NCBI RefSeq assembly: GCF_026965535.1
Contig: NZ_CP114039.1
Coordinates: 3,782,001 to 3,846,000 of the forward strand
Length of the DNA: 64,000 bases
Direction: 5' to 3'
Source: Corallococcus sp. NCRR
GTDB taxonomy: Bacteria > Myxococcota > Myxococcia > Myxococcales > Myxococcaceae
This document shows, piece after piece, positions 1 through 64,000 of this stretch (within the stretch, counting starts at the first letter, position 1; the number at the start of each line of letters is the position of its first letter). The notes beneath the pieces are model-generated. The model was not told the DNA's origin and made no database searches. It saw only the letters and a program-made list of their open reading frames with translations. Made by a program: the position numbers and the translations under genes.

Positions 1-761
1 CCGGCGAACGGCACCTTCAACACCATGTGCACGACCAGCAACAGCGACGCCCCGGTCGCGACGAGGATGACCAGGCTGTTGGCCCAGACCTTCGCCATGG
101 CGATCTCGAACGAGGTCAGCGGCATCACGAGCAGGTGCTCCAGCGTTCCGTGCTCGCGCTCGCGGATGACCGCCGCGCCCGTGAGGACGACCGTCAGCAG
201 GGTGATTTGATTGATGATGGCCACCACGCTCTTGAACCAGGACGACACCCCGTTGGGGTTGAAGAGCTTGCGGACCACCAGGTTGACGGGCCTGGGCCCC
301 GTCTCCTCCGTGCGCTTGAGGAAGGATGCGATGCGGTCGTTGAGGATGTTCTTGATGTAGCCGGAGCCGATGCCCGCCTGCTGCATGGCGGTCGCGTCGA
401 TGTTCACCTGGACGTCCGGGTTGCGCCCCGCGCGCAGGTCGTGCTCGAAGCGGGGCGGAATCACCACGACGAACATGAACCGGCCCCGGTCCATGTCCGG
501 CTGGATGTCATCCGCGATGATGACCTCCGGTGACTTGAAGCGGGGCGGATAGAACGCGTTGAGCAGCTCCTTGGACAACGCGGACCCGTCCTCGTCGACG
601 AAGGCGATGGAGGCGTTGTTCACCTCGCTGGAGGTCCCCGTGGCCTGGACGTAGATGGCCAGGGTGAAGGCATAGACGACGAACACGATCAGCACCGCGT
701 CGCTGAGTAGGCTGCGGATCTCCTTGAGCCCGAGCCACAGGATGTTCAGCAGTGAGTTCAC
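1..761 (-). CDS. ABC-2 type transporter permease (YhhJ-like), 3' end outside window
   Basis: Inner-membrane permease of a drug/macromolecule exporter. The visible 253 codons start with a GTG at 761, two bases after the TAG of the upstream RbbA-like gene, with AGGAG inside that gene's end as ribosome binding site. The N-terminus has one hydrophobic helix (about residues 20-40), then a long periplasmic domain. A cluster of helices begins near residue 205, with the ABC-2 signature REREHGTLEHLLVMP just before the left edge. Same order as E. coli yhiI-rbbA-yhhJ, so it probably pairs with the preceding ATPase/permease. The C-terminal helices are not in the window. Confidence 0.9.
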   Translation of the reverse strand, partial: MNSLLNILWLGLKEIRSLLSDAVLIVFVVYAFTLAIYVQATGTSSEVNNASIAFVDEDGSALSKELLNAFYPPRFKSPEVIIADDIQPDMDRGRFMFVVVIPPRFEHDLRAGRNPDVQVNIDATAMQQAGIGSGYIKNILNDRIASFLKRTEETGPRPVNLVVRKLFNPNGVSSWFKSVVAIINQITLLTVVLTGAAVIREREHGTLEHLLVMPLTSFEIAMAKVWANSLVILVATGASLLLVVHMVLKVPFA

Positions 762-763
762 CG

Positions 764-3562
764 CTATTTCTCCTGCTTTCTCAGGCCCAGGACGCTGATG
801 GCCAGAAGGAGCGGGACGCACACGGCCATGAAGGCGACGTCCCTGAGGATGAGGCCCGCGCCCAATCCCTTGGTGAAGGCGCCCAGGCTGGCGTGCATGT
901 AATAGGTGGCCGGCCAGATGGAGCCGACGACCTTGGCGCCCCCCTGGAGCGTGGAGACCGGCTGTAGCAGGCCAGAGAACTGGATGGTCGGCACGATGGT
1001 CAGGATGGCCGTGACGAAGACGGCCGCCACCTGGCTGCCGGTGAAGGTGGACGTCACCATCCCAATGCCTGTCGTCGCCATGACGTAGAACAGCGCGCAG
1101 ACCACCAACGTCAGGAAGCTGCCCTTGATGGGGACGCCGAAGACGACCAGCGACAGCGCGGTCAGGATGAAGAAGTTGGCCATGCCGATGGCCACGTAGG
1201 GCAGTTGCTTCCCGAGCAGGTACTCCAGCCGTCCCGTGGGCGTGACGTAGAAGTTGATGATGGACCCCAGCTCCTTCTCACGCACGATGCTGACCGTCAT
1301 GAGGATGGCGGGGATGAGCAGCAGCAGCAGCGCCGGGACACTCGGCACGATGGAGTAGATGCTCTCGAAGGTGGGGTTGTAGAGGTAGCGCTCCTCGATG
1401 TTGGCCGTGTCCTTCCGCGCGCTGGCGGAGTGGAAGCCGCTCGCGGGATCCCGGAGCATCCGGTTGTGCACCCCCTGCACGTACTGCTCGACGGTGTCGC
1501 CACGGAAGGTCATGGCTCCGTCCACCTGCGCCAGCACCTCCGGGCCGGAGCCCCGGCGGAGGTCCAGGCCGAAGCGGGGCGGAAGCTCCAGCACCACCGA
1601 GACATCGTCTGACTGGAGCCTGCGGAGCGCTTCATCCGAGGACTGGGCGGGCGGCGTCGGGGCGAAGTAGGGCTTCGCCGCGCTGAACTGCTCCAGGTAC
1701 GCGCGGCTCTCGGGCGACTGGTCGAGGTCCAGCGCGGCATAGCGGATGTTCTCCACGTCGGTCGTGATGCCGAAGCCGAAGACGAGCATCAACACCGCGG
1801 AACCGATGAAGGCGAACGCCAGCCGCACTTTGTCGCGGAGGATTTGTTGGGTCTCGTTGGAGGCATACGCGAGCAGCCGGCCCACCCGCAGACGGAGGCC
1901 GGCCCGGTCCGTCCGGGGCGCGGCCGGAGCCTGGGGTGGGGCGGCTTCGGGCGCGGGGGCGGGGGGCGTGTCCTTGTCCTCGGCGCGGGCCTTCTCGGCG
2001 ATGGCGTCTTCCATGTAGCCGATGAAGGCCGTCTCCAGGCTGTCCGCGTTCCGGGACTCGATGAGCTTCTGGGGGCTGTCCGCCGCCAGCACCTTGCCCG
2101 CGTTCATGAGGGAGATGCGGTCGCAGCGCATCCCCTCGTTCATGAAGTGCGTCGTCACGAAGATGGTGACGCCCTGCTTGCGCGACAGGTCGATGAGCAG
2201 CTCCCAGAAGCTGTCCCGGGCGACCGGGTCCACGCCCGACGTGGGCTCGTCCAGGATGAGGATCTGCGGCCCGTGCAGCACGGCGACGGCCAGGGAGAGC
2301 CGCTGGCGCAGGCCCATGGGCAGGTCTCCGGCCAGCGCGTCCAGGTGCGCGCCAAGCCCGAACCGCTCGACCAGCTCGTCGATGCGCGCCTTCGCCTTGT
2401 CCGGAGGCAGGTGGTAGAGCCGGGCGTGCAGGAGCAGGTTCTGCCGGACGCTCAGCTCGCCGTAGAGCGAGAACGCCTGCGTCATGTAGCCCAGGTTCTT
2501 GCGCACCTCCATGCTGCCGGCGTCCACGGAGCTGCCGAAGAGCTTCGCCGTGCCCTCCGTGGGAGGCAGCAGGCCGGTCAGCATCTTCATGGTCGTGGAC
2601 TTGCCGCAGCCGTTGGAGCCCAGGAAGCCGAAGATTTCACCCCGCTCGATGGACAGGGTGACGTGGTCGACGGCGGTGAAGGTCCCGAAGCGGCGGGTCA
2701 GCCCGTGCGCCTCGATGGCCAGCTCCGCCTTGCCCGGCGCGCGGGGCGGGATGGTGATCTCCTTGTGGCCCCGGCGCTTCTCCTCGGGCAGCAGCGCGAT
2801 GAAGCACTTCTCCAGGTCCTGGGTCCCCGTGCGCGCCATCAGCTCCGCGGGAGACCCCGTCGCCAGCACGCGCCCCGCGTCCATGGCGACGATCCAGTCC
2901 CACTGCTGGGCCTCGTCCATGTACGCCGTGGAGATGATGACGCTCATGCCCGGGCGCCCGGCGCGGATCTCGTCGATGAGGGTCCAGAACTGCCGCCGGG
3001 AGAGCGGATCCACGCCGGTGGTGGGCTCGTCGAGGATGAGCAGGTCCGGGTCGTGCACCAGCGCGCCGCACAGCCCCACCTTCTGCTTCATGCCGCCGGA
3101 GAGCTTGCCGGCGGGGCGCTCCGCGAATTTGCCCAGGCCGGTGGCCGCGAGCAGCTCCGGGACGCGCACCTTGCGCTCCTCGGGGGACAGCCCGAAGAGC
3201 CGGGCCATGAAGTCCACGTTGTCGTAGACGCTGAGCTCCAGATAGAGGTTCTTGCCCAGGCCCTGGGGCATGTACGCGACGCGCGGCCCCACGTCGCGCC
3301 GGTGCCGCGCGTCCGCGATGTCCCCGTCCAGGACCATCACGCGCCCCTGCTGCATCTTCTTGGCGCCCGCGACCAGGGCCATCAGCGTGGACTTGCCCAC
3401 GCCGTCAGGCCCCACGATGCCCACCCGGATGCCGCTGGGGACGTCGAGCGAGAGGCCGTCCAGCGCCACGGCCTTGCCGTAGCGGTGGGTCACGTCCTGG
3501 ATGGAGACCACGAGCCGGCGGGTGGAGCCGGCGGGCGCCCCTGGAGACACGGATGAGACCAT
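764..3562 (-). CDS. RbbA-like fused double ABC ATPase / ABC-2 permease
   Basis: 932 aa. The first ATPase has Walker A GPDGVGKST at residues 51-59, signature LSGGMKQK and Walker B LLILDEPTTGVD. The second has Walker A GSNGCGKST near residue 315 and Walker B ILILDEPTSGVD. A Pro/Ala linker leads to a membrane domain from about residue 575 with the ABC-2 motif REKELGSIINFYVTP. This is the RbbA/YhiH architecture (E. coli RbbA is about 911 aa). It sits between the HlyD adaptor (25-nt gap) and a second permease (2-nt gap), which indicates one export machine. E. coli RbbA was described as ribosome-associated, but context here favours export. Confidence 0.9.
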   Translation of the reverse strand: MVSSVSPGAPAGSTRRLVVSIQDVTHRYGKAVALDGLSLDVPSGIRVGIVGPDGVGKSTLMALVAGAKKMQQGRVMVLDGDIADARHRRDVGPRVAYMPQGLGKNLYLELSVYDNVDFMARLFGLSPEERKVRVPELLAATGLGKFAERPAGKLSGGMKQKVGLCGALVHDPDLLILDEPTTGVDPLSRRQFWTLIDEIRAGRPGMSVIISTAYMDEAQQWDWIVAMDAGRVLATGSPAELMARTGTQDLEKCFIALLPEEKRRGHKEITIPPRAPGKAELAIEAHGLTRRFGTFTAVDHVTLSIERGEIFGFLGSNGCGKSTTMKMLTGLLPPTEGTAKLFGSSVDAGSMEVRKNLGYMTQAFSLYGELSVRQNLLLHARLYHLPPDKAKARIDELVERFGLGAHLDALAGDLPMGLRQRLSLAVAVLHGPQILILDEPTSGVDPVARDSFWELLIDLSRKQGVTIFVTTHFMNEGMRCDRISLMNAGKVLAADSPQKLIESRNADSLETAFIGYMEDAIAEKARAEDKDTPPAPAPEAAPPQAPAAPRTDRAGLRLRVGRLLAYASNETQQILRDKVRLAFAFIGSAVLMLVFGFGITTDVENIRYAALDLDQSPESRAYLEQFSAAKPYFAPTPPAQSSDEALRRLQSDDVSVVLELPPRFGLDLRRGSGPEVLAQVDGAMTFRGDTVEQYVQGVHNRMLRDPASGFHSASARKDTANIEERYLYNPTFESIYSIVPSVPALLLLLIPAILMTVSIVREKELGSIINFYVTPTGRLEYLLGKQLPYVAIGMANFFILTALSLVVFGVPIKGSFLTLVVCALFYVMATTGIGMVTSTFTGSQVAAVFVTAILTIVPTIQFSGLLQPVSTLQGGAKVVGSIWPATYYMHASLGAFTKGLGAGLILRDVAFMAVCVPLLLAISVLGLRKQEK

Positions 3563-3587
3563 GGCTGGGCCTTCCCTTGCCGCCGGG

Positions 3588-4598
3588 CTAGTGGGGTTCG
3601 GATTCCGCGGTGACGACGTTCTGCAGCCGGGAGGGCCACGTGGCGGACGGGTCCACCTTGACGTAGCCGACCCCGCGGATGCCGGTCTTGATGCGCTCCA
3701 CGTAGCGGCTGGCCAGCTCCCGGGGGACCTGGAGCTTCAGGCGGAACACCAGCTTCTCCCGCTCGCTCTTCGTCTCCACCTGCTTGGGCGTGAACTGCGC
3801 CTCCGGTGACACGAAGGACACGTAGCCGGGAATGGAGCGGTCAGGCTCGAAGTCGACGGTGAGGCGCGCCTCGGAGCCAATCTTCACGCGGGCGGCCTCG
3901 CTCGCCGGCAGGAAGATCTCCATGAAGACGTCCTCCAGGTTCACGAGCGTGAGCGCGGGGCCGCCGGGCGACAGCACCTCGCCGGGCTCCGCGAGCCGGT
4001 AGAGGACCCGGCCCGTCACCGGGGACCTGAGCGTCGCGTCGTTGATGCGCGTCTGGATGGTCGCCGCGTTGGCTCGCGCGACTTCAATCTCCTCCCGCGA
4101 GGTCTTCAGCGTGGCCTCAGCCTCCGCCAGCCCGGCCCGGTTGGTCTCCAACTGGCTCGTCCGGACGTCCACGTCCCGCTGCGAGCCGGCGCCTTGCGCC
4201 ACCAGCCTCCGGGCGCGCTCGGCCTCGATGGTGGCGAGCTCGATTTCACTCTTCTGTTTGACGATGCCCGCCTCGGCCACCGCCAGCTTCTCCTGCGTGG
4301 CCGCGAGGTTCGCGTTGGCCTCCGCCAGGCTGGACTCCAGCGTGGTGGTGTCCAGGCGCACCAGCACCTGCCCTGGCTTCACGAGGTCGCCTTCGTTGAC
4401 GAGCACCTCCCGCACCCGCAGGGGCTCCTTCGCGGAGACATCCGCCAGCTTCGACTCGATGCGGCCGTTGCCCGAGACGATTCCCTCCGGCAGCGCGGAC
4501 TTCTTCCCCTTCCAGTACTTGAAGCCGATGAACGCGGCGATCGCGATGGCGACCAGCCCGATGATCCACTTGTATTTCCCTTTCGCGTTCTTGGGCAT
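3588..4598 (-). CDS. HlyD-family periplasmic adaptor (membrane fusion protein)
   Basis: 336 aa. A short basic cytoplasmic tail is followed by one membrane helix (about residues 11-27). Then come a biotinyl-lipoyl-like half with the VREVLVNEGDLVKPGQVLVRLD pattern split around a long alpha-helical hairpin rich in Ala/Glu (about 80-190), and a beta-barrel region. The adaptor bridges the inner-membrane ABC proteins encoded downstream and the outer-membrane factor encoded 10 bp upstream. Equivalent to YhiI in the E. coli yhiI-rbbA-yhhJ set. Confidence 0.92.
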   Translation of the reverse strand: MPKNAKGKYKWIIGLVAIAIAAFIGFKYWKGKKSALPEGIVSGNGRIESKLADVSAKEPLRVREVLVNEGDLVKPGQVLVRLDTTTLESSLAEANANLAATQEKLAVAEAGIVKQKSEIELATIEAERARRLVAQGAGSQRDVDVRTSQLETNRAGLAEAEATLKTSREEIEVARANAATIQTRINDATLRSPVTGRVLYRLAEPGEVLSPGGPALTLVNLEDVFMEIFLPASEAARVKIGSEARLTVDFEPDRSIPGYVSFVSPEAQFTPKQVETKSEREKLVFRLKLQVPRELASRYVERIKTGIRGVGYVKVDPSATWPSRLQNVVTAESEPH

Positions 4599-4608
4599 GG
4601 CGGAATCT

Positions 4609-6225
4609 CTATGGCTTGACGGGTTGAGAGACCGTCTTGGTTTCTTGCTTCCGCGGCTTGGACAGCATGTCGCCCCAGTGGGTCCGCTGTTCCATCTCCG
4701 CCTGCATCGGCTCCGGCACGATGGGCTGGTCGCGGCGGACCTCCCAGCCTCCGCCCAATGCCTTGTAGAGGGCGACCAGGTTCGTGGCGATGGAGGAGCT
4801 CGTCTGGGCCAGGTTGTTCTGCTGCTCCAGGAGAGACCGTTGCGCGTCCAGCACGCGCTGGTAGTCCACGGCGCCTTCGCGGTACTGCACCACCGCCAGT
4901 TCCACCGAACGCTGCGCGGCCTTCACCGCGGCCTCTTGGAAGGCCATGGCCTGCTGGGCGTGGATGAAGCCTGTCAGCGCGTCCGCCACCTCCTGGGCCG
5001 CCTTGAGCACCGTGTTGCGGTAGTTGACGAGCAATTGCTGGAACCGCACGTCCTCGACCCGCACCCCGTTCTTCAGGCGGCCGTAGTTGAGGAAGGGAAA
5101 GACGATCCGGGGACCCACTGAATAGAAGAGGCTGCCCAGGGAGAAGAGGTTGCCGGAGGCCGCGGCGCTGGTGCTCGCCTGGAGTCCAATCGTCCCGAAG
5201 AGGGAGAAGCTTGGATAGAGCTCCGCCTCCGCGATGCCAATCCGGGCGCACTGAGCGGCCGCGTACAGCTCCGCGCTGCGGACATCCGGGCGCCGCCGGA
5301 GGATCTCCGCCGGCATGCCCACGGCCACCGTCGCGGGCGCCACGGGAATCCGCTTGGGGCCCGCGAGCAGCGCCTCCACCTCGCCCGTGGGCTGGCCCAG
5401 GAGCGTGCTCATGGCGTTGCGAGCCTGCTCCAGCCCGGCTTCCAGTTGGGGGATGGTGGCCCGGGTGCTCTCCAGCAGGGTCGAGGCCTGCATTACATCC
5501 AGCTCGGAGGTGACGCCGTTGCTGAAGCGCGACTCGGCGATGCGGTAGCCCTCCTCCTGGATGCGCACGTTCTCCCGCGCCTGCTCGATGAGCACCTCGT
5601 AGGTGCGGACCAGGACATAGGTTCGCGCGACCTCCGCGGTGAGCGACACGAGCGAGGACTGGTAGTCCGCCACCGACGCGAGCAGGCCCGCGGTCCCCGA
5701 CTCCACGCCCCGCCGGTACTTGCCCCAGAAGTCCACCTCCCACAGCGCGTCGAAGCCCAGCTGGTACTCCAGGAAGTGGCGGTCGATGGAGCCCAGGTTC
5801 TGCAAGTTGACGGGATTGGCCGCGGCGGAGTTCTCGCTGCGCCCCACCGCGGCGGCGCTGCCGACGAGGGCCTGGGCCTGCGGATACTGCCGGCCGGTGA
5901 GGATGGCCAACTGGGCGCGTGCCTCGACGATGCGCAGCCCTGAAATCTGAAGCGGCAGGTTCTGCCTGGCGGCGAGCTCGACGAGCCGGTCCAGCGAGGG
6001 ATCGCCAAAGGACTTCCACCATTGGGTGTCGACCGCGTCCTGTGTCGACAGGCGCGGATCGCCCTGGGTGCGCCACTCCTTCGCGACCGCGGCCTCGGGC
6101 TTCTTGAAGTCGGGGCCGACCGCGCATCCGGAGAGGGCGGCGAGGACGCCGAGCAGCGGCACGGTGCCCACGAAGGATGTGAATCCCAGCTTCATCCCCT
6201 GCATGGCGTTGGCCGTCCCCCGCAT
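4609..6225 (-). CDS. Outer-membrane efflux lipoprotein (TolC/NodT family)
   Basis: First gene of the leftward export operon. The open frame runs further upstream, but the ATG at 6225 (MRGTANAMQ) or the one at 6195 (MKLGFTSF) gives a normal lipoprotein signal ending in the lipobox LSGC, followed by AVGPDFKKP, the usual start of mature NodT-type proteins. Two OEP repeats follow, with long coiled helices and the motif ILRRRPDVRSAE typical of the family. Mature length about 510 aa. With the adaptor and ABC proteins it would form a complete envelope-spanning pump. The upstream residues (to 6399) look non-coding. Confidence 0.9.
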   Translation of the reverse strand: MRGTANAMQGMKLGFTSFVGTVPLLGVLAALSGCAVGPDFKKPEAAVAKEWRTQGDPRLSTQDAVDTQWWKSFGDPSLDRLVELAARQNLPLQISGLRIVEARAQLAILTGRQYPQAQALVGSAAAVGRSENSAAANPVNLQNLGSIDRHFLEYQLGFDALWEVDFWGKYRRGVESGTAGLLASVADYQSSLVSLTAEVARTYVLVRTYEVLIEQARENVRIQEEGYRIAESRFSNGVTSELDVMQASTLLESTRATIPQLEAGLEQARNAMSTLLGQPTGEVEALLAGPKRIPVAPATVAVGMPAEILRRRPDVRSAELYAAAQCARIGIAEAELYPSFSLFGTIGLQASTSAAASGNLFSLGSLFYSVGPRIVFPFLNYGRLKNGVRVEDVRFQQLLVNYRNTVLKAAQEVADALTGFIHAQQAMAFQEAAVKAAQRSVELAVVQYREGAVDYQRVLDAQRSLLEQQNNLAQTSSSIATNLVALYKALGGGWEVRRDQPIVPEPMQAEMEQRTHWGDMLSKPRKQETKTVSQPVKP

Positions 6226-6431
6226 CCGCGACACCTTGATGGGCGGGGAGGTTCCGCACGGGGGGATGCGCGCGGGAGTACGAGCCGCGCGGATGCCCCC
6301 GGGGGCAATCCCCGATGTCCACCGGCCCATGCCAGATACGGACCCGGGGGGGGAATGGCTGTCATCCGCCGCACCCGGGAGAGCCCTGCCCGATGGCACG
6401 CATTGCGCGTGCCGGGGGGCCGCACAACCCT

Positions 6432-7238
6432 ATGCCCATGGCACAGGACACCCACAAAGGGCCCTTGAAGCGAAAGGCCTACACCCAGGAGCTCCGCAAG
6501 CTCCAGTCCCAGCTCTGCCAGCTTCAGGAGTGGGTCAAGCACACGCGGATGCGTGTCATCGTGGTGTTCGAAGGCAGGGACGCGGCGGGGAAGGGTGGAA
6601 CGATTCGCGCCATCACGGAGCGGGTGAGCCCCCGCGTGTTCCGCGTGGTGGCCCTCCCGGCGCCTTCGAGCCGGGAGAAATCCCAGATGTACCTGCAGCG
6701 GTATGTGCCGCATTTCCCGGCCGGCGGCGAGATCGTGATCTTCGACCGCAGTTGGTACAACCGGGCCGGCGTCGAGCCCGTGATGGGCTTCTGCACGCCG
6801 GAGGAGCACGAGCGCTTCCTGATGGGCTGCCCCGTCTTCGAGCAATACATGGTCGACAGCGGAATCCTCCTGCTGAAGATCTGGCTGGAGGTGGGCAGGG
6901 AGGAGCAGGCGCGGCGGTTCGCGGCGCGCATCGACGACCCCTTGCGGCAGTGGAAGCTGAGCCCCATGGACATCAAGTCCTGGAAGCGCTGGTACGACTA
7001 CTCCAGGGCCAGGGACCAGATGCTGGCCGCGACGGACACCCCCTTCGCGCCCTGGCACATCCTGCGCTCCGACAACAAGAAGAAGGCGCGGCTCAACTGC
7101 ATCCGCTTCCTGCTGGAGAAGATTCCCTACGAGAAGGTGAAGCGCGCGAAGGTGAAGCTGCCGCCCCGCTCCAAACACGGCCAGTACGACGACGCCGCTT
7201 CGCTCAAGGGGCGCAACTTCATCCCCGAGCTGTACTGA
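6432..7238 (+). CDS. ppk2: Polyphosphate kinase 2 family protein (PPK2)
   Basis: About 268 aa. Class I PPK2 enzymes transfer phosphate between polyphosphate and nucleoside diphosphates in the cytoplasm. Walker A is FEGRDAAGKGGT, Walker B is the IFDRSWYNRAGVE motif, and the lid region follows (RIDDPLRQWKLSP, SWKRWYDYSRARDQML). All are characteristic and intact. The start is uncertain: ATGs at 6393, 6432 and 6438 are in frame; 6432 and 6438 fit the family length best, though no strong Shine-Dalgarno is visible. Divergent from the efflux operon. Confidence 0.93.
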   Translation: MPMAQDTHKGPLKRKAYTQELRKLQSQLCQLQEWVKHTRMRVIVVFEGRDAAGKGGTIRAITERVSPRVFRVVALPAPSSREKSQMYLQRYVPHFPAGGEIVIFDRSWYNRAGVEPVMGFCTPEEHERFLMGCPVFEQYMVDSGILLLKIWLEVGREEQARRFAARIDDPLRQWKLSPMDIKSWKRWYDYSRARDQMLAATDTPFAPWHILRSDNKKKARLNCIRFLLEKIPYEKVKRAKVKLPPRSKHGQYDDAASLKGRNFIPELY

Positions 7239-7271
7239 GCGCCGTGACGAGGTGAGCCCCCGTCACGGCGC
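7239..7271 (+). terminator. Perfect 11-bp hairpin after ppk2
   Basis: GCGCCGTGACG (7239-7249) and its exact complement CGTCACGGCGC (7261-7271) flank an 11-nt loop starting directly after the ppk2 stop codon. No T-run follows, so it may act as a weak or bidirectional terminator between ppk2 and the convergent gene ending at 7320. Confidence 0.5.
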
Positions 7272-7319
7272 GGCGGTGTGCTGGACGCCCGCTACAGCCC
7301 CAGCACGACGCGTGTTGGG

Positions 7320-9053
7320 TCAATAGACGAGGGCGATGTCCATCAGCTCGGGGCCAGAGGCGCCACCCACGGAGGCCATGTCCGCGGTGGTCGCGGTCCG
7401 CGGGAAGAACGTGGCCGCGCCGGTCAGCAGATTCACCTGGTACAGGACATGGGGACCGCTGGCCGCCGTGCGCCCCGCCACCAGCGGCAAGCCATTGTCA
7501 CCCCCCGCGATGTCGAAGCCCGCCGCGCCGACGAACGTCACGCCCAGGGCGCCCACGTTGACCAGCGTGCCGTTGTTCGGCGGGTCTTGCCGGGCCAGCA
7601 CGTGGCTGTTGCGCTCCAGGTCATACAGCGTCGTCGCGGTGGCCCCCGCCACGCTGTTCGTGTACGCGGCGCCGAAGACGGTCGCGGCCGGTGCGCGGTT
7701 GATGTCTCCGTCCGTGGTGGTGGCGCCAGTGTCCACGTTGATGCGCAGGTTCTGCCCCGTGTCGCTCACCACGCGCAGGCGGTCCGCCACCGGGTTGAAG
7801 TCGATGACGAAGTGCGTCCCCATCAGGCCGGTGAAGGGCGCCGTCGCGTCAGCGGGATCCGCCGCCAGCGTGGACTTCGCGGTGACCGCACCCGTCTGGG
7901 GCTCCACCGTGTAGAGCTTCCCGGCGGAGGAGAGGGCATATAGCTTCCGGTCCGCCGGACGCGCGTCGATGCCGAGGAGCGTCTCGCCCGCGGGCACGCC
8001 CGTCAGGGCCACCGTCGCCGTCAGCGTATTGGGCGCGGAGAGCGCGGCCCGGACGAGCCGGCCGTCCGTGGTGAGGCCGTAGAGCGAGGGGGCCGCGTCC
8101 TGCTTCAGGGCCAGTCCCTTGAGGGGCTCCGTCGTTCCGATGACCGCGAGCTCCGTGGCCGCCCCCGCCGCCTTCTCCGGGGCGATGCGGTACAGCCGCT
8201 GCGTGCCGCCCACCGTCAGCGCGGCGTAGCCCACGTTGGTGCAGGCGTCGATGTCGTAGCCATTCACCCCGGAGGCGTCCACGCCCAGGGGCACGGGAGC
8301 GGTGAGCGTGCCGTTGTTCGGCGGGTCCTGGAGGTAGACGGTGTCTGTCGCCGTATCCAACACGAAGAGGCGGGTGCTGACCGTCTCCGGGAAGGAGTTG
8401 GTATAGGCCGCGCCCGTCACCTGCGCGCCCGTGCCGCCGTTGATGGTTCCATCGGTGATGGTGGCGCCGGTGTCCACGTTGATGCGCAGGTTCTGTCCCG
8501 TGTCGCTCACCACGCGCAGGCGGTCCGCCACCGGGTTGAAGTCCACGGCGAAGTCGGTGCCCATCAGCGCGGTGAACGGGTTGTCGTCTCCCGCCATGGC
8601 GGCCAGCGTGGCCTTCACGGTGGCGACACCGGTGTCCGGCGCCAGGGTGACGATGCGCCCCGCGCTGGTGAGGCCATAGAGCCGCGAGTCCGCCGGGCGG
8701 TAATCGATGCCCAGGAGCGACTCGTCCGCGTTCAGGCCCGTCACGTCGACGGAGCCCACCAGCGTGCCAGGGGTCGCCCGATTGAAGGACACGAGCTTGT
8801 TCGAGGTCGTCAGGGCGACGACGTCACCCACCATGACCGGATTGGAGCCGCCATCCGTCCCGGCATCCATCTCCATGCCCGCGTCGGTGCCGGCATCCGT
8901 GCTCGTGCCTGCATCCGTGCCGGTGCCCGCGTCCACGCCTGAGTCTGGCCGGGGAGTGGGGGGGACATCGTCGTCATCATCTCCGCAGGCCGTGAGCATG
9001 AGCGCGGTGGCGAGCGCGGCGATGATTCGGTTCGGATTTCGCATGAGCGACAT
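7320..9053 (-). CDS. Lipoprotein with two DUF4394 domains
   Basis: 577 aa. Signal peptide with lipobox LTAC, then a low-complexity Asp/Gly/Thr/Ala linker (DAGTGTDAG type repeats, residues about 37-70), then two tandem DUF4394 domains of about 240 aa. Each carries LLGID.RPAD..LY, GTDFAVDFNPVADRLRVVSDTGQNLRINVDTGAT-type motifs and a DPPNNGTL motif. DUF4394 is predicted beta-propeller-like and has no assigned reaction. The duplicated motif DNA (near 7740 and 8470) is almost identical between the two halves, suggesting a recent internal duplication. GGGGAG lies just upstream of the ATG. Surface lipoprotein of unknown role. Confidence 0.85.
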   Translation of the reverse strand: MSLMRNPNRIIAALATALMLTACGDDDDDVPPTPRPDSGVDAGTGTDAGTSTDAGTDAGMEMDAGTDGGSNPVMVGDVVALTTSNKLVSFNRATPGTLVGSVDVTGLNADESLLGIDYRPADSRLYGLTSAGRIVTLAPDTGVATVKATLAAMAGDDNPFTALMGTDFAVDFNPVADRLRVVSDTGQNLRINVDTGATITDGTINGGTGAQVTGAAYTNSFPETVSTRLFVLDTATDTVYLQDPPNNGTLTAPVPLGVDASGVNGYDIDACTNVGYAALTVGGTQRLYRIAPEKAAGAATELAVIGTTEPLKGLALKQDAAPSLYGLTTDGRLVRAALSAPNTLTATVALTGVPAGETLLGIDARPADRKLYALSSAGKLYTVEPQTGAVTAKSTLAADPADATAPFTGLMGTHFVIDFNPVADRLRVVSDTGQNLRINVDTGATTTDGDINRAPAATVFGAAYTNSVAGATATTLYDLERNSHVLARQDPPNNGTLVNVGALGVTFVGAAGFDIAGGDNGLPLVAGRTAASGPHVLYQVNLLTGAATFFPRTATTADMASVGGASGPELMDIALVY

Positions 9054-9249
9054 GGTCTCCCCGGTAGTTTCACTGGATCGGTGTTCCCAGTGCCTTACGC
9101 GGGGGGCTTGGAACTGGATTCAAGCTCGCGTCGATTCAATGAATTGTTTCATTCTTGAATCTCGGGCTCATGGGGACCCGCCTGGACCTGCGCCAACGGC
9201 GGCCCCGGGAGCGCTCGGGGCCGCCAACGACGACGGGAGCTTCGCCTGG

Positions 9250-11318
9250 CTACTGTCCCAGCACGACGCGGAAGATGCGCTCGTTGCTGTTGTTGGGGAT
9301 GCTGTCCTTGTCACCCTGGTTGGTGGTGGTCAGCCAGAGGTTGCCGTCCGGGGTGGGCTCCACGGTGCGCAGCCGGCCGTAGGTGCCGACGAAGAACTGC
9401 TGCACGTTGGTCAGGCTGGTGCCGCTGATGACCTCCCGGTAGAGGCGCGTGCCGCGGGCGCAGGCCACGTAGAGGACGTCGCGCACCACCGCGATGCCGG
9501 AGCACGAACCGTCCGCCGTGGAGTAGGTCTGCTTCGGCGCGATGTATCCGGCCGTCGCGCAGCCCGAGCCGCCCTGGGACACCGTGCCCTCGCAGTTGGG
9601 CCAGCCGTAGTTGCCGCCCTTCTGGATGAGGTTGGTCTCATCCATCACGGAGTTGCCGAACTCCTGCTCCCACAGGCGACCCTGCGAGTCGAAGGCCAGC
9701 CCTGCGGGTTGCGGTGGCCGTAGCTCCACACGTAGTTGCCGAAGGGGTTGTCGGACGGGACGGTGCCGTCCGCGTTGAGGCGTAGCACCTTGCCGGCCAG
9801 GTTGTTGATGTCCTGCGCGTAGGCGCCGTTCTGGGCATCCCCGGTGGACGCGTAGAGCTTCCCGTCCGGGCCGAAGCGCAGGCGACCGCCGTTGTGGAAC
9901 TTGTTGCGGCCGATGCCCTGGAGCAGCACCTGGAGCGACGCGGTGTCGAGGGCGCCGTTCTCATACCGCAGCCGCACGATGCGGTTGTCGGTGGGGGAGG
10001 TGTGCATCACGTACAGCCAGCGGTCGGTGGAGAAGGTGGGGGAGAGCGCCAGCCCCATCAGGCCGCCCTCGCCGTCGGTGCTCTGCACGTTGGGGACGGT
10101 GCCCACGGACGTCTTCTGACCCGTCGCCGGGTCCAGGCGGATGATGTTCTGAGCGTCGCGGCGGCCGTAGAGCACCGTGCCGTCCGGCAGGTTCACCAGG
10201 CCCCACGGGATGTCCGTGTCGGTGGCGACCTGGATGACGGAGCACACGGCGTTCGCGCAGGCCTGGCCCGTGGTGACCGTCACGGAGGCGCTCTGGGCGG
10301 ACGCGTTGCCCTGGGCGTCGCGGGCGAGCACGGCGTAGGTGTAGGCCGTGTTCGCGGACAGGCCGCTGTCGACGAAGGCCGTCCCCGGAGGAGCGCCGGC
10401 CACCGTGCCAATCTTCACGCCGCCCCGGAACACGTCATACGCGCTCACGCCCACGTTGTCGGTGGACGCGGTCCAGTTCACCGTCACGCTGGTTCCGGAC
10501 GCGGTGGCGGTGACGCCGGTGGGGACGCTGGGCGCCTGGGTGTCCGCCTGGCATTGCGGCACGGTGATGGAGAGCGTGGCGCTGCCCTGGGAGACATTGC
10601 CCACCGCGTCCCGCGCATTCACATACAGGCCCCAGGTCACGCCGGGGACCAGGGTCAGCCCGGTGGACACCGAGGCGCCGGAGACGGACTTCATCAACTG
10701 GCCGTCATGGTAGACGTCGTAGAAGGCGACGCCCTGATTGTCCGCGGACGGCGACCACGACAGCGTGGCCGAGTTGCACGTCACGTTGGACAGCGCGAGC
10801 CCGCTGGGCACGGTGGGCGCCTGGGTGTCGGCCGGAAATGACCACTGCTGGTTCGTCTGCGCGTTGCAGGTCCAGACGATGACCTTCGAGCTGTTGGTGG
10901 TGGCCTGGCCGGACACGTCGAGGCACAGCGAGGTCGCCGTGTGGATCACCGCGCCGCTGGTGTTGCGGACCCACCGCTGGTTCGCCGTCCCATTGCAGGC
11001 GGCGATGACGGCCCGCGCCCCGGAGTTGGCGGTCTCCGGCTGGACGCACCACGAGCCACCGAACGCGCGCAGCTCGCCTTCCGGCGTGAAGAGGAACCGC
11101 TGGTTGTCCTGGCTGTGGCAGTCATAGATGTGGAGCTCCTGCCCCGGCGTCTGACTGTTCTGCGCCACATCGAGACAGCGGCCGGACTGCACGCTGATGA
11201 GCCGTGAGCCGGCGACCACCGCGGCGGTCTGTGTCTGGAGCTCGGGGTCGTTCTCCGGCTTCCCTTCGCAAGCAGTGACGGTGACCAGGACTCCGGCCAA
11301 CAGGTAACGCACATTCAT
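9250..11318 (-). pseudogene. Lectin-FN3-glucose/sorbosone dehydrogenase, one frameshift near 9700
   Basis: Starts at ATG 11318 with a lipobox VTAC. In order: ricin-type beta-trefoil lectin (QxW-like repeats NQRFLF, NQRWV, NQQWSF; residues about 35-165), two fibronectin type III domains, then a PQQ-type sugar/sorbosone dehydrogenase propeller. The frame breaks in the motif YGHRNPQG|LAFDSQGRLWEQEFG: the first frame runs YGHRNPQGWPSTRR and stops at 9645, while the next frame resumes with LAFDSQG and continues to the stop at 9250. One missing C around 9697-9703 explains this exactly. Either a recent inactivation or an assembly error. Everything downstream (NYGWPNCEG, VEPTPDGNLWLTTTN) is well conserved. 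Confidence 0.85.
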
Positions 11319-11449
11319 GGAGACGCTCCTTGGCATTCCGTCTCTTTCACGGAATCCAGGAAGCGCCTCAAGTGAACTCTCTGGAGCGCGCCGGGCGATG
11401 TTGAGCGGCTATCAACAGGTCCCCGGGCTCAAGTTGCTTCCCGCCCGCG

Positions 11450-12391
11450 CTACGCCTTGGCGTCGCGCTTCTTGAACAGCTTCTGGCCCAGGGTGAAGAG
11501 CGCCACCAGCAGGGCGCCAGCGCCCAGGCCCACCGCGGCGTTGATCAGCATGGGGGTGAGCCCGCCCAGGACGCTGCCCACGCCCGGGACGCGCCCGGCC
11601 CACGCGGTGATGGACTCCTCCGCGTGGTGCAGGCCGGAGAAGCCGTGCACGAGGATGCCGCCGCCCACCAGGAACATGGCCGCCGTGCCCGCCACGGAGA
11701 GGAACTTCATCAGCCACGGCGCCGCGCGGAGGATGCCCCGGCCCAGGCCCTGCGCGAAGCCACCGCTCTTGCGGCTGAGGTACAGGCCCGCGTCGTCCAG
11801 CTTCACGATGCCCGCCACCAGCCCGTACACGCCCACCGTCATGATGAGGGCGATGCCCACCATGACCGTGACGCGGGTGGCGAAGTCCGCCGTCGCCACG
11901 GTGCCCAACGTGATGGCGATGATCTCCGCGGAGAGGATGAAGTCCGTGCGCACCGCGCCCTTGATCTTGTCCTTCTCCAGGGCCACCCGGTCGACGTTCG
12001 GGTCGTCCAGCGTCTTGCGCAGCTCGGCGTGGTGCGCCTCGTCCTCTTCCTTGCCGTGCAGGAACTTGTGCGCCAGCTTCTCCGCGCCCTCGAAGCAGAG
12101 GAAGGCGCCGCCCACCATCAGGAGCGGGGTCACCAACCAGGGCGCCAGCGCGCTGATGGCGAGCGCCGCCGGCACCAGGATGGCCTTGTTGACCAGCGAG
12201 CCCTTCGCCACCGCCCACACCACGGGCAGCTCGCGGTCCGCGTTCACGCCCGTCACCTGCTGCGCGTTGAGCGCCAGGTCGTCTCCCAGCACTCCCGCGG
12301 TCTTCTTCGCCGCCACCTTCGTCAGGATGGAGACGTCATCCAGGATGGTGGCGATGTCGTCGATGAGCGCAATCAGGCTGCTGCCTGCCAT
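11450..12391 (-). CDS. DUF808 family inner-membrane protein (YedI-like)
   Basis: 313 aa. The N-terminal motif [43 protein letters not shown] is diagnostic of DUF808/YedI. It is followed by about six hydrophobic segments and the conserved [11 protein letters not shown]. Family length is about 305 aa, so the gene is complete. Multi-pass cytoplasmic membrane protein of unknown function. Monocistronic by spacing (about 90 bp to the small ORF upstream). Confidence 0.9.
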
Positions 12392-12480
12392 GGATGTCTT
12401 CCGGGCTGGGGGGTGGGGACGTCACCCTGCTGGAGCGCGAATTAGCACAGCTGGAGGAGCCGTGCTCCAGCGTCGGCGGG

Positions 12481-12561
12481 TCACCCTCCGGGGCGGCGCG
12501 CGAAGTCGACGTTCCCGTCTTCGGTGTGGATGGGCTCGCCCGTGTCCTGGGCGCGCTTCAT
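12481..12561 (-). CDS. Candidate 26-aa ORF coupled to doxX stop codon
   Basis: The ATG overlaps the DoxX stop codon as TGATG (12561), and the frame reads MKRAQDTGEPIHTEDGN... to TGA at 12481. Nearly every codon ends in G or C, as in real genes here. The peptide is hydrophilic with no recognisable motif. It could be a translationally coupled small protein or a chance frame in GC-rich DNA. Confidence 0.35.
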   Translation of the reverse strand: MKRAQDTGEPIHTEDGNVDFARRPGG

Positions 12562-12956
12562 CAGCGGCCCCGGCGCGCGGCGTCCACGCTCCAGATGCCG
12601 GAGCCGTGTGCGGCGATGTAGAAGAAGACGAAGCAGTAGAGCGCCGCGAGCTCGCCCTTGTTCAGCATGGGGTTGAGGTTGCCCCCGTTGGGGATGACGT
12701 GCCCCATGAAGAAGGCGACCGCCATGGTGCCGCTGGAGATGAACGCCGCCGGGCCGGCGAACAGCCCGAGCGCCACGAGCAGCCCGCCCAGGAACTCGAT
12801 GCCTCCGGCGCCGTAGACGATGAACGGCGGCGCTCCGGCGGGCATCCCGCCGAACATGCCGAAGACCTTCTGCATTCCGTGCAGCATGAACATCAACCCC
12901 GCGGCGATGCGGAGCAGGGCGTAGAGGCGTTCAGCGTGGGGCCGCAGGAATCCCAT
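12561..12956 (-). CDS. DoxX family membrane protein
   Basis: 131 aa from the ATG at 12956, preceded by GGAGAA. Four predicted membrane helices. Family motifs include LLRIAAGLMFMLHGMQKVFGMFGG near the start and FLGGLLVALGLFAGPAAFI. DoxX-like proteins are small quinone- or thiol-linked membrane proteins; the exact partner is not evident here. The longer upstream open frame (to 13043) adds 29 residues without hydrophobic or family character, so it is excluded. Confidence 0.9.
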   Translation of the reverse strand: MGFLRPHAERLYALLRIAAGLMFMLHGMQKVFGMFGGMPAGAPPFIVYGAGGIEFLGGLLVALGLFAGPAAFISSGTMAVAFFMGHVIPNGGNLNPMLNKGELAALYCFVFFYIAAHGSGIWSVDAARRGR

Positions 12957-13056
12957 GGTGTTCTCCAAGGCGTGTGCCGGGGGATGGAGGGGCCCGGCAC
13001 GCGCCGTGAACCATAACGGCGGGCCCGTGTCCACGCTGCTCACGGGCCCGGGAGGC

Positions 13057-13893
13057 TCACTTGCTGCTCTGGACCACGGTCTCTTCCACGATGGTGAGCG
13101 AGTCCACCGCGCCCGTCATCCCGATGTGCGTGAAGGCGCTGTAGGGATAGGCGCCGTCATCGAGCTGCTCCACGAACTCGATTTCATCGCCCGCCACCTG
13201 GCGGCCGTCCTCCAGGGTCACCGTGAAGGCGCCTTCCTGGAAGCGCACGCGCCAGATGCAGGCCCCCACGCGGCCCACGCCCGTGGTCACGCCGAAGCCC
13301 TCCACGCCGAAGTACAGGTCCGGGTGGCGCATGCGGTCCATGTACGCCCAGATCTGCACGGAGGACCACTCCCACCAGCGGTGCGGGAGCATCATGGCCA
13401 CCATCTCGCCCTGGTTGCGCACGTTGATGGCGTAGGAGGAGCCGCCCGGGCTTCCGGTGAACGTGGGCAGCATCCGCATGCCGCCATCGGGGTTGCTCGG
13501 GTCCGGGGCCAGCGCCAGCGTGCTGATGACCTGGTCCTCGTTGCGGCCGTAGAACCGGATGCCCTCATCGCTCGCGCCGAAGTCCACGATGGACTTCTGC
13601 CGCCAGCTCTCGGCGCGGCCCATGACGCCGACGACGCCGTCCTGCTCCAGGTTGTGCAAGCCGGTGACCACCAGGCCATCGTCAGTGGACTTCAGCGCCG
13701 CGCTGCCCGTGCCACAGTGGCTGATGCCCTCGAAGCGCTGGACACAGTTCCTCGGGGCCGCCATGACCTCCTGTGATTGGGATGCGGCAACGGACTCCTC
13801 CTGCGTGGGCTCTCCCTGGCAGCCCGCGAATACTCCCATCCATGTGGCCGCCAGCAGCCGGCCCATGAACATGCCTGCGCGCGTCATTGACAT
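13057..13893 (-). CDS. Hypothetical secreted lipoprotein
   Basis: 278 aa from the ATG at 13893, with AAGGAGGA as ribosome binding site. N-terminal signal (MFMGRLLAATWMGVFAGC) ends in a lipobox at FAGC. The mature part is predicted all-beta with many Trp/Gly residues (SWRQKSIVDFG, HRWWEWSSVQIWAYMDRM, GACIWRVRFQEGAFTVTLEDGR), resembling a carbohydrate- or ligand-binding jelly-roll. I do not recognise a family. Confidence 0.75.
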   Translation of the reverse strand: MSMTRAGMFMGRLLAATWMGVFAGCQGEPTQEESVAASQSQEVMAAPRNCVQRFEGISHCGTGSAALKSTDDGLVVTGLHNLEQDGVVGVMGRAESWRQKSIVDFGASDEGIRFYGRNEDQVISTLALAPDPSNPDGGMRMLPTFTGSPGGSSYAINVRNQGEMVAMMLPHRWWEWSSVQIWAYMDRMRHPDLYFGVEGFGVTTGVGRVGACIWRVRFQEGAFTVTLEDGRQVAGDEIEFVEQLDDGAYPYSAFTHIGMTGAVDSLTIVEETVVQSSK

Positions 13894-14045
13894 CCATTCC
13901 TCCTTGGGGTGGACAGCGGAGGCCAGATGTCTGCAATGGACAGACCAGGGCGCCCAAGCAAGACGGGCGCTCGGATGGCAATGATTGCCGTGCGAAGGCT
14001 GTGACAGTTCTGGCTACAGGAATGCGGGTTTTGTGGCGTTTGCGG

Positions 14046-15101
14046 TTATTTCCGACGCAGCCCGGCATGATTGACGCGCAGTTGGTTTCGCGCCGCGTCG
14101 ATGGTGTCGAGCAAGGCGATGCTGCGCTCGAGCGGGTGCAGGGGAGACTCGGTGTGTCCCTCGGCGATGTGCCGCGCGACCGCGGCCGCCTGCCAGGCGA
14201 GGCCCTCGCTGCCGTGGATGCCGGACGGGTCGGTCCAGCGCAGCCGCTGGTCCGACCTGGCGGCCTTCAGCGTGAAGCCGCTGGGGGTGAAGAAGCGCGA
14301 GTCCATCTGGAGGCGCGCGTGCGTCCCCGCGATGACGGCCTCCTGGGGCGTCTCCGCGAAGAGGGTGGTGTGCAGCAGCGCCTGCGCGCCCGTGGGGTAC
14401 GTGAGGACCAGGGCCGCCTGCCCGTCCACGCCGGTCTCGGTGAGCGAGCCCGTGGCGTGTACGTGCTGCGGCGGGCCGAGCACGAGGTGCGCGAGCCAGA
14501 TGGGATAGATACCGATGTCCAGCAGCGCGCCGCCGCCGAGCGCGGCGTTGAAGACGCGGCCTTCGGGGTCGAAGTCGAAGCAGCCTCCAAAGTCAGCCAT
14601 GACGAGCCGGACGTCGCCGAGCACGCCATCCTGGAGCAGCCGTTCGATGAGCAGGGTCTGCGGGAGGAAGCGCGACCACAGGGCCTCCATGGCGAAGACC
14701 CCCGCGGCGCGAGCGGCCCGGGCGATTTCGCGGGCCTCGGCGGCGTCGAGCGCGAGCGGCTTCTCCACGAGGACGTGCTTGCCGGCGGCGATGGCGAGCA
14801 GGGCCTGCCGCTTGTGTTCGCTGTGGGGAGACGCGACGTAGACGATGTCGACGTCGGGGTCCGCGACGAGCTGCTCGTAGGACACGTGCACGCGTGGGAC
14901 GCCATACTGCGCGGAGAAGCGCCGGGCGCGCTCCGGGTCGCGCGAGGCCACGGCGTGGACGCGCTGGTCGGTGTGCCGGTGCAGGGCCCAGACGAAGCCC
15001 CCGGCGATCCGCCCCGGAGCGAGCACGCCCCAGCGCAGCACGGGCCCTCCGCGCAGGGGGATGGGGTCGACGTGGGGGAGGGTGGTGGGGAAGGCGCTCA
15101 C
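14046..15101 (-). CDS. Gfo/Idh/MocA family NAD(P)-dependent oxidoreductase
   Basis: 351 aa from GTG 15101. The Rossmann start WGVLAPGRIAGGF is followed by HAVASRD and the catalytic-domain hallmark GKHVLVEKPLAL (EKP). A MEALWSRFLPQ motif typical of the trans-dihydrobenzenediol dehydrogenase/1,5-anhydrofructose reductase subgroup and GGGALLDIGIYPIWLAHLVLG in the C-terminal domain follow. Cytosolic sugar or related oxidoreductase; substrate unknown. The frame upstream of 15101 is open to 15200, but its sequence looks non-coding. Confidence 0.92.
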   Translation of the reverse strand: MSAFPTTLPHVDPIPLRGGPVLRWGVLAPGRIAGGFVWALHRHTDQRVHAVASRDPERARRFSAQYGVPRVHVSYEQLVADPDVDIVYVASPHSEHKRQALLAIAAGKHVLVEKPLALDAAEAREIARAARAAGVFAMEALWSRFLPQTLLIERLLQDGVLGDVRLVMADFGGCFDFDPEGRVFNAALGGGALLDIGIYPIWLAHLVLGPPQHVHATGSLTETGVDGQAALVLTYPTGAQALLHTTLFAETPQEAVIAGTHARLQMDSRFFTPSGFTLKAARSDQRLRWTDPSGIHGSEGLAWQAAAVARHIAEGHTESPLHPLERSIALLDTIDAARNQLRVNHAGLRRK

Positions 15102-15235
15102 GGGCCCGACTCTAATCGCTGGCCGCTCGTCACACCCGCCGGCGCAGGGACTTCCCAAAGGCATCCCCCACGGACACGCCGTCCAGCGAAACGGGCGCAC
15201 GCGTCATCCGTACGGTGATGGGGTCATTCCGGGCG

Positions 15236-15982
15236 TCATGCATCGCGGTGCAGCAATGACAGTGCGTTCGGCAGGGCCGCGCCTTCCGCCGTGTTGTCGA
15301 AGATGCACCACACCCGGCGGCCGGCCTGTTCGTGGCCGGCAATCTCCACGGCCAGCGCGTCCAGGAACGCCTGGGAATATTCGGAGTAATACATCTTCGG
15401 CGAGCCGTGCAGCCGGTAGTAGACGACCTCCGTGTCGGGAGGTTGGGGCGCGCTCACCGCGGGCGGATCCGCCCTCACGTAACGGATGCGTGCATCGTCC
15501 AGAACCCGCCGGGCCTCGTCCGTGAACCAGGTCCGGTGCCTGGGCTCGCACACGACGTCCACCGAGGTCCGCTCCCGCAGGGACTGGAAGAACGCGCGGG
15601 CCGTCTCAGGCTCGTGCTGAAGACTGGGCGGCAGCTGCACCAACAGGCATCCCAGTTTGCCTTCCAGGTGGCCCGCCTCGCCCAGGAAACGCTCGAGCGG
15701 CTCGCCTGCGTCGTGCAAGCGCAGCTCATGGGTGATGGCCTTGGGGACCTTCACCGCGAAGCGGAACGTCTCTGGAACGCTGTCGCGCCAGCGGGCGTAG
15801 GTGCCGGGCCGGTGCGGCCGGTAGAAGGAGGAGTTGATCTCCACCGCGGGAAGGACGCGCGCGTAGCGCTCCAGGTGGGTCCCCGTCGTGGGGAAGTGGT
15901 CACCCACCGCGCTCGACAGGCTCCAGCCGGCACAGCCGACCCGGCAGCGCTCGTGAGAGGGGTTCGAAGGTCCGTGTCGCAC
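15236..15982 (-). CDS. DUF72 (YecE-like) family protein
   Basis: 248 aa TIM-barrel-like protein. RVGCAGWSLS, ARVLPAVEINSSFYRPHRPGTYARW, FRFAVKVPKAITHELRL, LGCLLVQLPPS and YYRLHGSPKMYYSEYS are the classic DUF72 motifs. Biochemical function unknown. Located between an oxidoreductase and a hydroxylase, all leftward with short gaps. The GTG/ATG further upstream adds nothing conserved. Confidence 0.92.
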   Translation of the reverse strand: MRHGPSNPSHERCRVGCAGWSLSSAVGDHFPTTGTHLERYARVLPAVEINSSFYRPHRPGTYARWRDSVPETFRFAVKVPKAITHELRLHDAGEPLERFLGEAGHLEGKLGCLLVQLPPSLQHEPETARAFFQSLRERTSVDVVCEPRHRTWFTDEARRVLDDARIRYVRADPPAVSAPQPPDTEVVYYRLHGSPKMYYSEYSQAFLDALAVEIAGHEQAGRRVWCIFDNTAEGAALPNALSLLHRDA

Positions 15983-16020
15983 CCGGAGAAGCTAGGCACG
16001 GACCGGCGCGCTGCTCAGTC

Positions 16021-16920
16021 TCACCCGCGCCAGAAGTGCCGCACCCGGGCATCCGTGCGTTCCTGCTCCGCGAAGCGGACGAGGAGGGGCTCGGACATGC
16101 TTTCCGGCACGCGCAGCTGGGCGAGCATCGCGCGGACCTCGAACTTGCGCGTGAGGCCGAGCAGGGCCTCGCGCTCGGGCAGGGTGAGGCCGGGATGCCA
16201 GCAGTCGGCGATGAGCACCACGCGGCGCTCGGTGCCCCGGTTCCAGGTCTCGTGCTCGAAGGAGTCGTGGAACGTGAGCACGCGGCCCGGCTGCCAGTGC
16301 CGCGCTTCCGCGCCCACGCGGATGCCGCAGCCCTCTGGCACCTTGAGCCCCAGATGCAGCCGCATCCGGAAGCCATCCCACGAGCAATGCGGCGTCAGCG
16401 TGGTGCCGGGCGCGTGCGAGGAGAACAGCACGTCCGCCAGTGGGAAGTCGGTGCACTCGCCGTCCAGCGACCGCACCGCGGCGGCCGTCTCCTCCATGGC
16501 GAGCTGGGGCCAGAAGAGGCGGTCGGTGCGCTCGCCGCCGAAGTAGATGGGGTGCACGGACCAGTGGCCCGTGCCGACGATGCCGGAGTCGTAGTGCAGC
16601 AGGTCCGCGTGCTCCAGCCGCTCCAGGTCGCGCGTCACCGCGGCCAGACACCCCTCCAGCGCCTTCGCGGCCGGGGGCGGCGGGTCGCGCCACGGGTGCT
16701 CATCCAGGCCGGGGAACGGCGGGAAGATGGTGGGGGACTGCTCGGGCCTGACGGGAGGCGCGGGCACCTGGCCCATGAGCATGCGCAGGTAGTGCTTCAG
16801 CCGGTCCAGCTCCGGCCCCGCGCCCAGGACCGCGTCGAGGTAGCCGCCCTGCCGGGCCAGGTCGATGATGCGCTGGCGCACCTGCGCGGTGATTTCCTGG
16901 GGCGATGTCTGCGCGACCAT
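16021..16920 (-). CDS. Aspartyl/asparaginyl beta-hydroxylase family protein
   Basis: 299 aa from ATG 16920 with GGAGG about 10 nt upstream. The C-terminal domain has the 2-oxoglutarate/Fe(II) facial-triad pattern: TLTPHCSWDGFRMRLHLGL, then GRVLTFHDSFEHETWNRGTERRVVLIADCWHPGL. This matches the beta-hydroxylase/LpxO fold. The N-terminal 100 residues are helical and variable. Substrate unknown. Divergent from rnhA, sharing the 101-bp intergenic region. Confidence 0.9.
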   Translation of the reverse strand: MVAQTSPQEITAQVRQRIIDLARQGGYLDAVLGAGPELDRLKHYLRMLMGQVPAPPVRPEQSPTIFPPFPGLDEHPWRDPPPPAAKALEGCLAAVTRDLERLEHADLLHYDSGIVGTGHWSVHPIYFGGERTDRLFWPQLAMEETAAAVRSLDGECTDFPLADVLFSSHAPGTTLTPHCSWDGFRMRLHLGLKVPEGCGIRVGAEARHWQPGRVLTFHDSFEHETWNRGTERRVVLIADCWHPGLTLPEREALLGLTRKFEVRAMLAQLRVPESMSEPLLVRFAEQERTDARVRHFWRG

Positions 16921-17021
16921 GGTGCGGTGCCTCCGGTGGGGAGGCGCAAGCCATAGCCCGGCGGCGAAGGCAGCGTCCAGGGCGGGTCCGGTGTCTTCGG
17001 GGATGGAGTAGGGTGCGCGCG

Positions 17022-17489
17022 ATGTCGCTCCCCCTGGTCCACATCTACTGTGACGGCGCCTGTTCACCGAACCCCGGCCTGGGAGGCTGGGGGGCCATCC
17101 TCATCGCCCCCGAGCGCAAGGATTACCGCAAGGAGCTCCAGGGCGCGGAGGCGGACTCCACCAACAACCGGATGGAGTTGACCGGGGCGCTCGTCGCGCT
17201 GAAGGCCTTGAAGATGCCGTGCCGCGTCCAGGTGTTCACCGACTCGAAGTACGTGTGCAACGCCTTCGCGGAGAAGTGGCTGGACACGTGGCAGGGCAAT
17301 GGCTGGCGCACGTCAGGCAAGAAGCCCGTGTCCAACGCGGACCTGTGGCGCGAGCTGCTGGAGGCGGTCCGCGTCCATCAGGTGACCTGGCACTGGGTGC
17401 GGGGCCACGCGGATGACGTGGAGAACAACCGCGCGGATGCACTGGCCGTGGCGGCCCGGCTCGAACTGGCGGCCCGGCTCGGACGGTAG
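17022..17489 (+). CDS. rnhA: Ribonuclease HI
   Basis: 155 aa, the usual length. Degrades the RNA strand of RNA-DNA hybrids in the cytosol. Catalytic residues are present in HIYCDGACSPNPG (Asp), NNRMELTGAL (Glu), FTDSKYVCN (Asp) and ENNRADALA (Asp), and the HxxV-type loop reads TWHWVRGHADD. The start at 17022 (MSLPLVHIYCDG) is chosen because the frame upstream lacks family similarity. Confidence 0.97.
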   Translation: MSLPLVHIYCDGACSPNPGLGGWGAILIAPERKDYRKELQGAEADSTNNRMELTGALVALKALKMPCRVQVFTDSKYVCNAFAEKWLDTWQGNGWRTSGKKPVSNADLWRELLEAVRVHQVTWHWVRGHADDVENNRADALAVAARLELAARLGR

Positions 17490-17515
17490 TCCGGCGCGGG
17501 ATCTGGTCGCGGCGG

Positions 17516-18079
17516 TCAGTCCGGCGTGGGCACGGCGCAGCCCGTGTCGTCACAAGCCGCGGCGGCCCCCTGGACCGCGGGCCGCTGCACGCCGGACACG
17601 GGACCTGCCTGGGCTTCGAGCAGCAGCGTCTGGAGCTCGGCGCCCAGCAGCAGGTCGTCGTGCATGCCGAAGACCTGCCGGCGAAGACGCCCCTGCGCGT
17701 CGATGAGGACCGTCGTCGGCGTTCCCCGCATGGCGTACGCGCTCATGGTCCGTGGGATGGGGTCGCCGCGTTCACCCGGTGCGTCCACGCCCACTGGGAA
17801 CTTCACCCGGTACTCGTGGAGGAACGCCCGGAGGGACTCGAGCTTCATGGCCTCGTGGTGCTCGAAGACCGTGTGCAGTCCGACCACGACGAGCGGCGCG
17901 CCCGCGAAGAGCTCCGCGACGCGCTGTGCCTGCGGAATGCCCCGGGCGACGCAGCCCGGGCAGAGCATCTGGAAGGCGTGGAGGAGGATGACCTTGCCGC
18001 GGAGCTTCTCGAGCGTGAGCGGCTCTGGCGTGTTGAGCCAGTCGGTGGTCCGCCAGGCTGGGGCAGGACGCGGTGTCAT
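17516..18079 (-). CDS. TlpA/redoxin-type thiol protein with CPGC motif
   Basis: 187 aa. The start ATG at 18079 shares its A with the TGA stop of the protoglobin gene (TGATG), so translation is coupled. Thioredoxin-like fold: GKVILLHAFQMLCPGCVARG carries a CPGC redox pair, then LVVVGLHTVFEHHEA, RGTPTTVLIDAQGRLRRQVFG with the cis-Pro of the TlpA family. No signal peptide, so probably cytosolic. The C-terminus has two more Cys (CDDTGC). Likely a thiol reductase or peroxidase partner of the haem protein; this role is inferred from coupling. Confidence 0.85.
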   Translation of the reverse strand: MTPRPAPAWRTTDWLNTPEPLTLEKLRGKVILLHAFQMLCPGCVARGIPQAQRVAELFAGAPLVVVGLHTVFEHHEAMKLESLRAFLHEYRVKFPVGVDAPGERGDPIPRTMSAYAMRGTPTTVLIDAQGRLRRQVFGMHDDLLLGAELQTLLLEAQAGPVSGVQRPAVQGAAAACDDTGCAVPTPD

Positions 18080-18666
18080 CAGAAGTCCCCGTCCTTGACG
18101 TAGGGGTGGGCCCAGAGCGTCACCTGCAACAGGCAGGACTTCACCCACGCCGCATACATCTTCTCGACGTCCTCCGCGGAGTGGCCCTGCTCGGCCAGGA
18201 AGGGGCGCAGGGTGAAGGTCACCGGGAAGATGAGCGCGAACAGGTTCCGGAAGGGCACCAGGTCCATGGACGGGGCGCCGTCGGTCTTGTTCTTCCGGGC
18301 CCGGTGGTGACGCAAACCAATCTCATGCTGGTAGTCGAGCCAGGCCTGGTCGTACCGGGCGCTCGACGTATCGAGGATCCACTGGCCGAAGCGCTTGCGG
18401 ACGGAGGTGAGGTAGTCCCCCAGGGGCTTGCCGTCCGTCTTCCCGCTGAACGACGCGAGCAGGTGCGGCTGACTCCCGACAAACCCATACCAGACGTCGA
18501 GGATGGCCTCGACCCGTCCCTTCACGATGTCGTGAGACATGCGGAGGGCCTTCACGTCCTCTTCGCCGAACAGGACGCTGGCCTTCATCTGTTCGAAGTC
18601 GTTGAGGGAGACCGGCGAGCGCGAAACGGACGCGGTGCCATGGGTGTAGCCGGGGATGTTGTCCAT
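18079..18666 (-). CDS. Protoglobin (single-domain haem globin)
   Basis: 195 aa, the same length as I recall for Methanosarcina acetivorans protoglobin. It shares IPGYTHG at the start, LDVWYGFVGSQPHLL, VRKRFGQWILDTS, the proximal-His segment DYQHEIGLRHH with His120, and the C-terminal YVKDGDF. Protoglobins bind O2, CO and NO. Here it lies between a four-Cys MarR regulator (94-bp gap) and a coupled redoxin gene. That context suggests a role in gas or reactive-nitrogen handling rather than signalling, since no output domain is fused. Confidence 0.95.
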   Translation of the reverse strand: MDNIPGYTHGTASVSRSPVSLNDFEQMKASVLFGEEDVKALRMSHDIVKGRVEAILDVWYGFVGSQPHLLASFSGKTDGKPLGDYLTSVRKRFGQWILDTSSARYDQAWLDYQHEIGLRHHRARKNKTDGAPSMDLVPFRNLFALIFPVTFTLRPFLAEQGHSAEDVEKMYAAWVKSCLLQVTLWAHPYVKDGDF

Positions 18667-18760
18667 TGTGTCTTGTCCTTCAGGGAGCGGAGCTCCGCCG
18701 TTGCCGTCGGCCGGAAGGGCCGCGGATGCCGTGTTGCTTCGTGTCCGAGGCGCGGGGACG

Positions 18761-19420
18761 TCAGCCGCGACGCATGAACTGCTCCCAGACCTCGCGCCGC
18801 GCGGACTCCGCCGCGAGCTCGTGTTCCGGGCAGTCGATGCGCAGTTGCTCGCTCGACAGGGGCGCGTCCACGAAGGCGCAGTGATGCGGAGCCGCGCCCG
18901 GGCGCACGTTCGGGCGGAAGTGAGTGCAGGTCACGCACATGCCGGTGACCGGGACGAGCCCCTGCTCCTGAAGCATCCGGATCATCTTGACGATGCCGGC
19001 GAAGAACGCGCGCTGCTCATCCGGGGAGAGGTCCGCGACCGCGTCCGCCATGAACTCCGGCCACGAGCGCGCGCGGGCTCCGAGTGACGCGCCCGTGGCC
19101 GTGGGGGTCAGGAGGCTGGCGCGCGGATGCCTCGGGTCCGCGGATCGGGTGACGAGCGCCTTCTCGACGAGGACGCGGACCGAATCGCTGATGGTGGGAA
19201 GCGTCACGCCGAGGCGCTCACTCAACTCCTTGCCGGTGAGCGGGCCGCTCGAGACCAGCGTGGCGAGGATCTGCCCCTGCGTCGCGGACAGGCCCGCGCC
19301 ATTGGCCTGCTGCCAGGACTGCTGCTTCATCGCGAGCCCGATCTTGTGGAGCCCTGTCGCGATGCGCGCGGAGATGGGGTCGCTGTTCTCGTCGAAGTAT
19401 CCCGGTCGCTTCCCAGTCAT
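18761..19420 (-). CDS. MarR-family regulator with C-terminal four-Cys site
   Basis: 219 aa. The winged helix covers about residues 40-110 (LTGKELSERLGVTLPTISDSVRVLVEKALV, then wing RSADPRHPRASLL). After the dimerisation helices the C-terminus has C162, C165, C181 and C197 in the pattern C-x2-C-x15-C-x15-C, with HF and HH nearby, suitable for Fe-S or Zn binding. A perfect palindrome 15 bp upstream of its ATG is a likely autoregulatory operator. Probably the redox- or NO-responsive repressor of the protoglobin-redoxin genes downstream (inference). Confidence 0.9.
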   Translation of the reverse strand: MTGKRPGYFDENSDPISARIATGLHKIGLAMKQQSWQQANGAGLSATQGQILATLVSSGPLTGKELSERLGVTLPTISDSVRVLVEKALVTRSADPRHPRASLLTPTATGASLGARARSWPEFMADAVADLSPDEQRAFFAGIVKMIRMLQEQGLVPVTGMCVTCTHFRPNVRPGAAPHHCAFVDAPLSSEQLRIDCPEHELAAESARREVWEQFMRRG

Positions 19421-19434
19421 GCACTTGATCTAAG

Positions 19435-19447
19435 TTAGGACTCCTAA
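19435..19447 (-). promoter_or_regulatory. Putative MarR operator TTAGGA-n-TCCTAA
   Basis: Perfect inverted repeat TTAGGACTCCTAA in an AT-rich patch that contrasts with the surrounding GC-rich DNA, ending 15 nt before the regulator's ATG. It also lies against the start of the rightward DUF2079 gene, so the regulator could control both directions. No second copy was seen in front of the protoglobin gene, consistent with one operon. Confidence 0.7.
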
Positions 19448-19448
19448 G

Positions 19449-20981
19449 TTGTCAAGACGACCGGGCGGCGCGTCCGTGTGGCAGAGTCCCCCCGCTTTGC
19501 ATCCCATCGCGTTCACCCGCCGGTTCCGGGCCTGGCACCTCGTGCTCGGAGCCTTGTTCGTCTACACCGTGGTCTGCGTCTGGAGCGCCTTCCGGGGAGG
19601 GGTGTTCGCGTTCCATGACCTCGGGCTCCTGAACGACCTGTTCTCGAACGCGGTGCACCGGGGCCGGCCCTTCTGGGTGACGGACATGGACCTCAACCAC
19701 CTCACGGTCCACTTCACCCCGACGCTGCTGCTGCTCACGCCGCTGTTCCTACTGAGTGATTCGCAGTTCCTCTTCATCGTGTTGGGGTTGGTTGCGCTGT
19801 ACGCAGCGGTCGCGCTCCAGGTCTGGTTCTTCGAACGCATGGTCGAGGAGCGGGAGCTGCTCCCCGCCGCCTGGAGGCCGTGGGTCTCCGTCGCCTTCAC
19901 GCTGTACCTGGCGCTCAATCCGTTCGTGAAGACGGTCGCGCTCTCCGCGCACTTCGAGGTGTTATTCCAACTGGGCTCCACGGCGGTGCTCGTGATGCTC
20001 CTGCGGGGGGCGCGGATGCGGTGGGTCGTGCCCGCGGCGCTGCTCGCTTTGGGCGTGCGGCCGGATGGAGGCTTGTTCCTCGCCTTCCAGTCGGCGGCGT
20101 TGCTGCTGCTGCCGGCGGTGGCGCGTCCGCCGCGTGAGGTGCTCACGCGCAGGGCGCTCGGGGTGTCCGCGCTGGCGCTGGGCTATCTCGCGCTCTGTGT
20201 CGCGGTGGTGCTGCCGGCGCTCGGGACGCCTTCGGGCACGCGGTTCTGGTCGCACTATGGCAACACGTGGGGGCAGGTCGCCTTCACCGCGCTGGGAGAC
20301 CCTGGACGGGTGGTGCACGACGTGGCCACCAGCGGGCTGGTGGTCTTCCAGCGCAGCTTCGGGTGGATCCAACTGCTCTCTCCCGCGGCGACGCTGGTGA
20401 GCACGATTCCGGGCACCTTCTTCTTCATGGCGGATGCGCCGGACAAGCGCCTCCTCTGGTTCTACAACTCCGCCTTCCTGCTGCCCGGGCTGGGCGTGTG
20501 CGCGGCGGCCGGCTTCGGGAGGCTCGCGGAGGTGTGGAAGGGCCTGCTCGCGCGCGGGAAGATTCCCGGTCGAGCCGCGATGGTTCCGGCGCTGCTGCTC
20601 GCCGTGCTCGCGATGCTCCAGGTTGCGCGCTTCGACCGGACCATCGGGTCACCGCCGCTGCGCCCCATGCCCCCGGTGGATGGCGACTTCCGCCAGGCCT
20701 TCGAGCGTCAGGTCCAGACGTGTGCCTCCTGGCGCGCGGTGGCCACGGACTTCCGCTCCATCGTCTTCGTGCCCAACGGCTACGACCGTTTCCTCCTGCA
20801 CCACTACGAGCGGGCGCAGGTCGTGCTTGTTCCCCCGCGCGTGGACACGCTCCTCCTGGGCGCGGACTCACGTGAGGCGTTGCTCGACAGGCTCCAGGGG
20901 GATGCCCGGTTCGAGGAAGTGGCGGACCCGGGCCCGGTCCGCGTCTTCGTGCGGAAGGATGCGCGCGGCTGCGGTTCGTGA
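19449..20981 (+). CDS. DUF2079 multi-pass membrane protein
   Basis: About 500-510 aa with 10 or more hydrophobic segments. The motifs FHDLGLLNDLFSNAVHRGRPFWV, HFTPTLLLLTPLF, and LGVRPDGGLFLAFQ identify DUF2079, whose topology resembles GT-C-type glycosyltransferases. The soluble C-terminus (after residue about 410) is conserved as well. Function unknown; a membrane glycosyltransferase is plausible. Start uncertain: TTG 19449 lies at the edge of the operator; GTG 19476 is an equally good alternative. Confidence 0.88.
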   Translation: MSRRPGGASVWQSPPALHPIAFTRRFRAWHLVLGALFVYTVVCVWSAFRGGVFAFHDLGLLNDLFSNAVHRGRPFWVTDMDLNHLTVHFTPTLLLLTPLFLLSDSQFLFIVLGLVALYAAVALQVWFFERMVEERELLPAAWRPWVSVAFTLYLALNPFVKTVALSAHFEVLFQLGSTAVLVMLLRGARMRWVVPAALLALGVRPDGGLFLAFQSAALLLLPAVARPPREVLTRRALGVSALALGYLALCVAVVLPALGTPSGTRFWSHYGNTWGQVAFTALGDPGRVVHDVATSGLVVFQRSFGWIQLLSPAATLVSTIPGTFFFMADAPDKRLLWFYNSAFLLPGLGVCAAAGFGRLAEVWKGLLARGKIPGRAAMVPALLLAVLAMLQVARFDRTIGSPPLRPMPPVDGDFRQAFERQVQTCASWRAVATDFRSIVFVPNGYDRFLLHHYERAQVVLVPPRVDTLLLGADSREALLDRLQGDARFEEVADPGPVRVFVRKDARGCGS

Positions 20982-21026
20982 CGCGGTGGACGGAGGGGGC
21001 ACATCCGAGGTCCAATCCCGGCCGTC

Positions 21027-21428
21027 ATGACCCCAGACGAAGTGCAGAGAACCCTGGCCGACGCGGAGCTGGTGCCGTGCGCGGAGTTGTCACTCGTGGA
21101 TGCCCGGAGGATGGTGGACGGCTTCCTGGACGCGGACGTCCCCGCCCTCGTCCACCGTGAGGCATGCGGCAAGGTCGGCTGCTCTCCGAAGTTCCAGGTG
21201 CTGGTGCGGCCCGAGGATGGGCCCCGGGTGGCCGCCCTGCTCCAGCAGGGATGGCTGGAGTCGGTGCGCCGCGAGGGGCTGGTGCCAGAGGGGACGACTC
21301 CCCGCCTCGTGTCCGCCGCCCCGTCAGACGCCACCGAGGAAGAGGGAGAGCCTCCCTGCCCGGCCTGCGGAACGGCCGCCTCGCTGGTGGCTGGCGCCTG
21401 CAGCGACTGCGGCCTCCAGCTCGAGTAA
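21027..21428 (+). CDS. Small protein with C-terminal zinc ribbon
   Basis: 133 aa. The N-terminal about 90 residues form an alpha/beta domain (LVDARRMVDGFLDADVPALV, FQVLVRPEDGPRVAALL) resembling DUF2007-type modules. The C-terminus has CPACG and CSDCG (residues about 110-130), a zinc-ribbon knuckle pair. Function unknown. Confidence 0.75.
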   Translation: MTPDEVQRTLADAELVPCAELSLVDARRMVDGFLDADVPALVHREACGKVGCSPKFQVLVRPEDGPRVAALLQQGWLESVRREGLVPEGTTPRLVSAAPSDATEEEGEPPCPACGTAASLVAGACSDCGLQLE

Positions 21429-21462
21429 TCCACCGCGTTCACTGGACGTCGGGCCTGACGGC

Positions 21463-21942
21463 TCAGCCCGTCAGCTTGCACAGGGATTTCAGATCGGCAT
21501 CGTAGAAGCCCTCGCCCGCGACGTAGATGAGGCCCTTCCACTCGCGCGCGATCCAGCCCTCCAGATTGTCGACCATCTCCCAGCAATCTTCAGTCGCGCC
21601 TTTGGAGTCTATCTCAAACACGATGAGTTGCCGGGTGTCCTCGAGCCGTGAAATCAACGCCGCGTGCTTCTTGGCCAGGGCCGCGTGCTGGAGCGCCTCA
21701 ATGGCTTCCTGCTTGTCTTCCGCGAATTCCTTCGCGTTGTCCTCGCGACGGAGGAGGACAGGGCGCTTGCGCGCCTGGTGCTCGATCTTCAATTCCGTCC
21801 ACGGCGTGTCGCCAGCTTGCGAGGATGGAGGAGACACGGTGAGTTTCGGCGGATTGTCAAAGTAGGCTCCCTCCTCGATGAAGTCGGCGATTTCTCGAGA
21901 GCGAAGCGGTTTGTCCGCCTGGCAGAAGATGTGGATGAACAA
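21463..21942 (-). CDS. Hypothetical protein, possible orphan immunity protein
   Basis: 159 aa, no signal peptide or membrane segment. Lower GC at third positions than the core genes around it. It follows the truncated SH3 gene with an 18-bp gap, the position immunity genes take behind toxin genes. A central Lys/Glu/Ala-rich helix (residues about 60-100) and a C-terminal WEMVDNLEGWIAREWKGLIYV segment are visible. I do not recognise the family; the immunity role is positional inference only. Confidence 0.6.
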   Translation of the reverse strand: MFIHIFCQADKPLRSREIADFIEEGAYFDNPPKLTVSPPSSQAGDTPWTELKIEHQARKRPVLLRREDNAKEFAEDKQEAIEALQHAALAKKHAALISRLEDTRQLIVFEIDSKGATEDCWEMVDNLEGWIAREWKGLIYVAGEGFYDADLKSLCKLTG

Positions 21943-21960
21943 GCGGGTCCTCGTGTTGTC

Positions 21961-22311
21961 TCAGTCTACCCAGGTCCTGGCGTCAACCACGCTGGGGCTT
22001 TCACCGTATTTGTAGAGGATACGCCTCCCAGGGAGTGGGTGCTCGGGGGAGGACCAGATGTGCTCGGTGGCGACATAGCCCTTGCGGCCGTCGCGGGTAG
22101 ACACATGCAGCCATCCGCCAGGGATGCGGCTCACCACCTGGACGTGTGCGTTGAAGGCCAGTCTTCCGATGATGTTGTTCCCCATCATCGGGATGGAGCG
22201 CAGGCGTTCCATCCCAAGAGACGATCCCGATATCGCCCGGGGGCGCGGGCTGGACGTATGCGTGGGTGTGAGCGCCACCAGTCGATCCGAGAGAAACGGC
22301 TTACCTGGCAT
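21961..22311 (-). CDS. SH3-domain protein, probably truncated toxin N-terminus
   Basis: 116 aa. Residues about 35-85 (LRSIPMMGNN, AHVQVVSRIPGGWLHVSTRDGRKGYVATEHIW) form a bacterial SH3 domain like the one opening the AHH toxin encoded at 26016-28013 (LRTLPAEM, VSVIRDHAQAPGWSYVSTVVGGYL). In that toxin a LysM-type segment follows; here the frame stops soon after ILYKYGES, where a LysM would begin. So this is likely the stub of a larger secreted protein. The ATG lies 16 bp after the degenerate tRNA, at a probable recombination junction. Confidence 0.65.
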   Translation of the reverse strand: MPGKPFLSDRLVALTPTHTSSPRPRAISGSSLGMERLRSIPMMGNNIIGRLAFNAHVQVVSRIPGGWLHVSTRDGRKGYVATEHIWSSPEHPLPGRRILYKYGESPSVVDARTWVD

Positions 22312-22327
22312 CTCGGAAGCCCTTCTG

Positions 22328-22402
22328 GGAAGTAGTGGGATTCGAACCCGAGGCCCGCGTGTTTTTGAGCGCGGCGCATCTGCCAGGTTGGGTCATTCCG
22401 GC
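22328..22402 (-). pseudogene. Degenerate Leu-type tRNA (CAA-like loop), cassette A
   Basis: Aligned base by base with the intact tRNA at 37695-37769. 5' GCCGGAA, D-arm CCCAACCTGGCAGATGCG, anticodon stem CCGCG/CGCGG and T-loop GGGTTCGAATCCC are kept. However, the anticodon loop is CTCAAAAACA (10 nt), the variable loop shrinks to 3 nt, and the 3' strand (TACTTCC) does not pair with the 5' acceptor strand. The 3' end appears replaced after the T-loop, as expected after recombination at a tRNA end. It may still be an RNA, but not a normal tRNA. Confidence 0.6.
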
Positions 22403-22424
22403 ACGAGCTGTCTTGGAGGTGAAG

Positions 22425-22499
22425 TCGGGATGACTGGATTCGAACCAGTGACCTCGCGCGTATGAGGCGCACGCTCTCAACCAGCTGAGCTACATCCCG
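22425..22499 (-). tRNA. tRNA with CAT anticodon on a Pro-like body, cassette A
   Basis: 75 nt, full cloverleaf: acceptor CGGGATG/CATCCCG with C1-G72, discriminator A, D-arm GCTC...GAGC, anticodon loop CTCATAC (anticodon at 22462-22464), T-arm ACTGG/CCAGT. C1-G72 plus A73 and the 3' half match bacterial tRNA-Pro, and the copy at 37797 differs by only about five substitutions and one indel but has anticodon CGG. CAT would be read by MetRS or, if lysidinylated, IleRS. A gene caller would say tRNA-Met. Confidence 0.8.
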
Positions 22500-22537
22500 T
22501 TGGGTTGGAGTCCTCGAGGGAGGACCCGGACATGACG

Positions 22538-22569
22538 GAGGCCGGGTCCCCCCTCGGGAGCCCGGCCTC
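22538..22569 (-). terminator. GC-rich hairpin after peptide A
   Basis: Stem GAGGCCGGG...CCCGGCCTC between the peptide stop and the tRNAs. The same element occurs in cassette B at 37914-37945. No long T-run follows, so it may pause or process rather than terminate. Confidence 0.6.
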
Positions 22570-22609
22570 AGTCCATGCGCGTCCCGGGGTTACCGGGTGG
22601 CGGCGTGGG

Positions 22610-22717
22610 TCAGGTGCCGGGCGGACAGCCGTGGAACGAGGCGATGGCCAGGTCCATGCTGTCGGGAGTGGGCTCCATGTCGGTGGGGCTCGGCTTGTCG
22701 CTCTTCGTCATGGGCAT
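22610..22717 (-). CDS. Short peptide A (35 aa), conserved C-terminus
   Basis: ATG at 22717 overlaps the phosphatase stop as TGATG; a second ATG at 22711 (MTKSDKP...) is better spaced from AAAGGAG. The N-terminal half is hydrophilic, rich in Pro/Asp/Thr. It ends DLAIASFHGCPPGT-stop. The paralogous peptide at 37986-38096 ends ELATASFRGSAPGT-stop, and both precede the same hairpin and tRNA pair. Pattern [DE]LAxASF[HR]GxxPGT. The conserved end with a diverged start is unlike leader attenuation and looks like a functional tail. No family recognised. Confidence 0.7.
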   Translation of the reverse strand: MPMTKSDKPSPTDMEPTPDSMDLAIASFHGCPPGT

Positions 22718-23343
22718 CACACTCCTTTCGCGGGGAGCAGGGACGCAGCGGACCCTCCGTCCTGACAGAGTTGCTTCCGCCAGCCCCGTTTTTCGATGCA
22801 CCGGACGTTGTCCACGTCCGCGAGCGTCTTCAGATACCGGCCCAGGTCGAGCAACTCCGTGTCGTGCGCCTCGCCCTCGTATTCGCGGACGTAGATGGCG
22901 TTGCCGTGGTTGTGGATGCACTTGGCGGGCGTGTCATCGACAATCAGGACGCGCTCCAGCCGGTAGCCCCGCCGCTTCAACTTGCGCAGCTTCTTGACCC
23001 AGCCGTAATGCACCTCCGGATCGAGGAACCCGTCCCGCTGGACGCTGGCCCGGTCGAGCCCATACGTGCACCGGCTCCGCCCCCAGACGAAGTCCAACTC
23101 GAGTTCCGGCGGGATGATCCGCTTCACGAGCTCCGCCACGTACTTGTCGGCCCCCGCCGACCAGATGGCCAGCCGGAATCGGGTGGCGCACTCCCGCAGG
23201 AAGGGCTCCAGGTGCGGACGCACGTGGACGAAGTAGTTCAAGGCCTGGAAGTCCGCCTCCCGGGCCAGGGGCTTCTCGCTTGCGTGGACCAGGGTCTCAT
23301 CCAGGTCCAGGATCAACAGGATGCTGTCCGTGGGCGCCGTCAC
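22717..23343 (-). CDS. FCP1/NLI-interacting-factor-like HAD phosphatase
   Basis: 208 aa from GTG 23343 with GGGGGAT upstream. HAD motif I LILDLDETLVHA (DxDET), then YFVHVRPHLEPFLRECATRFRLAIWSAGADKYVAELV (motif II Ser), the Lys motif in YGWVKKL, and motif III VLIVDDTPAKC. This is the FCP/SCP Ser/Thr phosphatase subgroup of the HAD superfamily, common in eukaryotes and myxobacteria. No DNA- or membrane-binding part. Its stop overlaps the start of peptide A, so the two are co-translated; the peptide or the tRNA products could be its partners, which is unproven. Confidence 0.92.
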   Translation of the reverse strand: MTAPTDSILLILDLDETLVHASEKPLAREADFQALNYFVHVRPHLEPFLRECATRFRLAIWSAGADKYVAELVKRIIPPELELDFVWGRSRCTYGLDRASVQRDGFLDPEVHYGWVKKLRKLKRRGYRLERVLIVDDTPAKCIHNHGNAIYVREYEGEAHDTELLDLGRYLKTLADVDNVRCIEKRGWRKQLCQDGGSAASLLPAKGV

Positions 23344-23401
23344 CGGTGGATCCCCCGCCCGGTGACGACGCCGGATGGCTTCCGAAAATGACGACGCGGC
23401 G

Positions 23402-24031
23402 TCACTGCACGCCGGGCGCTCGGAACACCTGTCCGTTGCGGCCTTCCAGCACGAGGCTGGCCTCATCCGAGCTGCCCACGCGCAGCTCCACACGCGGTTG
23501 TCCACGGCGGTCCACCAGGAGCAGGCCGGGTGAGCCCTCCTCATCCGCGCCCAGGATGGCGCGGGGCCGGCCCGTCACGTCCGCCAGCTCCAGCCTCGAC
23601 GAACCGTCCACCTGGAGCCCCACGGAGAACAGCTCCGCGCCTCCGGACTTGGACAGCGTCAGGCGCGGCGCCTCGTCCGAGAACACCATCAGCTCCGCCA
23701 GCGACTCGCCTTCCGCCGTGGAGAAGCGCAGGCGGGGCGAGTCGTCCTCGCCCACGCCCAGCAGCGCCCGGGGCCGGCCTTCGCTGTCGTTCAACACCAG
23801 CGCCGCGCCGCCATGTCGGTTGGCATCAAAGCTGGCCCGTGTGCGCCCCGTGGCGTCCTTGAGCACCAGCCGCGACGCGACCAGCTCTCCTGCCTGCGAC
23901 CGCGGCGCTTCATCACGCAGTGCCGCGGTTCCCAGTCCCGCCCCGGCCAGCACGAAGGCCGCGAGGGTGAGGCCCTGCCACCGTCGGAGCCGGCCTTCCA
24001 GCCGCTCCATGCGCGCGTCCAGTGAGTCCAT
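23402..24031 (-). CDS. Membrane-anchored beta-repeat protein (copy 1)
   Basis: 209 aa from ATG 24031. A short charged coiled-coil start (MDSLDARMERLEGRLRRW), one membrane helix (about 20-40), then repeating beta-strand units of the form LVLKDATGRTRASFD / LVLNDSEGRPRALLG / LELADVTGRPRAILG / LLVDRRGQPRVELR. A paralog with the same layout lies at 35595-36266 beside cassette B. Function unknown. Anchored in the membrane with the repeats outside, by the helix position. Convergence of both copies on tRNA cassettes may reflect linked transfer. Confidence 0.75.
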   Translation of the reverse strand: MDSLDARMERLEGRLRRWQGLTLAAFVLAGAGLGTAALRDEAPRSQAGELVASRLVLKDATGRTRASFDANRHGGAALVLNDSEGRPRALLGVGEDDSPRLRFSTAEGESLAELMVFSDEAPRLTLSKSGGAELFSVGLQVDGSSRLELADVTGRPRAILGADEEGSPGLLLVDRRGQPRVELRVGSSDEASLVLEGRNGQVFRAPGVQ

Positions 24032-24099
24032 CCCGGCGTCGCCTCCTGTCCCACCCTGGTGGGACGGCAGGAGGCTAGCAGAGGCCGGAGGGTCTCCGC

Positions 24100-24879
24100 T
24101 CAGCGGGACAGGAAGAGGAGCAGGAACGTGGGCAGCGCGGCGACCAGGACGCCCACGCCGAGCGTGAGCACCATCTGGAGGAAGAACAGGTCCTCCAGGG
24201 TCTCCTCCAGCACGCCCTCCAACCGGTCGATGGCCAGCATCTCCAGCTCCCGCACCGCGGAAGGCACGTCTGGCGACGTCAGCACCGCGCGCAGGGCGAT
24301 GAGCCCCAGCACCCGGCGCGACTGGTCCATGAGGAAGCCCTCCAGCCATCCGGCGCGGGAGGCCGCGGACTCACGCGCCTCCTCGGGGTCGCGCATGCGC
24401 TCCGCCACCGACTCCTCGATGGCCCGGGTGAGCTCCGCGCGGCTGGGCGTGCCGGCCCCGCGTAACCGCCGGGCGACCTGCAGCGTCGCGGGCTTGAGGA
24501 TGGCGTACGCATAGCCCATCAACCCGCGCGCGCGGACCTCGCTCGCGAGCCGTGCGCTGACCCCGTGGAGCATCCAGACGTAGCCTCCGGCCAGAGCCAG
24601 GGGCAGGGGCGTGAGCACGAAGCTCAGGGAGTTCAGCCAGGAGGGCGTCGGGGCCGCGCCCGTCCAACGCGGCGCGAGCACGAAGACGCCCGCCAGCACC
24701 AGACCAAAGCACCCGAAGAGGAAGAAGCCCTTCAGCGCACCCGCCACGCCGGAGCCCAGCAGGGCGGGCACCATGGCGAGGAGGCTCCGCAAGCCCGAGC
24801 GGGCCATGCCTCCCATGGACTCACGCGGAGGCGCTTCGAGCGGCGCCGCGTCCCGTTGCTTCAAGGCCGCGTGGCTCAT
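24100..24879 (-). CDS. Hypothetical membrane protein
   Basis: 259 aa. The ATG overlaps the upstream gene's stop (ATGA at 24876-24879). Two central membrane helices (about residues 40-95), a helical cytoplasmic part rich in Arg/Glu (SRAELTRAIEESVAERMRDPEEARE), and a C-terminal hydrophobic segment (VLTLGVGVLVAALPTFLLLFL). No recognised family. Forms an operon with the small membrane protein at 24876-25292. Confidence 0.7.
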   Translation of the reverse strand: MSHAALKQRDAAPLEAPPRESMGGMARSGLRSLLAMVPALLGSGVAGALKGFFLFGCFGLVLAGVFVLAPRWTGAAPTPSWLNSLSFVLTPLPLALAGGYVWMLHGVSARLASEVRARGLMGYAYAILKPATLQVARRLRGAGTPSRAELTRAIEESVAERMRDPEEARESAASRAGWLEGFLMDQSRRVLGLIALRAVLTSPDVPSAVRELEMLAIDRLEGVLEETLEDLFFLQMVLTLGVGVLVAALPTFLLLFLSR

Positions 24880-25292
24880 GACGCGCGCTCCACGGATGCA
24901 ACACGCAGCTCGGCGGTGGTCCACTGGTCCACCTGTTCCGCGGAGGGCGGCGATACAGGCGTGCTGTCCCTCAATTCGCGCCGACGCCGCCACCACATCA
25001 GGAGCGCGGCGGCGCCGAGGAGCACGGCCCCCACGGCCAGCCGGGGCAGCAGCCACGGGATGGGGCCGGACCGGGAACTCTGGCGTTCCTTCCACCACGC
25101 GGTGCCCGTCCCAATCAGCGCGAGCACGCCCGGAATGGCTGCGATGCGCCACAGCGTCCCGCTGTCAGGGCCCGGCACGAGCGCCAGCAGTCCCAGGAAC
25201 ACCGTCGTGGTCCACAGCAGGATGCGGCCCAGCCGGAAGTTCGTCAGCCCCACCAGCACCGCCGCGACGGGCTTCGAGCCCTCACCACTCAT
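24876..25292 (-). CDS. Small hypothetical membrane protein
   Basis: 138 aa with three hydrophobic segments (about residues 22-40, 48-65, 80-98) and a charged C-terminus. Stop overlaps the next gene's start by 4 nt, so the two are co-translated. No recognised domain. Confidence 0.7.
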   Translation of the reverse strand: MSGEGSKPVAAVLVGLTNFRLGRILLWTTTVFLGLLALVPGPDSGTLWRIAAIPGVLALIGTGTAWWKERQSSRSGPIPWLLPRLAVGAVLLGAAALLMWWRRRRELRDSTPVSPPSAEQVDQWTTAELRVASVERAS

Positions 25293-25368
25293 GTTGCGTC
25301 CCCCATGGGAACGTCATCCTAAAGGGGGACGGGCCCGCGCCCCAAGTCGGCCCCGGGCGCGTCCGGGC

Positions 25369-26019
25369 TCAAGGCTGGGGGTGCCACCACAGCCCCTTCA
25401 GTCCCGCCTCCTCACACGCCTGCCGCGCTTCCTCGGTGTAGCAGTAGAAGGCCAGCTCGGGGACGAAGAACACGGGCGGGAAGCCTCCGGGTGGAGGGTG
25501 GAGCACGAGCGGCTCGGCATCGTCATAGCCCAGCAGTTCTTCTCCGCACTGGTGGAAGGGCACGCCCTTCACGAGGGTGCGCTCCCGGTCGAGGCAGTGG
25601 GTCCGCTCCAGCAATTGGAGGATGACGAAGTCCTCGTTCTTTAGCGCAGGGTCCGTCACCGAATGCCAGGTCCGCCTTCGGGGGTATCCGCTGTACACGA
25701 GGTGCTTGATGCGTTCCGCGTAGATGACCGTGGGGATGAGTCGGTGGCGGAACGGTCCCACCGATTCGAGCACGCGCACCATGCGCCGGGAGAGCAGCAA
25801 CCACCCCATGGACGTGGTGCACAGGTGGTCGCGCCCGGCGATCCACTCCAGGTTGCCGTAGTACTCAATGACCCCGGGCATGCCCTGCTGGGGCTGATCG
25901 CCGATGTCGGGGTCGAAGAACGTCACGTCCTCGAAACCGTCGAACTCGATGAGATGGGCGTCGTAGATATCCGCATTCTCCTTGGCATGGGAGACGTCCG
26001 TCGACAGTGCATACATCAT
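25369..26019 (-). CDS. Probable immunity protein for the AHH toxin (DUF1629/Imm43-like)
   Basis: 216 aa soluble protein whose ATG overlaps the toxin's stop (ATGA at 26016-26019). This tight coupling is the normal toxin-immunity arrangement. Sequence features (YDAHLIEFDGFEDVTFFDPDIG, TTSMGWLLLSRRMVRVLESVG, ERTHCLDRERT) look like DUF1629-type immunity proteins that are abundant in myxobacteria; that family call is by eye and tentative. Acts in the cytoplasm of the producer by binding the nuclease domain (inferred). Confidence 0.75.
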   Translation of the reverse strand: MMYALSTDVSHAKENADIYDAHLIEFDGFEDVTFFDPDIGDQPQQGMPGVIEYYGNLEWIAGRDHLCTTSMGWLLLSRRMVRVLESVGPFRHRLIPTVIYAERIKHLVYSGYPRRRTWHSVTDPALKNEDFVILQLLERTHCLDRERTLVKGVPFHQCGEELLGYDDAEPLVLHPPPGGFPPVFFVPELAFYCYTEEARQACEEAGLKGLWWHPQP

Positions 26020-28013
26020 GTGGTGTGTGACTCCCCATGGGAGCGCAGCTCCAGCAAGGCCAGCTTCCTCCCCGTGAGCACCTTACCGCCGCGCTGCTCC
26101 TGGATCACCTTGATGGCCGGCTCCTTCAAGCTCCCGGATTCGATGGCCTGACGAAGCTCGTTCTCGACCTTGAGGATGGCTTCCTCAATCACCTGCGGCG
26201 TCCAACTGGAGGCCGGTCCCTTCATGCGCAGCTTACTCAATGCGCGATCGAGCCTGGCGTTCACGAAGTTGCTGTAGAAGGGGTGGCTTCCCGAGTGGAT
26301 GAGCTGGCCCTCCACGTTGAGCCCGGAGTGCATGTCGAGGATGTTCGACCCACGGTCAATCGTGTAGCCCTTGAGCCGCTCCATGGCCATTCGTATCAGC
26401 GGGTGGCTCTGGGCGACCCCGTCGGGGATGAGGTGGTGCATGGGATGACCGGCGGAGAGCCGGACCTCCGCCGCCGCACGCGCCGCCGGACCCTGGGTCT
26501 TCTCCACCCAGTCCAGGTAGTTCTTCCGGTAGCGAGTGAAGACGCTCAGGCGGGGTGTGCCCTTGCCGACCTTGAGCACCACCAGCCCGTCATCGGTCAC
26601 CGTGAGCGCCCCATACTCGTCACCCAGGGCCTTCCCGTCCGGACGGCGCAGCCGGTAGGGCTGGGAACCGCTGCTCAACTTCTCCAGACGGTAGCCAGCG
26701 GCCTGGAGCTCTTTCTTGAACGCGTTGAACTCAGGCGTTCCTTCCTGCGGGATGCGGCGTCCGACGAAGTCCTTGAGCTTGTCCCAGTTGGGGAGCTTCT
26801 CCAGCAGCTTCTCCAACTCGGCGTCGCTGAGCGTGCGCTCGGTCAGGGGGGGCTCGGGCTCCGGCGTGGAGGATCCGCCCTCTTTGACAGCCTTTGACAG
26901 CAACGGCGCGCCGGAGCCCCAGGGATTGAAGGGAAGTGGAATGGATGGAGCGGCGGTGATGGAGCCCGGCTGGAAGACAGGCACGCCCGCGTAGGCACCG
27001 CTGGGGCCCGCAGCCGCCATCATGTAGATGCGGGGCGGGGTGATTCTCACGGACGTCATCAGCTTGAGCCCACGTCCCGCGTTGGTCTTCACGCCCAACA
27101 GCGCCAGCGCCGCCATCGCGATGCTCACCAGCATCCGGAGGAAGGACTTGCTGGCCTCCTTCAACTTCTCCTGTGAGCCATTTGCCTCCCACGCCTGGAT
27201 GAGCCACAGCTGCGCGTGCTTCAGGGCCTCCCCTCCGGCCTCGATGAGTCCATGGGCTCCGAACGCCGCCAGGCCCAACTGGATGAGCGCCGCCGCCAGC
27301 TGCCCCACGCCGGTGGGCGTCGCCGCCAGGAAGGTGGACAGCGCCTCCGCGGCGATGAAGCCCACCACCATCGCGGAGATCTCCAGCCAGTTGTCCAGGA
27401 TGGCCTTGCCATACTGGCCGGTGACCTCTCCGAAGTACCGGTCCGCCTGCCTCACGGACGCGAGGACGTCCTCCAGGTGCCGGGCGGCCTTGCGCGCCTG
27501 GACCATCGCCTCGTGGGTGATGGAGCCGCTCGACACGACTCCCTGGAGCTGGTTGGCGAAGGCGATGCTCACCAGCCAGATGCGCTCGCCCGCGACCAGC
27601 CGGACGTCACCGTCGACGCTCTGAACCCCCTTTCGGCCACTCTTCACGTTCACGTGATGAATGACATTCTCGTAGAAGCGCAGGTCCCGCCCCGGCTGGA
27701 TGGCCTGCCGGTAGATGCGCGCGGCGATGGGCTCCAGGCGGTCCCCCGGACGCACCAGATAGAGCGTCGCGGCGGGCTCCGGCAGCTGGGTCGTGATGCG
27801 CAACGTCTGTATGAAGCCTTGCAGCAGGTATCCCCCCACCACGGTGGAGACATAGGACCAGCCGGGCGCCTGGGCATGGTCCCGGATGACGCTCACTCGC
27901 GTTCCCGGAGGCAGGGGCGCCGGAGTCAGGCAGGCTGAGCCCTTCATCTCCGCGGGGAGCGTCCGCAGGTTCGCGCCATCCCCGTGGTCGATGAACCCGA
28001 GCTGAATCGTCAT
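26016..28013 (-). CDS. Polymorphic toxin: SH3 and LysM-like N-terminus, AHH nuclease C-terminus
   Basis: 665 aa. The N-terminal SH3 (residues about 12-75) and LysM-like segment (LYLVRPGDRLEPIAARIY, about 84-130) can bind peptidoglycan or a delivery structure. The middle holds two hydrophobic stretches (about 215-255 and 290-305) and a Pro-rich linker. The C-terminus has GHPMHHLIPDGVAQ (HH at 526-527) and a later SGSHPFY His, the signature of AHH-family HNH nucleases. So it is probably a secreted antibacterial DNase. Immunity gene follows with 4-nt overlap. No secretion gene is nearby, so the route is unknown. Confidence 0.88.
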   Translation of the reverse strand: MTIQLGFIDHGDGANLRTLPAEMKGSACLTPAPLPPGTRVSVIRDHAQAPGWSYVSTVVGGYLLQGFIQTLRITTQLPEPAATLYLVRPGDRLEPIAARIYRQAIQPGRDLRFYENVIHHVNVKSGRKGVQSVDGDVRLVAGERIWLVSIAFANQLQGVVSSGSITHEAMVQARKAARHLEDVLASVRQADRYFGEVTGQYGKAILDNWLEISAMVVGFIAAEALSTFLAATPTGVGQLAAALIQLGLAAFGAHGLIEAGGEALKHAQLWLIQAWEANGSQEKLKEASKSFLRMLVSIAMAALALLGVKTNAGRGLKLMTSVRITPPRIYMMAAAGPSGAYAGVPVFQPGSITAAPSIPLPFNPWGSGAPLLSKAVKEGGSSTPEPEPPLTERTLSDAELEKLLEKLPNWDKLKDFVGRRIPQEGTPEFNAFKKELQAAGYRLEKLSSGSQPYRLRRPDGKALGDEYGALTVTDDGLVVLKVGKGTPRLSVFTRYRKNYLDWVEKTQGPAARAAAEVRLSAGHPMHHLIPDGVAQSHPLIRMAMERLKGYTIDRGSNILDMHSGLNVEGQLIHSGSHPFYSNFVNARLDRALSKLRMKGPASSWTPQVIEEAILKVENELRQAIESGSLKEPAIKVIQEQRGGKVLTGRKLALLELRSHGESHTT

Positions 28014-28046
28014 GTCCCCTCCCGAATGAAGGCTGAGAGGATTCAG

Positions 28047-28081
28047 CCACCCGGACCGGGAGTGAAGGACCGGCCGGGTGG
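28047..28081 (-). terminator. Hairpin between the monooxygenase and toxin genes
   Basis: CCACCCGG-a-CCGG pairs with CCGG-CCGGGTGG (12 bp, one bulge). It lies downstream of the monooxygenase stop (28104) and upstream of the toxin start, so it probably ends the first transcript. No T-run. Confidence 0.45.
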
Positions 28082-28103
28082 GAATGACAAGGACTTACAG
28101 CCG

Positions 28104-29342
28104 CTACGCGGCGGACGCCTGCTGGATGCGGGCCTCGGTCTCTTCAGGACTGACAATCCAGGGCCAGAAGCGCTGCGGCTCTCCGAAGTTGTCGAAGAAC
28201 GTGTCGGCCAGGGGTGACACCGCCGACGCGGCTCCCAGGTAGCGCAGCACGTGCTGCGGTGGCGGCTGGAGCAGCATGTTGGTGAACGCGGTGATGAACT
28301 GGCCCTCCGTCCGCCAGAAGTGCTCGAAGGTCTGCTCCATCCAGTCCGGCGTGAAGGGCTGGTCGCCGTGCGCGAGGATGGCCTGCGTCATCGCGTGCGC
28401 CTGCTTCGACGCGCTGTTGAGCCCCTGGCCCGCGATGGGGTCGTTGAGCATGACGACATCCCCCATCCCCATCACCGCGCGTCCCGAGGGCAGCCGCCCC
28501 ACCGGCTTGCGCACCGTGGGCGTGAACGCGCCGGTGAGCCAGGAGGACTCGTCCACGATGCTGGCGCCCTCCAGCCGCTCCGCCACCCACGGCGAGAAGT
28601 CCCGCAGCACCTGCTTCATCCGCTCCATCGCCTCCCGCGCGGTGCTCACGCCGCCGAAGCGGTCCAACCCCTGGCCGGGGATGGCCTCCAGCAGGAGGCA
28701 GTTCAGCGGGCCCCGGATGCGGTCGAAGTACGGCATGGCGAAGTATTCGCCATGGCCCGCCGCCAGGATGAACTTGAGCGCGGGGTAGGGCGTCTCGTTC
28801 AGCGGCTTCATGCCGGTGACAATCATTGCCGTGAGGTTCCGCTGCGGCTGCGTATGGACGCTGCGCTCGGCGTCCCGTTCGAACAGCCGGGTGAAGCTGT
28901 TGCGGCCCGTCGTCACGACCACCAGGTCATGCCCGGCCGCGAGCACCTCCAGCGCGTCCACGTCCACGTCCCGCACCACCACGAAGCCGCCGCGCCGCTC
29001 GAACTCCGCGAGCCAGCGGGAGTACTTCGCCCGCAGGTCCAGGGCCTTGCCCGGATTCTGGATGCGTCCCTGGACGCGGAGCGCCCGCTGCCCCGGGGCC
29101 GGGCAGACGTCCAGGTCCCCACCCCGGGCGTACTCCCCCGGGCCCTTCCAGAAGTCGAGCCCCAGCTCCTGCTCGTACTGGTAGGCGCGGCCGAAGAGGT
29201 AGGTGGTCGCGGCGAGCCGGGCGTTGAAGAGCTGCTCGGGCGTGCGGTCCGAATAGACGGTGACCGTGTAGCCCTTCTCCAACAGACCGAAGCCGAGCTG
29301 CAGACCCGCCTGGCCCGCTCCGATGATGCCGATGTTCCTCAT
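28104..29342 (-). CDS. FAD-dependent styrene/indole monooxygenase-like protein (StyA family)
   Basis: 412 aa from ATG 29342. FAD-binding motif IGIIGAGQAGLQLGFGLLEKG at the N-terminus, then SDRTPEQLFNARLAATTYLFGRAYQYEQELGLDFW, typical of StyA. The second FAD motif is GRAVMGMGDVVMLNDPIAGQGLN. StyA enzymes epoxidise styrene or indole using FADH2 supplied by a separate reductase; no reductase gene is next to it. Possible role in aromatic secondary metabolism. Confidence 0.92.
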   Translation of the reverse strand: MRNIGIIGAGQAGLQLGFGLLEKGYTVTVYSDRTPEQLFNARLAATTYLFGRAYQYEQELGLDFWKGPGEYARGGDLDVCPAPGQRALRVQGRIQNPGKALDLRAKYSRWLAEFERRGGFVVVRDVDVDALEVLAAGHDLVVVTTGRNSFTRLFERDAERSVHTQPQRNLTAMIVTGMKPLNETPYPALKFILAAGHGEYFAMPYFDRIRGPLNCLLLEAIPGQGLDRFGGVSTAREAMERMKQVLRDFSPWVAERLEGASIVDESSWLTGAFTPTVRKPVGRLPSGRAVMGMGDVVMLNDPIAGQGLNSASKQAHAMTQAILAHGDQPFTPDWMEQTFEHFWRTEGQFITAFTNMLLQPPPQHVLRYLGAASAVSPLADTFFDNFGEPQRFWPWIVSPEETEARIQQASAA

Positions 29343-29530
29343 GGTCCCCCCTGGGTGGTGTCCGGGCGTCACGCCCTGCCAGGACACTACGAAACGAGGG
29401 CGCCTTCCTGGCAACGCACGGCGGTACGAGGACGCCCGGAAACCGACGCCCGGAAGCCCCGTTCCGTGTCAGACCCCGCGAGTACTGTTCTCCCTGTCGC
29501 AGCGAGAAACGCACGAGGGGGAAATAGGTC

Positions 29531-30622
29531 ATGGCGAAGTCTGTGATTGATAACCGCGTCGAGGTCGTCTTCAGCTTTGACACCACGGGCAGCATGTATC
29601 CGTGTCTCGCGCAGGTGCGAAAGAAGCTGGGGGCCGCCGTGGCCCGGCTGACGAAGGAGATCCCGGGCATCCGCATCGGCATCATCGCGCACGGTGATTA
29701 CTGTGACGCGAAGTCCACCTACGTGACCAAGGCGTTGGATCTCACGGACGACGCGAAGGCCATCACCCGCTTCGTGGAGAAGGTGGAACAGACGGGCGGC
29801 GGAGACGCGCCGGAGTGCTACGAACTGGTGCTGCACGAGGCCCGGAGCCTGTCCTGGACGGAGGGCTACACGAAGGCGTTCGTGCTCATTGGCGATGACG
29901 TGCCGCACTCGCCCCAGCACAACCCCAAGAAGCTGGACTGGCGCAAGGAAGTGGCCGCGCTGGGGGAGAAGGGCGTGCCTGTGTATGGCGTCCAGGCGCT
30001 GAACCGCCGTCACGCGACGTCGTTCTACAAGGAGCTGGCGGAGAAGTCGGGCGGCTTCCACCTGAGCCTGGATCAGTTCTCTCACGTCACCGACATGCTG
30101 CTGGCCGTCTGCTACAAGCAGTCCTCGGACGCGCAACTCCAGGCATATGAAGCGGAGGTGTCCCGCGAGGGCCGCATGAACCGCGGCCTGAACGCGATGT
30201 TCAACACGATGCTCAAGCGGGCCGCGTCCACGCTCTTCGGTGAGACGGACCTGCGCGCGGTGCCGCCGGGCCGCTTCCAGGTGCTGGAGGTGGAGGCGGA
30301 CAGCGCCATCAAGGAGTTCGTGACGGAGAACGGCCTGGGCTTCAAGACGGGCCGGGGCTTCTACGAGTTCACCAAGACGGAGACCATCCAGGGCCGCAAG
30401 GAGGTGGTGCTGATGGACCGCAAGTCCGGCGACCTCTACAGCGGCGAGCGCGCGCGGGAGATGCTCGGCCTGCCGCCGGGGGAGACGGTGCGCATCCGCC
30501 CCGCGAGCCTGGAGAAGTACGTCGTCTTCGTCCAGAGCACGTCCGCCAACCGCAAGCTCAAGGGCGGCACGAAGTTCCTCTACGAGGTGGAGGACTGGGA
30601 CGGCGCTCGCGCCGCGGCCTGA
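29531..30622 (+). CDS. VWA-domain protein
   Basis: 363 aa. The N-terminal von Willebrand A domain starts at residue 8 (VEVVFSFDTTGSMYPCLAQVRKKL), carrying the metal-coordinating DxTxS-like site, with GIIAHGDYCD and FVLIGDDVPH following. The C-terminal half (about 220-363) is a distinct alpha/beta domain of unknown family. No signal peptide; cytosolic. Single gene by spacing (190 bp upstream, 76 bp downstream). GAGGGGGAAATAGGTC precedes the ATG. Confidence 0.85.
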   Translation: MAKSVIDNRVEVVFSFDTTGSMYPCLAQVRKKLGAAVARLTKEIPGIRIGIIAHGDYCDAKSTYVTKALDLTDDAKAITRFVEKVEQTGGGDAPECYELVLHEARSLSWTEGYTKAFVLIGDDVPHSPQHNPKKLDWRKEVAALGEKGVPVYGVQALNRRHATSFYKELAEKSGGFHLSLDQFSHVTDMLLAVCYKQSSDAQLQAYEAEVSREGRMNRGLNAMFNTMLKRAASTLFGETDLRAVPPGRFQVLEVEADSAIKEFVTENGLGFKTGRGFYEFTKTETIQGRKEVVLMDRKSGDLYSGERAREMLGLPPGETVRIRPASLEKYVVFVQSTSANRKLKGGTKFLYEVEDWDGARAAA

Positions 30623-30698
30623 GCCTGCGTGACCCCCTTGCGGCCGTGCGTGCGACACCACTACAAGCACGCCGTTGCCTACTCGAGGGGGTTTTCGC

Positions 30699-31727
30699 GT
30701 GTATCGAAAGAATGTCCTCAGCGCCGTGTTCGCGCTGGGGTTGCTGACGGCCATGACTGCCCAGGCCGAGGTGCTGTTCGCCCAGGGCAATTTCCTGCTC
30801 AACAAGAACCAGCTCTCCGCGGTGAACTACCGCGGCAAGGGCGTGACCATCCCCGTGGGGGCGAAGGTCGCGGTCCTCGAGCGGGACAACGACGAGGTCC
30901 GCTGCAAGGTCATCGACTCCGGCGCCGAGTTCCGGTTCGTGACGCACCGGAGCCTGGGCAAGCCCATCAACGTGCTGTTCGCCGGCTTCTTCGCCGAGCA
31001 GGACCCGGCCTCGCGCATCGCCGCGCTGTCGCCCGAGGACCAGAAGCAGGTCCGCGCCGGAGAGCTGGCCCGGGGCATGTCGCGCGAGGCCGTGCTCCTG
31101 ACGGCCGGTCCGCCGCCGCCGCACCGCACGCCGTCGCTCCAGGGTAATCGCTGGACGTACTGGGCTTCCAAGTTCTCCACGTTCGAGGTCGACTTTGGCC
31201 CGGATGGCAAGGTCGTGCGGCTGAGCAACGAGCCCGTGGCCGCTCCCGCCCCCGCCCCCGTGGTGGAGAAGAACTACTTCGCGACCGCGAACTTCCACTT
31301 CGAGGACGGCACCGTGTCCTGGGTGAACTACCTCAAGGGGCCCATCATCCCGTTCAACGCGCGGGTGGAGGTGCTGGACAAGGGCTCGTCCTCCGTGAAG
31401 TTCAAGGTCGTGGAGACCGGCGCGGAGCTCGAGTTCACCAACGACTCGCGCTCGGGTTCGGAGACCTGGAAGCTGTTCCAGGCCTCGTTCGCGCCGGAGG
31501 ACCAGGCCGCGAAGCTGGAGGCGCTGTCGCCGGAGGACCGCAAGAAGGTCTCCGCGTCGGAGGTGGAGCCCGGCATGAGCCGCGAGGCCGTGCGCATGGC
31601 GTGGGGACCGCCGCCCGCGCATGAGACGCCGTCGTTCAACTCCAGCACCTGGACCTACTGGAAGTCGAAGACGGCCAAGGTGCGCGTGAAGTTCGGCAAG
31701 GACGACAAGGTCGCCGCCATCGAGTAG
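30699..31727 (+). CDS. Secreted protein with two SH3-like/BamE-like repeat units
   Basis: 342 aa from GTG 30699, preceded by GAGGGGG. Signal peptide cut after AQA. Two homologous halves: FAQGNFLLNKNQLSAVNYRGKGVTIPVGAKV / FATANFHFEDGTVSWVNYLKGPIIPFNARV. Each ends with a SmpA/BamE-like GMSREAVxxxxGPPPxHxTPS motif and W-T-Y-W. An Ala/Pro linker (APAPAPV) joins them. Periplasmic or outer-membrane associated. Function unknown; the duplicated module argues for ligand or lipid binding at the envelope. Confidence 0.8.
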   Translation: MYRKNVLSAVFALGLLTAMTAQAEVLFAQGNFLLNKNQLSAVNYRGKGVTIPVGAKVAVLERDNDEVRCKVIDSGAEFRFVTHRSLGKPINVLFAGFFAEQDPASRIAALSPEDQKQVRAGELARGMSREAVLLTAGPPPPHRTPSLQGNRWTYWASKFSTFEVDFGPDGKVVRLSNEPVAAPAPAPVVEKNYFATANFHFEDGTVSWVNYLKGPIIPFNARVEVLDKGSSSVKFKVVETGAELEFTNDSRSGSETWKLFQASFAPEDQAAKLEALSPEDRKKVSASEVEPGMSREAVRMAWGPPPAHETPSFNSSTWTYWKSKTAKVRVKFGKDDKVAAIE

Positions 31728-31759
31728 CGCGGTGGCGGCACGGCCGTGACGACGTGAGA

Positions 31760-31794
31760 AAGGTGTGACGGCTCCTCGCCGTCACGCCTTTTTT
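31760..31794 (+). terminator. Rho-independent terminator
   Basis: 13-bp stem AAGGtGTGACGGC / GCCGTCACgCCTT with a TCCTC loop, followed by TTTTTT. It ends the transcript of the repeat protein gene. Confidence 0.9.
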
Positions 31795-31810
31795 CATCCT
31801 GACGGCGTGG

Positions 31811-32647
31811 GTGCCGCAGAAGGGCGGCGTCGCGGAGGCATTCGGCCTGTGGTTCACCTCCGACGCGGATTCGACCACGGCGATGCTGGCGCTGCGCGGG
31901 ACCGTGACGTCCGCGGACACGAGCGCGGACGAGCAATACGCCACCACGTCCTTCGCGCCGTACTCCGGGACCTCCCTGTCGCCGGTGCCGCAGGTGCACA
32001 GCGGGTTCTGGGGCATCTACACCGGTACGAGCAGCTCCGTGCCGCGGTCGATGCAGGCGCAGGTGTTCGCGTGGCTGAAGGCGAACAACATCCAGACGCT
32101 TTACGTGACGGGCCACAGCCTGGGCGGGGGGCTGGCGGAGCTCCTGGCGTTGGACCTGGCGGTGAGCCAGCCGTCGCTGAGCGTGACGACCGTCACGTTC
32201 GCGGCGCCGAAGGCGGGGCTCGCGGATTCGTGGGGGACGGCCTACGCCCAGTACGTCACGCGTCCGGCGACGGTGCGCGTGGTCAACCAGTACGACGTGG
32301 TGCCCACCCTGCCGCCGTCGTGGATGGCGCCCAACTACACGCAGGTGGGTGTGGAGTTCGACGTGCTCTTCTACAACAAGCTGGGCGACACCAGCACGCA
32401 GGAGGCGACCATCCGGCACGAGATGGACAACTACCTCACCGTGCTCACCCAGGCGCTGCCCGCCACGCCTCAAATCTACGAGGGGTACTTCCCGGATGGC
32501 GTCTACACGGACAGCCACGACAACCCGCTCCAGGACACCAGCGTGGCGCCCACCGCGGACGCCGTGGCGAATGCGCAGGCGTCCGTGAAGGCCATGCCGC
32601 GGCCCCCGGTGGACCAGCCGCAGGGCCACCGGGTGGCGACGAAATAG
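31811..32647 (+). CDS. Class 3 lipase family alpha/beta hydrolase
   Basis: 278 aa. Nucleophile elbow TGHSLGGGLAELLAL, acid in VNQYDVVPTLPP, and a His in RHEMDNYL complete the triad. The motif LALRGT precedes them. No signal peptide is visible. The start is odd: GTG 31811 lies 17 bp after a strong terminator, with no ribosome binding site. The in-frame upstream codons (PFFILTAWV) are hydrophobic but closed by a TGA and overlap the terminator. Either a mis-called start or a 5'-shortened gene. Confidence 0.8.
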   Translation: MPQKGGVAEAFGLWFTSDADSTTAMLALRGTVTSADTSADEQYATTSFAPYSGTSLSPVPQVHSGFWGIYTGTSSSVPRSMQAQVFAWLKANNIQTLYVTGHSLGGGLAELLALDLAVSQPSLSVTTVTFAAPKAGLADSWGTAYAQYVTRPATVRVVNQYDVVPTLPPSWMAPNYTQVGVEFDVLFYNKLGDTSTQEATIRHEMDNYLTVLTQALPATPQIYEGYFPDGVYTDSHDNPLQDTSVAPTADAVANAQASVKAMPRPPVDQPQGHRVATK

Positions 32648-32722
32648 CGCCGAGCGCCACAGTGCATTCATTGCCAATACGGAGGGTCGTCGTCATCCGC
32701 CACGCTGGGTATAGGATGAGAC

Positions 32723-33931
32723 ATGCCCTCTCTCAAATGGCTCCTCCTGGCCACCCTGGCAATCGCTTGCGTCGCCTCCGCGGCCAGCCCTGCTCCCACC
32801 TACCAGACCCAGACCCTGGAGGGCTGGCCGGTTCGCATCGATGAGCGCCTGCTGACGGCGGAGAACAAGCCCGCGACGGACAAGGCCCTGGTGCTCCTGG
32901 CGGCGCAGCTCAAGGAGGTCGTCCGGCTCGTCCCCGCGGGCCCCGTGGCTCAGCTCCGCAAGGTGACGCTGTGGCTGTCGCCGCCCTATCCCAACGATGG
33001 GCAGAGGGCGACGTACCATGTCTCCGAAGACTGGATGCGCCGGAATGGCCGCAACCTGGCGATGCTGAAGAGCATCGAGCTCACGAGCGTCTTCATCCTT
33101 GAACAGGAAATCAAGCGGATGCCCTTGTTGATGCTCCACGAACTCAGCCACGCCTACCATGACCAGGTGCTCGGCTGGGACCACGCCGGCCTCGCGGCCC
33201 TCTATGCGCGCGCGATGGCAAGCAAGAGCTACGAGTGCGTGGAGCGCTGGAAGAGTCCCGAGCGGCCCAGCGTGTTCGAGCCTGCCTATGCCATGACCGA
33301 CGTGGGGGAGTACTTCGCGGAGAGTTCAGAGGCGTTCTTCGGGCGCAACGACTTCTACCCCTTCACGCGTGAAGAGCTGGGCAGGCACGACCCGGGGATG
33401 CTCGCGCTGCTCCAGCAGGTGTGGCAGGTGCCCCCTCCCACGACCCCCGCCCCGCCCACGACTCCCGCCCCGCCGCCGGTGTCCTCCGGCCCCGATACCC
33501 GCTGCCACTACCGGTTGACGACCCTGTGGCAGGGCGAAGGCATGTCGCTGGACATTCTCTATGACGGCGAGGCCAATAACGTGCCCATCCTCGCCAGGAC
33601 GCGCGAGACCGACGGGCAGATGTGGAAGCTGACTCCGGAGGCCAACGGCTACTACCGGCTGACGACCGTATGGCGTGGGAGCACCCTGTCCCTGGCCAAC
33701 GCCGGCGGCAACCGCCCCCTGCTCGTCAAATCGGCGGCGGTTCCGGAGCAGCGATGGAAGCTGAATCCGGAGCCCAACGGCATCTACCGGCTGACGACCC
33801 AGGCGCAGGGCGACGGGCTGTCTCTGGACGTCGTCAATGACAGCAGGGCCAACAACATCCCCATCCTCGCCAAGACCGGCTGCAATGACTCCGGGCAGCT
33901 GTGGAAGCTGACCCCGGTCGCCGTGCCCTGA
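32723..33931 (+). CDS. Secreted zincin metallopeptidase with C-terminal ricin-type lectin
   Basis: 402 aa. Signal peptide of about 20 residues (LLLATLAIACVASAA). Catalytic zinc site LMLHELSHAYHDQV (HExxH plus a downstream His/Asp) with a candidate third ligand in DVGEYFAESSEAFFGR. A Pro/Thr linker (PPPTTPAPPTTPAPPP, about 235-255) leads to a beta-trefoil-like domain of three repeats ending MWKLTPEANGYYRLTT / RWKLNPEPNGIYRLTT / LWKLTP. Likely an exported protease targeted to glycans, fitting predatory life. Family of the peptidase part not resolved. Confidence 0.85.
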   Translation: MPSLKWLLLATLAIACVASAASPAPTYQTQTLEGWPVRIDERLLTAENKPATDKALVLLAAQLKEVVRLVPAGPVAQLRKVTLWLSPPYPNDGQRATYHVSEDWMRRNGRNLAMLKSIELTSVFILEQEIKRMPLLMLHELSHAYHDQVLGWDHAGLAALYARAMASKSYECVERWKSPERPSVFEPAYAMTDVGEYFAESSEAFFGRNDFYPFTREELGRHDPGMLALLQQVWQVPPPTTPAPPTTPAPPPVSSGPDTRCHYRLTTLWQGEGMSLDILYDGEANNVPILARTRETDGQMWKLTPEANGYYRLTTVWRGSTLSLANAGGNRPLLVKSAAVPEQRWKLNPEPNGIYRLTTQAQGDGLSLDVVNDSRANNIPILAKTGCNDSGQLWKLTPVAVP

Positions 33932-33986
33932 GCCAGGAGCGGCGGGAGGTTCGTGTCGGCGCCATCGGGGACGTCCGGCATCCCCC

Positions 33987-34030
33987 TTGACTTGGCCGGG
34001 CGGGTCGTTATTTTGAGGTTATTCAAAATA
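33987..34030 (+). promoter_or_regulatory. sdpR-like promoter with overlapping operator
   Basis: TTGACT at 33987-33992, a 16-nt gap, and TATTTT at 34009-34014 form a sigma-70-type promoter. A perfect inverted repeat TATTTTGA-N6-TCAAAATA (34009-34030) covers the -10 element, and the ribosome binding site follows at once. This is the expected site for repression by the ArsR/SdpR-type protein encoded next. Confidence 0.8.
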
Positions 34031-34043
34031 TCAAAAGGTCATG

Positions 34044-34331
34044 ATGCGAACGCAGGAGGTCTTCAAGGCCATTTCCGACCCGACCCGGCGCAGGGTGCTC
34101 AAACTCCTGCAGGGCGGCTCGAAGTCAGCGGGAGAGCTCGCGGAGGCGTTCGACATCACCAAGGGGTCGCTGTCGCATCACTTCAACGTGCTCAAAGCCG
34201 CGGACCTGGTGCGCTGTGAGCGGCGCGGGCAGCAAATTGTCTACTCCCTCAATACGACCGTGTTCGAGGACGTAGCGGCAGTCCTGCTCGACCTCTTCAA
34301 GGTCGAAAAGGGGAAGGGAGAGCAGTCATGA
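34044..34331 (+). CDS. sdpR: ArsR/SdpR-family autorepressor
   Basis: 95 aa (94 if numbered from the second of two adjacent ATGs at 34041/34044; the second is better spaced from AAAAGG). Winged-helix repressor: EVFKAISDPTRRRVLKLLQGGSKSAGELAEAF, then KGSLSHHFNVLKAADLVRCERRGQQIVYSLN. No metal-binding Cys, as in SdpR. Its stop overlaps the start of the SdpI gene (ATGA). In Bacillus, SdpR is sequestered by SdpI when toxin is bound; here no sdpC-like toxin gene is adjacent. Confidence 0.9.
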   Translation: MRTQEVFKAISDPTRRRVLKLLQGGSKSAGELAEAFDITKGSLSHHFNVLKAADLVRCERRGQQIVYSLNTTVFEDVAAVLLDLFKVEKGKGEQS

Positions 34332-35011
34332 GGATCCGCCGAGCCAATGGGTTGAGTCTGGGATTCGTCGCGGTGGCGTTCGCGATGGCCTTCATGCTCT
34401 ACGGCCACTTGCCGGAGTCGATTCCCACGCATTGGAACGCCGAGGGCGTGGTGGACGGGTATACGCCCAAGCCCTGGGGGCCCTTCGTCCTGCCGCTGGT
34501 GATGGCTGCCGTGTACCTAGCCCTGGTGGCCGTGCCGCGGATTTCGCCCAGGGGCTACCGCGTGGAGCGATTCCAGAACGTCTTCGAGGGCATCCAGGCG
34601 GTGCTGGTCGCGTTCCTGTTCCTGCTCAACGCCCTGGTCCTGCTCGCGGGCCTCGGCGTGTCCGTGCCGATGGCGCGCGTGGTGCCCGCGGGCGCGGGCC
34701 TGGTCCTGATGGTCCTGGGGAATTACATGGGGAAGTTCACGAAGAACTTCTTCTGTGGAATCCGGACGCCCTGGACGCTCGCGAGCGACGAGGTCTGGCT
34801 GCGCACGCATCGCCTGGGAGGCAGGCTCTTCGTCCTCGCGGGACTCATCGTCCTCGTGTCGGGGCTTCTGGGCGGTGGTCCGGTCCCCGTGCTCGCGGCT
34901 GTCGCCGTGGCGGCGGTGACTCCCGTGCTCTACTCGTACTTCCTCTATCGTCGCATCGAAGGGGACAGGCACGAACCCATGGACGATGCGGGTTCGCATC
35001 GCTCCGCGTGA
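34328..35011 (+). CDS. sdpI: SdpI-family membrane protein with DUF1648
   Basis: 227 aa, six hydrophobic segments. DUF1648 N-terminal motif YGHLPESIPTHWNAEGVVDGYTPK and SdpI motif GNYMGKFTKNFFCGIRTPWTLASDEVWLRTHRLGG are both intact. Bacillus SdpI confers immunity to the SdpC toxin and tethers SdpR. Translationally coupled to the repressor upstream. Confidence 0.92.
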   Translation: MRIRRANGLSLGFVAVAFAMAFMLYGHLPESIPTHWNAEGVVDGYTPKPWGPFVLPLVMAAVYLALVAVPRISPRGYRVERFQNVFEGIQAVLVAFLFLLNALVLLAGLGVSVPMARVVPAGAGLVLMVLGNYMGKFTKNFFCGIRTPWTLASDEVWLRTHRLGGRLFVLAGLIVLVSGLLGGGPVPVLAAVAVAAVTPVLYSYFLYRRIEGDRHEPMDDAGSHRSA

Positions 35012-35109
35012 GATTTCCTGCGTGGAAACCCCCGTCGCGACGCCAGACATGAGATGAGATGGTGTGGTCCATGGGGCAGCGCGGACCATGCATTCAAGTC
35101 TGTAAGTGA

Positions 35110-35584
35110 AGTCCTGAGGGCGTCCGCTTCGAGTTCGCCGTACGAGCCGGGCAGCTCTACCGGTTCGTCTGCACGGCCACCATGCTGTCGGGGTTCCGGG
35201 TCCAGTTGCTCGACGCGACGTCGCTGGAGCCCAGGGGTGAGGCCCTGACCTCCAATGAGACGAAGCAGGCTGACTTCTTCTGGACGGCGGACGCGGAGTA
35301 CACCTTCGAGGGTTTACTGGAGACCCCCGACGACGTGGACGCCTGGCGGATCTCCATTCCCAGGGACGAAAGCGGCTCCAGCAGCCCCTACTACTGCGCG
35401 ACCACGGTGATGGATTCCCAGGGCCAGGTGCTGGAGACAGACCTGCCAGGCGACAGGAATGGCGTCATCTACAGGCGAACATTGGCGGCGGGCAGGGCCG
35501 GTTCACGTTCGCGGCGCGGGATGGCGATCAGGTGGTGAGCACGCTGGGCATCGCGCCGGATGATGTGCCGGAGGCGGGATTCGA
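35110..35584 (+). pseudogene. Remnant of a secreted repeat-domain protein
   Basis: Frame after a TGA at 35107 reads PEGVRFEFAVRAGQLYRFVC..., a PPC-like beta domain (VQLLDATSLEP, TAAEYTFEG-like WTADAEYTFEG, LETPDDVDAWRI). It lacks any start and signal. Near 35485 the coding sense shifts frame (GQGRFTFAARDGDQVVSTLG continues in another frame). The remnant then runs into a 26-bp copy of the tRNA 3' end at 35559-35584. So it is broken at both ends and frameshifted. Probably a larger surface protein cut by the insertion of the neighbouring element. Confidence 0.7.
35559..35584 (+). repeat. att-like direct repeat, distal copy
   Basis: 25 of 26 bases match 37688-37713 in the same orientation: 7 nt of tRNA trailer plus 19 nt of tRNA 3' end (GATGATGTGCCG[G]AGGC...). 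No tRNA body adjoins this copy. Typical footprint of integration at a tRNA 3' end. Confidence 0.75.
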
Positions 35585-35594
35585 GCGTGAAGTG

Positions 35595-36266
35595 TCAGGG
35601 CGTCCGGAACGCGCTTTCGCCATCGGGGCGGTAGATGTTCAAGGCTCCTCCCCCGCTTCCTCCCTGAAGAGCAGCCTGCGTCCTCTGCGCATCTCGGAAG
35701 ATGAGTTCAGAGAGACGGGCGTCATCGTGTTCTGTGTACCTGAGTTGTATCCGCGGTGCGTCGCTCCCTCTGATGACCAAGCCCTGGGAGTCTGTATCAA
35801 GATACAAGGCAAGTCCTGGATGCCCCTCGGATTCGTAGAGGACCAGGCCATTGTCTCGGCCAGAAGCCCCCAGCAAAATCCGAGCCTTGCCTGATTCATC
35901 GTGGAGCGTGAGGGACGCGCTCTGGTGCGCAGGTGGCGCGCCGGGTGGGGTTGCCACGGCGAGTGAGGCCCAGCGTTGCCCTTGCGGATGATAGAACACC
36001 AAAGAGGGTTCTTGCGCACCTGGCATGAGCCCCAACTCCCCCCGTACCCGCCCTTGCTCATCCTGGATGATCAGACGCGACACCCGGAGTTCGCTTGGCT
36101 TTTCGCCATGTGCGCCCGACGAACTTTTCCACCGGAGCCACTCACCCGCCAGCAGCAGGGCAAGTGAACTGATCAGCAAGATGCTCAGCCCGCGAACCTG
36201 CCGGCGGAGCCGTTGTTGCTCGGCCTCCATGCGCCTTAGCGCGGTATGGGTGTCGCCCGTATCCAT
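35595..36266 (-). CDS. Membrane-anchored beta-repeat protein (copy 2)
   Basis: 223 aa. Charged start, one membrane helix (ILLISSLALLLAGEWLRW, about 29-47), then beta-strand repeats LIIQDEQGRVRGELG / LTLHDESGKARILLG / LVLYESEGHPG. Same layout as the protein at 23402-24031. It starts 10 bp after the amidase gene's stop, so they form an operon. By position and topology it could protect the cell from the amidase (immunity), which is an inference. GC at third positions is lower than in core genes. Confidence 0.75.
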   Translation of the reverse strand: MDTGDTHTALRRMEAEQQRLRRQVRGLSILLISSLALLLAGEWLRWKSSSGAHGEKPSELRVSRLIIQDEQGRVRGELGLMPGAQEPSLVFYHPQGQRWASLAVATPPGAPPAHQSASLTLHDESGKARILLGASGRDNGLVLYESEGHPGLALYLDTDSQGLVIRGSDAPRIQLRYTEHDDARLSELIFRDAQRTQAALQGGSGGGALNIYRPDGESAFRTP

Positions 36267-36275
36267 CCCATCATC

Positions 36276-37460
36276 CTATTTGAGCTTGAGCGTCGATGCA
36301 CGCTGCTCGGCGGCCTGGAAGGCTTCTTCGGCGGCCTTCAGTCTTTTCAATGCCTGACGCACAACTGTCTTGCCAAGATCTACATGAGGGCTCAGGTGTT
36401 CACCCGGGCAGACCTTCGGCTTGCCATCCCGCTTGACCTCAGAATGCTTCAAGATGGATTCAGGGGGGATGTTGTACTTCCATGCAAGATGATTGAGGAG
36501 TAGCTGCAGGCTGGCGAGTTGTGCCTGCGTGGGTTTGTCTGGCGACCATCCATTCTCCATCCTGCTCTCGAAGTCGCCAGTCAGAACAATGCCAATGGCT
36601 CCATGGTCAGGATCCTTGGCGATGTCTTTGTTGTTCTTGAACTCTCCTGCATGGGCGCCCACGATATTGATCCTGCGGCCCTCGTAAATCTCACCGTTCT
36701 TGGTGATGACAAAGTGATAGGGCATATCCGCATAGCCCGCTTTTCGCTCTTTGTTCTCCAGTTCCTTGACGGTCTGCCCCAGGGGGTCAGCGGTATGGTG
36801 GACGATAATACGGGTGAGCGGCAGGCGGGTGTTTGAGGGATATTCGTCCCAACCCTTGCTTTTGTCCGGTGGAAGGGCTCGCCAGGCTTCACGAGAAGTC
36901 ACTTTCACCTGGAACTTTGCCTGCTCTGATTCGAGGGCACTCTGCGCGGACCACAGCTGTGTGCCCGCCATTGAGGCGGCAAAGTTCAAGCGTGCGATGG
37001 CGTCGGTGACACGTTGATAGGGGCTCGGTTTGGAGGAAAGCGCGCCCAGGGTGAGGTGCGCGAGTTCACTCGCGCTGCGTGACTTCAATAAATCAAGCAT
37101 CTCGGTTTTTTGAAGAGTGCTGAGGTGCCGCGCTGCCACTGGCCAATCCTTGGTGGCCAGGGCCTCTTCGAATCCAGGAACACTGGGCGAAACATGCTCG
37201 ACCAACTCCTGCGAGATATATCCGTCGTAGGCTTTACCACCCAGCACGGCCTGGACATGCAGGTTCGCTCCGTCCTTGCCAATCACTGTTACGCGGGTGC
37301 CCTTGGGTAGGTCGATGACGACATCGTGAATTTGACCTTGGGGATTCCTATGCGGCCTCTTGTGAATCCGTGCGCTAGAGGGACGGATCCTGCCGATCCA
37401 ACGAAGCTGGCGCTGGGGAGGGGCTGGGGTCGACAAGGACTTGCTTGATTCCTGAGGCAT
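36276..37460 (-). CDS. SH3-type N-terminus plus N-acetylmuramoyl-L-alanine amidase (PGRP/Amidase_2)
   Basis: 394 aa from ATG 37460 (GGGGAG upstream). N-terminal SH3-like domain (HDVVIDLPKGTRVTVIGKDGANLHVQAV, about 40-85), helical middle, then Amidase_2: RIIVHHTADPLGQTVKELENKER, MPYHFVITKNGEIYEGR, GAIGIVLTGDFE and HSEVKRDGKPKVCPGEHL, giving the zinc ligands His, His and Cys. Cleaves peptidoglycan stem peptides. No signal peptide. Lies inside the 2.1-kb insert next to tRNA cassette B, with SH3 architecture like the toxin at 26-28 kb, so perhaps an antibacterial effector. Lower GC than its surroundings. Confidence 0.9.
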   Translation of the reverse strand: MPQESSKSLSTPAPPQRQLRWIGRIRPSSARIHKRPHRNPQGQIHDVVIDLPKGTRVTVIGKDGANLHVQAVLGGKAYDGYISQELVEHVSPSVPGFEEALATKDWPVAARHLSTLQKTEMLDLLKSRSASELAHLTLGALSSKPSPYQRVTDAIARLNFAASMAGTQLWSAQSALESEQAKFQVKVTSREAWRALPPDKSKGWDEYPSNTRLPLTRIIVHHTADPLGQTVKELENKERKAGYADMPYHFVITKNGEIYEGRRINIVGAHAGEFKNNKDIAKDPDHGAIGIVLTGDFESRMENGWSPDKPTQAQLASLQLLLNHLAWKYNIPPESILKHSEVKRDGKPKVCPGEHLSPHVDLGKTVVRQALKRLKAAEEAFQAAEQRASTLKLK

Positions 37461-37652
37461 GGTGCTCCCCTGGAGCAATGGTCACGACCCAAGCGGCGGT
37501 GACAGTCAGTGCGCGGCGAGGGCAGAAAATAGCACGAGGGTCACTGAGTGCGTGCCAGGGGGCGGGAGACGAAGCCGCGACCTGGGTGGTGGGAAACCCC
37601 AAGCAAGACGCGCAGTTGTCCGCCATTGCGCACATGCTGCTAACGGAATGAG

Positions 37653-37687
37653 AAAAGGCCCAGCAATCCGTTGGGATTGCCGGGCCT
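37653..37687 (-). terminator. Rho-independent terminator of tRNA cassette B
   Basis: Stem AGGCCCgGCAATCC / GGATTGCtGGGCCT with CAAC loop on the minus strand, followed by TTTTCTC. It begins 8 nt beyond the 3' end of the Leu-type tRNA. Confidence 0.9.
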
Positions 37688-37713
37688 GATGATGTGCCGA
37701 AGGCGGGATTCGA
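37688..37713 (+). repeat. att-like direct repeat, tRNA-proximal copy
   Basis: Covers 7 nt of trailer and the last 19 nt of the Leu-type tRNA. Partner at 35559-35584 (one mismatch). The 2.1 kb between carries only the amidase and membrane-protein genes; no integrase is present, so any mobility would need help in trans. Confidence 0.75.
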
Positions 37714-37769
37714 ACCCGCAACCTCCGCGTTCTGAGCGCGGCGCCTCTACCAAGTTGGGCTACCCCGGC
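37695..37769 (-). tRNA. Leu-type tRNA, anticodon CAG, without long variable arm
   Basis: 75 nt. Acceptor GCCGGGG/CTTCGGC (two G-U pairs), discriminator A. D-arm GCCC-AACTTGGTAGA-GGC has the short stem and extra loop bases typical of class II (Leu) tRNAs. Anticodon arm CCGCG-CTCAGAA-CGCGG, anticodon CAG; T-arm GCGGG-TTCGAAT-CCCGC. The variable loop is only AGGTT, whereas bacterial tRNA-Leu has a long hairpin there. CCA is not encoded. All stems pair, so it looks functional but atypical. Confidence 0.78.
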
Positions 37770-37796
37770 GGGGTGTGTCTTTGATTGGATTTGAAG

Positions 37797-37872
37797 TCGG
37801 GATGACTGGATTCGAACCAGCGACCTTGCGCGCCCGAGGCGCACGCTCTCAACCAGGCTGAGCTACATCCCG
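37797..37872 (-). tRNA. tRNA-Pro (CGG), cassette B
   Basis: 76 nt, complete cloverleaf. C1-G72 and A73, anticodon loop CTCGGGC with anticodon CGG (37834-37836) and G37, all proline identity elements. D-arm GCTC...GAGC. Nearly identical to the CAT tRNA at 22425-22499. First of the two tRNAs in this unit, 27 nt before the Leu-type gene. Confidence 0.85.
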
Positions 37873-37913
37873 ATGCTTGGAGAAACCATTTGAAGAAAGA
37901 CCCGGACACGACA

Positions 37914-37945
37914 AGGGCCGGGTCCCCCTTCGGGAACCCGGCCCT
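37914..37945 (-). terminator. GC-rich hairpin after peptide B
   Basis: AGGGCCGGGTTCCC pairs with GGG(G)ACCCGGCCCT around a short GAAGG loop. Same place and nearly the same sequence as 22538-22569 in cassette A. Followed by TTGTCG on the minus strand, so a weak terminator or processing element. Confidence 0.65.
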
Positions 37946-37985
37946 CGTCACGCCGTCCCGGGGTCACCGGGGGCGGGTGCGAGCG

Positions 37986-38096
37986 TCAGGTCCCGGGCGC
38001 ACTGCCACGGAAGGATGCGGTGGCCAGCTCCAGGTTCTCCAGAGAGGTCACCTTCGTGGCGGGGCGCTGCGGGTTGAGCTCATTGGGGTTCTGCAT
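37986..38096 (-). CDS. Short peptide B (36 aa), conserved C-terminus
   Basis: ATG at 38096, with AAAGGAGGG ideally spaced upstream; an earlier ATG directly on the ribosome binding site is too close. Reads MQNPNELNPQRPATKVTS... and ends LELATASFRGSAPGT-stop. The last 16 residues share nine identities with peptide A (22610-22717), while the N-terminal halves differ. It is transcribed from its own promoter between 38100 and 38238 (divergent gene at 38239). No signal peptide. Could be a precursor peptide for a modified product or a substrate for a tRNA-dependent enzyme; nothing in the window proves either. Confidence 0.75.
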   Translation of the reverse strand: MQNPNELNPQRPATKVTSLENLELATASFRGSAPGT

Positions 38097-38238
38097 GGGG
38101 CATCCCTCCTTTCTGGGGAGTAATGACGGAGCGCTGAATTCGTTCCTGACGGGTCGGCGCAAGGTGAGGGGAAAACGCGGGGACTTCCGTTCAAGGGCAG
38201 CGGTGCATTTTCCGCCGCCTTTTCCTGGAGCCTCCCCC

Positions 38239-39330
38239 GTGAAGCTGTCGTCGACCCCCTTCGCCCTTGCTGTCACCAGTGTCGCCTGGTTGCTGGGGGC
38301 CACCCCCGTCCACGCGGCGCCGCCCGCTACCTCCGGCCCGCGTGAAATCGCCCGGGTCTCCGGCGCCCGTGACAATCACGTGCTCTGGCTCGAGAACGAG
38401 GATGGCGTGGTGGACATCGCCGTCATGGCCACCTATCCGCAGCGCCCTCTCGTGGCCCCCCTCTTCCTCAAGAAGCACACTCCGGCGGAGGTGTTCCTCG
38501 CCCTGGCCCCGCCGCATCAGGAACTCCCCGAGGCGCTCGCGCGCCAGTCGCTCTTCGCGGTGGACTTCTCCGCGCGCGAGCAGCTCCAGCGGGAGAACGC
38601 GGATGCGCTCGCGGCGCTGCCCACTGGCTTCGATTCCGGCGGCCAGTCCCTGACCGCGGGGTGCTCGGCGTCCTTCCGGGCGTGGGTCGCCTCCGAGTAT
38701 GGCGATGCCACGTGTGGTGACCCGAACCAGGAGGTCATCAGCACCGCCCACCCGAGCGATACGTACTGCACCAGCGGGTGTGACTTCTCCCTGGGGATCC
38801 AGGATCGCGCCACGTGTGAGCCCAAGCTCCGTTCCTGCGACATCGTCAAGGGAACGGCCACGGTGGTCCGGCTCCGCACGACCGATTGGTGGAATGGCGT
38901 CAACTTCAACCACCCGGGGCACTCGGCCCACTTCGCCGTCGCCAACTGCAGTGGCAACGGGCCCGTCACCTTCAACCGTCAGCGCGGTGGATCGAGCACC
39001 GTGACCGTCCAGGTGCCGGTCAACGGCATGCTCCACTACCGGATGGGATCCTCCATCGTCCCCGCGAATGCCGCCAACTTCGTCGCCTATGGCTCGTGGA
39101 AGAAGGGCAAGACCGCGAGCGGTGACACGTATTTGAGCAACAGCATGTCTGTGGAAGCCAATGGCGGCACCGACGACCGGGTGATTGCCTGCGGAGACAT
39201 CCAGACGGAGTACACCCTGCAAGATGTGTCGTCGCCCACCTGCCATGGCTCCGACATCTCGCTGTGCACGGGCGGCAACTGCACCAGCTCCTGCTTCTAC
39301 TGTTCGGGCGGCAGCTGCCCCACCAACTGA
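38239..39330 (+). CDS. Secreted Cys-rich hypothetical protein
   Basis: 363 aa from GTG 38239 with CTGGAG upstream. Signal peptide (VKLSSTPFALAVTSVAWLLGATPVHA). Two regions: an N-terminal domain (about 30-135) with QSLFAVDFSAREQL, and a beta-rich C-terminal domain with many Cys, including DTYCTSGCDFSLGIQDRATCE and a terminal CTGGNCTSSCFYCSGGSCPTN. The NHPGHSAHFAVANCSGNGPVTFNRQ stretch resembles beta-sandwich adhesins. Family not recognised. Divergent from peptide B. Confidence 0.75.
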   Translation: MKLSSTPFALAVTSVAWLLGATPVHAAPPATSGPREIARVSGARDNHVLWLENEDGVVDIAVMATYPQRPLVAPLFLKKHTPAEVFLALAPPHQELPEALARQSLFAVDFSAREQLQRENADALAALPTGFDSGGQSLTAGCSASFRAWVASEYGDATCGDPNQEVISTAHPSDTYCTSGCDFSLGIQDRATCEPKLRSCDIVKGTATVVRLRTTDWWNGVNFNHPGHSAHFAVANCSGNGPVTFNRQRGGSSTVTVQVPVNGMLHYRMGSSIVPANAANFVAYGSWKKGKTASGDTYLSNSMSVEANGGTDDRVIACGDIQTEYTLQDVSSPTCHGSDISLCTGGNCTSSCFYCSGGSCPTN

Positions 39331-39394
39331 GAAGCCGCTCTCAGCGGCCAGGGGGCGGCCCGCGAACCACTCACCCGCGTGTAGGATCGCGCGG

Positions 39395-40546
39395 ATGACG
39401 GAACTCGAGACCCTGGCCGCATTCGAGCAGCACCTTCGCGAAGGCCGCGGCCTCGCCAACGTCATCCTCCAGGGGCTGGACCTGCGCGCGTGGAGCGACG
39501 CGCTGTTGAAGGCGGACCTCACCGGCACCGTCTTCCTGGGCTGTGTCCTGGAGCCCGCGACCCTGCAGCAGGTCCTCGCGCGGGGCGCCATGGTGTTCCC
39601 GCCGTTCTCCGGGCTGCCGTACTGCCCGTACCGCGGCAGCCTCTACACGCCGGAGGAGCTGTACGCGGGCTTCGATCCGACCCGCCCGGACACCTACGCG
39701 GACACGCTGGATGCGCGCATCTACGCGCACTGGAACTCGCGCGGTGGGGCCCACCCTCCCTCCATCCTGGAGACCCTGGCGCAGCGGCTTCACGACCACG
39801 CCATCAGCGACGCGCTGGAGGAGGCGCTTCTCGACCAGGGCAAGCCCCGCCGGGTGGTGGCCATCATGGGAGGCCACTCCATGCTGCGGGGCCAGGAGGC
39901 CTACCGCTCCGTGGCGGAGCTGGCCCGTTCGCTGGCGCGCCTGGGCTTCTTCCTGGTGAGCGGTGGCGGCCCGGGCGCCATGGAGGCCACGCACCTGGGC
40001 GCGTGGTTCGCGGCGCGGCCGGATGAGGACCTGGACGCGGCGCTCGCGGTGCTGGCGCGGGCTCCGTCCTACAAGGACCGGGACTGGCTCGCGCGTGCCT
40101 TCGAGGTGCGCGCCATGTGGCCCCTGCTCGACGCGAAGGCGATGGGCGACAGCCTGGGCATCCCCACCTGGCTCTATGGCCACGAGCCGCCCAACCCCTT
40201 CGCCACGCGCATCGCGAAGTACTTCGCCAACAGCGTGCGCGAGGAGGGCCTGCTCACCATCGCCCGAGGTGGCGTCGTCTATTCACCCGGCAGCGCGGGC
40301 ACCGTGCAGGAGATCTTCCAGGACGCCTGCCAGAACCACTACAACACCGTGGGCGTCATCAGCCCCATGCTCTTCCTGGGGCGCGAGTTCTGGACGCAGA
40401 CGCGGCCCGTGTACCCGCTGCTGGAGCACCTGGCCCGGGGACAGGAGTACGCGCGGCACCTGCTCCTCACGGACTCCAAGGAGGACATCATCCAGGCGCT
40501 CGTGCGCTTCGACCAGGAGCGCGAGGCCCTGGCGCGGGCGGGCTGA
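39395..40546 (+). CDS. LOG-family (lysine-decarboxylase-like) protein
   Basis: 383 aa from ATG 39395. Core Rossmann-like domain with RVVAIMGGHSMLRG, LVSGGGPGAMEATHLGA and, late, VYSPGSAGTVQEIFQDA, which are the LOG nucleotide-binding motifs (classic PGGxGTxxE appears here as SPGSAGTVQE). LOG enzymes release cytokinin-type bases from nucleoside 5'-monophosphates. The N-terminal 150 residues are an added helical domain, making it larger than typical LOG (about 200 aa). Substrate unknown. Confidence 0.85.
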   Translation: MTELETLAAFEQHLREGRGLANVILQGLDLRAWSDALLKADLTGTVFLGCVLEPATLQQVLARGAMVFPPFSGLPYCPYRGSLYTPEELYAGFDPTRPDTYADTLDARIYAHWNSRGGAHPPSILETLAQRLHDHAISDALEEALLDQGKPRRVVAIMGGHSMLRGQEAYRSVAELARSLARLGFFLVSGGGPGAMEATHLGAWFAARPDEDLDAALAVLARAPSYKDRDWLARAFEVRAMWPLLDAKAMGDSLGIPTWLYGHEPPNPFATRIAKYFANSVREEGLLTIARGGVVYSPGSAGTVQEIFQDACQNHYNTVGVISPMLFLGREFWTQTRPVYPLLEHLARGQEYARHLLLTDSKEDIIQALVRFDQEREALARAG

Positions 40547-40556
40547 CCGTGGCGGC

Positions 40557-41141
40557 TCAGCCCTGACCCGCGACCGGGGTGACGGCGTTCAGGCTCACGA
40601 ACGCGTCCCGCTTCACGCCGTGCTTTAGGAAGTCCTGCACCGCCCTCGCGAGCGTCGCGGCCAGCAGGCCCAGGAGGGGCAGGTGCTCGCCGCCCTCGCA
40701 GGTGGCCTGGCCCTGGGTGTCCTCGGCGTCGGGCGTGAAGCGTTCATCCCAGCGCACCAGGCCGAACGTGCCGTCCGCGGATACGGCTCCGTGCACCAGC
40801 GGCGTGCCCGTCTTCCGGGCGTGGTCGCTGAGCAACTGGCGGCTGTCCTGGTTGTCGAAGGCGTCCACCAGCAGGTCCGCCCCCTTGCACAGCGCCTCCA
40901 CGTTGTCGCGCGTGAGGCGCACGCCAAAGGCTTCCGCCTTCACACCGTGCAGGTTGTGCAACTGGAGCTTCAGCGCCTCCGCCTTGTTCTTGCCGACGGA
41001 CGGCTTCACGTAGGCCTGTGACAGCAGGTTCTTCGACTCCACGCGGTCGAAGTCGATGAACACCCGCGTCGCGTCCAGGTTGCGGCACAGCAGCGCCGCC
41101 GCGGACCCGATGGCCCCCACGCCACAGAAGACGATGCGCAT
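40557..41141 (-). CDS. E1-like ThiF-family adenylyltransferase
   Basis: 194 aa from ATG 41141. Nucleotide site FCGVGAIGSAAALLCRNL (GxGxxG at 7-12), FIDFDRVESKNLLSQAYV, conserved Lys in VGKNKAEAL, and LLVDAFDNQDSRQLL. This is the ThiF/MoeB/E1 adenylation domain. A candidate catalytic Cys sits in QATCEGGEHLP; no zinc CxxC pairs. It follows, by 11 bp, a small gene that looks like a beta-grasp protein, the usual partner. Downstream end converges with the LOG gene (10 bp). Confidence 0.85.
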   Translation of the reverse strand: MRIVFCGVGAIGSAAALLCRNLDATRVFIDFDRVESKNLLSQAYVKPSVGKNKAEALKLQLHNLHGVKAEAFGVRLTRDNVEALCKGADLLVDAFDNQDSRQLLSDHARKTGTPLVHGAVSADGTFGLVRWDERFTPDAEDTQGQATCEGGEHLPLLGLLAATLARAVQDFLKHGVKRDAFVSLNAVTPVAGQG

Positions 41142-41152
41142 GGTGGCCGCCC

Positions 41153-41401
41153 TCAGCACGCCCCGAAGGGCACCTTCGGACGCAGGTAGATGCGCTCCTC
41201 GCCGTGCGCGCCCCGGAAGCGGTCCACGACGTAGTGCTGGAAGGCCTCGTCCCCCAGATGGAAGCGGTGCAGGCCCGGCACTCCGCCCGAGCGCACCAAC
41301 TCCACCGCGATGCGGCGCACGTCCGCGTCGCTGATGTGCCGCTCCAGCTCCACCGGCACGTCCGCCGAGTGTCCGTCGTAGGTGATGTTGAGCGTCGCCA
41401 T
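41153..41401 (-). CDS. Small protein, putative ubiquitin-like beta-grasp partner of E1-like protein
   Basis: 82 aa from ATG 41401. Strand-strand-helix-strand pattern (LNITYDGHSADVPVE, then DADVRRIAVELVRSGG, then ERIYLRPKVPFGAC) fits a beta-grasp fold. The C-terminus is FGAC rather than GG. Operon position directly before the E1-like gene supports the assignment; sequence alone is weak. Confidence 0.55.
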   Translation of the reverse strand: MATLNITYDGHSADVPVELERHISDADVRRIAVELVRSGGVPGLHRFHLGDEAFQHYVVDRFRGAHGEERIYLRPKVPFGAC

Positions 41402-41563
41402 GGCTGCGTGCCTCCAGGGAAGAGAACCCTGGCCCGGGACGACGCCCCCCGGTGCTTCCTGACAACCCGGGCCCTGTCCGTCGCCTCCTGGACGCGAGGA
41501 AGGGGAGCGGCCGTCACCTTCCCACCGGAGGATGCACAGTGTTGGGCTCACGGGAGGAGACGC

Positions 41564-42280
41564 ATGGAGTCACCACGAGCACCGCACCCCTGGAACGTCA
41601 CGCCCACGGAGGCCGTGGCGGTGCAGAAGCGCTTGCGTGAGCAGCTCATCCTGGAACCGCCTCCAGGCCTGCGCATCACCCGCCTGGCGGGCGCGGACAT
41701 CTCCACGGAGAAGGGCAATGACACGGGCTATGGCGGCATGGTGGTGCTCGACGCACGGACGCTCCAGCCGGTGGCCCGCGCCGTGGCCACGGCGACGCTG
41801 ACGTTCCCGTACGTCCCCGGCCTGCTCTCCTTCCGCGAGCTGCCGGTGCTGGCCGCCGTCTGGGAGCGGCTCACGGTCCGCCCGGACGTGCTCATCTTCG
41901 ATGGCCAGGGCACCGCGCACCCGCGACGATTGGGCATCGCCTGCCATGGAGGGCTGCTGTTCGACATCCCTTCCATCGGCTGCGCCAAGTCGCTGCTGGT
42001 GGGCACGCCCGGGAAGCTCGCGGAGCGGCGGGGCGCCACGTCCCCCATCACCCACAAGGGCGAGGTGGTGGGCATGGCGGTCCGCACCCGCACCGGCGTC
42101 AGCCCCGTGTTTGTCTCCCCTGGCCACCGCATGGACCTGGACACCGCCGTGGAGTGGGTGTTGAAGGCCAGCCCCCGCTACCGTGAGCCGGAGACGACGC
42201 GCCACGCGCACCGCCTGGTGAACGCCTTCCGCCGCGCGGGCGGTGAGGCCGCGGAGCTGGAGGAGGGGAGTCCCGGATGA
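41564..42280 (+). CDS. nfi: Endonuclease V
   Basis: 238 aa from ATG 41564 with GGGAGGAGA upstream. Cleaves near deoxyinosine in DNA repair. Active-site Asp in LAGADIST, FRELPVLAAVW with Glu, and the inosine-pocket motif LIFDGQGTAHPRRLGIACHGG. Complete. Its stop overlaps the next gene's start by 4 nt. Confidence 0.95.
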   Translation: MESPRAPHPWNVTPTEAVAVQKRLREQLILEPPPGLRITRLAGADISTEKGNDTGYGGMVVLDARTLQPVARAVATATLTFPYVPGLLSFRELPVLAAVWERLTVRPDVLIFDGQGTAHPRRLGIACHGGLLFDIPSIGCAKSLLVGTPGKLAERRGATSPITHKGEVVGMAVRTRTGVSPVFVSPGHRMDLDTAVEWVLKASPRYREPETTRHAHRLVNAFRRAGGEAAELEEGSPG

Positions 42281-42492
42281 AATCCGAGGGGTTGATGCTG
42301 GTGGTGGCGGGCCTGGGGCTCGCCGTCGTGGGCCTGCTGGTGTGGGCCGGGGCCTTCTCCTGGTTCGGCCGGCTGCCCGGGGACATCCGCGTGGAGAGCG
42401 GGAACACGCGCATCTACGCGCCGCTGGCGTCCATGCTCCTCATCTCCGTGCTGCTGAGCCTGGGCGCCTGGGTGGTGCGCCGCTTCTTCTAG
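42277..42492 (+). CDS. DUF2905 small membrane protein
   Basis: 71 aa, two membrane helices flanking the loop FSWFGRLPGDIRVESGNTRIYAPLASMLLISVLLS, which is diagnostic for DUF2905. Coupled to nfi by ATGA overlap. Function unknown. Confidence 0.9.
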   Translation: MKSEGLMLVVAGLGLAVVGLLVWAGAFSWFGRLPGDIRVESGNTRIYAPLASMLLISVLLSLGAWVVRRFF

Positions 42493-42604
42493 GTCCCTGA
42501 GGCGCTCCGGCGGATTTCGCCTCAAGGATGCGCGCCCTTCGCGTCTGTCCGACAGGCATGACCTCAAGGGTTGGCTGTCTGCTGCCCTGGCGGGCGGAAG
42601 GGCC

Positions 42605-42622
42605 CCTGTCCTCAAGGACAGG
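42605..42622. other. Short perfect hairpin upstream of GMC oxidoreductase
   Basis: CCTGTCC-TCAA-GGACAGG in the 267-bp gap before the oxidoreductase. The same gap holds three CCTCAAGG-type words. No T-run. Possibly a leader structure or protein site; otherwise nothing clear in the gap. Confidence 0.35.
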
Positions 42623-42759
42623 CGGAGGGCATGGGGACGGACGGGGAGTGGATCCGCGCTGTTGGACCGCGCAGCATGCGGCCCCCGTCCCGGATGTCAC
42701 CGGTGGGGAATAAAAGCAGCATCCGAGAAATGGCGGCGGTCAGGCCGCCCGAGGTGAGC

Positions 42760-45108
42760 ATGCGCAGGCTGTCATCCCCGTTGAGTGAGCTGGCATCCCA
42801 CTACTCCGTGGTCGTCGTGGGGTCGGGCTATGGCGGAGGCATCACCGCCAGCCGGCTGTCGCGCGCGGGGCAGCAGGTGTGCGTGCTGGAGCGCGGCCGG
42901 GAGATGCACCCGGGGGAGATGCCTCGCACGCCCGCGCAGGCGGTGGCCGAGTTCCAGCTCCACTGCGCCCCGGGCCAGGGCGACCTGGACGTGGGCAGCC
43001 CCACCGGCCTCATCGAGGTCCACCGCAACGGCGACGTGTCCGTCATCGACGGCTGCGGCCTGGGCGGCACGTCGCTCATCAACGCCGGCGTGACGATGCG
43101 GCCCGACCCTCGCGTGTTCGAGGACCCGCGCTGGCCCCAGGCCCTGCGCGCCGACGTGCATGGCCTCCTGGAGGACGGCTTCACGCAAGCGGAGCTGATG
43201 CTGCGGCCCCTGCCGTACCCGGAGGACCACCCGCCGCTGCAGAAGCTCAAGACGTTCGGCATCTCCGCGGAGAAGCTGGGCGGACGGCTGACGCGGCCTC
43301 CGGTGGCGGTGACGTTCGAGGCGGGCGTCAACGCCGCGGGTGTGCGGCAGCCGGGGTGCTCGCTGTGCGGTGACTGCGCCACGGGCTGCAACACCGGCGC
43401 GAAGAACACCGTGCTGATGAACTACCTGCCGGACGCGCACGCGCACGGGGCCCGCATCTTCACCGAGGTGTCGGTGCGCGCGGTGGTGCCGGACGGCGCG
43501 AAGTGGCGCGTCTACTACCGCCCGCTCAACACCGGCCGCGAGCGCTTCGACGCGCCCGACGCCTGGCTCACCGCGGACCGTGTCGTCCTGGCGGCCGGCA
43601 CCATGGGCACGGCCGAGATCCTGCTGCGCTCGCGCGAGCTCGGCCTGTCCGTGTCCTCGAAGCTGGGCCACCGCTTCAGCAGCAACGGCGACGTGCTGGC
43701 CTTCGGCTACAACCTGGACATGCCCGTCCACGGCGTGGGCCATGGCGAGCAGGACCACGAGACGCGCGACCCGGTGGGGCCCTGCATCGCGGGCGTCATC
43801 GACCAGCGCGACACCGCCCGCCTGGACGAGGGGATGATCATCGAGGAGGGCGCCATCCCCGGCGCGCTCGCGTCGCTGATGCCCGCGGCGCTCGCGGGGG
43901 CCGCGGCGCTGGTGGGCGAGGACACCGACGAGGGCATCCTGGACTGGGTCCAGGAGCGGCTGCGCCAGGCGGACAGCTTCGTGCGCGGTCCGGACCACGG
44001 CGCGGTGGAGCACACGCAGACGCTGATGGTGATGTCGCACGACGAGGGCAAGGGCGAGCTGCGGCTGGAGCACGACCGCGTGCGCCTGCACTGGCCGGAC
44101 GCCGGCCGCGACCCGCAGCTCACCCGCATCGAGGAGCGCCTGCGCCGCGCCACCGCCGCGCTGGGCGGCACCTTCGTGCGCTACCCGCTCTGGTCCGAGG
44201 CCTTTGGCAAGGAGCTCCTGTGCACGCACCCGCTGGGCGGCTGTGTCATGGCCGAACGGGCGGAGGACGGCGTGGTGGACCACGAGGGGCGCGTCTTCTC
44301 CGGCAGGTCCGGCCACGCGGTGCACGAAGGGCTGTACGTGTCCGACGGCTCCGTGGTGCCGCGCTCGCTGGGCATCAACCCGCTGCTCACCATCTCCGCC
44401 GTCGCCGAGCGCGCCTGCGTCCTGATGGCCCGGCGATACGGGTGGACCATCGACTACGCGCCGCTGCCGGAGGCCTCGGCGCCCCAGGCCCCCGGGCCCG
44501 TGGGCGTGCGCTTCACGGAGACGATGCACGGCTTCCTGTCCGGTGACGTGAAGGCCCCGCACCTGGAGGCCGGCGACCCGGAGCGCGACGACGCCACGCC
44601 CCTGCGCTTCGTGCTCACCGTGACGGCCGAGGACCTGGACGCGACGCTGCGCGACGAGCGCCACCCCTTGAAGTTGATGGGCACGGTGACGGCGCCGGTG
44701 CTGTCGTCCCGCCCGCTGGTGGTGACGCGCGGCGAGCTGCGCCTGATGACCCGCGAGCACGCCCGGCCGGGCGGCCAGCGGATGGAGTACCTGCTGCACC
44801 TGCTCAGCGAGGCCGGCGAGGCGTACTACCTGGAGGGCTACAAGGACCTCTACGACGACCCGGGCCTGGACCTGTGGAAGGACACCACGACGCTGTTCGT
44901 GTCCCTGCACCGGGGCGACGGCCCGGAGGCGCCGTGCATGGGCCGGGGCTTCCTGCGGCTGACGGCGGAGGAGTTCGCGCGCCAGCTCACCACCCTGCGT
45001 GTGCTCAACGCCCGGGACGGCAAGCAGCGGGCGGAGGCCCTGGCCCGCTTCGGCGGCTTCTTCTTCGGCGCCCTCTGGGACACGTACGTCCGGCGCGTGG
45101 CCGCATAG
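42760..45108 (+). CDS. GMC-family FAD oxidoreductase (cholesterol-oxidase-like)
   Basis: 782 aa from ATG 42760; ATG 42730 is an alternative. FAD site SVVVVGSGYGGGITASRLSRAG at residues 16-37, then GCGLGGTSLINAGV, CSLCGDCATGCNTGAKNT (ferredoxin-like Cys cluster seen in this subgroup), RVVLAAGTMGTAEILLRS, and CTHPLGGCVMAERAEDGVVDHEGRVF near the active site. The C-terminal about 200 residues (after 590) form an extra beta domain. Probably oxidises sterols or other alcohols. Confidence 0.9.
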   Translation: MRRLSSPLSELASHYSVVVVGSGYGGGITASRLSRAGQQVCVLERGREMHPGEMPRTPAQAVAEFQLHCAPGQGDLDVGSPTGLIEVHRNGDVSVIDGCGLGGTSLINAGVTMRPDPRVFEDPRWPQALRADVHGLLEDGFTQAELMLRPLPYPEDHPPLQKLKTFGISAEKLGGRLTRPPVAVTFEAGVNAAGVRQPGCSLCGDCATGCNTGAKNTVLMNYLPDAHAHGARIFTEVSVRAVVPDGAKWRVYYRPLNTGRERFDAPDAWLTADRVVLAAGTMGTAEILLRSRELGLSVSSKLGHRFSSNGDVLAFGYNLDMPVHGVGHGEQDHETRDPVGPCIAGVIDQRDTARLDEGMIIEEGAIPGALASLMPAALAGAAALVGEDTDEGILDWVQERLRQADSFVRGPDHGAVEHTQTLMVMSHDEGKGELRLEHDRVRLHWPDAGRDPQLTRIEERLRRATAALGGTFVRYPLWSEAFGKELLCTHPLGGCVMAERAEDGVVDHEGRVFSGRSGHAVHEGLYVSDGSVVPRSLGINPLLTISAVAERACVLMARRYGWTIDYAPLPEASAPQAPGPVGVRFTETMHGFLSGDVKAPHLEAGDPERDDATPLRFVLTVTAEDLDATLRDERHPLKLMGTVTAPVLSSRPLVVTRGELRLMTREHARPGGQRMEYLLHLLSEAGEAYYLEGYKDLYDDPGLDLWKDTTTLFVSLHRGDGPEAPCMGRGFLRLTAEEFARQLTTLRVLNARDGKQRAEALARFGGFFFGALWDTYVRRVAA

Positions 45109-45210
45109 CAGTCAGGCAACCGGCGGACAGTCCAACAGTCCGCGATGACGTGCCCTCCGGGGCGGGCATGGGCACCCTGTTACCCACCGGGACCGACAGG
45201 GAGGACCCCC

Positions 45211-45726
45211 ATGGCTGAAGACCGTGATCCGCAGCGCCGCTCCGGCGCACCCCAGGAAGAGGAGCATGCGGAGGAGCGGCGCGAGCTGTCCATCGAGGAG
45301 CGGCGTGCGCGACGCAGTGCGATGCGGGCCAGTCAGACGTATGCCCGCTTCATCGACCACCTCTGCGACCGGGGAGGCATGTCTCCAAGCGTCGCCCAGC
45401 AGGCGGCCGTCTCCGTGCTCTGCGGCCTGGAGCAACGCATCCAGGCGGAGGAGTCCTCGGACCTGGAGGCGCAGCTGCCGCGCAGGCTCACGGAGCTGCT
45501 GCACCGCTGCGAGCGCCACGACGCCGACCCCCGCCCATCGAAGTTCGGCCGCGACGAGCTGCTGAAGCTGGTGGGCGAGGACCTGGCCCTGAATCCGGAC
45601 GCCGTGGAGCCCGTGGTGCGCGCCGTGATGGACGCCGTCCGTCACCAAATCAGCGAAGGTGAGGCGGAGGACGTGAGCGCCCAGCTGCCCGAGGACATCC
45701 GCCACCTTTGGCTGCCGACGATGTGA
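45211..45726 (+). CDS. DUF2267-like protein
   Basis: 171 aa from ATG 45211 with GGGAGGA upstream. All-helical: FIDHLCDRGGMSPSVAQQAAVSVLCGLEQRI, LEAQLPRRLTELLHRCER, then AVMDAVRHQISEGEAEDVSAQLPEDIRHLW. The duplicated pattern ending in AQLP.x.. is DUF2267. Soluble, charged N-terminus. Function unknown. Confidence 0.85.
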   Translation: MAEDRDPQRRSGAPQEEEHAEERRELSIEERRARRSAMRASQTYARFIDHLCDRGGMSPSVAQQAAVSVLCGLEQRIQAEESSDLEAQLPRRLTELLHRCERHDADPRPSKFGRDELLKLVGEDLALNPDAVEPVVRAVMDAVRHQISEGEAEDVSAQLPEDIRHLWLPTM

Positions 45727-45771
45727 GGCCGGCTGTTAAGGTCTCCGGCACACGCTTGCCGGAGACCGCGC

Positions 45772-46029
45772 ATGGCCCTCGATGATGACTTCAGCGCCGC
45801 ACAGAGCCGGGTGAAGACGCTGTCCAAGGCTCCCTCGAACGACGCGCTGCTGGAGCTGTACTCGCTCTACAAGCAGGGCACGGAAGGGGACGTGCAGGGC
45901 AAGCGCCCCGGCATGCTCGATATCAAGGGGCGCGCGAAGTACGACGCGTGGGCCGGCCGTAAGGGGCTGGCGAAGGACGCCGCGAAGCAGCAGTACGTGG
46001 CGCTCGTGGACAAGCTCCTGCGCGGGTAG
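45772..46029 (+). CDS. Acyl-CoA-binding protein
   Basis: 85 aa. Four-helix ACBP with LLELYSLYKQGTEGDVQGKRPGMLDIKGRAKYDAW, the acyl-CoA-binding core, and the conserved YxxL-type end AKQQYVALVDKLL. Binds long-chain acyl-CoA esters in the cytosol. Common in eukaryotes, sporadic in bacteria, present in myxobacteria. Confidence 0.95.
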   Translation: MALDDDFSAAQSRVKTLSKAPSNDALLELYSLYKQGTEGDVQGKRPGMLDIKGRAKYDAWAGRKGLAKDAAKQQYVALVDKLLRG

Positions 46030-46041
46030 ACACGGCCCCTC

Positions 46042-47211
46042 ATGCCCCCATGGCTCCGGATGGCGTTGTTCCTCGTGCCAGTCACCGCGCTGCTCGCGCT
46101 GGCGCACGTCTACCTGTACCGCCGGCTGGTTCGCGACGTGACGCCGAACAGGGGGCTTCGCCGCGCGGGGATGGGGCTCTTCGCCGGGGGGCTGGTGGGC
46201 TCCCTGGGCGCCCGGATGGTCGGAGGGATGTTCTCCTCCGACGTGGCGTGGTGGACGGGCATCGCCCTGCTGGTGTGGATGGGGCTGGTGCTCTACCTGC
46301 TCATGTTCACCCTGGGGCTGGACGTGGTTCGGGGCGCGCTCACCCGGGTGCGCAAGCCTCCGGAGCCGCCGTCGCCCGAGCGCCGGGCCTTCCTCGCCCG
46401 GGGGCTCGCGACGGGGGCCACCGTGGCGGGCGCGGCGGTGAGCACCTTTGGCACCTGGCGCGCGTTCCATCCTCCGGACGTGCGCGACATCCCGGTGCGG
46501 CTGCCCGGGCTGCCCAAGGCGCTGGAGGGCTTCACGCTGGTGCAGCTCACCGACATCCACATTGGCGGGGTGTTGCAGCGCCGCTTCGTGGATGAGCTGG
46601 TGGCGCGCGCCAACGCGCTCAAGCCGGACCTCATCGCGGTGACGGGCGACCTGGTGGACGGCACGGTGCCGGAGCTGGGGCGCTACGTGGGCGGGTTCGG
46701 CGCGCTCAAGGCCCGGCACGGCGCGTACTTCGTCACCGGCAACCACGACTACTACTCCGGCGTGGAGGCGTGGACGGAGTTCGTCCGCGGGTTGGGCATC
46801 ACCGTGCTGCGCAACCGCGCCGTGTCCATTGGGGACGCGGGCGCGTCCTTCGACCTCATCGGCGTGGACGACTGGAGCGCGAGCCGCTTCGGTGAGGCCG
46901 GGTATGACCTGGACGCGGCGCTGAAGGGCTTGAGGCCGGACCGCGCGTCGGTGCTGCTGGCGCACCAGCCCTCCAACTTCGACGTGGTGGCCCAGCGCGG
47001 CGTGGGGCTCCAGATTTCAGGGCACACGCACGGCGGGCAGATGTTCCCGGGCAACGTGCTGGGCCAGCTCATCTGGGGCGAGCAGAACGCGGGCCTGAGC
47101 CAGCTGGGCGGCTCGCACCTCTACGTCAGCCGCGGGTGCGGCTTCGTGGGGCCGCCCATGCGCGTCGCCGCGCCGCCGGAGATTGCCCGCATCATCCTGC
47201 TGCCGGGCTGA
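46042..47211 (+). CDS. Membrane-anchored metallophosphoesterase (YkuE-like)
   Basis: 389 aa. Four N-terminal membrane helices (residues about 5-110), a Tat-like segment ERRAFLARGLATGATVAGAAVSTF, then a calcineurin-like domain: LVQLTDIHIGG, VTGDLVDG, VTGNHDYYSG, LAHQPSNF and ISGHTHGGQMFPG. All metal-binding motifs are present. Likely phosphodiesterase acting on lipid or nucleotide esters outside the membrane. 12-bp gap to ACBP suggests co-transcription. Confidence 0.92.
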   Translation: MPPWLRMALFLVPVTALLALAHVYLYRRLVRDVTPNRGLRRAGMGLFAGGLVGSLGARMVGGMFSSDVAWWTGIALLVWMGLVLYLLMFTLGLDVVRGALTRVRKPPEPPSPERRAFLARGLATGATVAGAAVSTFGTWRAFHPPDVRDIPVRLPGLPKALEGFTLVQLTDIHIGGVLQRRFVDELVARANALKPDLIAVTGDLVDGTVPELGRYVGGFGALKARHGAYFVTGNHDYYSGVEAWTEFVRGLGITVLRNRAVSIGDAGASFDLIGVDDWSASRFGEAGYDLDAALKGLRPDRASVLLAHQPSNFDVVAQRGVGLQISGHTHGGQMFPGNVLGQLIWGEQNAGLSQLGGSHLYVSRGCGFVGPPMRVAAPPEIARIILLPG

Positions 47212-47221
47212 AAGCAGCGAC

Positions 47222-47650
47222 TCACGGTTTGCGGTGGGCCCGCTCCAGGAGCAGGCCGTCCTCCTGGAGGATGGTGGGCCCGGGACGGGGCCGCCCATAC
47301 AGGAGCCCCGAGGCGATGCGCAGTGGCGCGGCCCACGCGGGCTCGTCGCGCACCAGCACGTCCTCGCCGCCGATGCGGACCACCATGCCGTCGGGGGCCA
47401 CCACGGAGAATCTCAGCGGCCGGCCCAGCGCGGCTTCGAGCGCGGCCATGGTCGTTTCGTCCTCCTGGGAGAAGCCCAGCGGGCCCTCCGGGTGGCTGTG
47501 GGTGATCTCCACCAGCGTGTCCCGCAGGCTCCAGATGGCTTCCCACCGGGGGCGGGAGTCCGGCAGCGCCAGGGGGTCGTCGAAGGAATCGCCCCACAAC
47601 ACCTGGTCCTCTGGCCCGATGAGCAGGCACACCTCGCGCGTCGTCGACAT
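47222..47650 (-). CDS. JAB/MPN-domain (JAMM) metallopeptidase-like protein
   Basis: 142 aa from ATG 47650, GGGAGGAAG upstream. The motif ITHSHPEGPLGFSQED matches the JAMM zinc site HxHP-x6-S-x2-D. JAB proteins cleave ubiquitin-like or other isopeptide bonds. Last gene of a leftward operon with an unknown protein and a Ro60-like VWA protein. Its substrate is unknown. Confidence 0.85.
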   Translation of the reverse strand: MSTTREVCLLIGPEDQVLWGDSFDDPLALPDSRPRWEAIWSLRDTLVEITHSHPEGPLGFSQEDETTMAALEAALGRPLRFSVVAPDGMVVRIGGEDVLVRDEPAWAAPLRIASGLLYGRPRPGPTILQEDGLLLERAHRKP

Positions 47651-47714
47651 GAAGTTCTTCCTCCCGAATGGCCCGTACCGACGCGGGGGACGGGCCCGGT
47701 CGGACACGCGGGTT

Positions 47715-48785
47715 TCAGGCGTGCCGGGTGATGACCAGCGCGTCCGTGTCGATGGCTTCCTTGAGCACCGACGGCAGGCTCTCCAGCGTGACCCTGCTAT
47801 CCGCGCCCGCCAGGCACACGCCCGCGTCGCGCACGCGCAGCGTCGCGGCATCCACCACCGTGACGAAGCGCTCACCCATGAACGTGTAGACGACCTCGAG
47901 CAGGCCGTCCTCCAGCCGGCGGTGGCCCAGCAGCCGCGCGCCGGCCTTGTCCAGCGCGCGCTCCACCCGCGTGCCGATGTCCGACTCCGAGCGCCAGCGT
48001 TCCGGGCGCATCCGCGTACGGGCCGCTTCTCCCTGAAGGGTTTCCCCGCGTTCGCGCTCACGCCCTGGCAATGCCCACCCGATTTCGCGGCCGTCCGCGT
48101 CCCGCCAGACCTCCGGCGTGCCGGGCTCATGCACCCGCGCACGGGCCACCGCTTCGTGACGGGCCTCCTGCTCCGCCTGCATCCGGATGAAGCGCGCGCG
48201 CTCCTCCGCCAGCAGGCGCAGGCAGCGCTCCGCCTCCACGCGTCCCTCGCGCGCCACGTCGAGCACCCGCGCGCGGGCCTCCGCGGGGGCGAACGGAATG
48301 CCCGTGCCTCGCGACACCGTCTCCAGCACCGCGAAGCCGAACGCCGCGCGCAGTGATGCACTCACGCCTCGCGCGTCCCCCAGGGGACGGTCGTCCTCCA
48401 GCGCGCGGCGCGCCGTCTCCTCCGCTTCGCCCTCGAACTCCACGCCCTCGAAGAGCAGCGTGCCGTCATGCCACCGGCGCGCCGTCACCGGCGACAGGCG
48501 CGGCGGCTCCTCCTCCGGCATCAGCGCCAGCGGCTCCGCCACCGCGCCCTCGCGCACCAGCCGCGCCCCCCAGACATGGCCCCGCACGCGCGGCAGCGCC
48601 TCCATGCCTTCCGGAGACGCCGGCTCTCGAGCGGTGGCCTCGCGGCCCTTCACCTCGAAACGCCACCAGCCCGGGGCGACGGGCCAGGTGACGCGCAGGC
48701 GGCGTGAAGGCGCGTCCACGGTCCCGCCGCCGAAATACGGCAGCACCGCCGACTCCACCTTCCCGAGCAGCTTCCGGTAGTCCAC
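47715..48785 (-). CDS. Hypothetical protein of the VWA-JAB operon
   Basis: 356 aa, soluble. N-terminal beta-rich part (LRVTWPVAPGWWRFEVKGREA), an Arg/Glu/Ala-rich helical middle (about 180-240: AERCLRLLAEERARFIRMQAEQEARHEAVARARV), and a C-terminal alpha/beta part (DGLLEVVYTFMGERFVTVVDAATLRVRDAGVCLAG). No recognised family. 16-bp gap to the upstream VWA gene, 64 bp to the JAB gene. The basic helix could bind nucleic acid (inference). Confidence 0.75.
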   Translation of the reverse strand: MDYRKLLGKVESAVLPYFGGGTVDAPSRRLRVTWPVAPGWWRFEVKGREATAREPASPEGMEALPRVRGHVWGARLVREGAVAEPLALMPEEEPPRLSPVTARRWHDGTLLFEGVEFEGEAEETARRALEDDRPLGDARGVSASLRAAFGFAVLETVSRGTGIPFAPAEARARVLDVAREGRVEAERCLRLLAEERARFIRMQAEQEARHEAVARARVHEPGTPEVWRDADGREIGWALPGRERERGETLQGEAARTRMRPERWRSESDIGTRVERALDKAGARLLGHRRLEDGLLEVVYTFMGERFVTVVDAATLRVRDAGVCLAGADSRVTLESLPSVLKEAIDTDALVITRHA

Positions 48786-48801
48786 GCCCCTGCCTCCTTC
48801 T

Positions 48802-50562
48802 TCACGCCACCTTCAACAGCGGCGTGCTCATCACCCGGTCCACCCAGCCGGACTGGCTGGCCCCCGCCTCGCGCGGAGCGTCCATCAGCGCCTGGAGCAC
48901 GCGCGGCACCTGGTAGGGGTCCGCGAACTGCCCCACGCTCACTTCACTGAAGGGCACGCCCAGCTGCTTCGCCCCCGAGCGCACCGTGTTGCCGCGCGCC
49001 CCCGCCACGCTCACCAGCAGCGCCATGGCCGCCACGCTGTAGCCACACGCGTGGAAGGCCCGGGCGAACTGGTCGCCTGCCTCGCCCGCCTCGTCACCCA
49101 CCACCATCACCACCAGCTTCGCCTCCGCCGGGATGCGCACCCCGGAGCGGTGCAGCGCGTGGACGCCGGCCGCGTGCACCGTGCCGCCGGACGCCTTCAG
49201 TCCGGACAGCATGTGCTGCACCGCCGTGCGGTTCGCCGCCTTGGGCTGGAGCACCGTGCCCATGGTGTCGAACGCCGCCACGTGCAGCTTGTCCATCGGG
49301 AAGCCCGCGAGGATGCGCGACAGCGCCTCCTTGGACTGCTCGATGGCGCCCTCCATGGACCCCGACTTGTCGATGAGGAACATCACCCGCACGTCCGTCT
49401 CCGCCGTCGCCTCCGCCACCGCCTTCTTCACCGCGTTGTCGCTCGCCTCCTCCAGCTTGCGGCGCACGTGCTCGCTCCGGACGTTCTTCGCGATGTTCAG
49501 CGAGCGTTGATCCGTGGCGCTCGCCACCGCCCGCTCCCAGCGCGCCTTCACGGACGGCTCCTGCAACAGGCCCAGCTCCTCCAGCGTGGGCGTCATCAGC
49601 CGCAGGTCGCGGTCCGACAACGACGGCAGCAGCGTGGCCAGGATGGCGGGCGTGAGGCCCACGTCCTTCGGCAGCCGGCCCACGACCTCCTTGTAGGAGA
49701 GCCGCTCCAGTTCAATCCACTCGCAGATCTCCGCCTCGGAGAGGCCGTCGAAGCGCTCGCGCTTCACCAGCGTGAGCCCCTGCAACCCCACCTGCCGGTG
49801 GCCGCCGTCCGCCTGCTTCTGCTTCCAGCCGAGCACCTCGAAGAAGCCCTGCGACTGGGGCTTGTAGCCGGCCTTGCGCGCCAGCTTCTTCAGCGTCTCC
49901 TTGTAGCCCGCCTTCACCAGGCCCTGGAGCATGGGCAGGTTCGCCTCGCGCGCGGCCAGCCACTTCTGGGCCACGCGCTTCCAGCGGCCCAGCGGCGGCT
50001 TGCGCGACGCCGGGTCTCCGAAGCCCGCGGCGCGGTTGAGGCGCGCGATCTCCGGCGTCTCCAGCAGCTCCGCCACGCGCAGCACGGCCTTGGGCGTGAG
50101 CATCCGCGTGGAGCGGCGCACGTAGTGCAGCACCATGGCCTCGCCAATGGCGCGGTAGTCGTCGTCGTGGAAGGCGATGGTGCCCTGGCCGTCACGCACG
50201 GGCTGGCCCGCGTGCTCCTGCACCAGCATCAGCGCGCAGGTGGCTACCTTCAGGTCGCGCCAGTCCGTCTGCGTCAGCGCGTACGACGCGAAGTGCGCCA
50301 TCAGCATCGGGTTGAGGCGGTAGAGCTCCAGCAACTGGCCGTACAGCTTCACCGCGGCGGGCACGAACAGGCCCGGCGCCACCTTGCGGCCGTGAGCACG
50401 CGCCTTGGCGTCCGCGTTGGCGGCGGCCACCCAGGTGCCGTTCACGTCCAGGCCGGGCCGGTGGTGCCACAGGTGGGCGGAGCCACCGAGCATCACGTCG
50501 AGCAGCCGCTCGGCGGGTCCTCGCTGCGTCTCCGGAAGGGTCGTCTGGGTGCGAGCGGTCAT
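48802..50562 (-). CDS. Ro60/TROVE-like protein: helical-repeat N-terminus with C-terminal VWA
   Basis: 586 aa. Residues 1-380 are helical repeats with many basic residues (RWKRVAQKWLAAREANLPMLQGLVKAGYKETLKKLARKAGYK). Residues about 395-570 form a VWA domain with an intact metal site, VMFLIDKSGSMEGAIEQSKEALS, and VVMVVGDEAGEAGDQFARAF. A helical ring closed by a VWA is the layout of Ro60/Rsr proteins, which bind misfolded RNAs and Y RNAs. Sequence similarity to TROVE is only partial by eye. A tRNA-like candidate RNA lies directly upstream on the same strand, the place where bacterial Y RNAs are often encoded. Confidence 0.7.
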   Translation of the reverse strand: MTARTQTTLPETQRGPAERLLDVMLGGSAHLWHHRPGLDVNGTWVAAANADAKARAHGRKVAPGLFVPAAVKLYGQLLELYRLNPMLMAHFASYALTQTDWRDLKVATCALMLVQEHAGQPVRDGQGTIAFHDDDYRAIGEAMVLHYVRRSTRMLTPKAVLRVAELLETPEIARLNRAAGFGDPASRKPPLGRWKRVAQKWLAAREANLPMLQGLVKAGYKETLKKLARKAGYKPQSQGFFEVLGWKQKQADGGHRQVGLQGLTLVKRERFDGLSEAEICEWIELERLSYKEVVGRLPKDVGLTPAILATLLPSLSDRDLRLMTPTLEELGLLQEPSVKARWERAVASATDQRSLNIAKNVRSEHVRRKLEEASDNAVKKAVAEATAETDVRVMFLIDKSGSMEGAIEQSKEALSRILAGFPMDKLHVAAFDTMGTVLQPKAANRTAVQHMLSGLKASGGTVHAAGVHALHRSGVRIPAEAKLVVMVVGDEAGEAGDQFARAFHACGYSVAAMALLVSVAGARGNTVRSGAKQLGVPFSEVSVGQFADPYQVPRVLQALMDAPREAGASQSGWVDRVMSTPLLKVA

Positions 50563-50623
50563 GGCGGTCGTCCCCCTTTCGGGACAGAGGCATGCCCGGG
50601 AGGGCTGCCTGGAGTGGGGAGGG

Positions 50624-50762
50624 AAAAAGTGAGCGCCCGAGTGAGGAAGCCGGAAGGCTGAATCCAGAGTTCAGTGCCGGACCGCCGGCGGGCCCCCCGC
50701 CTTGCGAGCGGAGGGGTGGAGTCGAACCACGGCGTGTAGGGCCTCTTCGGCCGGGCGCTCGA
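50624..50762 (-). ncRNA. Candidate Y-RNA-like small RNA upstream of Ro60-like gene
   Basis: In the 399-bp gap between the VWA gene and a sigma-factor gene. On the minus strand, GAGCGCCCGG (50760-50751) pairs over 10 bp with TCGGGCGCTC (50640-50631), which is followed by ACTTTTT. Between them are a T-arm mimic GTGG-TTCGACT-CCAC (50716-50730), a 5-bp/7-nt hairpin CTGAA-CTCTGGA-TTCAG, and GCCGG/CCGGC and AGCC/GGCT hairpins. Pairing of the two ends plus an internal tRNA-like module is the design of bacterial Y RNAs. No promoter was identified, and it could instead be a structured leader of the operon. Confidence 0.5.
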
Positions 50763-50961
50763 AAGCGATGCGCCCCTGGACGCCAGGCCGGCCGCAATCC
50801 TGACGGCGCCAATTCAGGGCCTTTTTCCGGGGCCTTACGGGCCGGCGCGCCCCTCTTTGGAGAAGACCCACCGCGTCATGCGCGGCCCTTGAAGAAAGCG
50901 CGTCAGGAAATGCTGGGCGCGGGCGTCCAGGGCCCTGTAACCAGTCGGAGGCTGTTCGCGG

Positions 50962-51720
50962 ATGCAACGTGTTAATTTGCCGCGCCACATCCCCGTAACC
51001 CAACCTCCCGGGACGAGGACCTCCCGGGACAGCCTCCAGGGTCTTCCGGTGTACGAGCAGCTCACGGATGAGGAATTGTTCGCGGAGGTGACCCGGCGGC
51101 GCGCCTCGGGCGAGGCCGTCGGGACTCCGTTGGGGGCCTTGTGCGCGCGATGGGCGCGCCCGGCCCGTTACGTCATCGGCAGGATTCAGGGCAGCTACGG
51201 ACGGGGCTCTCCGGCGGACGCCGACGAGCTCTTCCAGGACGCGGTGGGGAAGTTCCTCGACCGGGGCCTGGATCAGTTCCGGGGCGTGTCCGAGCAGATG
51301 CCGGGCAGGAGCGCGTCTCCCAAGACGTTCTTCCTGCGCATCGTCAAGCACGTCGCCATCGACTTCTACCGGCGGCACCGGGAGGAACTGGCGCCCGCGC
51401 CGGTGTCGCCCGACGACGTCATGGAAGAGACCCCGTCCGAGGTGGCCCGGGCGGTGGAGGGCGCACGGCGTCGCGAGGAGCGCGCCGAGGCGCAGGAGTT
51501 GTACTGGGCCGCCTACGCCAGGCTCCAGCAGGAGCATCCAAAGGAGGCATCCGCATGGGAGCTGTATCACCACGAGGACGTGGAGGATCACGAGGAATGC
51601 GCACGCCGTTTGAACATCAGCGTGGTGAACTCGTACAAGCGCGTCAGCCGCGCCCAGGCATACCTGCGCCTGTACCTGCTGGAGTTGCAGCGGGACGGAC
51701 TGCCGGAGGAGCCGTCGTGA
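50962..51720 (+). CDS. Sigma-70 family RNA polymerase sigma factor
   Basis: 252 aa. Region 2-like part DADELFQDAVGKFLDRGLDQFRG, SPKTFFLRIVKHVAIDFYRRHREE, then helices ending in a region 4-like helix-turn-helix (DHEECARRLNISVVNSYKRVSRAQAYLRLYL). ECF-type size. Start uncertain; ATG 50962 lacks a clear ribosome binding site. Followed by a zinc-finger anti-sigma-like gene, so probably a sigma/anti-sigma module. Confidence 0.8.
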   Translation: MQRVNLPRHIPVTQPPGTRTSRDSLQGLPVYEQLTDEELFAEVTRRRASGEAVGTPLGALCARWARPARYVIGRIQGSYGRGSPADADELFQDAVGKFLDRGLDQFRGVSEQMPGRSASPKTFFLRIVKHVAIDFYRRHREELAPAPVSPDDVMEETPSEVARAVEGARRREERAEAQELYWAAYARLQQEHPKEASAWELYHHEDVEDHEECARRLNISVVNSYKRVSRAQAYLRLYLLELQRDGLPEEPS

Positions 51721-51766
51721 CGCCTCGCGGGAGTCTGATGGCTTCCGCCTCGCCCGGGATGTCGCG

Positions 51767-52957
51767 ATGAAGGGCGACGCGCTGTCCCGCTACCAGGCCC
51801 GGTACGCGCGCCTGGGCGCGGGCCCCCTCGCGGTGGGGGAGCTGTTGGAGGTGGTGGGGGATGTGCTGCGGCGCTCGGACCGGCTCGGCACCGACGGGGT
51901 GGAAGAGGCCTTGAAGGGCCTGGACCGCCCCGGAGTGGAAGCCTGGCTTGCCCAGCAGAAACCGCAGGCGCTCCAGCCGTTGCTCCTGCGTGCCGCCGAG
52001 GAGTCGATGGAGGTGGCGCTGGGCGAGGAGGGTGAGGAAGCGGAGCTGTGGCGCGCGTCCGCGCTGGAAGGACTGGCCGCCCGGGATCGGGCCGCCTCCG
52101 CCGCCCGCGCGCTCGTCACCTGGGAGATGTTGAAGGGCCCGCTGGACGGGGACGCGGCCGCTGCTCGCGAGCGCTTTCTCGGGGCGCTGGGCCACCTGGA
52201 CTCCGCGCTGCGCTCCCGGGCGCGCTGGTTCATCCCGCTCAACACCGAGCGCCGCGCCGAGCGCGACCTGCTGGACCCCGTGGAGCGCCCCGGCGCCTGG
52301 TGGTTCTCCGCGCGGGCTGGCTGTGATGACCTGGTGGCGTCCTGGACGGGCCGCCCCATGAAGGACCCGGAGCACCTGAAGGACTGTGCCAGCTGCCGCG
52401 CGGACCGCGCGGACACGGCGGTGGTGGACACCCCCCCGCGCCGCCACCTCACCGACGACGAGCTGTGGCGGCTGGACTCCGGCGAGATGAGCCGCGAGGA
52501 GCGCGAGCGCGTGGAGGCCCACACGGCCAGCTGCGGCGAGTGCGCCCAGGCCGTGCTGGCGCTGGACGAGGGCGACGCCGCCATCGACGAGGCGCTGGAG
52601 TTGGAAGAGGAGGGCGCGCAGGTCTCGCGCTCGGCGCGTGACTCCCGCGCGGACGTGGCCCGGCGCCCCAGCGCGGCCCGCCTGCCGGAGCACCGCGAGG
52701 TGCTGGAGGAGCGGCGCGACTTCCGCGTGGTGCTGGTGCGCGAGCGTCAGCGGGTGCGGCTGCTGGTGCAGCCCCTGGGCACGCGCGCCGTGACGGCCGC
52801 CGTGTTCCTGTCGCCCGGGCGTCCGTCGCTCAAGCCGACGCAGGGGCCGGAGGGGCTGTCCTTCGACCTATCCACGGCGCTGGCCACCGGCGCGCACGCG
52901 GCCCACCTCACGGTGCAGGCAGGCCAGGAGACGCTGGAGCGCGACTTCGCGTTCTAG
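51767..52957 (+). CDS. Putative anti-sigma protein with zf-HC2-like domain
   Basis: 396 aa. The N-terminal 200 residues are helical and variable. Two Cys pairs: CASCRADRAD (about 207) and, in HLTDDELWRLDSGEMSREERERVEAHTASCGECAQAVLALDEGD (about 227-270), the HxxxCxxC zinc-finger of anti-sigma factors. C-terminal beta domain without a membrane helix, so it is soluble. It follows the sigma gene by 46 bp and likely binds it (inference). Confidence 0.75.
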   Translation: MKGDALSRYQARYARLGAGPLAVGELLEVVGDVLRRSDRLGTDGVEEALKGLDRPGVEAWLAQQKPQALQPLLLRAAEESMEVALGEEGEEAELWRASALEGLAARDRAASAARALVTWEMLKGPLDGDAAAARERFLGALGHLDSALRSRARWFIPLNTERRAERDLLDPVERPGAWWFSARAGCDDLVASWTGRPMKDPEHLKDCASCRADRADTAVVDTPPRRHLTDDELWRLDSGEMSREERERVEAHTASCGECAQAVLALDEGDAAIDEALELEEEGAQVSRSARDSRADVARRPSAARLPEHREVLEERRDFRVVLVRERQRVRLLVQPLGTRAVTAAVFLSPGRPSLKPTQGPEGLSFDLSTALATGAHAAHLTVQAGQETLERDFAF

Positions 52958-53013
52958 GCGTCCCGAGGGGAAGGAGGGGCAAGGGCCCTTCCTTCCCGCA
53001 GCCACCCTGCCTT

Positions 53014-54441
53014 TTAGCGGGCCTTCGTGGCGGGGCGGTTGCTTCCGGCGGAGTTGTCCGGCTGCCAGGAGCGCACCGGAGGGGCCGGCACCGGCGGCGT
53101 GAAGGGCGACGGGTCGCGGCGGAAGGTGTTGGCGAGGAAGGACACCACCAACTGCGTGAGCGGCGGCCGGGTGGCGAGCGCGACGCCGCACACGTCGATG
53201 CGGTCCATCTCGTGCACGCCCTCCATCTGGCGGTAGACGTTGCAGCCCTGCTCCGCGTCGGCCTCCCGGTCGCGCAGCAGCTTCCGCTCGAAGACGCCCC
53301 AGCGCATGTACAGGACGTCCGGGCTGAGGCGGATGTCCACGGGGCCGGTGCCCCAGGTGCCCTGGATGCGGGTGGTGGGTCCGCCCGCGTGCACCCGCAC
53401 CCGCAGCGGGTAGTTGCGGTAGGTGCCGTTCACCTCGATGCCGTGCTCGAAGAGCTCGTCGCCCACGGTGCCCTGCCACTGCTGACCCTTGCCCTTCTTG
53501 AGCGGGTTCTCCGTCTGCACGGTCAGGGCGTCGAACCAGTAGGAGCCCACGCGGCCCAGCCGCTCGCCGCCGCTCCAGACGGGGGATGAGGCGGGAATCT
53601 CCTCCAGGCCCTGGGGACCGGAGGGCAGGGGCTGCGGGCTGGTGAGCAGGTCCGTCGTCTTCACCGACGTGTCCACCGCCTCGAAGCGCACGCCGCCGAG
53701 CCACGCCTTGCCGGCGCCGCTCATGATGAGGCCCGCCATGATGGTGGTGGCCTCCTTCGGAACGTCCAGCACCACGTCGTAGCGCTTGCAGCCGTGGGTG
53801 CCCACCAGCGCGCGTGACTGCATGTTGTCGAAGGCGAGCGGTTGTTTGGGGTCCGCGCCCTCCACGCGCATCCACAGCCCCGCCCAGCCCTTCACGTCCT
53901 GGTGGCGCACGCTCGCGGAGAAGCGCAGGCGCTTGCCCCGGAAGTCCTGCGCGCTGAAGGCCTGCATGAAGGTGCCGAAGCTGTCCGTGGCCTGCGTGCG
54001 CGAGCGCAGGTAGGCGCTGCGCGTGCCCTCGCACGGGGAGGACTCGTCCACGCCCGCCTCGTAGTGCTGGGGCGCGCTCTCCGTGACGTACCAGCCCTGC
54101 GGCAGCTTCGTCCGCGTGGCGTCCGGCGCGGCGGGCATGCCTCCGGAGGCGCCCGGAGCCGCCGCGTCCGGCCGCGGTGTGGACGCGGCGGTCGTGACGG
54201 AAGCCACCTCCGCGCCGGACCCTGACGCGGGAGCGGTGGTGGAGGTCGCCGGGCCCTGCTTTGGCGCGGAGGCTCCGGGCATGGCCGTCGCGGCCGAGGG
54301 TGTCTGGCTCGCCTTCGGCGCCGTCTCGGACGCGGTCGTCACGGTGGACGTGAGCGCCGTCGCGACGGGCGGTGTCCGGGCCGCCGCGAGGGGCGCCCAG
54401 AGCGCGAAGAGCAGGCTGGGGATGCGGGTTCGGAACGCCAT
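53014..54441 (-). CDS. Secreted hypothetical protein downstream of sigma/anti-sigma pair
   Basis: 475 aa from ATG 54441. Signal peptide (RIPSLLFALWAPLAAA), an Ala/Thr/Pro-rich linker of about 100 residues, then a beta-sandwich (GWYVTESAPQHYEAGVDESSPC, RLRFSASVRHQDVKGWAGLWMRVEG, YDVVLDVPKEATTIMAGLIMSGAGKAWLGGVRFEAVD), which resembles carbohydrate-binding modules. The last 150 residues form a lipocalin/DUF-like part (VWSGGERLGRVGSYWFD, VHEMDRIDVCGVALATRPPL). Same operon as the anti-sigma gene (11-bp gap), so probably its regulated envelope target. Confidence 0.75.
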   Translation of the reverse strand: MAFRTRIPSLLFALWAPLAAARTPPVATALTSTVTTASETAPKASQTPSAATAMPGASAPKQGPATSTTAPASGSGAEVASVTTAASTPRPDAAAPGASGGMPAAPDATRTKLPQGWYVTESAPQHYEAGVDESSPCEGTRSAYLRSRTQATDSFGTFMQAFSAQDFRGKRLRFSASVRHQDVKGWAGLWMRVEGADPKQPLAFDNMQSRALVGTHGCKRYDVVLDVPKEATTIMAGLIMSGAGKAWLGGVRFEAVDTSVKTTDLLTSPQPLPSGPQGLEEIPASSPVWSGGERLGRVGSYWFDALTVQTENPLKKGKGQQWQGTVGDELFEHGIEVNGTYRNYPLRVRVHAGGPTTRIQGTWGTGPVDIRLSPDVLYMRWGVFERKLLRDREADAEQGCNVYRQMEGVHEMDRIDVCGVALATRPPLTQLVVSFLANTFRRDPSPFTPPVPAPPVRSWQPDNSAGSNRPATKAR

Positions 54442-54452
54442 CACGGATGTCC

Positions 54453-54998
54453 TCACAGGGCGGCCGGCCGCGAGTTCAGCGCCACCACGTTCAGCCCGCT
54501 GGACGCGTCGTAGCGGGGGACCTCGCCCTGTCCACCGGGGTGATACACGAGCAGCCCGCGCGCGCTCGCGGACCTGAGGCAGTGCTCCTGCGTGGCCAGG
54601 TCCGGGCACGCGACCACGATGTCCCGGGGCGCCTCTTCCTCCACTTGCGTGTCCCGCGCCGCGACGACCGGCGCCTCCACGGGCGTCACGGACGGGGAGA
54701 CCGCTTCCCCTCCGGGCCGCAGCAGCAGGAACACGGAGGCCGCCACCGCGACCAGCGCCGCGGCGACGGCGGCCGGGCGGTGCCAGCGCGCGGGGCGCAC
54801 CACGACCGGGTCGCGCGGCGTGGCGGCGGCGACTTCGTACAGCTGCTCCTCCAGCAGGGCCTCCTCCTGGAGCAGCCTCGCGCACGGCTCGCACGTGAGC
54901 GTGTGGGCCTCCAGCTGCGCGCAGGCTTCGGGCGGCAGCGCGCCCAGCAGGTACTGCTCCGTGCGGTCGCGGGTGAGGTGGGGCGTGGGCAGGCTCAT
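54453..54998 (-). CDS. Membrane anti-sigma factor with zinc-finger-like start
   Basis: 181 aa from ATG 54998, overlapping the sigma stop as ATGA. N-terminal LTRDRTEQYLLGALPPEACAQLEAHTLTCEPCARLLQEE is a zf-HC2 anti-sigma domain (HxxxCxxC). One membrane helix follows (AAVAAALVAVAASVFLLL, about 75-93), then an extracytoplasmic tail with two Cys. Holds the upstream sigma factor until an envelope signal arrives (family knowledge). Confidence 0.88.
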   Translation of the reverse strand: MSLPTPHLTRDRTEQYLLGALPPEACAQLEAHTLTCEPCARLLQEEALLEEQLYEVAAATPRDPVVVRPARWHRPAAVAAALVAVAASVFLLLRPGGEAVSPSVTPVEAPVVAARDTQVEEEAPRDIVVACPDLATQEHCLRSASARGLLVYHPGGQGEVPRYDASSGLNVVALNSRPAAL

Positions 54999-55633
54999 GG
55001 TTGTTCCTCTTCGAGCGCGGTGCGCAGCTTCTTGCGGACCTCGCACAAAATCTGTCGCACGCGCTGGACGGACAGCCCGACGCGGGAGGCGACCTCGGCA
55101 TGGGGAAGCCCCTGGCCGTCACAGGCCAGGAGGAAGACGTTGCGCGCGCCCGGAGACACCTGCTCCAGCGCGTCCCGGGCCCGGGCGAGCTGCTCCTCCG
55201 ACACCAGGCGCTTCTCCGCGGACTGCGCGGGGTCCACCGGCTGCTGGCGCTCCGGCAGGTCGTCCACCGTGCCGTCCACCGACTCGCGCCGCGCGCGCCG
55301 GGCGTCATCCGCCGCGAGGAACGCCGCCTGCGCGAGCGCGAGCGCCGGCAGCCGCAATTCCGTGAGCAGTCCCCGCTGCTGCTGCTGGATGAGGCGCGCC
55401 CACGTCTCCTGCGTCAATTCCTGGGCCCGGTCCACCCGGATGCCCCGCGCGAGCAGCGACACCACCACCCGGCGCTGGTGCCGGGCGATGAGCGTGTCCC
55501 ACGCGGCCCGCTCCCCGGAGAGCGCGCGCCGGGACAAGGCCTCCTCGTCCGGCGCCGCCGGCCGCGCGGCCCTCTCTGTGTCCTGCCGCGACTGGAGGGT
55601 CGTCATCCCCAAGCCTTGTACGGCTGCATCCAT
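54995..55633 (-). CDS. ECF-type sigma factor
   Basis: 212 aa from ATG 55633 (GGGAAG upstream); the frame is open to 55738, and ATG 55606 is another option. Region 2: AWDTLIARHQRRVVVSLLARGIRVDRAQELTQETWARLIQQQ. Region 4: LEQVSPGARNVFLLACDGQGLPHAEVASRVGLSVQRVRQILCEVRKKL. First gene of a three-gene operon (sigma, anti-sigma, secreted protein). Confidence 0.88.
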   Translation of the reverse strand: MDAAVQGLGMTTLQSRQDTERAARPAAPDEEALSRRALSGERAAWDTLIARHQRRVVVSLLARGIRVDRAQELTQETWARLIQQQQRGLLTELRLPALALAQAAFLAADDARRARRESVDGTVDDLPERQQPVDPAQSAEKRLVSEEQLARARDALEQVSPGARNVFLLACDGQGLPHAEVASRVGLSVQRVRQILCEVRKKLRTALEEEQP

Positions 55634-55762
55634 GCCGTCTTCCCGTTGCGAGCCGCGCTCGTCCCCCGGAGGCCGTTCTTGCCCCGGGCTTCCCGGGAAA
55701 CGCGCCTCCTGGCCGGACATATCGACGGAAATGGGCAAGGGGGGGGCCGGGGTGGGGGAATG

Positions 55763-56233
55763 TCAGTTGGTGGCGGGGCTCTCGCCGGAGGCCCACGGCT
55801 GGGCGGAGACGCGCACGACGCCCTGGCAGCGGGCGCACACCCGGCCCTCGGCATCGATGATTTTCGCGGAGGCGAAGACGGTGGACGCCCCGCCGTTGTC
55901 GATGACGGCCTCCACGTGGAAGCGGTCTCCGGTGACGGGGCGCTCGAAGCTCATGGACAGCTGGACGGTGGCGCAGCGGCGGGTGGTGTCCCGGAGCGCG
56001 GGCGTGCAGCCGATGGCGATGTCGAAGAGGGCGGAGAGCACGCCGCCGTTGACGGCGGAGCCGCCCAGGCCGCCCCGGTGGTGCGGCTGCACCTCCGGGA
56101 GCTCCACCACCACCTTGCGTCCTTCGGGGAAGGACATCCGGGCGCCGAAGTGGCGCAGGGTGAGGCTCTGGGTGAACAGCTCCGCGTAGCGGTCGAGCTG
56201 GGCCTGGGTGGGGCGGGACGGGGTGTCGGACAT
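55763..56233 (-). CDS. PaaI-type hotdog thioesterase
   Basis: 156 aa from ATG 56233. Hotdog-fold motifs LPEVQPHHRGGLGGSAVNGGVLSALFDIAIG and CATVQLSMSFERPVTGDRFHVEA, with A.IIDAEGRVCARCQGVVRV at the end. Hydrolyses acyl- or aryl-CoA thioesters. Complete; the longer upstream frame overlaps the divergent helicase region and is not coding. Confidence 0.92.
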   Translation of the reverse strand: MSDTPSRPTQAQLDRYAELFTQSLTLRHFGARMSFPEGRKVVVELPEVQPHHRGGLGGSAVNGGVLSALFDIAIGCTPALRDTTRRCATVQLSMSFERPVTGDRFHVEAVIDNGGASTVFASAKIIDAEGRVCARCQGVVRVSAQPWASGESPATN

Positions 56234-56362
56234 GGGAGGTGGGCCTTTTATATCGCACGCTCCTGCCCGTCCCGAGGGCGGACGGCCCGGCGGGCGACAG
56301 GCCTGGCGGAAGACCCGGCACCCTCGCGCGAAAGACGTTAGAAGACGGGGTTCTTCCCCCTG

Positions 56363-58699
56363 GTGGAACCCTCCGTGAACGCCCACGAAACCGCCCTCCT
56401 CGAAGACCTCAATCCGCCCCAGGCGGAAGCCGTGCTCCACGGCGACGGCCCCCTGCTCGTGCTGTCAGGCGCCGGCAGCGGCAAGACGCGCGTCATCACC
56501 CGCCGTGTGGCCCACCTGGTGAAGGTGCGCCGCGTCTTCCCGTGGCGCATCCTGGCCGTCACCTTCACCAACAAGGCCGCGCGCGAGATGCGCGAGCGCC
56601 TCAGCCAATTGCTGGGCGCGCAGGCCAACGACCTGGTGGTGAGCACGTTCCACTCGTCCGCGGCCATGATTCTCCGCCGCGAGGCGGAGGCCGCGGGCCT
56701 GACGCGGTCCTTCGTCATCTACGACGACGGCGACCAGCTCAACCTGGTGAAGCGCGCCCTGCGCGACATCAACGTGGATTTCGCAATCGCTCCCCGGGAG
56801 ATTTTGCACCGCATCGACCAGGAGAAGAACGCCGCGCGGCTGCCGGAGGACATGCGCGTGGAGGCGGAGGACATGCGCGGGCAGGTCATCAAGCGCGTGT
56901 ACGCCGGCTACCAGAAGCTCCTGCGCGCGGCGAACGCGGTGGACTTCGGGGACCTGCTGCTCCTGCTCGTGAAGTTGTTCCGCGACCGGCCGGACGTGCT
57001 GGAGCGCTACCGCACGCGCTTCACGCACGTGCTGGTGGACGAGTTCCAGGACACCAACCCCGTGCAGTACGCGCTGCTGCGCCAGCTCGCGCCGCCGCCG
57101 TCCGCGAACCTGGTGGTGGTGGGCGACGACGACCAGTCCATCTACCGCTGGCGCGGCGCGGACGTGGACAACATCCTCCAGTTCCCCAAGCAGTACCCGG
57201 GCGCGAAGGTGGTGAAGCTGGAGCAGAACTACCGCTCCGACCAGAACATCCTCACCGCCGCGCACGAGGTCATCTCCAAGAACCCGCGCCGCATGGCGAA
57301 GAAGCTCTGGAGCGAGCGGCCCAAGGGGGAGAACCTGGAGCTGCTCCTGCACCGCGACGAGCGCGCGGAGGCGCAGGAGGTGGCCCGGCGCATCCTGGCC
57401 GTCCAGCGCGAGGGCTTCATCAAGTTCTCCAGCATGGCGGTGTTCTACCGGACCAACGCGCAGAGCCGCGTGCTGGAAGAGGCGCTGCGCCTGGCGCGCG
57501 TGCCGTACACGCTGGTGAGCGGACGCAGCTTCTACGACCGCGCGGAGGTGCGCGACGCGTCCGCGTACCTGCGGCTGATGGTGAACCCGCGCTCGGACGC
57601 GGACCTGCTGCGCGTGCTCAACGTGCCGGCGCGCGGCATCGGTGACACCACCGAGGAGCGGCTGACGGACTTCGCGAACGAGCAGGGCCTGAGCCTCTTC
57701 GAGGCCCTGGGCGAGCGCCACCGCATCCCCAGCCTCAACGCCACCGCGCAGAAGCGGCTGGGCGGCTTCCACCAGTTGCTCCAGTCGCTGCACGCCTTCT
57801 CCCTCACGGCGAAGGACGCGGCGGGCGCGGTGGACCAGATGCTCAAGGAGACGAAGCTCGTGGAGACGCTCGTCGCGGAGGGCAGCGACGAGGCGCTCAC
57901 CCGGGCGGAGAACCTGAAGGAGCTCCTGGGCGCGGCGCAGGAGTTCGACCTGAAGCGCGCGTCCGACATGGTGGCCTCCGCGCAGGCGGCCGAGGATCGC
58001 GAGGAGGAGGCGCCCGAGGGCGTGGACTCCGCGCCGCTCACCGCGGACATCCCGCCGCTGCAGGCCTTCCTGGAGCAGATCAGCCTGGTGGGCGAAGCGG
58101 ACGCGGAGGTCAGCGAGGGCCGCGTGGCGCTGATGACGCTGCACGCGGCCAAGGGCCTGGAGTTCGACGCCGTGTTCCTCACCGGCCTGGAGGAGGGCGT
58201 CTTCCCGCACTCGCGCGCGCTCAAGAGCGACGACCCGGACGGCGGCGAGGAGATGGCCGAGGAACGCCGGCTCTGCTACGTGGGCTTCACCCGCGCGCGC
58301 AAGCGGCTCTTCGTGAGCCTGGCGCAGTGCCGCTCCCTCTTCGGCGAGCTCAAGTACAACCCGCCCAGCCGCTTCCTCGCGGACGTGCCGCAGGCGTTGT
58401 TCGGCTTCAAGGAGAACGACCTGCCGCCCCCGCCGCGCGCCGCCGCCATGCCGCAGCGCCGCCGCAACTGGGACGACGACGAGACGGGCCCGCGCGTGGA
58501 CCGCAGCTATTCGCAGGCCTCGTCCGACATGGACGGCGTGGGCGGAGACGTGCGCGGCATGCGCGTGCGCCACGAACAGTTCGGCTCCGGCCGAATCGTC
58601 GCCGCGGAAGGGTCTGGCCCCAACGCCAAGGTCACCGTGGAGTTCGGCGGCAACGTGGGCCTCAAGCGCGTCATCGCGCGCTTCCTTATTCCCGGCTGA
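56363..58699 (+). CDS. pcrA: UvrD/PcrA-type DNA helicase
   Basis: 778 aa from GTG 56363 (GTG 56375 also possible). Superfamily I motifs: LSGAGSGKTRVITRR, VTFTNKAAREMRERL, VDEFQDTNPVQYALL, VGDDDQSIYRWRGADVDNI, EQNYRSDQNIL, LMTLHAAKGLEFDAVFLTGLEEG and RRLCYVGFTRARKRL. The C-terminal Tudor-like segment VRHEQFGSGRIVAAEGSGPNAKVTVEFG is typical of PcrA, where it contacts RNA polymerase. Role in nucleotide excision and replication-transcription conflict repair. Confidence 0.95.
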   Translation: MEPSVNAHETALLEDLNPPQAEAVLHGDGPLLVLSGAGSGKTRVITRRVAHLVKVRRVFPWRILAVTFTNKAAREMRERLSQLLGAQANDLVVSTFHSSAAMILRREAEAAGLTRSFVIYDDGDQLNLVKRALRDINVDFAIAPREILHRIDQEKNAARLPEDMRVEAEDMRGQVIKRVYAGYQKLLRAANAVDFGDLLLLLVKLFRDRPDVLERYRTRFTHVLVDEFQDTNPVQYALLRQLAPPPSANLVVVGDDDQSIYRWRGADVDNILQFPKQYPGAKVVKLEQNYRSDQNILTAAHEVISKNPRRMAKKLWSERPKGENLELLLHRDERAEAQEVARRILAVQREGFIKFSSMAVFYRTNAQSRVLEEALRLARVPYTLVSGRSFYDRAEVRDASAYLRLMVNPRSDADLLRVLNVPARGIGDTTEERLTDFANEQGLSLFEALGERHRIPSLNATAQKRLGGFHQLLQSLHAFSLTAKDAAGAVDQMLKETKLVETLVAEGSDEALTRAENLKELLGAAQEFDLKRASDMVASAQAAEDREEEAPEGVDSAPLTADIPPLQAFLEQISLVGEADAEVSEGRVALMTLHAAKGLEFDAVFLTGLEEGVFPHSRALKSDDPDGGEEMAEERRLCYVGFTRARKRLFVSLAQCRSLFGELKYNPPSRFLADVPQALFGFKENDLPPPPRAAAMPQRRRNWDDDETGPRVDRSYSQASSDMDGVGGDVRGMRVRHEQFGSGRIVAAEGSGPNAKVTVEFGGNVGLKRVIARFLIPG

Positions 58700-58821
58700 T
58701 CCGGTCCCGGCGGCGGTTTCCAGTATTCGTGTGAAGCGCTGCCTGACCGGCCGGTGTACGGATTGACTTCCTGACGTATCCCCAGTGGGATGACCTCCAA
58801 CGAACGGAGGCGCTTCCCCCC

Positions 58822-60513
58822 ATGGCGCTACGTCAACGACGGTGGACTTCCGCGCTGCTCGCGGGAACCTTGAGTTTCCTGACTGCCTGCGAAGGCCAGA
58901 TTTCTGACGCGGCGAATCCGCGCAATCCTGGCCCTGGCGGGACGAACAACCCCCCTGCCGGTGTCGAGCAGCCGGCTCGTTCGGCTCGCGTCGCCCGGCT
59001 GACGCACGCGCAGTGGCTGAGCACCGTGAAGGACCTGCTCAAGCTGGACGCGGCGCCCACGGCGCTGGCGCAGTCGTTCCGCGCGGACCCGTCCCAGAGC
59101 GGCTTCCTCTTCGACAACGACGCCCGCGCGCTGTCGGTGGACGAGGCGCTGTGGGGCGCCTACCAGCGCGCGGCGGCGGACCTGGCCGGGCAGGTGGCCA
59201 CGGACGCGACGAAGCTGGGCAGGCTGCTGCCGGCGGGGAGCACCACGGACGAAGCGCGCGCGAAGGCGTTCGTGGAGTCCTTCGGCCTGCGCGCCCTGCG
59301 CCGCCCGCTGACCGCGGACGAGGTGGAGTCGTACCTCAAGCTGTACCGCGAGGGCCCCAAGGCGTACCCGACGATGGCCGCGTTCCAGGGCGGCCTGCGG
59401 CTGGTGCTGGAGGGCTTCCTCCAGTCGCCCCTGTTCCTCTACCGCGTGGAGCGCAGCACGCAGGCGGCGGACGGCAAGGTGCCGCTGGACGCGTTCGAGG
59501 TGGCGTCCCGCTTGAGCTACGCGCTCTGGAACTCCATGCCGGACGACGCGCTGTTCGCCGCTGCTCGCGAGGGCCTGCTCGCGAAGCGCGAGGGCGTGGC
59601 CGCCGAGGCGCGCCGGATGATGGCGGACCCCCGGGCGCGCGGCGTGGTGGACGCCTACCACCAGGCCGTCTTCGACGTGCCCCGCTACGCGAGCATCCGG
59701 CCCAACACCACGCGCTTCCCCAACGTCACGACGAAGCTGGCGGAGTCCGCGGCGAAGGAGAACACGCTCTTCGTCCAGGACGTCGTCTTCGGGCGCAAGG
59801 GGCGCTTCGCGGACCTGCTCACGTCGCGCGACACCTTCGTCAACGACGAGCTGGCGCGCATCTACGGCCTCACCGGCAACTTCACCGCGGACTTCGTGCC
59901 GGTGTCGCTGGATGGGGCGCAGCGCCGGGGCGTGCTCACGCAGGTGGGCTTCCTCGCGTCGCACGCGACCTCCATCGACCCGGACCCCATCCACCGCGGC
60001 GTGTTCCTGTCGGAGCACCTGCTGTGCCAGAAGATTGGCGCGCCGCCGGCCAACATCCCCGCGCTGCCCGCGCCCAACGGCCGCACCAACCGCGAGGTGG
60101 TGACGTCGCACACGGAGGCGCCCGGCACGGTGTGCGCGTCCTGCCACGCGACGCTCATCAACCCGCTGGGCTTCCCCTTCGAGAACTTCGACGCCGTGGG
60201 CGGCTACCGCACGACGGACAACGGGCACCCGGTGGATGCCTCGTCGACGCCGGGCATTGGCGGACAGAAGGTGTCGGTGAAGGACGCGCTGGACCTGGCG
60301 GACGCGCTCGCGACCACGCAGGCGGTGCATGAGTGCTACGCGCGCCACTGGATTGAGTTCCTGAGCGGACGCCCCGCGGTGGCGGAGGACGACGCGCTGG
60401 TGGCGCGGCTGGGCAAGCTGTCGCAGTCCGGTCAGCTGCCCATCGTGGACCTGGTCGTCGAGGTCGTGACGGGCGTGGGCTTCGTGACGCGCCACCCGGA
60501 GGAGCTGCCGTGA
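58822..60513 (+). CDS. DUF1592-type lipoprotein (DUF1587/1592/1588/1585 set)
   Basis: 563 aa. Signal peptide with lipobox LTAC. RLTHAQWLSTVKDLLKLD (DUF1587), FEVASRLSYALWNSMPDDALFAAA (DUF1592), LTQVGFLASHATSIDPDPIHRGVFLSEHLLC (DUF1588), CASCHATLINPLGFPFENFDAVGGYR, a cytochrome-c-like CxxCH motif, and DALADALATTQAVHECYARHWIEFLSGR (DUF1585). The GTGA overlap with the next gene shows coupling. Paired with DUF1552 as in planctomycetes and myxobacteria; role unknown, envelope-located. Confidence 0.92.
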   Translation: MALRQRRWTSALLAGTLSFLTACEGQISDAANPRNPGPGGTNNPPAGVEQPARSARVARLTHAQWLSTVKDLLKLDAAPTALAQSFRADPSQSGFLFDNDARALSVDEALWGAYQRAAADLAGQVATDATKLGRLLPAGSTTDEARAKAFVESFGLRALRRPLTADEVESYLKLYREGPKAYPTMAAFQGGLRLVLEGFLQSPLFLYRVERSTQAADGKVPLDAFEVASRLSYALWNSMPDDALFAAAREGLLAKREGVAAEARRMMADPRARGVVDAYHQAVFDVPRYASIRPNTTRFPNVTTKLAESAAKENTLFVQDVVFGRKGRFADLLTSRDTFVNDELARIYGLTGNFTADFVPVSLDGAQRRGVLTQVGFLASHATSIDPDPIHRGVFLSEHLLCQKIGAPPANIPALPAPNGRTNREVVTSHTEAPGTVCASCHATLINPLGFPFENFDAVGGYRTTDNGHPVDASSTPGIGGQKVSVKDALDLADALATTQAVHECYARHWIEFLSGRPAVAEDDALVARLGKLSQSGQLPIVDLVVEVVTGVGFVTRHPEELP

Positions 60514-61937
60514 AACTGAGCCGTCGACGCGTGTTGCAGGGCCTGGGTGGCGTCATGCTGGGGCTGCCGGTGCTGGAGGGGCTGATGCCCCGCAAGGCCC
60601 AGGCGGCGGATGCGAACGCGCTGCCCTTCGCCATCTTCCTGCGCCAGGCGGATGGGGTGGCCGCCGCGCAGAGCACCTCCGAGCTGGGCAACGAGCCGGA
60701 GCGCTTCTGGCCGGAGCCCCTGGGCAACCTCTCCACCACGACGCTCGCGGGCAAGTCGCTGGTGGAGCTGGCGGACCACCGCGCGCGCCTGCTGGTGGTG
60801 CGCAACGTCAACATGAAGGACTACAACTACGGGGACGGCCACGCCCGTGGGGCGCTGCAGTGCCTCACCGCGCGCGGCCCCGCCGTGGAGGGCGCGGGCG
60901 GCGACTCCGAGGCGTCCGGCGAGTCGCTGGACCACCGCATCGGCCGCGAGCTGAACCCGCAGAAGCGCGACTCGCTCTACCTCTACGCGGGGCAGGCCGG
61001 CGGGTGGCTGGGCGGCCCCTGCATCTCCCACCGGGGCAGCGCCTCGCGCCGGGCCGCGCTGCACGACCCGTGGGTGGCCTACCAGACCATGGTGGGCGGC
61101 CCCGGCGGCCTCTCTCCGGAGGCGCGCGAGCAGCTGCTGGTGCGCCAGAAGAGCCTCAACGACCTGGTGTCCGGTCAGCTGAAGGCGCTCCAGTCGCGGC
61201 CGGAGCTGAGCAGCACGGACCGGCAGCGCCTGGACCTGCACCTGTCCAACGTGCGCGACCTGGAAGTGGCGCTCAGCTGCCGCGCCCGCGCGGACGAGGA
61301 GCTGCGGCTCCAGCAGCAGGCGCCCGGCTACAACAGCACGGACGGCGACGAGGTGCTGGCCACGGTGCGGCTGCACATGGACATCGCGGTGCTGGCGGTG
61401 GCATGCGGCACCACGCGCTCGGTGGCCATCCAGGTGGGCAACGGCAACGACAGCGCCACGCGCTACCGCGACCCCACGACGGGGCAGTTGATGGAGAACT
61501 TCCACTACATCTCCCACCGCCGGTCCTCGCACGACGCTTCGGGCGGCATCATCGCCGGGTCGGACGTGCTGCACTCGCGCGTGGACGCGCAGTTCGCGCA
61601 GACCTTCAACTACCTGTTGGATCAGCTGGCGGCGTACACCCTGCCGGACGGCAAGAAGCTGGTCGACCAGGGCGTGTCCGTCTGGTTCAACGACCTGGGC
61701 AACGGGCCGGCGCACTCGGCGCGCCACATCCCGTTCATCCTGGCGGGCAGCTGCAACGGCTACCTCAAGCAGGGCGTCGCGGTGACGGCGGCGGGCGGCA
61801 ACACCAGCCCCAACCTCAACAAGATGCTCAACACGATTGGCGCCGCGGTGGGCCTGAAGAACGCGGCCGGCGGGCCGCTGGACGACTTCGGTGACCCCTC
61901 GCTGCCCAAGGGCCTGCTGACGGAGCTGCTGGCCTGA
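60510..61937 (+). CDS. DUF1552 family protein with Tat-like signal
   Basis: 475 aa from GTG 60510. N-terminal KLSRRRVLQGLGGVMLGLPVLEGL is a twin-arginine signal. DUF1552 motifs: NYGDGHARGALQCLTARGP, SLYLYAGQAGGWLGGPCISHRG, RQRLDLHLSNVRDLEVALSC. An alkaline-phosphatase/sulfatase-like secreted fold is predicted for the family. Coupled to the DUF1592 gene. Confidence 0.92.
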   Translation: MKLSRRRVLQGLGGVMLGLPVLEGLMPRKAQAADANALPFAIFLRQADGVAAAQSTSELGNEPERFWPEPLGNLSTTTLAGKSLVELADHRARLLVVRNVNMKDYNYGDGHARGALQCLTARGPAVEGAGGDSEASGESLDHRIGRELNPQKRDSLYLYAGQAGGWLGGPCISHRGSASRRAALHDPWVAYQTMVGGPGGLSPEAREQLLVRQKSLNDLVSGQLKALQSRPELSSTDRQRLDLHLSNVRDLEVALSCRARADEELRLQQQAPGYNSTDGDEVLATVRLHMDIAVLAVACGTTRSVAIQVGNGNDSATRYRDPTTGQLMENFHYISHRRSSHDASGGIIAGSDVLHSRVDAQFAQTFNYLLDQLAAYTLPDGKKLVDQGVSVWFNDLGNGPAHSARHIPFILAGSCNGYLKQGVAVTAAGGNTSPNLNKMLNTIGAAVGLKNAAGGPLDDFGDPSLPKGLLTELLA

Positions 61938-61999
61938 GCGGCCGTTGACCCGATTTGCCCGCGCCTTTCCTCCTTTGTTTTCGAACAGAGGAGGAAGGG

Positions 62000-63169
62000 A
62001 TGTTCCCAGCAATCCGCAAGGCCTTCACCGCGTCGCTCGCTTTTGTCTCCCTGCTGTCCGCCGGTCCGGCGGCGGCACACGGCTCCATGGAAGTGCCGTT
62101 GAGCCGCGTCTATGGATGTTTCAAGGAAGGGCCGGAGAGCCCCAGGTCCGCCGCGTGCCAGGCCGCGGTGCAGGCCGGTGGGACGCAGGCGCTGTATGAC
62201 TGGAACGGCGTCCGGCAGGGCGCCGCCAACGGGCGTCACCGCGAGATCATCCCGGACGGCAAGCTGTGCAGCGCCGCCAATGAGAGTCACAAGGGGTTGG
62301 ACCTGGCGCGCACGGACTGGCCGTCCACGCTCATCACCCCGGACAGCAACGGCCGCTTCGAGTTCGTCTTCCACGCCACCGCGGTGCACGCCACGGGCTA
62401 CTTCCAGCTCTTCGTGACGAAGGAGGGCTACAACCCGGCGCTGCCCCTGAAGTGGTCGGACCTGGAGTCGACGCCGTTCTGCAACGTCACCAACGTGTCC
62501 GCGGTGAACAACCGCTACCGGCTCAACTGCCCGTTCCCGGCGAGCCGGACGGGGGCGCACGTCATCTACGCCATCTGGCAGCGCGCGGACAGCCCGGAGG
62601 CCTTCTACGCCTGCACCGACGTGAAGTTCAGCAACACGCCGCCCCCGCCGGCGTCTTGGAAGGAATTGGGCCAGGTGCAGGCGCGCGAGGACCTACCCAA
62701 ATCCAGCAAGGTGACGTTCCGCCTCTTCGACAGCGCGGGCCGTGACGCCGAGTCGTATCCGCTGACGCTGGATGCGGCCACGCCCGCGGCCACCTGGATG
62801 TACCGGCTGGCGCAGCAGGTGAACGCGGGCTCCAGCCGCGTGCGGGTGGGTGTGCTCCAGACGACGGGCACCGTGACGCCGGTGCAGGACGCGCTGGGTA
62901 ACCGCGTGTACGCGAAGGAGACGGGCTACTCGTTCCAGGTGGACATCGAGAAGCCGTCCACCGGCGGCGGGACGGCGCAGTACAAGTACCCGGCGGGCAT
63001 CGACAGCTACACGGCGGGCACCCTGGTGGAGGGCACGGACGGGCTCGTCTACCGCTGCAAGCCCTTCCCGTACTCCGGCTGGTGCAAGGGCGTGGCGTCG
63101 TACTACGCGCCGGGCACGGGCATCGCGTGGCAGGACGCGTGGGAGCGCGCCAACCAGGTCTCACGGTGA
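62000..63169 (+). CDS. AA10 lytic polysaccharide monooxygenase with C-terminal chitin-binding module
   Basis: 389 aa from ATG 62000 with GGAGGAAGG upstream. Signal peptide ends AAA|HGSMEVPLSRVYGC, leaving the copper-binding His27 as the mature N-terminus. LPMO core to about residue 220 (FHATAVHATGYFQLFVTKEGYNP, AIWQRADSPEAFYACTDV), a GbpA-like domain (about 230-335), and a CBM5/12-type end (YPAGIDSYTAGTLVEGTDGLVYRCKPFPYSGWCKG). Oxidatively cleaves chitin or similar, outside the cell. Confidence 0.95.
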   Translation: MFPAIRKAFTASLAFVSLLSAGPAAAHGSMEVPLSRVYGCFKEGPESPRSAACQAAVQAGGTQALYDWNGVRQGAANGRHREIIPDGKLCSAANESHKGLDLARTDWPSTLITPDSNGRFEFVFHATAVHATGYFQLFVTKEGYNPALPLKWSDLESTPFCNVTNVSAVNNRYRLNCPFPASRTGAHVIYAIWQRADSPEAFYACTDVKFSNTPPPPASWKELGQVQAREDLPKSSKVTFRLFDSAGRDAESYPLTLDAATPAATWMYRLAQQVNAGSSRVRVGVLQTTGTVTPVQDALGNRVYAKETGYSFQVDIEKPSTGGGTAQYKYPAGIDSYTAGTLVEGTDGLVYRCKPFPYSGWCKGVASYYAPGTGIAWQDAWERANQVSR

Positions 63170-63296
63170 ATTCGGCGTAACTCGCGGTGTTTGCCGTGGC
63201 CGCTTCACGGCATCAGGGGTCCCCCCCATTTCCTTGGGATCTGGACGCTGTATACTGGTGGACAATTACGCTGAACATGGAAAGCCCGGGGGTAAA

Positions 63297-63370
63297 GGTC
63301 TGAGTCTTTTCAGACCCTCCGCCATGAGCGTGATCCTTCCGGCGGCAGCACGCCCCCATGGGTGCTGCCG
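63297..63370 (+). promoter_or_regulatory. Two strong hairpins in the leader of the M4 protease gene
   Basis: GGTCTGA-gtcttt-TCAGACC (63297-63316) and CGGCAGCAC-N10-GTGCTGCCG (63343-63370), 36 nt before the ATG. A TATACT box lies at 63250-63255 without a clear -35. The rest of the 236-bp gap is plain. Could be a structured regulatory leader; I match no known riboswitch class. Confidence 0.45.
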
Positions 63371-63405
63371 GCGGGAGTTCCCCTGAATGCAGTGGAGTCA
63401 ATTCC

Positions 63406-64000
63406 ATGCCCAAGCCGTGGCCTCAGTGGCCTCTGCTCCTCGCCGGCCTCGTGTCGGCGAGTTCATCCCTCGCGGCTGAGAAGCTCACCCCTGTTGCCCC
63501 ATCCACGCTGATGCAGCTCCAGGTCCGGGAGCCAGCGCGGGTGGCGCAATCCCTGGCAGGCCTCAAGGCGCAAAGCCTCAAGCTCGGGCTGGGTTCGCGG
63601 GACGACTTCCAACTGTCCAGCTCCAGCACGGACTCCTTTGGACAGACGCACGCGCGCTTTGAACAGACCTACCAGGGCGTCCCCGTGTGGGGCGCCGTGG
63701 CCATCACCCACCAGGGGGTGTCCGCGGGGGACCTCCGCATCACCACGGACGGCCTGCGCAAGAACATCCGCCTGGACGTGGCGCCCACGCTGGACGCGAA
63801 GTCCGCGGTGACGAAGGCCACCCAGGAACTGGCGCCCCAGGGCGAGTACGCCGTCACGCCGAGCAGCAAGCTCATCGTCTACCCCCAGACGCGGCTCGTG
63901 AACCGCTACCCCGGCAAGCCGCTCGCGGAGCAGAACGCGGCGGACTTCGACACGCAGGTCGTCGCCTACCGGCTCGCGTACCACGTGCACACCGAGCTGG
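63406..64000 (+). CDS. M4-type (thermolysin-like) metallopeptidase, N-terminal part
   Basis: The visible 198 codons hold a signal peptide (PQWPLLLAGLVSASSSLAA) and an FTP/PepSY propeptide: ARVAQSLAGLKAQSLKLGLGSRDDFQL, GQTHARFEQTYQGVPVWGAVAITHQG and VVAYRLAYHVHTE at the edge. This propeptide precedes thermolysin-type domains; the catalytic HExxH would lie beyond the window. Exported as a self-processed zymogen (family knowledge). GGAG precedes the ATG. Confidence 0.8.
   Translation, partial: MPKPWPQWPLLLAGLVSASSSLAAEKLTPVAPSTLMQLQVREPARVAQSLAGLKAQSLKLGLGSRDDFQLSSSSTDSFGQTHARFEQTYQGVPVWGAVAITHQGVSAGDLRITTDGLRKNIRLDVAPTLDAKSAVTKATQELAPQGEYAVTPSSKLIVYPQTRLVNRYPGKPLAEQNAADFDTQVVAYRLAYHVHTEL

Follow-up and report, generated by a model that had tools for sequence, protein, structure and literature searches.

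Amino-acid operon attenuators of the trp, his, leu and phe type consist of a leader ORF rich in the relevant codons, mutually exclusive hairpins and a terminator in front of the regulated genes. T-box riboswitches sense the charging of tRNAs and control transcription as well, while PEARL systems bring together a small peptide and an involvement of tRNA. Arrays of tRNA genes, finally, are described for mycobacteria, phages and plasmids (PMC5966550, PMC6409571), and those of mycobacteria also have HNH genes (PMC5966550).

In the window, by which we mean the whole stretch of 64,000 nucleotides of Corallococcus sp. NCRR that was analysed, two cassettes share features with these systems. Like the attenuators, they have a short leader ORF with matching codons and a terminator-like hairpin before the regulated genes. 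However, these genes are the very tRNAs that read the leader codons, and many amino acids are addressed at once. In addition, segments 2 and 3 form the putative terminator, the putative antiterminator strand extends over the stop codon of the leader, and the cassettes make up a family of dispersed copies with differing codon sets. In contrast to the T-box, for which no match was obtained at the Rfam gathering score, the cassette is proposed to sense through translation of its leader, and its output are tRNA genes. The large members of the family have the clustering of many tRNA genes and an HNH endonuclease gene nearby in common with the mycobacterial, phage and plasmid arrays (PMC5966550, PMC6409571), while each window cassette holds only two tRNA genes; the myxobacterial arrays are chromosomal and often comprise only 1–5 tRNAs. 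Neither of the two papers mentions a leader peptide, and the four plasmid tRNA arrays examined contain no comparable leader. Unlike PEARL systems, the cassettes come without a linked or required ligase, and their match at codon level points to decoding.

Attenuation is known and tRNA arrays are known, but the literature searched held no case in which the two are united and a leader would sense the tRNAs of its own array. The original prediction, which had called the arrangement undescribed, is upheld in so far as no description of leader-controlled tRNA arrays was found in open-licence literature, and our claim of novelty is limited to that scope. From the sequence comparisons set out below we consider it likely that ribosome-mediated transcription attenuation controls small arrays of accessory tRNAs. 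If so, attenuation would act on tRNA genes themselves, with leader codons reporting the supply of the tRNAs made. It would show how bacteria can sense the loss of a particular tRNA, would make the function of the puzzling redundant tRNA arrays testable, and would provide natural sensors with which ribosome stalling can be followed codon by codon, together with a source of bacterial tRNAs with highly reduced D-arms and of short-armed Leu tRNAs.

Two cassettes in the Corallococcus window

The two cassettes, B at 38151–37650 and A at 22767–22326, are encoded by the minus strand and follow the same order: a promoter-like site, a ribosome binding site, an ORF of 35–36 aa, a strong GC-rich hairpin and two tRNA genes. 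In cassette B, the promoter-like site CGTCAGG-N16-CGTC (38125–38151, motif match) precedes a ribosome binding site region recognized from its sequence (AGAAAGGAGGGATG, 38101–38114), behind which the leader ORF of 36 aa starts (MQNPNELNPQRPATKVTSLENLELATASFRGSAPGT, 37986–38096). Its Leu codons are CTC, CTG, CTG and CTG, and it carries one CCG; the tRNAs downstream, Leu(CAG) and Pro(CGG), read CTG and CCG, respectively. The end of the ORF together with the stop codon forms segment 1 (CGCCCGGGACCTGACGCTCG, 37980–37999), a putative antiterminator strand by its complementarity to the 5' arm of the main hairpin. A variable first hairpin (37950–37978), assigned by folding and position, is followed by the terminator-like hairpin with segments 2 and 3 (37910–37949), which is family-wide and rests on a 19-sequence alignment and the covariance model R1. 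Segment 4 (GTGTCCGGGTC, 37899–37909) is predicted to be able to pair with segment 3, as judged from duplex energy against shuffled sequence. The genes of tRNA-Pro(CGG) (37797–37872; ARAGORN and Rfam RF00005, 63.6 bits) and of a class I tRNA-Leu(CAG) of 75 nt without the long variable arm (37695–37769; ARAGORN and Rfam, 60.8 bits) come next, and an intrinsic terminator with a T run, recognized from sequence, lies 3' of the last tRNA (37650–37686).

Cassette A is built likewise on the minus strand. Its promoter-like site reads TGTCAGG-N15-CGTC (22742–22767, motif match), and its leader ORF of 35 aa (MPMTKSDKPSPTDMEPTPDSMDLAIASFHGCPPGT, 22610–22717) has ATG where the Pro/Leu cassettes of relatives carry CTG. 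Here, too, the ORF end (segment 1, 22604–22623) is complementary to the hairpin's 5' arm and thus a putative antiterminator strand. The terminator-like hairpin with segments 2 and 3 (22534–22573) matches R1 with 81.9 bits, and segment 4 (TGTCCGGGTCC, 22522–22532) was assigned by its pairing with segment 3. The first tRNA has a Pro-like body and a CAT anticodon (22425–22499; ARAGORN and Rfam, 67.7 bits). The Leu-like tRNA gene at 22326–22402 has decayed; it is 75% identical to B over 55 nt and was called by neither ARAGORN nor Rfam. Two tRNAs per copy had been expected: this holds for B, with its Pro(CGG) and its Leu(CAG) lacking the long arm, but not for A, where the anticodon is CAT and the second gene decayed. 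Cassette A is partly degenerate and the anticodon of its first tRNA has changed, and therefore the two copies are unequal. Since A and B match with 77% identity over 361 nt (E 1.6e-64) and a DNA search found the cassette in 16 of 16 Corallococcus genomes, it is not a product of chance.

Other features of the window lie close to the cassettes. A gene for an NLI-interacting-factor-like (FCP1-type) phosphatase (22717–23544) ends directly at the leader start codon in cassette A, and its reading frame crosses the promoter region of that leader. The 3' end of tRNA-Leu in cassette B recurs on the same strand 2.1 kb downstream as a copy of 33 nt with 91% identity (35552–35587), and a similar partial copy occurs near the cassette in genomes G016 and G017; it is perhaps the scar of an attachment site. 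A 665-aa protein with an AHH nuclease domain of the HNH/ENDO VII superfamily (26016–28013) is possibly polymorphic-toxin-like.

A multi-copy element of the Myxococcaceae

With R1, the covariance model of the hairpin region built from the 19 aligned sequences, 60 of the 195 genomes of the phylum have matches at E ≤ 1e-4; all of them are Myxococcaceae, usually with several matches per genome. We limited the counts to this threshold because weaker matches include ordinary terminators; those below about 50 bits are partly of this kind, for example behind a cold-shock-like gene. For comparison, 123 cassettes with leader and array were extracted. The cassette is a multi-copy element of the Myxococcaceae, and the peptide-hairpin-tRNA unit, originally proposed from two copies on one strand, is borne out as duplicated and conserved. 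In a scan of named genomes it was found in Corallococcus, Myxococcus, Pyxidicoccus, Archangium and Hyalangium. Corallococcus, Myxococcus and their relatives are predatory bacteria. Array size ranges from one tRNA to about 26 (26 in L088); in the other genera the nearest tRNAs form arrays of two to about 26, and these too are preceded by a short ORF and this hairpin. The source genome holds a third cassette outside the window, for Trp (G000:C1:3727637), whose tRNA was not found by the Rfam tRNA model.

Arrays lacking the ORF were sought among the relatives. The search rule left 31 clusters without an extracted leader. In most of them, either the tRNAs are of the Ser type and follow an HNH gene, or a leader can be seen that the rule missed; about three truly lack a leader ORF. 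Almost every non-Ser array examined has one, and the original prediction largely withstands this check.

The dispersed copies could suggest a selfish or mobile element with tRNA genes as cargo or attachment sites, as had been considered from the beginning, and the large arrays stand beside an HNH endonuclease gene as mycobacterial tRNA arrays do (PMC5966550). However, cassette B and its neighbours are syntenic across Corallococcus genomes (L092, L093 and the window), and the phage, plasmid and viral contigs searched contained no cassette, the best record covering 16% of the array. Mobility would also leave the codon match described below unexplained, and we regard this reading as improbable.

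The phage and plasmid matches to the array were dismissed as ordinary tRNA similarity. One viral contig with the cassette pattern was rejected, as the hairpin is absent, and matches of the ribosome-binding-site pattern outside the myxobacteria (Amycolatopsis, Methylobacterium and others) lack the hairpin too and were taken as chance. A record titled Comamonas sp. KCTC 72670 (L259, L268) carries a Myxococcus-type cassette and is probably a mislabelled assembly.

Large arrays (L082, L088, L162, L164, L166 and others) as well as the Trp cassette of the source genome (L131) are followed by a conserved HNH endonuclease gene (PF14279/PF01844). In other genera, odd Ser tRNAs with hairpins of their own come after this gene and form a cluster apart from the array. 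These Ser clusters sit behind the HNH gene, not behind a cassette-type leader; array and Ser cluster together cover about all 20 amino acids.

The leader ORF and its hairpin

A short ORF that looks translated, with a ribosome binding site, was found over the 123 cassettes. Coding constraint, on which the original prediction depended, is present in part. With pN/pS values of 0.47–1.7 across eight groups, the amino acid sequence is weakly constrained, whereas the frame, the ribosome binding site, the start, the position of the stop and the codons that match the tRNAs are conserved. The C-terminus had been described as more conserved than the N-terminus, and this is correct: in the main Corallococcus group, pN/pS is 0.29 in the second half of the ORF vs. 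0.90 in the first.

Selection on the peptide tail had been concluded from this. The tail is indeed conserved, but its last codons form a conserved RNA strand complementary to the terminator-like hairpin. Over 122 cassettes, the complementarity of the leader to the 5' arm of the hairpin has a sharp optimum at the end of the ORF (mean −19.8 kcal/mol vs. about −12 elsewhere). Thus the conserved PG tail is at least partly an RNA element, and encodes the strand that would pair with the 5' arm.

In the group of cassettes A and B, segments 1 and 2 pair with −19.4 compared to −13.3 for shuffled sequence; in the PDSC and PVPC leader types, with the sequence range used, shuffled sequence pairs equally well. 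For the segment behind the hairpin, pairing with the 3' arm is better than that of shuffled sequence, in the A/B group with an E3:4 of −27.5 vs. −14.4 with a shuffled segment 4. When the ORF end was masked in folding, as by a ribosome at the stop codon, the mean terminator probability at equilibrium rose from 0.76 to 0.99, with a shift above 0.2 in only a quarter of the cassettes. Given this modest effect, the switch would have to be kinetic. A strong hairpin precedes the tRNAs in all cassettes and is followed by a T-rich stretch in most genera; the Corallococcus hairpins have no T run and therefore may not be efficient intrinsic terminators. Because of the modest change at equilibrium and the lack of this T run in Corallococcus, the switching itself is something that we only infer.

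A leader would be expected to look like this, with little constraint on its amino acids but with its frame, start, stop and sensor codons conserved. We suggest that the peptide serves regulation as a leader and is not itself a product: the conserved features look like the signature of an attenuator leader rather than that of a bioactive or tRNA-extended peptide. The functions first proposed are wrong or unsupported.

Codon usage of the leaders

The residues of the leaders follow the tRNAs behind them. For 16 of 18 amino acids, leaders show a higher frequency if their array includes the cognate tRNA. For example, the residue occurs in 93% of leaders with the cognate tRNA vs. 25% of those without it for Cys, and the corresponding values are 80% vs. 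19% for His, 75% vs. 20% for Trp and 53% vs. 7% for Tyr. Where its own tRNA is present, Thr is rarer in the leader, and Asn gains hardly at all. When arrays were shuffled among peptide groups, the amino acid match gave z = 6.5 over 23 groups (p < 0.001) and z = 3.9 over 9 groups; with only 5 peptide groups it is insecure (worst p 0.22), the cassettes being related by descent.

The match extends to synonymous codons. The share readable by the leader's own array is 0.67 where 0.54 is expected (z = 6.6 over 41 groups, p < 0.001; z = 3.3 over 11 groups). GAA makes up 0.67 of the Glu codons in leaders with anticodon TTC but 0.08 with CTC, TTG 0.31 of the Leu codons with anticodon CAA but 0.03 otherwise, and CCC 0.65 of the Pro codons with GGG compared to 0.29 with CGG. 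CGT/CGC are likewise paired with anticodon GCG and GTC with GAC, while the permutation test detected no synonymous match for Ala. By position, the last three residues show no enrichment (ratio 1.05), the ratio is 1.3–1.75 at residues 7–24 before the stop, and in the N-terminal part the match is weaker but present.

Codons and tRNAs also change together. In Corallococcus Trp cassettes of the type at G000:C1:3727637, the leaders of the three arrays that contain a Tyr tRNA besides Trp all read CRWRDFASYRL with the Tyr codon TAT, while three of five leaders of Trp-only arrays carry F, F or L for Y (TTT or CTT). Where the Tyr tRNA of Tyr-type arrays is lost or decayed, the Tyr codon of SYRN is gone from four of five leaders. 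A few loci break the rule, namely two Trp cassettes and L179, which keep Tyr codons without a Tyr tRNA. Copy A and its counterparts in two relatives, L091 and L118, have the CAT anticodon, a lost or decayed Leu tRNA, and ATG for CTG in the leader. At the level of sequence, the leader codons match the anticodons of their own array down to synonymous codons.

This bears on the idea of a PEARL-like, tRNA-dependent extension, with the peptide as scaffold and the tRNAs as donors of residues. A small peptide with a conserved tail does stand beside dedicated tRNAs, which have the host discriminator in 413 of 527 cases. However, chemistry on a finished peptide could not see a synonymous-codon match; a function of the finished peptide is thus hard to invoke, and the match points to ribosomal decoding. 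Furthermore, the peptide sequence is weakly constrained, and the LanB/PEARL N-domain PF04738 is absent from G017, G040, G054 and G070, all of which carry cassettes. There is no LanB-like peptide aminoacyl-tRNA ligase near the window cassettes, as already stated in the prediction, nor any other ligase gene. On the synonymous match, the weak constraint and the absence of PF04738 in these four genomes we rejected PEARL or other peptide chemistry, which we hold to be extremely improbable.

A proposed model of attenuation

The proposed attenuation would work as follows. With charged tRNAs plentiful, the ribosome would reach the leader stop and cover the end of the ORF (segment 1), hairpin 2:3 would form, and transcription would stop before the tRNAs. 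If a tRNA read by the array became scarce, the ribosome would stall upstream in the leader and leave segment 1 free to pair with segment 2, and 3 with 4; the array would then be transcribed, and the newly made tRNAs would relieve the stall and close the loop. Because the leader codons are those that its own tRNAs read, the arrangement suggests that a cluster whose tRNAs run short detects this and switches itself on.

Most cassettes also share a predicted promoter motif. GTCAG-N16/17-CGTC was found in 101 of the 123, its CGTC part usually 26 nt upstream of the start codon, and resembles the ECF41 sigma promoter TGTCACA-n16-CGTC (PMC3426412). Genome-wide, TGTCAGG-N14-16-CGTC was found at 18 sites vs. 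5 for the reversed control; among the other sites examined, with eight left out, none has a tRNA within 1 kb.

One might think of a response to amino acid starvation, in which the arrays are induced, for instance, in fruiting-body development and alter codon-specific translation. Uncharged tRNA is the signal to which trp/his-type attenuators respond, and a predicted promoter motif common to most cassettes would suit such a response. However, an extra tRNA is useless if the amino acid is missing, and the arrays span nearly all amino acids, mostly with G/C-ending codons, which makes such a role rather unlikely.

Divergent accessory tRNAs

The canonical tRNA set of the source genome is complete without the cassettes and contains, among others, a class II Leu(CAG) and a Pro(CGG); the cassette tRNAs are therefore extras. 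The arrays cover nearly all amino acids, with tRNAs mostly for G/C-ending codons whose anticodons the host largely covers already. Host Leu tRNAs measure 82–86 nt (86 nt for the class II Leu(CAG)), whereas those of the arrays lack the long arm. Among 527 distinct array tRNAs, 53 have D-loops of ≤6 nt and 100 an unusual linker, compared to 0 of 47 host tRNAs in both cases. Trp tRNAs with D-loops of only 3–4 nt occur among the array tRNAs. The discriminator base is that of the host isoacceptor in the 413 mentioned above and the T-loops are conserved, but U33 is lost in 83. C33 replaces it in 15 of 16 Asp tRNAs, in Leu(GAG) and in most Gly(GCC) tRNAs, and the Tyr anticodon loop reads ctgtaga in 27 of 27 array tRNAs, ctgtaaa in the host. 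From conserved discriminators and T-loops on the one hand and U33 losses on the other, the array tRNAs look chargeable but divergent.

Such changes would fit an escape from tRNA-cleaving enzymes; phage tRNAs are argued to evade nucleases by changes of the anticodon loop (PMC10264068). The arrays could accordingly be read as backup operons whose divergent tRNAs resist anticodon nucleases or tRNA-cleaving toxins, with the attenuator as damage sensor, a reading that we put forward tentatively. The repetition of anticodons covered by the host, the altered anticodon loops and the short D-loops speak for it. On the other hand, the changes could be drift in rarely used tRNAs, the nuclease is only hypothetical, and the loss of U33 may impair decoding. 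This reading supplies a purpose for the attenuator and does not replace the mechanism. The use of the cassettes might then be, though we would not press the point, to replace host tRNAs cleaved or inactivated, e.g., by toxins, with divergent ones that escape the attack. A second, largely complete and divergent tRNA set, split into units that would be self-sensing, may amount to a codon-resolved response to tRNA damage in the Myxococcaceae, in which each unit would monitor through its leader codons the supply of exactly its own tRNAs and replace them on stalling.

Two observations concern other loci. Away from the cassettes, the source genome has a second, low-scoring Asp(GTC) tRNA (45 bits; L077, G000:C1:2532736-2532807). 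In L090, cobalamin riboswitches lie at 9730–9925 and 3006–3240, one of them directly behind a Glu-Asp-Gly-Leu-Leu tRNA array.
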